Part shown: piece by piece, positions 1 through 40,129 of the stretch
Position numbering within the stretch: the stretch's first letter is position 1
How the letters are laid out: each line of letters begins with the position of its first letter
Source of the DNA: Bacteroidetes bacterium CG18_big_fil_WC_8_21_14_2_50_41_14
GTDB taxonomy: Bacteria > Bacteroidota > Bacteroidia > Bacteroidales > F082
Length of the DNA stretch: 40,129 bases
Assembly: GCA_002771745.1 (NCBI GenBank)
Contig: PCUL01000339.1
Span: 2,830 to 42,958 of the forward strand
Direction of reading: 5' to 3'
Translations under genes and position numbers: made by a program
Notes under the pieces: generated by a model
Seen by the model: the letters and a program-made list of their open reading frames with translations, nothing else
What the model was told of the DNA's origin: nothing
Database searches by the model: none

Positions 1-845
1 TCTTCGGTATATTCCAGAATACCTTTCATCGGTCCCTCAGCAGCCTCCTTCATGGCAGCATTGATTTCATCCTTTGTAGCTTCAGTCTTGAGGTTCACCA
101 CCAGGTCGACCAGCGAACCTGTCGGTGTAGGAACGCGAATGGCCATACCATCGAGTTTACCATTCAAATCCGGGATAACAATACCTACGGCTTTTGCAGC
201 ACCTGTAGTGGTGGGAATTTGCGAAACCGCTGCCGAGCGCGCTCTTCTTAAATCAGAATGAGGCGCATCGAGTATAATTTGATCGTTGGTGTATGAATGA
301 ATCGTAGTCATCAGCCCGTTTTCAATGCCAAATTTGTCGTTAAGCACTTTAGCAATCGGAGCCAGGCAGTTGGTAGTACATGAAGCATTGGAAACACATT
401 GGTCTTCATCGCGCAATTCGTTATCATTGACCCCCAACACGATCATGCGGTCGATGGCATCCTTGGATGGGACGGTAAGTACCACTTTTTTTGCACCATT
501 TTTCAGGTGATCGCCATAGCCACCTTTGCTACTTTCTTTGGAGCGGAAAATGCCTGTGGCTTCCACTACCACATCGGGAGTTTGAGCCCACTTGATATTA
601 ATTGGTGCACGTTCAGAGGTCACAGGATATTCTTTCCCATTTACAATCAAACAGCTGTCGTTGAATGATATCTGCCCGTTAAATTTTCCCTGGGTAGAAT
701 CGTATTTGAGCAGGTGCGCCAGGGTCTTTGTATCTGTAAGGTCGTTTATTCCAACTACTTCCATGTTAGCGCGTTCGAGGGCGATCTTAAACACGTTGCG
801 GCCGATGCGGCCAAAACCGTTAATTCCAACTTTAATTTTAGTCAT
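1..845 (-). CDS. gap: Type I glyceraldehyde-3-phosphate dehydrogenase, 3' end outside the window
   Basis: Reverse-strand translation from ATG at 845: MTKIKVGINGFGRIGRNVFKIALERANMEVVGINDL... with catalytic SNASCTTNCLAP. It runs off the left edge, so it is absent from the ORF track. Confidence 0.97.
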   Translation of the reverse strand, partial: MTKIKVGINGFGRIGRNVFKIALERANMEVVGINDLTDTKTLAHLLKYDSTQGKFNGQISFNDSCLIVNGKEYPVTSERAPINIKWAQTPDVVVEATGIFRSKESSKGGYGDHLKNGAKKVVLTVPSKDAIDRMIVLGVNDNELRDEDQCVSNASCTTNCLAPIAKVLNDKFGIENGLMTTIHSYTNDQIILDAPHSDLRRARSAAVSQIPTTTGAAKAVGIVIPDLNGKLDGMAIRVPTPTGSLVDLVVNLKTEATKDEINAAMKEAAEGPMKGILEYTE

Positions 846-977
846 GGTATTTCGAGTATTAAAAAATGAACTTCAAAGCAAAAACAAGAACAATTTCATA
901 CTTTTGTCGTATTGCCAATCTTGCTTTTGTGCAAAATTACATCAAATAGTTCTCAAAAATTCCCTATCTCAGGTGTT

Positions 978-3900
978 ATGAAAGAAAAATTCGAATCGAA
1001 AGCCCTTGAAGCCAACCTGGCCGAAACACGGTATAAAGACATTAAAATACCATCTGATTTTCAATACTTTATAAATCTGTCAAAAACCTATTTTGGAATC
1101 AACAAACGCGCAAACGATTGCGTCATCGAATTTCAACATCCCTTTTCCAACAGAAAATTTGTAACCGAGGAGTTAAGAAATATCTTATTGACCGATTACT
1201 GGTTCTACATGGGTCTTGGAACAGGCGATGAAGCATTTAAAATTCCCCTCCAATTGATGCGTACCTTATTGATTGAACCCGGAAATTCAGATGACCATGC
1301 CCTGATTATTAGAACAATACTCGAATTTATTGGCAAACTGGCCGGGGAAAGCAACGATTTCTCTTCAACAATCACTTTTTGCCTGAATATCCTGCGCGAA
1401 GGAATGGGAAACGATACTTTGAGTTTTATTAAATCCTCCAAGCATTTCGATCGGTACCTGAAAGAAATTGCCGATAACGAGTTGTTTAGTCAGACAGTTT
1501 TCGAACTCACCAAGGATATTAGTCGGGAAAACATCTTGTATTGGAAAGAAAACACGAAAATTGAAATCTGGCTCGAAGAACAAACTTCCATACTGACCAT
1601 CGACAAACAAGTCCTTATTGATGCCATCGGATCGCCCTGGTTCGGAATGCTTCTGAATCAATTAAATAAAGCCGATACCTGGGAACAGTTGGTGAACAAG
1701 CTGCCCGATTATGATAAAGTTGCAGAAATTCTGGCCGATGCAATCAGGTTCTTTCCGACCTTCATCGAAAAATTCTATTTCAGCTTTTACCTGTTGAAAC
1801 TGCCCGGCATGGTAAACCACCGTGAGCGTTTGATATGGGATTTGAACAAATTGGTGCAGCAGGCAATGGACGAAGTACCTCAGGATCAGTTAAGAAAGTT
1901 TATTGATCAACTATTCTTGTTTGCAGCAGGACTGCGTCAAACGCATACGAGCTCGGTACTTGATATTTTTCTTACTGTAGGGAAAAAAACAATCGATATC
2001 GACAAAAAGAACACACATCAAATATCAGGGTATTTTGAAGAAAAACTAATCCACTTTGGTTTTGAAACTCCCGGAATTGTATACGTGAACGAAAACTGGC
2101 AGCTTTCTGTAAACGAAAACCACATCAAAAACATCAGTGTATGGCTTGAGTTGATTGAGTATTCGCAAATGGAGATGGAGAAATTATTGTCGACACTGAT
2201 CGTAAATTTAAAACTGGGTGGTATTTTTCTCAGCGACACCGACTTGTTTCAACGCGAAATCACAAAAATCCTAAACTCGAACATTGCTCCTTTTTATAAA
2301 AAAGTAAAGCAGCTTACCCGCATTTTCCCGGTTTATTTTAATGAAATAGGTGCCGAAGGCGAAATCAGGAAAGTGACCACAACCATGGATGAGATCTCTC
2401 ACCGCAAGGATCAGTTGGTGCACTTTTTACGAAAACAGGTACACACCGAAAGTAACAATACGCTTATTGGGCTTACCCGAAAAATTTTCATTTTTTGGTA
2501 CGATGGAAACCTGGAAGCATTAAAAGAAGTTCTCCCAAAAAATGTTTATCAGGGTATAGACAAGGAAAACGAGTTTTTTGCACCCATTCACCACATGGTG
2601 ATTCAGTTGTGTGACCTGAGTGGAAAGTCGCCTTCGGATCTGCTGGCAGTAAGTGAAAAGAAATTTGAAAAACTGCTGGATGAGCTTCCCGAGAGCAATG
2701 CACGGGATGTGGAACGTTTAAAGGACACCCGCCGACTGTATGCTTTCCTCAAGGAGAAGTATTCATTCGAAACCGTGGATATTATCGCTTTGCTGAAACG
2801 CTATAGCTTTATTCCGGACCAGGACATTGAGAAGTTTGCCAAAGCGCTCGAAAACGATGATTTTGAGACCTCTCTCAAATTCATTTATAGCTTTATGACC
2901 AAGCTGAAAGAAATCATCTTTAATCCAAAAACAAGCCAGGGTTGGGAAAATATCTACCACAAAAGGCATATTGCCATCGGGATTCCCTCCATGTACGGCA
3001 CTTACCGTGAGGTAAAATTCGAAGCCCTGGGTTTGACTTTCCGACTGGAGAATGTGGCCACCCGGCTGATGGAGAAGGTGGTGGCGCAAATTAACCTGAA
3101 CTATATTTCGGGCAAGACACTGAAAAACATATACACCATTCTCGACTACTTCCGCGAAGGGCTCGAACTGGACGGTGTTAATAACCAGAGTTTCAACTCG
3201 AATTTACGCATGCTCAAATATAGCCTCAGGTCGCAAAGTTTCAGCTTTGAACAGTACATCAACATATTTCAGTTCCTGGCCGAAGACGTGAAGCGTACCA
3301 TCATCAAATACTTTTTAAAATCATACGAAATTCCACTTCGTATCGTGGTTCAGCAATTGAACGACAGCAACAAACAAATGCCTGAAAAAGAGCTGGTGAA
3401 GTTGGTCAACAAAAAGTCAGAACAATTTTATCGTGAGGTGATTGTAGATGCATTTTTAATGCAACCCCTTGACAAGTTCATATCGCGAATTTTGGAGTCG
3501 TTGCGCGAGATGTCGGATAACCTGCCCGGTCAGATGATTACTGAAATCATGTCGTACAACTCCGATTTGGTTATTGCCCGACTGGGAAAGCCCAATCCAC
3601 AGGTCGATAACCAGGCTTTTTTGGGATCGAAAGCCTACCACCTGAAAAACCTGCGCATGGCCGGTTTTCCCATCCCGCCCGGATTTGTCATCACTACAGA
3701 AGCTTTTAGGAGATACAGAGCCATTAACGGCCATCCGGAGCTACAGAAGGAAATGTACGATTTAATCAAAGAACATTTACAATTAGTAGAAAAATCCTGC
3801 AAGAAAAAATTTGGCGACCAACAAAACCCGTTGTTGTTGTCGGTAAGGTCAGGGACGGCCATCTCGATGCCAGGTGCGATGGATACCTTTTTAAATGTGG

Positions 3901-5099
3901 GGATGAATGATGACATCACCCAAAGCCTGAGTGAAATTCCGGGATTTGAGTGGAGTGCCTGGGATTCGTACCGCAGGTTACTTCAAAGCTGGGGCATGGC
4001 ATACGGACTCACCCGCGATGAGTTTGACAAGATCATCGAGAGCTATAAGGCCAAGTATCAGGTTGAACAAAAAATCGACCTGAGTAGCACCGCCATGCGC
4101 GAAGTAGCCATTGCCTATAAAGCAGCCCTGGCGAAAAACAACATCCGTTTCGAAGAAAACATATTCGAACAGCTGCTCGCAACCATCAACCTGGTGTTTG
4201 AATCCTGGTCATCGGAACGGGCCAAAGTTTATCGGGAGCACCTTGAAATTGCAGATGATTGGGGAACGGCCGTGGTAGTACAGCAAATGATTTTCGGGAA
4301 TTTGAGTGCTAACTCAGGAACGGGTGTGGTGTTTACACAGGATCCAACCAAAGAAAAACATGGGGTAAGTCTCTATGGCGACTTTGCATTGAGCGGACAG
4401 GGGGAAGACATTGTTGCAGGACTGGTAACACCCCGACCGGTAAGTAAAAATCAACCTTCCGCAGGGCAAAATCCGGGGCGATCGCTTCAGGAAAAGTTCC
4501 CTGATATTTACAAGAGACTCAATCAAATGGCTATCGACCTCACCGAAAACCATGGGTACAGTCCCCAGGAAATTGAGTTTACGTTTGAATCGGAAAAGGC
4601 AGAAGATTTGTATATTTTGCAAATAAGAGACCAGGACATGGCCGGGAACCGCTCTGCAGACGTTTTCGAAACGCCACTCGACCAAATGAAACTGGCAGGA
4701 AGAGGCATTGGTGTGGGAGGTGGCGCCATGAGTGGGAGGCTGGCTTTTAATGACAAAGAAATACAACAACTTCGGACACAATATCCCGGTATTCATGTGA
4801 TTTTGGTGAGACCAGACACTGTTCCGGACGATATCGGCATGATTTTCTCAACCGATGGATTGCTAACAGGTAAAGGAGGCGCTACCTCACATGCCGCCGT
4901 TACTGCGGTGCGATTGGGCAAAACAGCCGTTGTAAACTGTGCCAACCTACAGGTACACGATATGGAAAAAAAATGTGAACTCAATGGACATGTTTTTCAG
5001 AGCGGCGATACGATCTCCATCGATGGATATCTGGGAAATGTTTATGAAGGAAATTATCCTGTTAAAACCAGTCAGGATTACCTGGAATTTCACTTATAA
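978..5099 (+). CDS. PEP/pyruvate-binding (PPDK-like) large protein; likely start at ATG 978 rather than 912
   Basis: C-terminal part contains PPDK ATP-grasp-like motifs (GSKAYHLKNLRMAGFPIPPGFVIT, SVRSGTAISMPGAMDTFLNVG) and the phospho-His swivelling domain GKGGATSHAAVTAVRLGKTAVVNC. The N-terminal ~850 aa was not recognised. Confidence 0.85.
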   Translation: MKEKFESKALEANLAETRYKDIKIPSDFQYFINLSKTYFGINKRANDCVIEFQHPFSNRKFVTEELRNILLTDYWFYMGLGTGDEAFKIPLQLMRTLLIEPGNSDDHALIIRTILEFIGKLAGESNDFSSTITFCLNILREGMGNDTLSFIKSSKHFDRYLKEIADNELFSQTVFELTKDISRENILYWKENTKIEIWLEEQTSILTIDKQVLIDAIGSPWFGMLLNQLNKADTWEQLVNKLPDYDKVAEILADAIRFFPTFIEKFYFSFYLLKLPGMVNHRERLIWDLNKLVQQAMDEVPQDQLRKFIDQLFLFAAGLRQTHTSSVLDIFLTVGKKTIDIDKKNTHQISGYFEEKLIHFGFETPGIVYVNENWQLSVNENHIKNISVWLELIEYSQMEMEKLLSTLIVNLKLGGIFLSDTDLFQREITKILNSNIAPFYKKVKQLTRIFPVYFNEIGAEGEIRKVTTTMDEISHRKDQLVHFLRKQVHTESNNTLIGLTRKIFIFWYDGNLEALKEVLPKNVYQGIDKENEFFAPIHHMVIQLCDLSGKSPSDLLAVSEKKFEKLLDELPESNARDVERLKDTRRLYAFLKEKYSFETVDIIALLKRYSFIPDQDIEKFAKALENDDFETSLKFIYSFMTKLKEIIFNPKTSQGWENIYHKRHIAIGIPSMYGTYREVKFEALGLTFRLENVATRLMEKVVAQINLNYISGKTLKNIYTILDYFREGLELDGVNNQSFNSNLRMLKYSLRSQSFSFEQYINIFQFLAEDVKRTIIKYFLKSYEIPLRIVVQQLNDSNKQMPEKELVKLVNKKSEQFYREVIVDAFLMQPLDKFISRILESLREMSDNLPGQMITEIMSYNSDLVIARLGKPNPQVDNQAFLGSKAYHLKNLRMAGFPIPPGFVITTEAFRRYRAINGHPELQKEMYDLIKEHLQLVEKSCKKKFGDQQNPLLLSVRSGTAISMPGAMDTFLNVGMNDDITQSLSEIPGFEWSAWDSYRRLLQSWGMAYGLTRDEFDKIIESYKAKYQVEQKIDLSSTAMREVAIAYKAALAKNNIRFEENIFEQLLATINLVFESWSSERAKVYREHLEIADDWGTAVVVQQMIFGNLSANSGTGVVFTQDPTKEKHGVSLYGDFALSGQGEDIVAGLVTPRPVSKNQPSAGQNPGRSLQEKFPDIYKRLNQMAIDLTENHGYSPQEIEFTFESEKAEDLYILQIRDQDMAGNRSADVFETPLDQMKLAGRGIGVGGGAMSGRLAFNDKEIQQLRTQYPGIHVILVRPDTVPDDIGMIFSTDGLLTGKGGATSHAAVTAVRLGKTAVVNCANLQVHDMEKKCELNGHVFQSGDTISIDGYLGNVYEGNYPVKTSQDYLEFHL

Positions 5100-6323
5100 T
5101 GTCTCTGTGGCTTTTGTTTGGACGTCATCATTCATCCTGAAAATGAGCGATATTTCGGTTTTTTCTTTGCTACTGGATATATCTAAGCCGGCTCCATGAA
5201 TTTCCAGAAAAGTTTGAACATAATGTAAACCGAGTCCAACATGTTCATCACTATGTTGCCTTCCGGCACCAAAGGGCTTAACAATTTCTTCAATCTGGTC
5301 GGCAGGAATTACTTCGCCGGTATTCGAGACAATTATTTTCAACTGACCATCTTTGGTGGCAGTGGTAATGTGAATCACACCATTTTCGTTGGAGAATTTA
5401 ATAGCATTGTCGATGATTTCCTGCATGCAGCGGGTAAAATACATCTCCACAACTCTTATACTCGCCTGCGGTTTAAATAAAGTTGAAAATGTTAAATGTT
5501 TTTCATTGGCATTTGGAAGATTTGCCTCGATCAATTTTTCAATTACCGACTTCATGTTGATTTGAGTCTTCGCCATGTCCCTTCCCGTTGTTTGCATCTG
5601 GGTTATTTCAAGGGCAAGTTTTGAAACTTCTTCAAGCCGCTGAACCGATTCGTTCAGGATATCGAAAAGCTCTCTTAATTGAGGATCATCGATCATTTCG
5701 CTGAGAACACTGGCAGGTCCCAGAATACCGTTTAAGGGTGTTCGGATTTCATGACTGATGAGTTTTAAAAATTCATTTTTTGCTTCATCAAGAACTAAAA
5801 GTTTTTTATTGGCATGTTCTAATTTAAGGTTCGACTCGTTTAGCTCAGCAGTTCTTTCATCAACTTTTTGTTCCAAAATTTCGCTCATTCTTTTCAGTAA
5901 CTCCCGCTGCATCTTTAATTTGAGCTGAACTTTGACTCTTTCAATCAGCTCATGGGTATCGAATGGTTTGGTAATATAATCTTGTGCCCCCAACTCAAAT
6001 CCTTTCAACACATCCTCTTTTTGCACCTTTGCTGTGAGGAATATGATAGGAATTTCCCTGCTACGCTCATCGGCACGTACACGCTTACATACCTCGTATC
6101 CATCCATCTTCGGCATCATAATATCAAGCAGGATTAAATCAGGCGGGTTATCATTAAAAACAGTATTCAAGGCATCTTCTCCACTGATCGCTGTTTTCAT
6201 GTCAAAATCTTCGAGCAATGAAACTAAGATACCAATGTTTGCTGGTGAATCATCAACAATAAGGATCGTATTATCATAAAGATCTTTCATATTTTTCAGC
6301 AAAATATTGTTCAATCCAATCAA
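5094..6323 (-). CDS. Hybrid response regulator receiver-histidine kinase (REC-HisKA-HATPase)
   Basis: REC: ILIVDDSPANIGIL..DLILLDIMMPKMDGYEV..FLTAK; HisKA: LISHEIRTPLNGI; HATPase: EIIDNAIKFSN..VGLGLHYV. Confidence 0.93.
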   Translation of the reverse strand: MIGLNNILLKNMKDLYDNTILIVDDSPANIGILVSLLEDFDMKTAISGEDALNTVFNDNPPDLILLDIMMPKMDGYEVCKRVRADERSREIPIIFLTAKVQKEDVLKGFELGAQDYITKPFDTHELIERVKVQLKLKMQRELLKRMSEILEQKVDERTAELNESNLKLEHANKKLLVLDEAKNEFLKLISHEIRTPLNGILGPASVLSEMIDDPQLRELFDILNESVQRLEEVSKLALEITQMQTTGRDMAKTQINMKSVIEKLIEANLPNANEKHLTFSTLFKPQASIRVVEMYFTRCMQEIIDNAIKFSNENGVIHITTATKDGQLKIIVSNTGEVIPADQIEEIVKPFGAGRQHSDEHVGLGLHYVQTFLEIHGAGLDISSSKEKTEISLIFRMNDDVQTKATETL

Positions 6324-6865
6324 ACAACAGTCAGGTTAATTTGTAATCTTTTATTTATATTTATACAATATCGCCTCATCCAAGCAAACTTTATCTTACT
6401 TCCGGGTTAGTGGTTTAACATCAACTCTTTCATATAATCATGACGATCTGCATATTTAACACATTAAAAATGAACAGGACTCGAAATTTATATTGCACTT
6501 AATTACTGACATTACAGCATATTAAACGAATTTGGAACAAGAACGATTTTAAGATTATAAAAGTACGCATAATTAACTTCAACAAATCATTTAACTGCAA
6601 TATTTAATTGAATAAAAATCTATTGGAAGTGATTTTAAAAATTAATGACTGCTATTCATAATCAACCGATTGGCGACAGAAGGATTCTGTAAAAAATCCA
6701 TTTCCGATTTCCTTATTAAAATTAAATACAAATTACTTTAAAACCCATGTTTTTCTTGGTAGGCTCAAAGAGATTATATACTTTTACGCTCCCTTGAAAA
6801 TCATCTATTTAAATATAAATTATTATCTATACAACCAACTATAACCAACGACGAAATACCTAATT

Positions 6866-8089
6866 ATGAAGAAAATTCATGTGATCAATCCTGTTGTAGA
6901 ACTCGATGGTGATGAAATGACCAGAATTATATGGGTCATGATTAAAGACAAATTGATTCTGCCCTATTTGGATATCGATCTGAAATACTACGACCTGAGT
7001 ATTGAAAAAAGAGACGAGACCAACGACCAAATTACCATTGATGCCGCAGAAGCCATAAAAAAATACCATGTTGGTATAAAATGCGCCACCATCACCCCCG
7101 ATGAAAACAGGGTAAAAGAATTTGGGTTGAAGCAAATGTGGCGTTCACCCAACGGAACCATCCGAAATATACTGGGAGGTACCGTTTTCCGCGAACCCAT
7201 TTTGATGAAAAATGTTCCCCGTTTGGTTCCAGGCTGGACCAAACCCATCGTGATCGGACGTCATGCTTATGGTGACCAATACCGCGCCACCGATTTTAGA
7301 ACCAAAGGCAAAGGCACACTCACCATCACCTATACCCCCGACAACGGTGAGGCACAAACTTATACCGTACATCAATTTGAAGGCGACGGGGTAGCCATGG
7401 CCATGTTCAATACCGATGAGAGTATCACCGGGTTTGCATATTCATGTTTTAACATGGCACTGGATAAAAAATGGCCTCTGTACTTAAGTACAAAAAACAC
7501 CATCCTTAAAAAGTATGATGGCCGGTTTAAGGACATTTTCCAGGAAGTGTTTGAAAAGGAATTTAAATCGCGTTACGAAGCTGCCGGCATCACTTACGAG
7601 CATCGTTTGATTGACGACATGGTAGCCGCTGCCATGAAATGGGAAGGTGGCTTTGTGTGGGCAACCAAAAACTACGATGGCGATGTACAGAGCGACACCC
7701 TTGCGCAAGGTTTTGGCTCTCTTGGACTGATGACCTCTGTGCTCATTACCCCTGACGGGAAAACCATGGAAGCAGAAGCCGCCCATGGAACGGTAACACG
7801 TCACTTCCGTGAACATCAAAAAGGAAAACCCACATCAACTAACCCCATTGCGTCCATTTTCGCCTGGACCAGAGGGTTGGCTCACCGGGGAAGGCTCGAC
7901 AACAACCAGCCATTAGTTAACTTTGCATTAAAAATAGAAAAAGTGTGTGTCGACACCGTTGAATCGGGATTGATGACCAAAGATTTAGCTCTGATCATTC
8001 ATGGTAAGAACCTGAAAAAAGAAGACTATCTCACTACGGAAGGCTTCCTGGATGCCCTGGCCAACAGACTTCAAAAAGAATTATTCTAA
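6866..8089 (+). CDS. icd: NADP-dependent isocitrate dehydrogenase (eukaryotic-type)
   Basis: [44 protein letters not shown]...; [35 protein letters not shown]. Confidence 0.96.
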
Positions 8090-8103
8090 TAAAATATACA
8101 ACC

Positions 8104-9411
8104 ATGACTGGCTTAAAACAAAAACTATACGAAAAAATTGAAGCCCATCGTCCCCGAATAAAGAGGCTTTTGGATGAACATGGAGAAACTGTTATCAACT
8201 CCGTTACCGTGCAACAGGTGATTGGTGGCATGCGGGGCATTAAAAGCCTTGTTACCGACATTTCTTATTTGGATCCTTACGAAGGAATCAGGTATCGCGG
8301 TTATACCTTGCCTGAGGTATTTGAAAAACTTCCCAAGCCTCCGGGAGCAGAAATGCCCTATGTAGAAGGATTGTTTTATTTATTGCTCACAGGCGATATA
8401 CCTACACAGAAAGAAGTAGACGCTGTGATTTACGATTCAGTCAACCGCAGGCAATTACCGAGGTATGTGTACGAGGTAATCGATGCATTCCCAAACCAAA
8501 GCCACCCAATGGTGATTTTGTCGGCAGCGGTGATGTCGATGCAACGCGAATCGGTTTTTAACCTGAAATACCAGCGTGGCATGGATAAAATTGACTTCTG
8601 GGATCCAACTTATGAAGATGCCATGAACCTGGTAGCAAAAATTCCAGTGATCGGAGCCTACATCTACAACAAACTGTATCGAAAAACCAAGTACGTTTAT
8701 CAGGATCCAACACTCGATTTCGGTGGGAACTTTGCCTCCATGATCGCCATCGACAAGCCCTATGATGAAGTTGCACGCATGTACTTCATCCTGCACGCCG
8801 ATCACGAAAGCGGTAACGTCAGTGCCCATACTGGTCATTTAATTGCCAGTTCATTGTCCGATGTATATTATTCAATTTCGGGGATGATCAATGGGCTGGC
8901 TGGTCCTCTGCACGGATTGGCCAACCAGGAGGTGCTTAGGTGGATTCAGGATGTTAGAATACGTTTCGGCGATCGAGTACCAACCAAAGATCAAATGCGC
9001 GAATTTGTTTTGGAGACATTAGATTCAGGTCAGGTTATTCCCGGTTACGGGCATGCCGTACTCAGAAAAACCGACCCCAGATATACCATTCAACGTGAAT
9101 TTTGTTTGAAGCATTTGCCGGATGATGATTTGTTTAAATATGCAGATATCTTGTATCAGGTAGTTCCCGACATATTACTTGAACAGGGAAAAGCCAAAAA
9201 CCCCTGGCCCAATGTCGATGCACAATCAGGTGTTATTCAATGGCACTATGGCCTGGTTCAGTACGATTATTACACGGTATTGTTCTCCATCGGTAGGGCA
9301 CTTGGTGTACTCTCCAATATCATTTGGGACCGCGCATTGGGTTATCCGATTGAACGACCAAAATCGATTACCACCGATATGCTGGAGCAGATGGTGGGGA
9401 TAAAAAAATAA
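8104..9411 (+). CDS. gltA: Citrate synthase (eukaryotic-like type)
   Basis: ADHESGNVSAHTGHLIASSLSDVYYSISGMINGLAGPLHGLANQEVLRWI, VIPGYGHAVLRKTDPRY; 14 nt downstream of icd. Confidence 0.95.
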   Translation: MTGLKQKLYEKIEAHRPRIKRLLDEHGETVINSVTVQQVIGGMRGIKSLVTDISYLDPYEGIRYRGYTLPEVFEKLPKPPGAEMPYVEGLFYLLLTGDIPTQKEVDAVIYDSVNRRQLPRYVYEVIDAFPNQSHPMVILSAAVMSMQRESVFNLKYQRGMDKIDFWDPTYEDAMNLVAKIPVIGAYIYNKLYRKTKYVYQDPTLDFGGNFASMIAIDKPYDEVARMYFILHADHESGNVSAHTGHLIASSLSDVYYSISGMINGLAGPLHGLANQEVLRWIQDVRIRFGDRVPTKDQMREFVLETLDSGQVIPGYGHAVLRKTDPRYTIQREFCLKHLPDDDLFKYADILYQVVPDILLEQGKAKNPWPNVDAQSGVIQWHYGLVQYDYYTVLFSIGRALGVLSNIIWDRALGYPIERPKSITTDMLEQMVGIKK

Positions 9412-9425
9412 CCAAACAATCGGTT

Positions 9426-9466
9426 AAAAGCCCTTGCACCGAATGGTACAAGGGCTTTTTGTTTTG
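9426..9466 (+). terminator. Rho-independent terminator downstream of citrate synthase
   Basis: 11-bp stem AAAAGCCCTTG...CAAGGGCTTTT followed by TGTTTTG. Confidence 0.85.
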
Positions 9467-9605
9467 TGCGAATGATGAATTTCGTAAAATAGGAACCTAT
9501 CAAATAATGCAGGTCAACCCTGCACACAATCAGGGCTAATCACTCTTCTGTTTCTATACAATCCATTTATTTTCATATATTTGTCGTGTTCAACATAATT
9601 TACTG

Positions 9606-10634
9606 ATGCGCAGAAAGCAAACTACACTTAAAGGGATTGCCGAAATACTTGGTGTTTCGCACACCACCGTTTCCAGGGCACTCAAAGACCATCCCGACAT
9701 CAGTGAAGAAATGAAAATTCAAGTCCAGCAATTGGCAAAAGAGCTTAACTATCACCCAAACAACCTTGCAGTCAACCTAAGAAAAAATCAATCCAGCACG
9801 ATTGGCGTTATCATACCTGAAATATCATTTTATTTTTTCCCTTCTGTACTCAAAGGCATCGAAGAAGTGGCCCACAACATGGGTTATAATGTAATGATCA
9901 TGCAATCGAACGAATCGCTTCAGCGTGAAAAAGAAAATGTACGTTTATTGTTGGGAAACAGAATTGCCGGCCTGTTGGTTTCTGTTTCGTACGAAACAAA
10001 AGAATACAGTCATTTTGATGAAATTGAAAACGCAGGTATCCCCATCGTGTTTTTTGATAAAGTGGTAGAACAGAAAAACATTTTCAAGGTAGATATTGAT
10101 GGTATTAAAGCAGCACGTGAAGGAACAACACACCTGATTGAATCTGGTTTTAAGAATATTGTCCTGTTGGCGGGCAATCCTAACATGTCTATTTCGATCG
10201 ACCGCATAAAAGGTTACAAACAAGCCCTGGAAGCAAATGGCATGGCTATGGTACTGGAGAACATCCTGTATGCAAATAATTTAGACGAGGCAGAGTTTGT
10301 AACACAGCAAGTGATAAGCCGTAAAAACCGCCCAGACGCGATATTTACTATTAGCGACCAAAATCTTTCGGGTGCCTTACAAGCCATTAAAAAAGCAGGT
10401 CTGACCATCCCCGATGATATTGCCATACTTTCGTTCAGTGACGGCCCCTTAACAACCATTATGAATCCATCCATTTCATCGATTAAACATTCAGGTTACC
10501 AAATAGGCAACAAAGCAGCCAGCCTGCTGTTTTACCGCATTCAAAATCCTGAACAGGCCCTTATCCCTATTGTACAGATTCTTGAAACTGAATTGGTAAT
10601 CAGAGAATCGACACGTAAAAGGCAAGGTGCATAA
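9606..10634 (+). CDS. LacI family transcriptional regulator
   Basis: N-terminal HTH KQTTLKGIAEILGVSHTTVSRALKDHPDISEE and periplasmic-binding-like domain (STIGVIIPEISFYFFPSVLKGIEE). Confidence 0.94.
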   Translation: MRRKQTTLKGIAEILGVSHTTVSRALKDHPDISEEMKIQVQQLAKELNYHPNNLAVNLRKNQSSTIGVIIPEISFYFFPSVLKGIEEVAHNMGYNVMIMQSNESLQREKENVRLLLGNRIAGLLVSVSYETKEYSHFDEIENAGIPIVFFDKVVEQKNIFKVDIDGIKAAREGTTHLIESGFKNIVLLAGNPNMSISIDRIKGYKQALEANGMAMVLENILYANNLDEAEFVTQQVISRKNRPDAIFTISDQNLSGALQAIKKAGLTIPDDIAILSFSDGPLTTIMNPSISSIKHSGYQIGNKAASLLFYRIQNPEQALIPIVQILETELVIRESTRKRQGA

Positions 10635-10671
10635 CAATAACTGTACAAAACCTTATTACTTCTCAAAAAGT

Positions 10672-11541
10672 TTAAAAGATAAGTTCAACGGGCAGTTGGG
10701 GTGTTGCACCTTTCTGTGTACATACAAATGATGAAACCCGGGCAGCGTGTTGATGAATTTGGCACAATGGATTTTTATTGATCAAACCCATAATCAAAGC
10801 AGCCGAAAACGAATCACCGGCACCAATGGTGTCAACAACCTGAATGTGTGTGGCTTCCACATTGGAGACCTCCTTATCGGTGTACAACAAGCTGCCTTTT
10901 TCACCCTTGGTCAATGCGATGAGTTGGAGACCAAATTTTTGCAAAATAACATGGAGTTTTTCTGTTTCATCAGAGGGCAATTGAAGCAAATCTGTGAGCA
11001 AGTCCAACTCTTCATGGTTAATTTTAAGCATGTTGCAAGCATTTAGCGAACGCAAAAGTATCTCTCTTGTGAAGTATTGCTGCCGGATATTGATATCGAA
11101 AAGTTTAATGGCCTGGTCGGGCATCCGCGACAATACTTTATAAATGGTTTGTTGTGTCAACAGGCTCCGTTGGGCTAGCGATCCAAAACAAATCGCCGAG
11201 GCAGTGTCAGCCAAATATTCTATTTCGGTGGTGTATTGAATATGATCCCATGCAACATTTTCAATAATGTTGTATTCAGGGTTGCCCTGGTGTAATTTTA
11301 CTTCTACAGTCCCTGTGGGCCAGACCGTTTTAGCCAGGTGATGACTCAATTGCTTTTTTACAAGGACATCGATCATTTCTTCCCCGAGAGCATCGTTCCC
11401 GATAGCGCTAACAACCACTGCGTCAGCACCCAACTGCCGTGCATGAAAAGCCACATTTGCCGGAGCTCCGCCGAGTTTCTTCTCACCGGGAAGCAAATCC
11501 CAGAGTACTTCGCCCAATCCAATGACTACTGGTTTTCTCAT
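10672..11541 (-). CDS. PfkB family carbohydrate kinase, likely fructokinase
   Basis: GLGEVLWDLLPGEKKLGGAPANVAFHARQLG and VVDTIGAGDSFSAALIMGL (PfkB signatures); located in a sucrose locus. Confidence 0.92.
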   Translation of the reverse strand: MRKPVVIGLGEVLWDLLPGEKKLGGAPANVAFHARQLGADAVVVSAIGNDALGEEMIDVLVKKQLSHHLAKTVWPTGTVEVKLHQGNPEYNIIENVAWDHIQYTTEIEYLADTASAICFGSLAQRSLLTQQTIYKVLSRMPDQAIKLFDINIRQQYFTREILLRSLNACNMLKINHEELDLLTDLLQLPSDETEKLHVILQKFGLQLIALTKGEKGSLLYTDKEVSNVEATHIQVVDTIGAGDSFSAALIMGLINKNPLCQIHQHAARVSSFVCTQKGATPQLPVELIF

Positions 11542-11555
11542 TTGAACGGTAATTT

Positions 11556-12800
11556 TTAGTTTTCGTGAGTATATTCGCTTGCTTCAATTTGAGCCAGCCT
11601 CATCAAAGTTGGCTTTTTTATCCAATTATATAACATACCTACGAACAAGATGGCGGCAAATACTGTGGCTAACATAAATCCATAAATGGCCTGCGAACCA
11701 AAGGCATCGCTTATCACTCCCATGGCCAATGGTCCCAAAGCAGCTCCTGCGGCTGTAAAAAATAAAATGATGCCGGCCACGGCACCACCTTGTACTTTTG
11801 GAAAACAACTGATTCCTTTTGAGTTGATGGTTGGATAAATAACCGACATAAAAAGCCCCGATAATGGCAAAAGCACTACCCTGACAGAAGCATCAGTAAA
11901 CACGCTGATACTAAAACACAAGAATATCAACAAGCTGAAAACAGCCAGTACACCTGCCCAGTTAAAACGCTGCATCATCCATGCACCCAGAAAACGTCCT
12001 CCGGCACGGAGAATAAAAAATATAGGCAGTGCATAAGTTGCCATTAATAAGAATGGGCCATCGTAACCAAAAATCAGCGTTGGCATCCATACATAAATGG
12101 CAGCTTCCACCGACACATATAAAAAGGCCGCCAAAGAAAAGCCCAACGCAAAAGGATCTTTAATCATGGTAAAAGTCCGTTTCAGATTAATGGGCTCTTC
12201 TGACGTTTTAATGGTTTTCGGGTAACGGGCAAACATGGCCATCACGATCAATACAACCGATATGGTGGCGGCTACCACATACAAATATTGCCACTCCACC
12301 CCTTTCGATAAAAAGTAGGTAACAATAAACGGCCCAATGATGGCGCCCACTCCAAAAAACCCTTCTACATTGTTCATGGTTGAGGTATGCTCTTTGGTGG
12401 ATCTGGAAATATCACCAATCAACGACAAAGCACCCGTTTTAAATATACCGATGGCAACGCCCGAAATCATCAACAGGGCCAGGAAAAACCCAAACGATTT
12501 CCCTACCAGAAACATATACGAACTAAGTACAAACAGCATCAGTCCTATGATAATGGTTGCTTTTCTGCCTAATTTATCTGCCAGGAACCCCAATGAGATA
12601 CCCGCTATGGCAATGGCAATCATGGGGCCGTAATGCAACAGGCCTGCTGCGGTCATGCTCAAGTTAAACTGCTTCATGACCTCAGGTATGATCACTCCTA
12701 CCGCATCGGTAGTCATGGCAAACATCAGGAACATCATGTAGGTGAGCCATTTAACAACAACCAAACCATTTTGCCTTGTGGACTTTGTGTTTTTTAACAT
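11556..12800 (-). CDS. MFS transporter, candidate sugar permease
   Basis: 12-TM-like hydrophobic protein with MFS loop motif GFLADKLGRKATIIIGL; embedded in the sucrose locus. Confidence 0.9.
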   Translation of the reverse strand: MLKNTKSTRQNGLVVVKWLTYMMFLMFAMTTDAVGVIIPEVMKQFNLSMTAAGLLHYGPMIAIAIAGISLGFLADKLGRKATIIIGLMLFVLSSYMFLVGKSFGFFLALLMISGVAIGIFKTGALSLIGDISRSTKEHTSTMNNVEGFFGVGAIIGPFIVTYFLSKGVEWQYLYVVAATISVVLIVMAMFARYPKTIKTSEEPINLKRTFTMIKDPFALGFSLAAFLYVSVEAAIYVWMPTLIFGYDGPFLLMATYALPIFFILRAGGRFLGAWMMQRFNWAGVLAVFSLLIFLCFSISVFTDASVRVVLLPLSGLFMSVIYPTINSKGISCFPKVQGGAVAGIILFFTAAGAALGPLAMGVISDAFGSQAIYGFMLATVFAAILFVGMLYNWIKKPTLMRLAQIEASEYTHEN

Positions 12801-12827
12801 CCGGGTAAGATTATAATTTTTGTAAAA

Positions 12828-14291
12828 CTAAAAGACTTTCATTAATATTTGTCCGCTCTCATCTGTATGAACTATGTTGAAACGGCCTGTTTTGAAATCG
12901 GCAGACAGTGTGGCTTTTGCGTTTATATGATACCATGAAACTATCAAAGTATGAGCGTCGGAAGGATGGATAACCATGTTTCCATTAAAAGCCGGATGTA
13001 AGTTCCTAAAGAGAATCAATTCCTTCAACCTCACCACCACGGTTTTTTGAAGAGCTTGATTTAGCTCTTCCCTGGTATAATAATGCCGGTTTATATCGCG
13101 ACCTACATTGGTCGCTGCCAAAAGATCCATGTCATTTTCGCCAGCCAACAGTCCAACATAATAAATTTGTGGGATTCCGGGAGCGAAAAACTGAATGGCA
13201 CGCGCCAAGAGATAATGCTGATCGTTTCGTGCCAGGGCATCGTAGTACGTACTGTTCACCTGATACAAATCCAGATTGGAAGCGGCAGCTCCTGTTGCTT
13301 TTTCGCTTTGTCCTCGGGTATTGACGTGAATTTGTTCAACAATCCGATCCAGCCTTTCACCATCTATCAAACCTGCATATTCACCATCGCTGGCCACATC
13401 CACTATGCCAATGCCATCGTGGGTATCCAATACTGTGAAGGCGTTGCGGGGACCTATTTCGAGCCATCTTTTTAAGTTTGTTGCCTCCTGGTTGAAAATG
13501 CTGTCGAGTACCAACACAGGGAGTGCGAAATCATAAATATAGTCCACTTTCTTAGCTATCCCGATCTGGGTTTTGTAATGGGAATGAATCTCGACCAGGA
13601 CTTCAATTCCTCTATTTCGTGCTTTTTCGGTAAGTTGATCAATAAAATAAAAGGTTTCAGGTATCATGAAACAAGACGTTCCTTTTCTTTTAATGGCATA
13701 TCCCGCTGCATCCAGCCTGATCATTTTAATGCCGACACGCTGAAAGGTTGACAGGATTTCTTCCAGATAGCCTACTCCTTCACTGCTATTTACATCAATG
13801 TCGATTTGATTTCCTGTAAAGGTCGTCCAGATCAATTTTGAAAACCCATCATCAAACTTAAAAGCGGTAAAAGGCAATCCGGGCCGGGGACGATATATGC
13901 TTAGCAATTCTTTTTCTGTTGCCCCTTCGGGAAAAACCTTGTCATAGCTCAGGAATAAATTCGCATATTCTGATTTTTCTCCTTTTTGCAAATAGTCTTT
14001 AAATCGTTTCGATTTAGCCGAAACATGGTTTACAATCAAATCGGCAATAATTTCCACTTGTTGGCCCAATTCAACCATATCCGACCAATTGCCCAACCTG
14101 GGATCGATGGACAGGTGGTCGATGGGATCGAAACCTGCATCTTCACCATCGATGGGATAAAAAAACGGTAATAGATGAATTCCTCCAAAAAGACCTTTCA
14201 ACTCACCCCCCATAAGAGCGTTTAGTTCAGTCATGTTGTTGCAGCCAAGTCGATCTACATAGGTGATTAATTGTGCTTTATTGTCCATCAT
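12828..14291 (-). CDS. Sucrose phosphorylase (GH13 subfamily 18-like)
   Basis: MIRLDAAGYAIKRKGTSCFMIPETFYFIDQL, HDGIGIVDVASDG, EKATGAAASNLDLYQVNSTYYDAL, PGIPQIYYVGLLAGENDMDLLAATNVGRDINRHYY; start at 14291 or 14288. Confidence 0.92.
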   Translation of the reverse strand: MMDNKAQLITYVDRLGCNNMTELNALMGGELKGLFGGIHLLPFFYPIDGEDAGFDPIDHLSIDPRLGNWSDMVELGQQVEIIADLIVNHVSAKSKRFKDYLQKGEKSEYANLFLSYDKVFPEGATEKELLSIYRPRPGLPFTAFKFDDGFSKLIWTTFTGNQIDIDVNSSEGVGYLEEILSTFQRVGIKMIRLDAAGYAIKRKGTSCFMIPETFYFIDQLTEKARNRGIEVLVEIHSHYKTQIGIAKKVDYIYDFALPVLVLDSIFNQEATNLKRWLEIGPRNAFTVLDTHDGIGIVDVASDGEYAGLIDGERLDRIVEQIHVNTRGQSEKATGAAASNLDLYQVNSTYYDALARNDQHYLLARAIQFFAPGIPQIYYVGLLAGENDMDLLAATNVGRDINRHYYTREELNQALQKTVVVRLKELILFRNLHPAFNGNMVIHPSDAHTLIVSWYHINAKATLSADFKTGRFNIVHTDESGQILMKVF

Positions 14292-14315
14292 TATGTATTA
14301 GAGGGTAGTTATAAA

Positions 14316-14360
14316 ACGGGGTGTTTCCATCATGGAAATCTTTGATGGAAACACTCCCGT
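14316..14360 (-). terminator. Strong intercistronic hairpin between the TonB receptor and sucrose phosphorylase genes (terminator or attenuator)
   Basis: ACGGG-GTGTTTCCATCA / TGATGGAAACACTCCCGT: 17-bp stem with a one-nt bulge; T-rich flanks on both strands. Confidence 0.65.
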
Positions 14361-14395
14361 TATTTTTATTTAATATTCAATAAGCGTCAGTTGGA

Positions 14396-17074
14396 TTAAA
14401 ACGTGTAGGTTAAGGTAGCTGTTGAGGCACGGCCGGTGATGGGGCGGGCCCTCATATAGTTGATACTGTTATCGGTAAAAGGATCACCTTCCATCTCTGT
14501 AAATCCCAGGGTATTGGTCAGGTTATTGGAGTTTAGCATGATATCCAGGCCTTTTGTAATGTTATAACTCACGAAAGCATTTACATAAACATATCCGGGC
14601 AGTACTACCTTGTTATCGTCCTGGGCATACACTTTAGTAGTTCCAATCAGGCTAAACCCGATATTGGCTTTTCCTTTGTAAAAATTGTACGAAGGATTGA
14701 TATTATACATCAAAGCAGGTACTCTTCTGGGCACATTGCCTTCTTCAGCAGTATTAAGGCTCTTGGAAATTTCAGCTTTTGTATAGGTAGCCCCGGCAGC
14801 CACATAAAAATTTGAAACAGTAGCAACAGCATCTACTTCAACACCATAAGTGTTATAGTCTTTGTTCAGGATTCTACCAAACTCTTCGTTTTGTTCAGAT
14901 ATTTTATCGTAAAAAGCTGTAGCGGTAAACCCAACTTTTGGAGATTTAAATTTAAACCCCAGTTCGGCCTGGTTAATCTGGTCAGCGCTCAGGCCACTTA
15001 CGGTATTCCCATCGGCATTGATAAATGGGGAATACAACAACCTGTCGGCGTTGGCTCTTCCACCCTGGCTATATCTGGCATAAACCGCTTTGGTTTCGTC
15101 CAAAAGGTAATTGGCTCCGATAGAGTATGAAACATAACCAAAATCATAGTTAACAGTATTTGGCTTTGCGTTGTCGAGCAATGTTACACTTTCTTCGGTA
15201 GGTGAAATTGTTCCATTTTCATCTACATCAACCGGTGCCTGATAGTTACTTAAATAATAACCGTTGGCATTACCCATGTCGTAGCGAAGGCTGGCATCCA
15301 TGCTAAACTGAGAGGTCAGTTCCACTTCTACATTGGCGTAAGGGGCATCAATGGTATAAGCCATATCATATCCCCGTGTACAGCAGTTGCCCCACATTGG
15401 CACTCCATGAGCTACAAGGCCATTGTCTGTGTAAAACGAGCTGTCGGCATTTTGAACATTCATTAACCTGGGTCCGTTATCTCCGTTTACATCAGTTAAA
15501 TAAGATTGCCACAACCAACTCATGGCAATCTTTTGATAGGCATTGTAATAACCAACGGTTAATTTGGCTTTTCCCAAATCTTTGGTCAAGAACAAATCGT
15601 TGGTGAAATTGTTCAGGTTGTTCATATCCACATCAAAGGTAATCACCTGCATGGCCAAACCATTTCCATTCAGGTTTTGAATTTGGGAAGCCGTTAAAGG
15701 CACACCGGCATTTTCACCATTGGCATAGCTCATTGAATAATTATCGCCAGCCAGACTTTTGGCAATGTCATCGGCCGTTGCTATCTGAGCGGGGAAGGGT
15801 GAGTTAAATGTGCCACTTGTGAAGGCCATTCTGGATTTATCCTTCACCCTCCATCCATTTCCCATATCGAAATCAAACTCAGCACCTATGGCAAGCACTT
15901 TGGGATGCATTCCATCAGAAATATTGCTGGTTCTTCTGTTGCCATTTTGATCAACGCCATGAAGCAACAAAAAACCCGGGCTTTGCAAAGTATTGTTTGT
16001 CAAGTCGTAACCTTCGATAGATTCATAGGTTGGATTATCGGCAGTACCGGTAGCTTTTACAGGCATAGGCATATAACTAATAGCCTTATCGTTCAGGTAT
16101 TTAAGATAAATTCTGGCATATCCTTTTTCAAATTGCTTGGTTATATTGGCTTTAATCTGGCCACCATAATTGGCTGTAAATCCCGGATTACGAGGTCCCT
16201 GGCCTGACCTGAAAAATCCGCCCACATTATACCTGAAACCGTTTCCAAGTGAACCACCAAAATCAAAATCAGTACGGAGTGTGCGGTAGTCGAGACCAAA
16301 AGTAGTAGCTATAACGCCACCTTCCTGCACACCCGTTTTACTGATAAAGTTAATAATACCGGCAGGAGAGTTACTGGCCAGGGTAGAGGCAGAACCCCCC
16401 TTAAGGGCTTCGATCCTGTTCACGGTTTTATCGTAACGGAGGAAAATGTCGGAATTACCAAACGAAATATCACCAAACTGCAATATTGGAAGTCCGTCTT
16501 CTTGTAACAATAAAAACTTTGATCCTCCGGAGGCCACCGGAACTCCACGCACCGAAATATTGGCGTTGCCTTCGCCACCTGACGACTCCACATGAATACC
16601 AGGAATGGCTTTAAAGATTTCGGCTGTGGTTTGAGCACCCAGTTCATTTAAAAACTTGGGCTTAAGCGAAGTGAGTGCATCAGCTGAACGCAATGCAGAT
16701 TTTTCGTTGACCAAACCGGTAACGACCACTTCGTCGAGTCCCATGAGGTCGGCCACCAATTCAAAATTCATTGCTATTTCCTCACCAGAATGAATAGTAA
16801 CCTCAACACTTTTAGGCGAGTAGCCCACGTAGGAGGCTTTGAGCCGAAAAGTGCCATTGTTCACATCTGTTAAAACATAGTTACCATCCATATCGGTAAT
16901 TGCACCGGTAAGCGTACCCTCAATTAAAAGTGTGGCTCCAACGAGTGTTTCATGGGACTGAGCATCGGTTACGGTCCCTTTGATTGTGCCTGATTGGGCA
17001 AATGAAGACTGTAAACTCAACAGTCCTGCTCCTATCAACACAATCACCAAAAGTGTAAATTTTCGCATAGTCAT
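14396..17074 (-). CDS. TonB-dependent receptor with N-terminal carboxypeptidase-like (CarbopepD_reg) domain, likely sucrose/oligosaccharide uptake
   Basis: Signal peptide; GTIKGTVTDAQSHETLVGATLLIEGTLTGAITDMDGNYVL; plug LGAQTTAEIFKAIPGIHVESSGGEGNANISVRG; C-terminal beta-barrel ending in TYTF. Confidence 0.94.
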   Translation of the reverse strand: MTMRKFTLLVIVLIGAGLLSLQSSFAQSGTIKGTVTDAQSHETLVGATLLIEGTLTGAITDMDGNYVLTDVNNGTFRLKASYVGYSPKSVEVTIHSGEEIAMNFELVADLMGLDEVVVTGLVNEKSALRSADALTSLKPKFLNELGAQTTAEIFKAIPGIHVESSGGEGNANISVRGVPVASGGSKFLLLQEDGLPILQFGDISFGNSDIFLRYDKTVNRIEALKGGSASTLASNSPAGIINFISKTGVQEGGVIATTFGLDYRTLRTDFDFGGSLGNGFRYNVGGFFRSGQGPRNPGFTANYGGQIKANITKQFEKGYARIYLKYLNDKAISYMPMPVKATGTADNPTYESIEGYDLTNNTLQSPGFLLLHGVDQNGNRRTSNISDGMHPKVLAIGAEFDFDMGNGWRVKDKSRMAFTSGTFNSPFPAQIATADDIAKSLAGDNYSMSYANGENAGVPLTASQIQNLNGNGLAMQVITFDVDMNNLNNFTNDLFLTKDLGKAKLTVGYYNAYQKIAMSWLWQSYLTDVNGDNGPRLMNVQNADSSFYTDNGLVAHGVPMWGNCCTRGYDMAYTIDAPYANVEVELTSQFSMDASLRYDMGNANGYYLSNYQAPVDVDENGTISPTEESVTLLDNAKPNTVNYDFGYVSYSIGANYLLDETKAVYARYSQGGRANADRLLYSPFINADGNTVSGLSADQINQAELGFKFKSPKVGFTATAFYDKISEQNEEFGRILNKDYNTYGVEVDAVATVSNFYVAAGATYTKAEISKSLNTAEEGNVPRRVPALMYNINPSYNFYKGKANIGFSLIGTTKVYAQDDNKVVLPGYVYVNAFVSYNITKGLDIMLNSNNLTNTLGFTEMEGDPFTDNSINYMRARPITGRASTATLTYTF

Positions 17075-17120
17075 ATTCTATTAGTAATTGGTTAAAAATA
17101 TGTTAAATAAATTTGCTCCA

Positions 17121-17128
17121 CAAAAATA
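17121..17128 (-). promoter_or_regulatory. Candidate Bacteroidetes -7 element (TAnnTTTG) for the TonB receptor/sucrose operon
   Basis: CAAAAATA on + = TATTTTTG on -, 46 nt upstream of the ATG. Confidence 0.4.
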
Positions 17129-17180
17129 GATGCGAAATCAAGTCAAAAAGGGGAGTAATCATGTGCTTTTACCCGCACAG

Positions 17181-17209
17181 GTTAACGCACACGTTAACGC
17201 ACATGTTAA
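17181..17209. repeat. 12-bp tandem direct repeat upstream of the TonB receptor
   Basis: GTTAACGCACac GTTAACGCACat GTTAA, exact 12-bp period, preceded by a partial CGCACA copy. Confidence 0.7.
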
Positions 17210-17387
17210 TTGTTTAAAACTACTTCATTTTTGTTGATATCTTGATGTAAAAACACTTGGAAATTGAATCATTACATACGTTTGCAGTCATAAAAATGAG
17301 GTAGAAACAACACCAAAACATTACATTGTCATCAAATATCAACCAATGACAGAATCACTATTTTTGATTGGAAAGCACACCTAGTTA

Positions 17388-17411
17388 TGGTTCAGGCGGA
17401 CGCTTGAACCA
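17388..17411. repeat. Inverted repeat, copy 1 of a pair
   Basis: TGGTTCAGGCG GA CGCTTGAACCA: 10 of 11 arm positions pair. Confidence 0.65.
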
Positions 17412-17439
17412 GTTTTGCTATTATGATATTAGAGTTACT

Positions 17440-17465
17440 ATGAGCCAAGTGGACGTTTGAGCCAT
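17440..17465. repeat. Related, degenerate inverted repeat, copy 2
   Basis: ATGAGCCAAGTGGACGTTTGAGCCAT shares the core GGACG(C/T)TTGA(A/G)CCA with copy 1. Confidence 0.55.
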
Positions 17466-17472
17466 AATAGCC

Positions 17473-17868
17473 TCAGCTGAACGTAACATACAGGTTAGCA
17501 AAGAAATTCCAGATGGTCACCACGGCAATGGCAAACACCTTGGCTACATAAAAGTTCATTTTAAACCGGCTGACCAACAACCACAGTATCATCGTATTGA
17601 TAACGAGCCCGATGAGTGAGATAATGATAAACTGCGAGTACTCGAACATGATCTCCGGATTGTGACTTTCGAAAGTCCACACCCGGTTTAAAAAATAATT
17701 TGAGGTGGCTGCCGAAATAAAACCAATGGCATTGGCTACATATTTTGGGATACGAAGCTTCTCTTTGGTCAGATAGGTGATACCGAAATCGACAAACAAG
17801 CCCGAAAAACCTACGATCCCAAACTTAATAAATTTTTGTACCAGCTCAGGGCTGAAAAATTCGGACAT
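17473..17868 (-). CDS. GtrA family membrane protein
   Basis: FIKFGIVGFSGLFVDFGITYLTKEKLRIPKYVANAIGFISAATSNYFLNRVWTF; four TM-like segments. Confidence 0.92.
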   Translation of the reverse strand: MSEFFSPELVQKFIKFGIVGFSGLFVDFGITYLTKEKLRIPKYVANAIGFISAATSNYFLNRVWTFESHNPEIMFEYSQFIIISLIGLVINTMILWLLVSRFKMNFYVAKVFAIAVVTIWNFFANLYVTFS

Positions 17869-17892
17869 GCCAATTTATTAAAAGTTAAACCC

Positions 17893-19686
17893 TTATAAAG
17901 CAACTATCAGCACTTGTTTTTGGCCATCCCTGACAATATCCACGGTAATCCTCTGTCCGGGTTTTAGTTTTTTAAGCCTGGCCATATAATCATAAATATT
18001 GGTTACCTCCATGCCATCGAGAGAAGTGATGCGGTCACCTTTTTTCATCCCGGCGGCAGAAGCTGGTCCGCCTGCAGTTACACCACCTACCCCAAGCCCG
18101 TTATTTTCTGTATTGGTAAAATCGGGCATAATGCCCAACTTCACTTTCAAAGTGCGGCTGTTGCGACCCTCTTGTTTTGGAGCCGCAGTTTCCTGGTAAA
18201 CCAGTGCATCTGTTCTGTTGACCAATTCAAATATCAAAGGAACTGCAAAATCCAGAATGGCTTGCTCTCCTTCATAATTAATTTTATCAGCATCATCCAA
18301 AGGTGTGTGATAATCCTGGTGGGCACCGGTAAAGAAAAACAACACAGGAACACCAGCCCCATAAAAACTGGCATGATCTGAAGCTCCGTAGCCTTCCGGT
18401 GAATGGGTGAAACCCAATTTACTTCCTTCTTCCCAGTTTTTAAGCAAAGCTTCGGTTTCAACAGCCGTACCGGTTCCTCCAATCATGAGGGAAGGTTTTT
18501 CAGCATCCAACCGGCCAATCATATCGAAATTCAACATCATTTTTACCTGTTTTATGCTGACCAAAGGATTTGACGCGAAAAATTGCGACCCTAACAATCC
18601 CATTTCTTCGCCTCCAAAGGCCATAAAAATCACACTGCGTTTTAGCTGTTCTTTTTGTGAAGACATCCACTGGGCCAATTCGAGCACAGCAGCTACGCCG
18701 GAGGCATTGTCGTCGGCACCATTGTGAATGGCGATGGTGTCGGGCATGCGCGAACCCGAACCGTCTCCACCAAACCCAAGGTGATCGTAATGGCCGCCAA
18801 TGACTACATATTCATCCTTCAACAACGGATCAGAACCGGGGATCATCGCCACCACATTGCAGGTGGTTACTTCCACACGTTGTAAATCGGTGGTAGCTGC
18901 GGCGCTCATTTTCAGTTGTAGGGTTATGGGCTGCATAATGGAACGAATACTGTCTTCGAGCTGCGAAATGGTCAGGTTCTTTTCAATAAGTAATTGGTTA
19001 GCCAACGATTGGCTGATGTTTATGGCCATTATTCCGGCACCGGCTGTTACCCTGTTAAAGGTTTGGGCCATCAATTGGTCACTGGCACCATATTGCGGGC
19101 CATTGACAAACAGAATGCCAGCGGCATGGTGGTCTTTGGCGGTGAGGGCCTTATCGCGGTCGCTTCCAAAGTTGGCAAATACACTTTCTTCTTTATCCGG
19201 CTCTGGATCACCTCGCAACACCATCACCCATTTACCTGTTACATCAATTCCTTCGTAGTCGTTCCATTGAATCGAATCCTGAGTAATATCTAATCCGAAA
19301 CCGGCAAAAACCACTTCAGCATCGAGCGTTCCGTTCGAGGTAAATGGCATCAACTGAAAAGTACTATCAAAAATGCCGCTTGTTTTTCCTACCGAAAAGA
19401 CGTTTGCCGATCCCGGTTCCACACGTACAGTCACATCAAAGTATTGGAAACCATTGTCTCCAAGCAATTGTAAGCCATTCTCCACAAATTGATCACGAAT
19501 GTAATCAGCAGCCACTTTTGCTTCAGGCGTGCCCGGCTTTCTTCCTTTCAACGAATCGGAAGCCAGAAAATAGATATGCTGTTTCAGATCAGAGATCGTA
19601 ATATCGGTGGTGGTTTGAGCTTTTGTCACAGGCATCAAGGCCATCAGGACAAATACAACCCATATTAATTTGAGGTTTTTCTTCAT
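17893..19686 (-). CDS. Secreted M28 family peptidase with C-terminal PDZ domain
   Basis: Signal peptide; VIGGHYDHLGFGGDG..NGADDNASGVAAVLELA, AFGGEEMGLLGS, NFDMIGR (M28 metal ligands); PDZ-like VTAGGPASAAGMKKGDRITSLDGMEV. Confidence 0.93.
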   Translation of the reverse strand: MKKNLKLIWVVFVLMALMPVTKAQTTTDITISDLKQHIYFLASDSLKGRKPGTPEAKVAADYIRDQFVENGLQLLGDNGFQYFDVTVRVEPGSANVFSVGKTSGIFDSTFQLMPFTSNGTLDAEVVFAGFGLDITQDSIQWNDYEGIDVTGKWVMVLRGDPEPDKEESVFANFGSDRDKALTAKDHHAAGILFVNGPQYGASDQLMAQTFNRVTAGAGIMAINISQSLANQLLIEKNLTISQLEDSIRSIMQPITLQLKMSAAATTDLQRVEVTTCNVVAMIPGSDPLLKDEYVVIGGHYDHLGFGGDGSGSRMPDTIAIHNGADDNASGVAAVLELAQWMSSQKEQLKRSVIFMAFGGEEMGLLGSQFFASNPLVSIKQVKMMLNFDMIGRLDAEKPSLMIGGTGTAVETEALLKNWEEGSKLGFTHSPEGYGASDHASFYGAGVPVLFFFTGAHQDYHTPLDDADKINYEGEQAILDFAVPLIFELVNRTDALVYQETAAPKQEGRNSRTLKVKLGIMPDFTNTENNGLGVGGVTAGGPASAAGMKKGDRITSLDGMEVTNIYDYMARLKKLKPGQRITVDIVRDGQKQVLIVAL

Positions 19687-19794
19687 GCTACTTTATAATT
19701 TTTCCGGTGACAAAGGTAGTGTTTTACCGAAAGAGTTTGAAATGATTGAGATAATCCACTACACGAGAACAAAGCATTTTAAATAGTGTATGCC

Positions 19795-20877
19795 TTACTT
19801 TGGGGCTTTTTTAAGCAGGTACAACCCTATAAAAAGAAAAATAATATTGGGAATCCAAGAGGCAACGGCTGGCGAAAGATTACCAAATGCAGAAAATACG
19901 GTACTCACTTGCATGAGCAGTATATAAGAAAAAGTCAGGCCAATCCCCGCTCCCAGGTGCATTCCAATACCACCCCTCACCTTCCGGCTCGACAGCGCTA
20001 CTCCAATGATCGTTAAAATAATGATGGCAACCGGCCCGGCCAGGCGTTTGTGTTTTTCAATTTCAAAAGTTTTATAGCCAATCGATCCCTTTTCTTTTTC
20101 CGCAGATATAAATGCATTTAACTCATACAGGTTCATTTCTTCATAAACCTCTTTCACCTTATATAAATCGCTTGACTTCAACGCCAGTATGGTATCCAAT
20201 AATTCGCCCTTTTTCAAATGCTGGTTGCCAAGGCTGTCAATGGTTCTAACAAAATAATCCTTGAGTGTCCATTTTCCGCTGAGGGTGTCCAGGATGATTT
20301 TATCAGCCATCAGCTTATAAACCAGTTGTTGCCCTTCAAACCTTTCGATGGAGAATTTATACCCTGTCAACAAGCTGCGGTTATAGGTTTCAACAAAGGC
20401 AAACGTGTTCGGTTCGATTTGTAAATGCAGGTTTCGGCTCTGGTCGCGTACCAGGCTTTCCATATAGGTATTTTTAAATATCCTCCTGGTTTGGTTGGTT
20501 TTGGGAATGAGAAAGTTACCGAGGTAAAATGAAAAAACCGCCAGGATGACCGAGGACAATAAATAAGGGTATAACAACCGCCGGAAACTAACACCACTGC
20601 TCAGAATGGCAATGATCTCGGTATCGCCTGCCATTTTCGAGGTGAAAAAAATAACCGATATAAAGGTGAACAGGTAGATAAAAAGGTTGATGAAGTAGGG
20701 AATGAAATTAATGTAATAATTGATAATAATGGCTTGCAAGGGAGCCTCGTTTTTGATAAAGCTGTCGATATTTTCGCTTATGTCAAAGATAATAACGATG
20801 AGTATCAACAAGGTGATGGCATAGAAGAAAGTCCCCATGAACTTTTTGATGATATACCTGTCGATAATTTTCAGCAT
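19795..20877 (-). CDS. LptF/LptG family permease (YjgP/YjgQ)
   Basis: MLKIIDRYIIKKFMGTFFYAITLLILIVIIFDISENIDSFI... and C-terminal RKVRGGIGMHLGAGIGLTFSYILLMQVS. Confidence 0.9.
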   Translation of the reverse strand: MLKIIDRYIIKKFMGTFFYAITLLILIVIIFDISENIDSFIKNEAPLQAIIINYYINFIPYFINLFIYLFTFISVIFFTSKMAGDTEIIAILSSGVSFRRLLYPYLLSSVILAVFSFYLGNFLIPKTNQTRRIFKNTYMESLVRDQSRNLHLQIEPNTFAFVETYNRSLLTGYKFSIERFEGQQLVYKLMADKIILDTLSGKWTLKDYFVRTIDSLGNQHLKKGELLDTILALKSSDLYKVKEVYEEMNLYELNAFISAEKEKGSIGYKTFEIEKHKRLAGPVAIIILTIIGVALSSRKVRGGIGMHLGAGIGLTFSYILLMQVSTVFSAFGNLSPAVASWIPNIIFLFIGLYLLKKAPK

Positions 20878-20895
20878 GTTTTAACCTCCATTCAA

Positions 20896-22026
20896 TTAAA
20901 GACGATTCGTCACCTGTGTAACCATCTTGTTTTTCCAGGTAACAAAATCACCGGCTATGATGTGCTCACGGGCCTGGCGAACCAGCCAGAGATAAAAAGC
21001 CAGGTTGTGCTGACTGGCAATCATGGCGCCAAGGATTTCCTTTGATATAATCAGATGTCGAAGATACGCTTTCGTATACTGGCTGTCGACCATCGAAACT
21101 CCATTGATGTCCAATGGGCTAAAATCGGCTTTCCACTTTTCATTTTTAATGTTGATAATTCCTTCGCTGGTAAAGAGCATCCCATTTCTTCCATTACGTG
21201 TTGGCATCACACAATCAAACATATCCACGCCAAGTGCAATACTTTCGAGGATATTTGCCGGGGTACCCACTCCCATCAGATAACGTGGTTTATCAAAAGG
21301 AAGTATTCGACACACCAAATCTGTCATCTCATACATTTCTTCCACCGGTTCTCCAACCGACAACCCGCCTATGGCATTTCCGTCGGCACCTTTAGAAGCG
21401 ATGTACTCAGCAGATTTCACACGTAGTTCCTTGTAAGTGCTCCCTTGAACGATAGGAAACAGACTCTGCTGGAATCCATATACCGGAGGTGTGTTGTTAA
21501 AACGCTCAATACAACGATCGAGCCAGTGGTGTGTAATTTGTAGCGATGAAGCCGCGTATTGATAGTCGCATGGAAAAGGGGTACATTCATCAAAAGCCAT
21601 CATGATATCGGCTCCAATGGTTCTTTCTATATCCATCACCCTTTCAGGCGTAAAGTTGTGCTTCGACCCATCGATATGCGACTGAAAAACCACCCCTTCT
21701 TTTGTCAGCTTTCGCCTTTCGGCAAGCGAATACACCTGATAACCGCCGCTATCGGTCAAAATAGGGCCATCCCACCCATTAAACTTGTGCAATCCACCCG
21801 CTTGTTGGAGAATATCGAGTCCCGGTCGCAAATACAAGTGGTAGGTATTTCCAAGTATGATTTCGGCCTTCACATCTTCCTTCACATCCTGAATGTGCAA
21901 CCCTTTCACCGAACCGGCCGTACCAACAGGCATAAAAATAGGGGTTCTGATTATACCATGGTCCGTTGTTATTTCGCCTGCCCTGGCTGCACTTTTTGGG
22001 TCTGTTGAGAAGATTTTAAACTGCAT
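20896..22026 (-). CDS. tgt: tRNA-guanine(34) transglycosylase
   Basis: GEITTDHGIIRTPIFMPVGTAGSVKGL, NTYHLYLRPG, LTDSGGYQVYSL, GADIMMAFDECTPFP, MGVGTPANILESIALGVDMFDCVMPTRNGRNG. Confidence 0.97.
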   Translation of the reverse strand: MQFKIFSTDPKSAARAGEITTDHGIIRTPIFMPVGTAGSVKGLHIQDVKEDVKAEIILGNTYHLYLRPGLDILQQAGGLHKFNGWDGPILTDSGGYQVYSLAERRKLTKEGVVFQSHIDGSKHNFTPERVMDIERTIGADIMMAFDECTPFPCDYQYAASSLQITHHWLDRCIERFNNTPPVYGFQQSLFPIVQGSTYKELRVKSAEYIASKGADGNAIGGLSVGEPVEEMYEMTDLVCRILPFDKPRYLMGVGTPANILESIALGVDMFDCVMPTRNGRNGMLFTSEGIINIKNEKWKADFSPLDINGVSMVDSQYTKAYLRHLIISKEILGAMIASQHNLAFYLWLVRQAREHIIAGDFVTWKNKMVTQVTNRL

Positions 22027-22094
22027 TCAAGAAAATTTTGCGCAAAGATAGGTGAATTCACCTAAGTTGAATAAATTTGGGACTTTATACGACT

Positions 22095-23237
22095 ATGTCA
22101 ATATTCTCTGAAATTTCGATCACATCTCTTGTTTTGCTTGGCTTGTTAGGACTTGCAACACTCATTCAATTAATCTATTACTGGGTAATCTTCGCGCGAC
22201 TTGCTTTTTATCGCGATCCGGGGGCAGCTCCTGCCGGTGGTAACAACCTTCCCGGTGTCTCCGTTGTGATGTCGGCCAGAAACGAATATCACCACCTGAT
22301 TAAAAATCTGCCGGAGTTACTTCAGCAAGATTATCCGGATTTTGAAGTAGTGGTTGTAAACCACACTTCCTCTGACGAAACGGCCTCACTTCTCAAGGAG
22401 TTGACCCCTTTTTATCCTCATCTTAAAGTAGTTAGTATTGAACAAGAACTTAATTTTTTTAAAGGAAAAAAATTTCCGTTGTCCATTGGAATCAAATCCG
22501 CGAAAAACGAATTGTTATTGCTCACCGACGCCGATTGTGTGCCGGCTTCTAAACAATGGATTAAAAAAATGGTGGAACATTACGACTCAAAAACAGACAT
22601 CGTATTGGGATATGGCCCTTATGAGCCGCGAAAAGGACTGCTTAATTTACTCATCCGGTACGACACCTTCGTGGTAGCCATGCAATATCTTTCGTATGCT
22701 TTAGCAGGGATACCCTATATGGGAGTTGGCAGAAACCTAAGCTATAGAAAGTCGATGTTTTTAAGGAACAAAGGATTTACTTCGCATTATAAAATCAGTT
22801 CCGGTGATGATGATTTGTTTATCAATCAAGTGGCCAATAAACGCAACACCCAAATCAACATTGACCCTGATAGTTTTGTTTATTCCGTTCCAAAAACCAC
22901 TTTTAACGCTTATTTCAGGCAAAAACGGCGCCACCTGACCACAGGGAAATATTACAAAGCAACCTTTAAGTGGTTGTTGGGGTTATTTAGTTTTACACAA
23001 TTGCTTTTTTGGGTTTTGTTTATTTTAATGTTAAGCCTTAAGATTCAACCCATCCTGGTGTTGTCTTTGTTTTTACTCAAGCTGATAACAACCATCATCG
23101 TACAAAAAAATACAGCCGACCGACTTGGTGAGCATCATTTATTATTATTTTCGCTGGCAATTGAACCAATTTATGTGTTTCTAATCCCGTTGATTACATT
23201 TATCAGTTCAATAAACCAGCCAAAAGCATGGAAGTAA
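22095..23237 (+). CDS. Family 2 glycosyltransferase, membrane-associated
   Basis: GVSVVMSARNEYHHLIKNLPELLQQDYPDFEVVVVNHTSSDET, LTDADC, QKRRHLTTGKYY; C-terminal TM segments; likely start MSIFSEIS at 22095. Confidence 0.9.
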   Translation: MSIFSEISITSLVLLGLLGLATLIQLIYYWVIFARLAFYRDPGAAPAGGNNLPGVSVVMSARNEYHHLIKNLPELLQQDYPDFEVVVVNHTSSDETASLLKELTPFYPHLKVVSIEQELNFFKGKKFPLSIGIKSAKNELLLLTDADCVPASKQWIKKMVEHYDSKTDIVLGYGPYEPRKGLLNLLIRYDTFVVAMQYLSYALAGIPYMGVGRNLSYRKSMFLRNKGFTSHYKISSGDDDLFINQVANKRNTQINIDPDSFVYSVPKTTFNAYFRQKRRHLTTGKYYKATFKWLLGLFSFTQLLFWVLFILMLSLKIQPILVLSLFLLKLITTIIVQKNTADRLGEHHLLLFSLAIEPIYVFLIPLITFISSINQPKAWK

Positions 23238-23827
23238 CTGTACAACTCACCGAAAAAGGTCAACGCGACTACCAACTGATCAGAAGGGCGCTTGAAAAAG
23301 ACGATCAATACGCCTATGCTGAATTGCTTCATCATTATCGCGACAGTTTGTATTTTATGATGCTAAAAATGACCAATGATCCAACCGATGCGGATGACCT
23401 CACCATGGAAGCATTTGGCAAAGCATTTAAAAATCTCTATCAATACACTTCTGAATATGCTTTCAGCACGTGGTTGTTTAAAATTGCCACCAACAACTGC
23501 ATTGATTTTATGCGCAAGAAGCGTAAAAAAGAAATGACCATTTCTGTTGGCCCTGAAACCGACACACTGCAAAACTCGGCACAGGACTACGGTCCTGATC
23601 CTGAAGAGCAATTCATTATCAACCAAAAAATTACGCTCATCCGTGAGGTGGTTCAGAAATTAAAGCCACACTACAAAAAACTCATTGAGTTGCGTTATTT
23701 CAAGGAATACTCCTACGAAGAAATTGTTGAAGAACTTGGTCTGCCGCTGGGAACGGTTAAAGCACAGTTGTTCAGGTCGCGTGAGTTTCTATTTAATGTG
23801 ATGAAGAACGCTCAGGAAAAGATTTAG
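23228..23827 (+). CDS. ECF-type RNA polymerase sigma factor
   Basis: DPTDADDLTMEAFGKAFKNLYQY..FSTWLFKIATNNCIDFMRKKRK (region 2) and ELRYFKEYSYEEIVEELGLPLGTVKAQLFRSREFL (region 4); overlaps the GT2 gene by 10 nt. Confidence 0.93.
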   Translation: MEVTVQLTEKGQRDYQLIRRALEKDDQYAYAELLHHYRDSLYFMMLKMTNDPTDADDLTMEAFGKAFKNLYQYTSEYAFSTWLFKIATNNCIDFMRKKRKKEMTISVGPETDTLQNSAQDYGPDPEEQFIINQKITLIREVVQKLKPHYKKLIELRYFKEYSYEEIVEELGLPLGTVKAQLFRSREFLFNVMKNAQEKI

Positions 23828-24153
23828 GAAGCGGGACAAGCGGGAAGCGGGAATTCAATAGCGAAAAGTACTGCTTTTATTTTGTGGAAAAAATTCAAGT
23901 AATAACACAATCACCTCGGTATTGCATTGCCTGTTCGGGCTAGGGCCAGGAGTGATTGAGTCATGTTCTTGTAAAAAAAAATAGATTTACCTTTACAACT
24001 TTAAAACACCTGCTGATGAAAAATCCGTGAATAACGTTTCCTTTGCTCTTGCCTGGTAGTTGCTACAGATGATAATTGGTGATGACATGATGCAGTGATT
24101 GAGGTAATGATGCCCTTACTTTAATCACCAAATAACCCCTTAGCTAATATAAC

Positions 24154-25227
24154 ATGATATCCAAATATCAAATAAGAAACGCGATCTTCGAGATACAAAA
24201 ACCTTACCCGGCGGACGACCTGATTGTGAGTTACCGGGATTTTTTGAAATACCGGGATGTGTTGCGGTTCTATCAGTACAATGAACGGGTGCTTGGGCAT
24301 TTGGTTGATTTGACTGTTGAATTGTGGGGTTCAAAGGAAAGAGTTAGTCAGGCTTCGCTGCTTCAGGTAACGAAAAGGTATATGGCGAAGGCACCAAATA
24401 AGCTTTTTTCGGAGGAGATGAAAGCGAAGGTGTTTTGGTTGTTTGGGCAGGTGGTGGTGGTGGAAGACCTGCCGTATAATAAGAGATCCATTGAGTTGTT
24501 GAAGTTTTCAGCCAATAACATGCTTACGGGGATGTTGTTGACAGATGAGCAGTTGCATTGGCTGGTGGATCATGTGGATAGCTCTTATCACATGCTGAAC
24601 CGGTTGCTGCGTTACCCGTTGTCGTCGGAAATCATCAGCAATTGGGTAAGGAAACATTTTGAGTTGGATGCATACCGGATACGTAGGGCGGAAATGATTG
24701 GCTGGCTTTTAGATGAGGATACAAAATTTGTGGTTGATATGGGGGTGCTGGAAAGGGATTTTATATTTCATTGCCGACAGGATGAAAAGCACATTAAGGC
24801 ATATGAACTGGATTATGAAGCATATAAGGCCGTGAAAAATGATCTTGCATCCATGTACACTAATCACGACCTGAGTGAAGGTTTAAGGCGAGGGTGGATC
24901 GAGAATCCTTTTGTGAATTTTGAAGAGGAAAAACCTGAGTTTAAGTCAGCCAGGTGGCACTATTATACTGGCAAAAGTTATGATTCCAGCCATGATTATG
25001 ATAGGCCTGATGTGCAAAAGGAAAAGGAATATTTTTATAACCACCAAGATTTGGTGTTGAAATCGACCATGGCCTGGGCTATCGCTTATTCAAGGCTTGC
25101 TTTAAATGAAAAGGCAGAATTGCTAAAAGCGTATTTTCATCCAACTATTGACTATACTTTTTTTAAGATAGGTAAAAGGCTGGGGAGCGTGGAGTTTTTG
25201 GAATGGATTGGGGGAAATGATGCTTAA
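24154..25227 (+). CDS. Hypothetical protein (357 aa), no recognised family
   Basis: Intact long ORF; no motif recognised. Confidence 0.7.
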   Translation: MISKYQIRNAIFEIQKPYPADDLIVSYRDFLKYRDVLRFYQYNERVLGHLVDLTVELWGSKERVSQASLLQVTKRYMAKAPNKLFSEEMKAKVFWLFGQVVVVEDLPYNKRSIELLKFSANNMLTGMLLTDEQLHWLVDHVDSSYHMLNRLLRYPLSSEIISNWVRKHFELDAYRIRRAEMIGWLLDEDTKFVVDMGVLERDFIFHCRQDEKHIKAYELDYEAYKAVKNDLASMYTNHDLSEGLRRGWIENPFVNFEEEKPEFKSARWHYYTGKSYDSSHDYDRPDVQKEKEYFYNHQDLVLKSTMAWAIAYSRLALNEKAELLKAYFHPTIDYTFFKIGKRLGSVEFLEWIGGNDA

Positions 25228-25291
25228 CTGGGTTTTGGATGAGCGGGAATGGCAGAGTATGTACAAATTGCCCTGATACTTTGCAATGCAT

Positions 25292-25323
25292 ACTCGTTCT
25301 CGTGCGCTCAACCGAGAACGAGT
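25292..25323. repeat. Perfect 11-bp inverted repeat, divergent reverse-oriented relative of repeat module A; possibly also a terminator
   Basis: ACTCGTTCTCG-tgcgctcaac-CGAGAACGAGT then TTTTTG. Its reverse complement carries ACTCGTT..TTGAGCGCA..AACGAGT as in module A. Confidence 0.6.
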
Positions 25324-25390
25324 TTTTGTGGCTCTCAAAGCCATACCGGTACTTTTTCAGGAGTTTATATGATTTTGATAATCAGTTGGT

Positions 25391-28300
25391 TTATTCATCA
25401 ACAGGAACGCCGAATCCAGCAAAGTCGACCAAGTAAATATAACCTTGTTCCTGAGCTGCTGGTGACCAACTTATGTGAAAATCAGAATAAAAGCCATTTG
25501 CGTCTGGTTTTCCAGCTTTTCTCCAATCTGTCCAATTGTCAAAATCTTTAGGTTTGGTTTGGTCAAATTTTAAGGTGTCTTCATAACTCCAGACGACGAC
25601 TTCATTAACTATCAATCTTTTAATTTGTACGTGGGTTATTAATTTCCCAGCATCTCTCGAAAGTTCACCTATAACTTTTGTTGATCCTTCTTTGAATAAC
25701 TCGTAAACAGTAAGAGGGTGTCCTCCATTTGGCACGACACGCCTTTGAATAAAAATAAGATCCCCACTTTTAATGTGCTCTGAAATGTATCCATTGACTC
25801 CATTATTAAAGTTGAAATTCTTGGCAGCCCAGCCAATATTTAATTTTTGAATGCCTGGTTCAACAGGTATTCCCAATCTAGCTTGGTATTGTTCCGGCAA
25901 TTCATATGGTTTAGAAGACTTCATAGCAAGTTCTCTCTCAAAATCTACTACCAGAAGACGATACTTTGCTCTTGAATAAGCAACGAAAGCAAGCCTTTTT
26001 TCTTCGTTTATTGTATCATTAATTTGTTCTTCAGTCAAATCTTCAAATTGATTGAATGCCAAATTTGAGTATGAGGGAGTTATTATTACACAGTCAAACT
26101 CCAGTCCTTTAACTTTGTGCATTGTTGTAAGAACGATTTCTGTTTCATGATTTTCGGAAGAAATATTTCCCAGGTGCTTTTCGTAAATCTTATATAGCTG
26201 GCCATCATCTTTATAGGTTAATTCGGTGATGAACTCTAAAAGGCTATTGAAAACCTGACCATCCTCTTGCTCATCCATATATTCTAAAACAATTGCATGG
26301 ATTACTTTGATGTAAAAGTGATTCCAATTGGGATTTTGGTTTATCAATTTGCTTATAAATTCTTGTAAGATTTGTTTGAAGTCTACAGGGATTTGTTGAC
26401 CAGTTTTAGATTTTAGGAATAGTATTACAGCGTGACATTCTCTAATACGAGTGAATTCGTATGGCAAGCTACCCTGAATACGAATTCGTACGTTTGGAAG
26501 GTGTAACCCTTTTACCTTTTGAAAACCTCTGTATACCTCATTGTTTGTTCGGAAGAGAATTGCTATTTGCTTATATGAAAGTAGACCAACTCTTTCTTCC
26601 ATTAATATAGATATTTGATCCCACCAATCGACCCCTTGTTCTGTTCTGTCAATTATTTGAGCATAATTAGTAGTGAAACCCTCTTCGGGTCTTTTTGTAG
26701 CTTGTGGAATTAAATGTTGGTGATTTGCAGGGAGTTTCAATAATTGACTGGCACAGTCCAATATGGCAGGGTATGAACGGTGGTTATTAACCAGGGTGAA
26801 TTCTTTTGGGTTAAATCTTTCATTAAAATCTTTATAGTAGTGGTAAGGATCCATTACTTTTCTAGAATATCCGTAAATACTCTGATTGGGGTCGCCAATA
26901 ATAAATAAATATGCCTTAGTTAATTCATTAAGTTTATAAAGTAAGTCCATTCTGGTTTCATCAATATCCTGAAATTCATCCACTAAGATATGTTTTAGCG
27001 GGGCTATTTGATTCATTATTATACCAGGGGTTTTCTTTAGAATTTCGAGAAGTGTTTTTTCCCATTGTTCAAAAGGAAGTCCTTCAATTTCGCTTTGAGC
27101 ATATTTTTTTGTTAATCCATGAAATGTATAAATTTTTATTCTTTTAGCCAGATTACCGTATCCTAAATCGTTGAATAGTTTACCAAGTCGTTCCTTTAAC
27201 TCTGAAACGACAGCTCTGTTATAGGCTAACACTAATATTTCTTCAGCGTTTATATTAAAATGATGGATTAGCCTGGCCACTCTTAGGGTTAAGGTGTGGG
27301 TTTTTCCGGAACCCGGACCAGCCATAACATTAATATTCTGGTTTGGTTCGGCAAAGTAAATTAGTCTTTGTTCATCATTTAGCCTCTCATTTTCTTGATA
27401 TTTAATCGCATCGCCTCTAAATTTAGTTAAAATGGGATCGTTTGGATCAAGTTTACTTTCGACCAGGTTAATCAGCTCTACTTTGTTTTTACTTGCAAAA
27501 AAGCCTTTAATAAAGGCGTCTTTTTCCTCAACCGAATCAATTTTGGATAGTACCTCAAGCGTGACTAATTTTAGCTCCCGTACTTCTTTCGCCTCTTCAA
27601 AGTTTTGGCAAATCTTATCATCAAAAGACTCTTTTTTTGTTTCATCAATTTTTTCAACAGAATTCAAATAAACTTCAATGCCAGTAGGAAGCAATCCCCC
27701 TGTTTTACAATATCCTAAAACGGATAGTATGAAAAGAAGGTCTGACAGATACTGTACATTTTCTTTAAAATTCAATTTAGAAATAATGTCAGGCCAATTG
27801 AAGGTCTTAATGTTTTGTTCGAAACCTTGTATTGCTACATAATCCAATAGCTTGAGGCAATCTGTTTCTAGTTGTGTGATTTTGTTTGACCATTCTTCTT
27901 TTTTGTGATAGCCATTAAATATTGATTGTCTTATCCTTATTTTTCGATTTCCATCAATAACCTTTTCCATTTTGGTTTCGTGCTTGGTTTTTCCAAGTAG
28001 GCGAATGATGGTAAAGGCATGTTTGAGGCGCTTTTTTGTGAGATCCTCACAATATTTTTCCTTATTTTTTAGGGCAGATTTTGTAGTCGGGTTCACATGC
28101 CATGGCAAGTCAATAAAATCAGTATATTCATTTAAACTTTCATTAAAGAGAAGATCCAAGGCATCACCATCAAATATCCTGGTTTCATTTTTAGGAACTG
28201 AATTCATGATTTCTCTTGCAAATGAGAATATTGTAATTAATGCAGGGTATTTATTGACCTTTGTTTTTAGTTTGGAGTAATGAACTAATTCATCTCTACG

Positions 28301-31300
28301 AAGATTAGTCGGCTCAATAACTACCTCTTGAATTAATTTTAAGATCCCAGCTCTATGATTTTTTAGTAAGGCAGTGAATAGATTTGCTAAACTAAGTCTA
28401 GATGAACTTCGCAACGAGGCAATGGAAAGCTGCACTACCTCATTTGACAATGCTTTATCTGGGAGCAAGGCAACTATTGCTCGGCAAACACTTTCGCAAT
28501 CTTTATCCGGACAGCTCTTTATACGTTCAGGTAAATTAATCAATGCGGCAGTCTCAAATTCTAAATGAGTGATGGTGAAGTATCCCAACCTAATTCTTTT
28601 TAATCGCTCTAACCAATGTAGCCCAATTCTAAATGTATTAACCAGATCATCGTTTACAGAATCTTTTTCGTTTGAATAAAGATTAAATGGCACAGCCACT
28701 GGCACTTCATTATCAGGTACTAAAGGTTTGAACTTTGCTATATATTTCTCTAATACCAACATTACATCTTTTATCTCATGCCAAGAAATACTGCTTTTAT
28801 GCAGAAGACTCTTTAAAGTAGCAAAATCTTTATTAGTAGTAAGGCAAATTGTTTGTATCGGATTTCCTTGGGAATTAAAACCTGCTGCCAAACGTTGTTC
28901 TTCATTTCGGCCAGCCCTACCAACTTCTTGCAGGAAATCTTCAAAAGTACTTGGAGGTGAATAATGACTTAAATAGTGAATGTTAGGGATGTCCATTCCC
29001 ATGCCAAATGCTTTTGTTGCAAACAGCAATACTGTTTCACCTGACTTATATTTCTCGTATGTATCTTTTCGATCTTCGGCATCCATTCCTGCATGAAAAG
29101 CACCAACCTTATCAGCAAAACTACACTTGGGTCCAAATACTTTAATCAGGCTGTCCTTCATTAATAGTGAACATTCTTCAACTTTTTTTCTGCTTCTCAC
29201 AAAAACAATTACCCTACTTAGATCAGGATTAAACTTACTTGCTCTTAAATACTCGGCAATTTCAAGAAGTTTATCGTCTTCTACCACATTATGCTTGAAG
29301 TCAATTTTAATGTGGTCTCTGACAGGATTGTAATTTTTCTCCATACCAGTAACGGTTGAAATGCCTGGCATAAAAAGGCTTATATCTTCAAATACTTGCT
29401 CTGAAATTGTTGCAGAAAACAAGAGCTTACGCATTTGATAGACATCAGAGAAACCAGTGACCTTTCTGGCCGCATTTAAGTAATCGGGTCGAAACTCATG
29501 ACCCCATTGTGAAATACAGTGTGCTTCATCAAAAACGAAATACTCTAATCCATTGTCAGCATCCATCCTAGTGAGAAGACAGTTTTCAAAAGAACGAGAT
29601 CTAAACCTTTCGGGAGTTATGTATAGGAGAGCAATCTCACCACCAGCGATCCTGCGATAAATATTTTTAATTTCCACGAAGGATTTATCGCCGCTTAAAA
29701 ACTCAACATTGCTATAAAAGCCTTTATTCCATAGGGTGTCAACCTGATCCTCTATCAAAGCACGTAATGGACTAATAACAATTGAAAGTTTACAGGAAAA
29801 AGCTGACCTAAATAAAGCAGGTCCTTGAAACAACAAAGACTTACCTGCTCCGGTTGGTAGAGAAATGAGCAAATCTTTCTTTGAAGGTAAAATGTCGTTT
29901 AAGCATGGGTGCTGATAATCGTACCATGGATAAGGAGTCCCGCCGTCATCAGGAATTAAAAAGATTTGCCGAAGTATTTCTTTTGCTTCATCCACATCAA
30001 AATCGGTATTGGCGTTTATGTGTACCGAGGAAAAGAATTCATCAGCAATTTCTTTATCCCTATCATAATCAGCTTCCGTATGCCACATTTGAGCGTTCTT
30101 AGCATTGATATTCAAACTTTTCTCAATGCCGTAATAATCTGTAAGTCTTGTATCACACAGGAAGAGTTGCGAATCCTGATTGTTATCAAAAAGCATTTTA
30201 TAGTAATAATCAATAAGTGGTTTATGGACCTTTATAAGGGAGAACACATCATAATCCCTTTTGACAGAATTACTATCAGTTTGATAATCATCTTCCTTTT
30301 GCTCTTCACTTGTTTGTATATCCGACGAAGTCTTTCCCTTCAACATTTGCGACTTTTCTTGCAACAAAAAACTATCCCATATAAAATCCAATGGCCCGGC
30401 ATAATTGCTTGAAATTACTTTATCCAAGGACTTGAAAGAAGTTATTAATAACTTCTTAGATGACTTATGTGAATGCAGAAGCTCGACCTGTCGTGCTAAA
30501 GAAGCCTTTGAGTCAGGAATGAAATAACCTATCTTTCTAGCATAAGCTGACAGGTTTTCAGATTCCAACTCATCATTTACAATTAGAACTTTAGGAGTGT
30601 TTGTTTTGCTGATACCCTCAAATAATCTGAATTGATATGTCCAATAAATTTTTCTGTAAAGCGATTCCGGATTAACACGTTTTTGTTCAGCAATATAACC
30701 AGACTTTCGGGCATCTGGCCTCATGATGAAAGCATTTGGTTTAGTAAAAGATTCATCGATCCAATGAATATAAGAAATTTCTTTTGGAGCCAAGTCGTTT
30801 AAGATTGCTTCAAAGTTTAGATTGCACCATACTTTGAACTTACCCTTGCCGATTTTTTCTAACCATATATTTTGAACATTCTCAGGAAATTCAATGATGC
30901 CTAATTTTATACAATGACTTTGCTCAAGACTGATGAAACTTTTACCACCTGACATTTGCAGCCAAATAGGTTCATTTTTTAATCTATCGAAAATTAAAGC
31001 AAAATCAAGGTCCTGTCCTAATTGCAATCTGTTTGTTAGATTGTACAATTCGTTACCAATTACTATTACTTTTAAGTCTGAAATCAGATCTCTGTTCTGT
31101 TTAAGGATTTCAATGTCAGTAGGTTTAATACAGATGGGTTTGTTACCTACATTTCTGAGGTCCGCCCCAACATTGTCACAAATGAGCGTGGCCTGCTCAT
31201 GCGACAACTTCAGTTGAATTGCAACTGGTAAGTGTTGAAAATAGGGTGTCAATCCTTTTAGAATATAGTTGTCTACAAACCGGCAAAGGATAGTACTGAG

Positions 31301-33556
31301 CAGTTTATCATGACTTAAAGTTGCTTCAATTTTTTCTTTGTTTAAGCAAAAACCCAATGACTTGCTATCTGAATAAAATGTTAGGTCAAATTGATGGGAC
31401 AATGTGTTCCATATAAATTCCGGAGCAATTATTAGCTTATCCCCTTCCTCATCAAATTTTTCTTTGAGTTGAATAAATGTTTGCTCAGAGATATTTTGGT
31501 TTGTTGGATTTGGACGGTAAAATTCATGCGACTGTTTTACAAAATATTCATAATCTAACAATGCCCAATTCGGGTTAAGCCTCATTTGAGTGATTGCCTC
31601 AATTACTTTTTGAGGCAATAAATCTTTCATTATCTCATAGTTGTCTTCTGAAACCACTATTCTTGATAACTGATTTTTGAATAAAAGATAAGTAAGTTCC
31701 GCGTCAGATGCCGCACTGTGTTGTGCTTTAAGACCGTAACTGAAGCGTTCAGGGTTTAGCAACATTTCCACCTCAAGCGTATCCCATATTAAATCAGCGG
31801 CAGGTGAAGCACCATGATTAGCTAATATCGGAAGGTCAAACTCTTTAATGTTTTGACCTATTATTAATGTTTCAGAATTAATGCGCTTTACCAGTTCTGA
31901 AATGCCATCCTCCTGATTATCAAAATCTGTTTCCCTTTTAGTTCCTTCTTGACATTTCCAGGCATACTCGCTTATTTTTTCGCGATCAGACTCTAAATCG
32001 AAACACAAGAAGTCAATTTTTGAAAATTCTGTTTCAAGTATGCCAGCGATGTATTTTTCCTGATAATTATTTAGGGAAGGAAAAGAAGAATAGCAAGAAA
32101 GGATTTTGTTAGGTGGTAGCTTTTCGATAAAGTTAGACTTTTCATCATCGGTTTTTAACCCATTAATATACTCCATTGTAACAACTTCAGACAACTCGTG
32201 TATAAAGCCTTTGAAATACAATTCGACATAGAATTGATTGTTCTTTCCAACAAAATTAGCTTCCTCTAAAACAATGGAAGGAAATAGTTTTTTGAATGAT
32301 TCCAGGAAATTGGTAGCCGTTTCAAACTCTTCCACTGTATTAATTAGCCACCCTTGGCTAATTAAATACTTAAATGTCTCTTCAACTTGTTGAGAGGAGC
32401 CTTGTTCTTTATGCAACTTTAATAAGATCTGTTGCAAAGTCTGCCAATCTAATATGGGCAAAATTTCAGTATACCAAATGTCAATTTCTTTTTGGCTGGA
32501 TGGGATTGGAAGTATATCCAAATCGCCCTGAGCCCATAACGCAAAGCTGATTTTATTCAGAGATTTTTCTCTGTTTTTAAAAATTGCATGAAAAAAAGAA
32601 AAACCTTTAATGTTTTTGATCTCGTTATTTATTTCGGCAACATTCATCTCTTCAAAGTCGCTTATTACTTCGCCGTAAATAGACTTTAGATCAGCTACAC
32701 TAAGTTCAGTTTGGAGAAAATTTGCCAGCCATTCTATTGAACTTTTAAATTCTTGAAGATTGGGTAAAAGTTTGGTTATGATTTTCTTTCCGAAATCGAT
32801 GCAGTCTGATTTTTGAATTGACTCTTCCGGTAATATTGTGGCTTTCCAACTTGAAGATCGATATTTTGCGGTAATCATAGCAAAGCCAATCTCATACTTC
32901 TCAGATAAAGTAATCGCTTCCTCTAACTGATTACTCAATAATGGATAAGCGAAAGATTTTGATTCGGATTCTTTATTAAAAATAAAAACAGGAATTTTAT
33001 TTGATACCCTTATGGCATCTAATTCACCTGGTTTTTTACTTGATGCGGTTGTTTCAAAGGTTAAAATGTCATCATATACAATCTCTGGAGTAATCAATTT
33101 TGATCCTTTGAAATGGAAGTCCCTATGATCATCGTAACTATAAACAAATCCATAATTCTTTGATGTTTCGAACACTTTAACCCTGCCAAGCTTTTTACTG
33201 GATGAAGGTAATCTTGCAGGTTTATTACGAGTTGGTATTTTATCGATGTTTTTTAGCTGGTCAAAAGCAACCAATTTGTTTTCGGGTGCTACTTTGGCAG
33301 GAATTAAACTGTCGTAATTACTTACTCGTTGCCCTTTTAAAACCTTTTCGAGTTTTGACCTCAAATCCATTCTGGTAAACTTGGTTGCTGTTCGTGGATC
33401 AATGTCAACTGCAATTCTGAATAATTTAAGCGCATCGTCTGCCTGTTGGTTATTGATTTTTTCAAACCTGGACAAATTAAGTCCAAGGTGCTTCAATACA
33501 GTTTTAAGTTTTTCTACATCTATATTTTCACTCAATAGTTTGTCGCTAATTGACAT
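25391..33556 (-). CDS. Giant multidomain DNA-processing protein: cold-shock-like domain, DEDD exonuclease-like domain, RecQ-type helicase and UvrD-type helicase
   Basis: Uninterrupted 2721-aa ORF. CSD-like [29 protein letters not shown]; exonuclease-like [37 protein letters not shown]; SF2 [54 protein letters not shown]; SF1 [63 protein letters not shown]. Confidence 0.93.
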   Translation of the reverse strand: [2721 protein letters not shown]

Positions 33557-33762
33557 GTGTAATTGTATTTTATCTTAAAATTTACAAAAAGTACTATTAG
33601 TAGCTTAAGCTATCCAATCAGTCTGCAAGTTAGCAATAACATTCGATGATTCAATCACATTTTTATCATTTTTTAAAATAGTGTCAGTAATAAGTAGGAC
33701 AATGAGGGTTCTCCAATGGAGGAGTCAAGGTAACAGTTAGATGAATTTGCTGGAGCCCCCTT

Positions 33763-33795
33763 CCCTCGTACTCGTTTGAGCGAAGCGGTAACGAG
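33763..33795 (+). repeat. Intergenic repeat module A, copy A1
   Basis: CCCTCGTACTCGTTTGAGCGAAGCGGTAACGAG, followed by CTTGCCTACC and module-B-like sequence. Confidence 0.85.
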
Positions 33796-33865
33796 CTTGC
33801 CTACCTTCGGTAGGTAAACCTACCTTCATGCCTCCATGCCTACGGCAGGTAAACCTGCCACCCTT

Positions 33866-33900
33866 CCCTCGTACTCGTTTGAGCGTAGCGGTAACGAGTA
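33866..33900 (+). repeat. Intergenic repeat module A, copy A2
   Basis: CCCTCGTACTCGTTTGAGCGTAGCGGTAACGAGTA. Confidence 0.85.
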
Positions 33901-33990
33901 TTTTTAACCAGCAGCCAGTTTTTTTCTGTAGAAATGATGGGGATTGGTAGTATGATACACCAGACTCTTACGCTCGTGCCTCGCCCCTCA

Positions 33991-34023
33991 CTCGTACTCG
34001 TTTGAGCGTAGCGGTAACGAGTA
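33991..34023 (+). repeat. Intergenic repeat module A, copy A3
   Basis: CTCGTACTCGTTTGAGCGTAGCGGTAACGAGTA; followed by the module-C fragment CAAGTGCAA at 34033. Confidence 0.85.
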
Positions 34024-34103
34024 TCCGACAGCCAAGTGCAACACCACTTAGAAGGATTTGTGCTCAGTAAACAATTGCGTTAGTTCATATAACCTATATC
34101 AAT

Positions 34104-34202
34104 TATACGCACAAACATATAAATACTTAAACTTTTCATCATATATACGCACTTGCATATAATTTTATATATATTTGCAATATTATATTTAATTACATAT
34201 AA
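34104..34202. promoter_or_regulatory. Phased operator-like repeats upstream of hipB-like gene
   Basis: TATACGCACAAACATATAA (34104-34122), TATACGCACTTGCATATAA (34144-34162), TATATTTAATTACATATAA (34184-34202): exact 40-bp period. Candidate -7 TATATTTG at 34170-34177. Confidence 0.65.
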
Positions 34203-34426
34203 TGAAAACTATATCGCAATTTGTAAAAAATCGCCGCAAGGAGGTAAACCTTACCCAGGAAGAGTTTGCCCAACGGGCGGGCGTTGCCCTTACCGTGATA
34301 AGAAAAATTGAACAGGGAAAAACTAACCTTAACATGGATAAGGTAAACCTTGTACTTAGTATGTTTGGGCATGAGTTGGCAGCGGTTAGTAGTAAGGAAT
34401 TAAGAAACACAAAAGGTGAATCATGA
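34202..34426 (+). CDS. hipB: XRE-family HTH antitoxin, HipB-like
   Basis: FVKNRRKEVNLTQEEFAQRAGVALTVIRKIEQGKTNLNMDKVNLVLSMFGHEL; overlaps the next ORF in an ATGA junction. Confidence 0.9.
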   Translation: MKTISQFVKNRRKEVNLTQEEFAQRAGVALTVIRKIEQGKTNLNMDKVNLVLSMFGHELAAVSSKELRNTKGES

Positions 34427-34755
34427 GAAAAGCGCTCATATATTATGGCGATGCTGTTGCAGGTACTTTAACTGAATCTGACGATGGGGATTATGTTTTC
34501 AAATATGGTGATGAATATATCAAAGCCCATCCCAATCAACCCATTACACTCACCATGCCGGTTACTAACAAAGAGTTTAAGGACAATCGTTTATTTGCCT
34601 TCTTTGAAGGATTAATCCCCGAAGGCTGGCTACTGGATGTGGCTGCAAAAAACTGGAAGATTAACCCCAACGACAGAATGGGACTATTACTGGCATGCTG
34701 CAAAAACTGCATCGGGGCAGTTAGTGTAATACCAATACCTGAAGATAATGAATAA
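34423..34755 (+). CDS. HipA N-terminal-domain protein (HipS-like small subunit)
   Basis: 110 aa; LFAFFEGLIPEGWLLDVAAK..DRMGLLLACCKNCIGAVSVIP resembles the HipA N-terminal subdomain. Confidence 0.88.
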   Translation: MRKALIYYGDAVAGTLTESDDGDYVFKYGDEYIKAHPNQPITLTMPVTNKEFKDNRLFAFFEGLIPEGWLLDVAAKNWKINPNDRMGLLLACCKNCIGAVSVIPIPEDNE

Positions 34756-35689
34756 TAGATGTTTATATTGTTATAAGGAGCTTACCGGCCAGGTTGATTT
34801 TCATCACCTTTGCAGCATGTCGTTTTTTGGCACAAAAGAAGCTCCCGAGCTACCCTATTCTTTAGATCAGATGTTGGGACTTGCAAAATATGTTGTAGAA
34901 CATAGCGTTTCAGTACCCGGTGTTCAGGCAAAATTATCCATGTCGTTAATAAAGGAAGTACAACAGAGAGAAAACAACCGGTTAACTGTAGTTGGGGCTT
35001 TGGGTGGAAATTATATATTCAAACCTCCGAACAATGATTTTCGGGAGATCCCACAAAATGAGCATGCCACCATGCGAATAGCCGAAGCTATGGGGTTAAG
35101 AGTTGTTCCATCAAGCTTAATCAGGTTACAATCAGGTGAGCTATCGTATATCACCAAACGGATAGACCGAACCCCGGAAGGCAGTAAAATTCATATGCTT
35201 GATATGTTCCAACTTACTGATGCCTACGATAAATATAAAAGTTCGATGGAGAAAATCGGGAAGGCAATATCCATGTATTCTGACAATACATTGCTGGACT
35301 TACTTTACTTGTTTGAGTTGACAATATTTAGCTTTCTCACAGGCAACAATGATATGCATCTTAAAAATTTCTCCTTAATAAATACAAATTCTAGATGGAT
35401 ACTTTCTCCGGCTTATGATTTGCTTAATGTGTCGATACTTAATCCTAAAGATAAAGAAGAACTTGCTTTGCCCATTGATGGCAAAAAGAAAAAGTTGAAA
35501 AGGATGCATTTTGAATTATTTGGTAGTTCTTTAGGGCTGAATTCTAAACAAATATCTGGTGTATTAAACCGTTATCAAGCCAGCTTACCTGCTGTTGAAA
35601 GTATGATTAATCAATCTTTTCTTTCGATTGAAATGAAGTCAAAATACATGGAACTTTATCATGATCGTCATGCGGTTCTGTTTTTATAA
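34748..35689 (+). CDS. HipA C-terminal kinase-domain protein (HipT-like)
   Basis: SVSVPGVQAKLSM Gly-rich loop; YIFKPP; ENEHATMRIAEAMG-like NEHATMRIAEAMG; catalytic FLTGNNDMHLKNFSLI; metal-binding LSPAYDLLNVSI. Confidence 0.9.
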   Translation: MNNRCLYCYKELTGQVDFHHLCSMSFFGTKEAPELPYSLDQMLGLAKYVVEHSVSVPGVQAKLSMSLIKEVQQRENNRLTVVGALGGNYIFKPPNNDFREIPQNEHATMRIAEAMGLRVVPSSLIRLQSGELSYITKRIDRTPEGSKIHMLDMFQLTDAYDKYKSSMEKIGKAISMYSDNTLLDLLYLFELTIFSFLTGNNDMHLKNFSLINTNSRWILSPAYDLLNVSILNPKDKEELALPIDGKKKKLKRMHFELFGSSLGLNSKQISGVLNRYQASLPAVESMINQSFLSIEMKSKYMELYHDRHAVLFL

Positions 35690-35738
35690 CCAGCATCACG
35701 ACTGTTCATTTCGAGGGGAGAAATCCCCCCTCCCCCGA

Positions 35739-35763
35739 ACTCGTTTGAGCGCAGCGGTAACGA
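35739..35763 (+). repeat. Intergenic repeat module A, copy A4
   Basis: ACTCGTTTGAGCGCAGCGGTAACGA followed by TCTTGCCTACC. Confidence 0.8.
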
Positions 35764-35768
35764 TCTTG

Positions 35769-35802
35769 CCTACCTACGGCAGGTTCACCTGCCGTAGGTA
35801 GG
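35769..35802. repeat. Module B: perfect 15-bp inverted repeat
   Basis: CCTACCTACGGCAGG-TTCA-CCTGCCGTAGGTAGG. Confidence 0.9.
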
Positions 35803-35814
35803 TAAACAGGCAGA

Positions 35815-35840
35815 CAAGTGCAATGCGTTCGCTCCCTAAA
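35815..35840 (+). repeat. Module C, copy 1
   Basis: CAAGTGCAATGCGTTCGCTCCCTAAA, identical over 26 bp to 37481-37506. Confidence 0.9.
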
Positions 35841-36031
35841 TCAAGGATCGCCTTGTTAGTGATTTTTAGCTTATTTTGTTGGGATAAAAAATTGACCGGG
35901 AGAATAGCTGCATTTTTTATACAGTATCCTGCAACTTATGTATGGTTTTATCTGTAAAATTGCTGAATTAAATCGCAAGATTTAAGGTTAAAACATTTAT
36001 TTGCGAATAAAAGAATTGGCATATTGTACTG

Positions 36032-36075
36032 TGTAAGATACATAATTATATTACATTTGTATCTTGTAAGGTACA
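36032..36075. promoter_or_regulatory. Operator-like repeats around a TAnnTTTG promoter of the AAA ATPase gene
   Basis: TGTAAGATACA (36032-36042), TGTATCTT (36058-36065, inverted to AAGATACA), TGTAAGGTACA (36065-36075); TACATTTG at 36052-36059. Confidence 0.55.
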
Positions 36076-36088
36076 AAAATAGGGTTTT

Positions 36089-37288
36089 ATGGAAATTCAA
36101 CGACTTAAAACATTTTCAACGCTTAGGGTGATGAACCTGCCCATGGATTTTAAGCGTTATCTTTATGATGACATGATTTGGTCGGACAGGCTGATCGGTC
36201 TTTCGGGAGCGAGGGGAACGGGTAAGACGACCCTGATGCTGCAGCGATTAAAGAGTCTTGGGCTGGCGGCTGAAGAGGCGCTTTATGTAAGTTTGGATGA
36301 TATGTTTTTTACAGATAACAAGCTGGTGTATTTTGCCGAAGACTATTATGCACATGGGGGGAAGTATCTGTTTTTGGATGAAATTCACAAGTATGGGAAC
36401 TGGTCGCAGGAATTGAAGAATATTTATGATAACCTGCCTGAGTTAAAGGTAGTGTTTACAAGCTCATCGGCACTCGACATACACCGCGGACAATACGATT
36501 TAAGCCGCAGGGCTTTGGTTTATAAACTTGCAGGACTTTCGTTCAGGGAATACATCAACTTCGTATACGGATTGCATCTGGCACCCCTGACTTTGGAAGA
36601 GGTGCTGCATATTTCTGTAGATAAAATATCGGAGATCTCCCAGCCTGAAAAGCCTTTGATGTTATTTTCAACCTACCTTAAAACAGGATATTATCCGTTT
36701 TTTGCAGAATATAAGGAATCATATTTTCTTCGGCTGACGGAAGTGTTAAATACGGTGCTGGAATCGGATTTGCCGGGTATCTTTAATATTGATGTTTCTT
36801 CGGTCGTCAAGCTGAAAAAGTTTATCTATTTATTGTCTTCGATGGTTCCGTTTACGCCAAATATCTCGAAACTTGCTGAAAGATTAAATGTAACCCGTCC
36901 GGGTTTGTTGCGATACATCGAGCTACTGGATCGGGCTAACATACTGAATTTGTTGACCGAGAATCCGTTTGGAATTAATTACCTGAATAAACCGGAAAAG
37001 ATATTTCTTGAGAACACCAATCTGATGTATGCATACGATGAAAACAATGTGAATAAGGGTACACTGAGAGAGACCTTTTTCTTAAACCAATTGGCTGTAA
37101 AACATTCGGTAAGTTATCCAAAGGATGGTGATTTTATGGTAGATGCAAAATACTTGTTCGAGGTGGGCGGAAAGAACAAGTCCGGCAAACAGATTGTTGA
37201 CCACGGCAATGCATATATTGCCTCCGACGAGATTGAATACAGGACAGGCAATAAAATACCACTCTGGCTATTTGGTTTTTTATACTAG
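36089..37288 (+). CDS. AAA-type ATPase with C-terminal DUF4143-like domain
   Basis: LIGLSGARGTGKTTLMLQRLKSL (Walker A), YLFLDEIHKYGNWSQELKNIYDNLPELKVVFTSSSALDI (Walker B/sensor), C-terminal FLNQLAVKHSVSYPKDGDFMVDAKYLFEVGGKNKSGKQI. Confidence 0.9.
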   Translation: MEIQRLKTFSTLRVMNLPMDFKRYLYDDMIWSDRLIGLSGARGTGKTTLMLQRLKSLGLAAEEALYVSLDDMFFTDNKLVYFAEDYYAHGGKYLFLDEIHKYGNWSQELKNIYDNLPELKVVFTSSSALDIHRGQYDLSRRALVYKLAGLSFREYINFVYGLHLAPLTLEEVLHISVDKISEISQPEKPLMLFSTYLKTGYYPFFAEYKESYFLRLTEVLNTVLESDLPGIFNIDVSSVVKLKKFIYLLSSMVPFTPNISKLAERLNVTRPGLLRYIELLDRANILNLLTENPFGINYLNKPEKIFLENTNLMYAYDENNVNKGTLRETFFLNQLAVKHSVSYPKDGDFMVDAKYLFEVGGKNKSGKQIVDHGNAYIASDEIEYRTGNKIPLWLFGFLY

Positions 37289-37324
37289 CCGCTCGGGTTT
37301 TCAATATAAAAACCCCCTCTCTCA

Positions 37325-37355
37325 CTCGTACTCTTTTGAGCACAGCGGTATCGAG
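37325..37355 (+). repeat. Intergenic repeat module A, copy A5 (divergent)
   Basis: CTCGTACTCTTTTGAGCACAGCGGTATCGAG; followed by module-B-like CTACCGTAGGCCGGTTCACCTGCCGTAGGCAGG. Confidence 0.75.
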
Positions 37356-37480
37356 CTTACCTACCGTAGGCCGGTTCACCTGCCGTAGGCAGGTAAATCT
37401 GCCGCCCTTTAGCAGGGATGCTAACCTCTCTCAGCATAGTTTCATGCCTTCTGCCTCCGTGACTCCGTTACTCCGGCAAC

Positions 37481-37506
37481 CAAGTGCAATGCGTTCGCTC
37501 CCTAAA
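37481..37506 (+). repeat. Module C, copy 2
   Basis: CAAGTGCAATGCGTTCGCTCCCTAAA, identical to 35815-35840. Confidence 0.9.
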
Positions 37507-37559
37507 AAACCTACAATTAGTGATTTCCCTGTTATTGATTTTTAAGTAATTTTGCTCGT

Positions 37560-37907
37560 ATGAAAATAATTGACAGAGATAATAAAATCGCATTTGCCGA
37601 ACTGGAACTGATGGCAGAAAGCATGTTTGGTGATTTGATAAAAGCAGTTGTTGATACTGAAAATGAAATAATGGCCCTGAATGCAGAGTTACATGCTGAC
37701 GAGGAAAAGGAACTTTTAGTCATGGGCTCCAGGCAAGAAAACTTATGGGGAATCAACCTTTATCCTGAAGAAACCGGTGATGACTTTATCGAATTCGATT
37801 CGATGATAAACTTGCGCCCCTCATGGGGCAATAAAAGCAGGGGTGTTGATGATAAACAAACTCAAGCCAAAATCGTCAATATCGTAAACTCCTTGGTTGA
37901 GCGATAA
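37560..37907 (+). CDS. DUF5674-like protein
   Basis: FAELELMAESMFGDLIKAVVDTENEIMALNAELHADEEKELLVMGSRQENLWGINLYPEETGDDFIEFDSMINLRPSWGNKSRGV resembles DUF5674 as I recall it. Confidence 0.75.
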   Translation: MKIIDRDNKIAFAELELMAESMFGDLIKAVVDTENEIMALNAELHADEEKELLVMGSRQENLWGINLYPEETGDDFIEFDSMINLRPSWGNKSRGVDDKQTQAKIVNIVNSLVER

Positions 37908-37945
37908 TAACAAAAGTATTTTTTACCATTAAAAAATCAAGCGAG

Positions 37946-38302
37946 ATGAAACCGGATTTTTATCATAAAAATTTATCAACGGGCGAATGGGAAACATTAA
38001 GTTTTGCTAAGCAAATGGCAAATATTGGTTCTGAGGTAGAAAGATCAATAAAATGGAGATCAAAAAACCACCCTGAACGCAGCCAATTGGCTTTTTTCAG
38101 AGCAATCGAACTGATGGATTTTACTATTTCAGATAAAAAAAACTTACAACGACTGGGGGAATTGTGTAGAACCAGGGAAGTGCTGGTAGATTATTTTTTT
38201 GCCGACAACCAATATGGTTCAACGGACCTTGCATGGCAAAAATACTTTAGGGCCTTTAACTGGATGGCTAATTTGCCCGAACGGCAGGACCGCCAATCGT
38301 AG
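37946..38302 (+). CDS. Conserved hypothetical protein, probable partner of the DUF5674-like gene
   Basis: 118-aa intact ORF, 38 nt downstream of the DUF5674-like gene, same strand. Confidence 0.65.
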   Translation: MKPDFYHKNLSTGEWETLSFAKQMANIGSEVERSIKWRSKNHPERSQLAFFRAIELMDFTISDKKNLQRLGELCRTREVLVDYFFADNQYGSTDLAWQKYFRAFNWMANLPERQDRQS

Positions 38303-38415
38303 CTCAGCCAATCAAAATTTTAGGTTTACCAGGAGATGTCTCCGCTCTCACTTATTGAATAAAACTTTCAAGCCCACCAGTTACATTCCGATGGTTATCG
38401 GAAGGGGGGGCGGGG

Positions 38416-38727
38416 TTACGCGGTTGTGTTTTTTATTTTTTTAATATCTTGTCAGCTGTTGAATAAATAAACTAAGTTTATTCTCGTTTCTGATATTTCT
38501 TAGTAAATGGTAGTCTGTTTGCTTAATACAGCTTTTCTTAGTCTTGGGTTATAATCTGATTTTGGAAATAATTTCGGGTTACTGGTTATCAGGTTAAGTT
38601 GTTTACTAAGCTGGTTTTTATACTTGTCCACTTCTCGCTGTGTCCACCTATTTTGTAGATAATCTAATATCGACTCGAGATTATTGATGGCTTCATCTGA
38701 CCAGAATAATTTATAATGATAAGCCAT
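38416..38727 (-). pseudogene. ParE/RelE-type toxin with two in-frame nonsense codons; the intact reading frame ends at 38500
   Basis: MAYHYKLFWSDEAINNLESILDYLQNRWTQREVDKYKNQLSKQLNLITSNPKLFPKSDYNPRLRKAVLSKQTTIY*EISETRINLVYLFNS*QDIKKIKNTTA*; the readthrough restores a ParE-like C-terminus. Confidence 0.75.
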
Positions 38728-38962
38728 ATTTATGCGCTATTTCGGAATGTGGAGTTACTTTTCCTAAATCAATATCACTTAGTCCCCTTTCAATTCCCAT
38801 TTTTTGTTCATTTGTCAAATCAAACCACCAATCTTGATTATCCTTACGTGAATCTTTTACAATTTTCAGAAAATCAAGGGTGTCATCATCATTGAGTTGT
38901 GTTAACCACTCAATCAGTTCAAGTTTTATTGCATCGTGTCCCATATCATTTCGTTTTTTCAA
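38711..38962 (-). CDS. Putative antitoxin of the ParE-like toxin
   Basis: 83-aa ORF overlapping the toxin start by 17 nt; acidic C-terminal region GIERGLSDIDLGKVTPHSEIAHKYG typical of small antitoxins. An internal Met may be the true start. Confidence 0.75.
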   Translation of the reverse strand: MKKRNDMGHDAIKLELIEWLTQLNDDDTLDFLKIVKDSRKDNQDWWFDLTNEQKMGIERGLSDIDLGKVTPHSEIAHKYGLSL

Positions 38963-39077
38963 AAGTACAAAAAAAAGAATCGTACTGACGTTTCCTTTGC
39001 TGTACTGCTGCGCATTTTAAACACTCAATCGTGTTTTATACTAATTTTGCTACTTTCAAATCAAACCTTATCAGGTC

Positions 39078-40129
<1,052 letters not shown>

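Follow-up and report, generated by a model that had tools for sequence, protein, structure and literature searches.

The 40,129-nucleotide stretch of a Bacteroidales genome analysed here (the window) carries one very long gene that encodes two helicase motors of opposite superfamilies together with a putative nuclease. What such a machine would do for a bacterium, and whether it belongs to a system already described, are the questions that this locus raises. The answer proposed below builds on the domains of the protein, the island on which its gene resides, the spread of its relatives and the company that they keep.

Domain organization of the giant protein

The gene occupies positions 25391-33556 of the reverse strand as an ATG-initiated ORF of 2721 amino acids without any internal stop, just as the initial annotation had described it, and the motif positions given there are correct within about 20-50 nt. 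The following layout was obtained:

25391..33556, minus strand: whole ORF, (N-domain)-CSD-(helical)-DEDDh exonuclease-(conserved middle)-RecQ-(linker)-UvrD-(C-domain)
33203..33556, minus strand: N-terminal domain, residues 1-118, fast-evolving
32987..33199, minus strand: predicted CSD/OB (cold-shock) domain, residues 120-190, from the family profile against PDB CspE
31622..32029, minus strand: predicted DEDDh 3'-5' exonuclease domain, residues 510-645, with D520, E522, D574, H613 and D618
29957..31609, minus strand: conserved middle region with no assigned fold, residues 650-1200
29366..29944, minus strand: RecQ RecA-like lobe 1, residues 1205-1397, with Walker A K1239, DEAH 1343-1346 and SAT 1381-1383
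28832..29344, minus strand: RecQ RecA-like lobe 2, residues 1405-1575, with Q1543, R1547 and R1550
27407..28831, minus strand: inter-motor region without Pfam match, residues 1576-2050
25922..27394, minus strand: UvrD-type SF1 helicase, residues 2055-2545, with K2085, D2193-E2194 and R2529

An HMM search of the full protein recovered both motors through Pfam, RecQ with DEAD (1.9e-31) and Helicase_C (1.8e-17), and UvrD with UvrD-helicase PF00580 (3.4e-33) and UvrD_C PF13361 (1.8e-17), the latter accompanied by the SF1A motor motifs. The SF2 RecQ motifs (Walker A, DEAH, SAT and QxxGRxGR) are present and invariant in 14 relatives, and the same holds for the catalytic residues of RecQ, UvrD and the DEDDh domain that were checked across all 14 aligned relatives, while every domain of the protein is under purifying selection (dN/dS 0.02-0.47). 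The RecQ-type (lobes at 1213-1388 and 1447-1551) and UvrD-type (2059-2540) nature of the two motors is certain, and both have kept their catalytic motifs as previously claimed. The NCBIfam model recQ TIGR01389 matches at 1.4e-60 over the motor only, with 205 bits that stay below the 640-bit equivalog cut-off, and the RQC, RecQ_Zn_bind and HRDC C-terminal domains gave no Pfam match in the giant protein up to E=1. Members of the RecQ and UvrD families are 3'-to-5' translocases, and they also serve ordinary repair.

The cold-shock domain (CSD) is marginal in the single window sequence (Pfam E=0.12), but a five-member family profile matched the CspE/CspC structures of the PDB at 1.7e-4 exactly over the CSD stretch, and the N-terminal protein of a split homologue from Rhodobacter reached 1.1e-5 with the Pfam CSD model, so that the family profile backs the CSD-like domain of the initial annotation. 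The exonuclease gave no Pfam match in the window sequence; the hhalign comparison of the family profile with a DnaQ/DinG-exonuclease profile yielded a Prob of 95% (E 3.3e-8) and a score of 54.8, whereas none of 60 block-shuffled controls scored above 34.3. Its D-x-E, N-xxx-FD and H-x4-D motifs supply D520, E522, D574, H613 and D618, a complete DEDDh set that is invariant in the 14 relatives, and on this profile and residue evidence the DEDD-type region of the initial annotation is a DEDDh domain. An AlphaFold crop of the exonuclease (pLDDT 67) found no significant PDB match (E above 0.3); most of its top-ranked matches were polymerases of the DNA polymerase I/T7 type that contain a 3'-5' exonuclease domain, EXD2 being another, and none served as proof.

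Residues 650-1200, the middle region, show good conservation (24-78% identity over 10 members). The suggestion that it could be a degenerate DinG/XPD helicase was not borne out: hhalign gave a Prob of 1.5-4%, and the only match above 60 shuffles was one of 27 columns resembling motif VI, again with a Prob of at most 4%. An AlphaFold (AF2) model of residues 500-1215, built on four near-identical rows, had a pLDDT of 38.5 and was discarded. At the other end of the conservation scale, the N-terminal domain (1-118) shows 46% identity between the Larkinella and Sediminibacterium homologues versus 96-100% in the following segments, and a dS of 1.2-1.6 versus 0.02-0.17 in the remainder. These first ~118 residues of the Larkinella protein (L010:10001-10350) have, by this comparison of sequences, been exchanged by recombination, which suggests a swappable partner or targeting module. 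In another homologue (G883), the first ~40 residues resemble by eye an IF2_N-type small helical domain.

The genomic island in the source genome

The giant gene lies on an island with the following features:

about 23950-37375: genomic island of about 13.4 kb, with an empty site in four congeners (DNA alignment)
24154..25227, plus strand: 357-aa accessory protein on the island, no Pfam match, absent from the four congeners
34202..35689, plus strand: HTH + HipA-N + HipA-C toxin-antitoxin module on the island (Pfam HTH_3, Couple_hipA, HipA_C)
36089..37288, plus strand: AAA_14/DUF4143 ATPase on the island (Pfam)

The flanks, glycosyltransferase/sigma-factor genes on one side and urocanase on the other, are 15.8 kb apart here versus 0.7-2.8 kb in the four congeners, in two of which they are 94-96% identical and contiguous. 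The GC content of the giant gene is 35.3%, versus 42-44% for most flanking genes. The accessory-island location proposed at the outset is thus confirmed by its absence from all four congeners. Between the island modules, beside HipA and AAA (33758-34024, 35725-35890 and 37316-37566), there are families of direct repeats that measure up to 82 nt and resemble one another at 74-94%, and the same repeat families also occur beside a DUF5674 gene in congeners; they may be cassette boundaries. Elsewhere in the source genome there are a broken pAgo fragment with internal stops (G000:C194:8323-9042) and a second, diverged pAgo gene (G000:C350:3996-5858).

A rare and mobile family

Full-length copies about 70% identical to the window protein were found in Sediminibacterium sp. 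C3, Larkinella sp. C7 and a Flavobacterium MAG. These three copies share 94.5-96% DNA identity over 8.1 kb and, since this similarity spans three families, the giant gene has been transferred recently. Profile searches recovered members in 8 of the 390 genomes from the order of Larkinella and in 3 of 398 from that of Sediminibacterium (each count including the genome named), in 2/396 of a phylum-wide sample (the source genome plus one partial match to the exonuclease region), and in a single genome, the source itself, among 100 of its family. Two Hymenobacter plasmids carry the family as well, and a search of IMG/VR contigs with the window protein detected no member, the phages giving helicase-domain matches only. 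The family is rare, patchy and mobile. Not all copies are intact: the Sediminibacterium C3 gene (L009:10001-18135) has a frameshift close to the C-terminus, at about L009:17750, and the copy on the Hymenobacter cellulosilyticus plasmid (L014:10537-18536) is reduced to several short ORFs next to a DruE gene that is fragmented too, so that it looks decayed or mis-sequenced.

A RecQ motor divided between two genes

In 8 of the 14 relatives, namely six genomes plus both Hymenobacter plasmids, two overlapping genes replace the single one. The split point is constant and separates the two RecA lobes of RecQ precisely: protein A, of 1355-1534 aa, stops 13-20 residues past the SAT motif, and protein B (1288-1313 aa) has RecQ lobe 2 at its start. 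The genes overlap by 1 nt (TAATG) in three genomes, by 4 nt (ATGA) in two genomes and one plasmid, and by 17 nt in one genome and one plasmid. Overlaps of 1 and 4 nt place gene B in one frame and those of 17 nt in the other, with the protein break unchanged, and on these grounds a programmed frameshift is rejected; because the frames differ while the break is constant, translational coupling of two genes fits. Fused and split forms fall on opposite sides of one tree branch (support 99/100), and a sequencing error is an unlikely cause of a split whose six genomes and one plasmid form one side of that branch.

In the split form, Walker A and B reside in protein A and the arginine fingers in protein B, all of them invariant. 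From the established structure of SF2 helicases, the two chains must come together for a RecQ ATPase to exist, and we infer that the motor of this clade is assembled from two polypeptides.

Defence genes in the neighbourhood of the relatives

PADLOC scans and local comparisons were used to identify the neighbours of each relative:

Sediminibacterium: brxC-pglX-pglZ-brxA, then pAgo, then the giant gene, then McrBC
Larkinella: type I RM and an RtcR-like regulator
G883: DrmMI, a DpdE-like helicase and a gene with an MkoA-like C-terminus (DISARM/Dpd-like)
G823: BREX brxABC-pglX
G844: McrB-like genes
G625: pPIWI-RE and a GajB-like helicase
G841: giant gene inserted between hsdS and hsdR (type I RM), then zorA, zorB and zorD
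G778: hsdM-hsdS
G668: hsdM-hsdS-hsdR, McrB-like, DrmMI and TmtA
G1215: hsdM-hsdS-hsdR, the giant gene, then an McrB-like gene
Hymenobacter plasmids: DruE, and DrmD with PDC-S68 and a type III MTase
G1145 (exception; scanned against the local set only): housekeeping and IS-like transposase genes
Flavobacterium MAG (exception): a pAgo remnant only

Defence-type genes (BREX, type I/III RM, DISARM-, Druantia- and Zorya-type, McrBC, pPIWI-RE or pAgo) therefore adjoin 12 of the 14 relatives, and the survey of homologues for a link to defence islands that had been proposed came out in its favour. Together with the patchy distribution and the transfer between families, this argues that the gene is neither ubiquitous, nor vertically inherited, nor independent of islands. 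HsdM-type methylases (PF02384, with a background of 0-7 per genome) occur within 20 kb of 4 out of 11 loci versus 0.26 expected (~15-fold, P about 5e-5), although part of this methylase and defence enrichment could reflect the general island habit of accessory genes. In Sediminibacterium C3, BREX, pAgo and the giant gene follow one another in one run (L009:7928-9979 and L009:10001-18135). As for the toxin-antitoxin setting mentioned by the initial annotation, a HipA-type module is indeed on the window's island, where no classical restriction system was found, but the recurring context of the relatives is type I RM, McrBC and BREX.

Possible functions of the giant helicase-nuclease

One chain on a transferable island thus holds a CSD, an intact DEDDh exonuclease, and intact RecQ and UvrD motors. 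The best reading, which we favour by a modest degree, is that of a mobile, defence-island-borne machine degrading or dismantling invading DNA beside restriction systems; the giant protein is probably an uncharacterised anti-virus machine. Going by what is typical of each family, binding to single-stranded nucleic acid, or to a partner, would fall to the CSD and the N-terminal part, while forks, gaps or ends would be opened by the RecQ and UvrD motors and the exposed 3' strands or ends removed by the exonuclease. With two 3'-5' motors, the machine would be expected to work on the two arms of a fork or gap, or with one motor behind the other along a single strand. The outcome would be phage or plasmid DNA destroyed or irreversibly dismantled, above all where the neighbouring type I RM, McrBC, BREX or pAgo expose it in a broken or replicating state. 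In the sister clade, the same machine would work as an A:B pair, with the RecQ ATP site formed between two polypeptides. A more daring version, put forward tentatively, is a new defence family in which a shared exonuclease-RecQ-UvrD machine disposes of the DNA exposed by any adjoining restriction system; one of its clades would assemble the RecQ ATPase in trans (lobe 1 from the end of A, lobe 2 from the start of B), so that the pairing of the chains would switch the motor on.

The main rival, which we consider rather unlikely, is an accessory repair role, in which the protein would process the damage (breaks, R-loops or stalled forks) that adjoining restriction systems inflict on host DNA, and so protect the host instead of attacking the invader. 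UvrD and RecQ are repair families, the union of exonuclease and RecQ resembles the WRN/RecQ repair enzymes, and the gene does adjoin nuclease systems; on the other hand, a rare, patchy and mobile family is unlike core repair, and the giant gene is also found without an adjoining RM operon. The plasmid-borne state of the two Hymenobacter copies, together with the frequency of RecQ-UvrD proteins on plasmids and the presence of HipA both beside the window copy (as a toxin-antitoxin) and, as a homologue, some 11 kb from its Hymenobacter cellulosilyticus counterpart, would suit instead an aid to the replication, recombination or transfer of the carrier islands and plasmids. However, no replicase, relaxase or integrase is constantly linked, the recurring neighbours are defence genes, and the window query retrieved none in IMG/VR beyond helicase-domain matches in phages, all of which makes this role improbable.

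Least probable by far is that an adjacent pAgo guides the giant helicase-nuclease onto target DNA. The idea stems from Sediminibacterium, where the giant gene is preceded on the same strand, at a distance of about 20 bp, by an intact pAgo, and from the Flavobacterium MAG, with a degraded pAgo C-terminus at the same place; but these two copies are 96% identical and hence represent one event, and the other 12 relatives lack the arrangement. Eight other close pAgo homologues of Bacteroidota have no giant helicase in their available flanks, and an obligate partnership with pAgo is rejected since such homologues exist elsewhere without the giant gene.

The locus adds a candidate helicase-nuclease defence family, whose recurrence next to restriction systems of very different kinds points to DNA disposal as a shared downstream step. 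The split clade makes it possible to ask, in a natural setting, if the ATP site of an SF2 helicase can be built from two polypeptides; in that case, the assembly of the motor would itself be a control point.

Comparison with known systems

The individual domains and the RecQ-UvrD pairing are already known from annotation, as the initial annotation had suspected for the pairing. PADLOC-DB 2.0.0 has no model of the CSD-exonuclease-middle-RecQ-UvrD architecture, only stray motor-domain matches, and no description was found in the searchable, mostly non-subscription papers on RecQ-UvrD fusions, RecQ in defence islands or split helicases. Neither of these two sources describes the family as a whole, how mobile it is, its tendency to reside in defence islands or, above all, its split RecQ motor, and no priority is claimed.

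The best PADLOC matches (Gabija GajB, DpdF and PsyrT) each cover one motor of the giant protein only. The GajB match extends over the UvrD part, and no OLD/TOPRIM (GajA) was seen among the island proteins scanned; the DpdF model NF041063 scores 137 bits versus a cut-off of 550, with no Dpd gene recognised among the window ORFs; and the PsyrTA match is confined to the RecQ motor, with no phosphoribosyltransferase (PsyrA) among ten neighbour proteins scanned. Because the defining partners tested are missing, the giant family is not a member of Gabija, Dpd or PsyrTA. In the TOTE/TALON conflict systems, helicase/nuclease effectors go together with a CSD that is fused to helical (TPR) repeats (PMC12458937), a resemblance at the level of the plan only, as neither a TBP-like gene nor a TPR match was found for the giant protein. 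The nearest functional analogue would be Hna, an abortive anti-phage defence in which a helicase/ATPase is coupled to 3'-5' ssDNA exonuclease activity, a likeness drawn from its described function only and with no membership claimed (PMC13381803).

In architecture, the closest proteins are the RecQ-UvrD fusions of plasmids and chromosomes ('RecQ family ATP-dependent DNA helicase', ~1540-1760 aa), which likewise carry RecQ and then UvrD in one chain, in some cases behind a DEDD-like (exonuclease-like) N-terminal domain. However, they lack the CSD and the conserved 550-aa middle region, are unsplit, share about 30% identity with the giant family over the motors, and sit on a deep, separate branch of the tree. 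The source genome itself encodes a second fusion of 1602 aa (G000:C295; L057:1683-6491), with an exonuclease-like N-terminus and about 28% identity over the RecQ motor. Finally, a plasmid of Rhodobacter sp. CZR27 (L016:5084-12485) bears, amid IS elements, an alphaproteobacterial counterpart in which adjacent genes for a CSD-exonuclease, a 134-aa protein and a RecQ-UvrD reproduce the domain content and order of the giant protein; this locus, the one instance in the plasmid collection, differs in being cut at other sites, in keeping RecQ intact and in being far more diverged.
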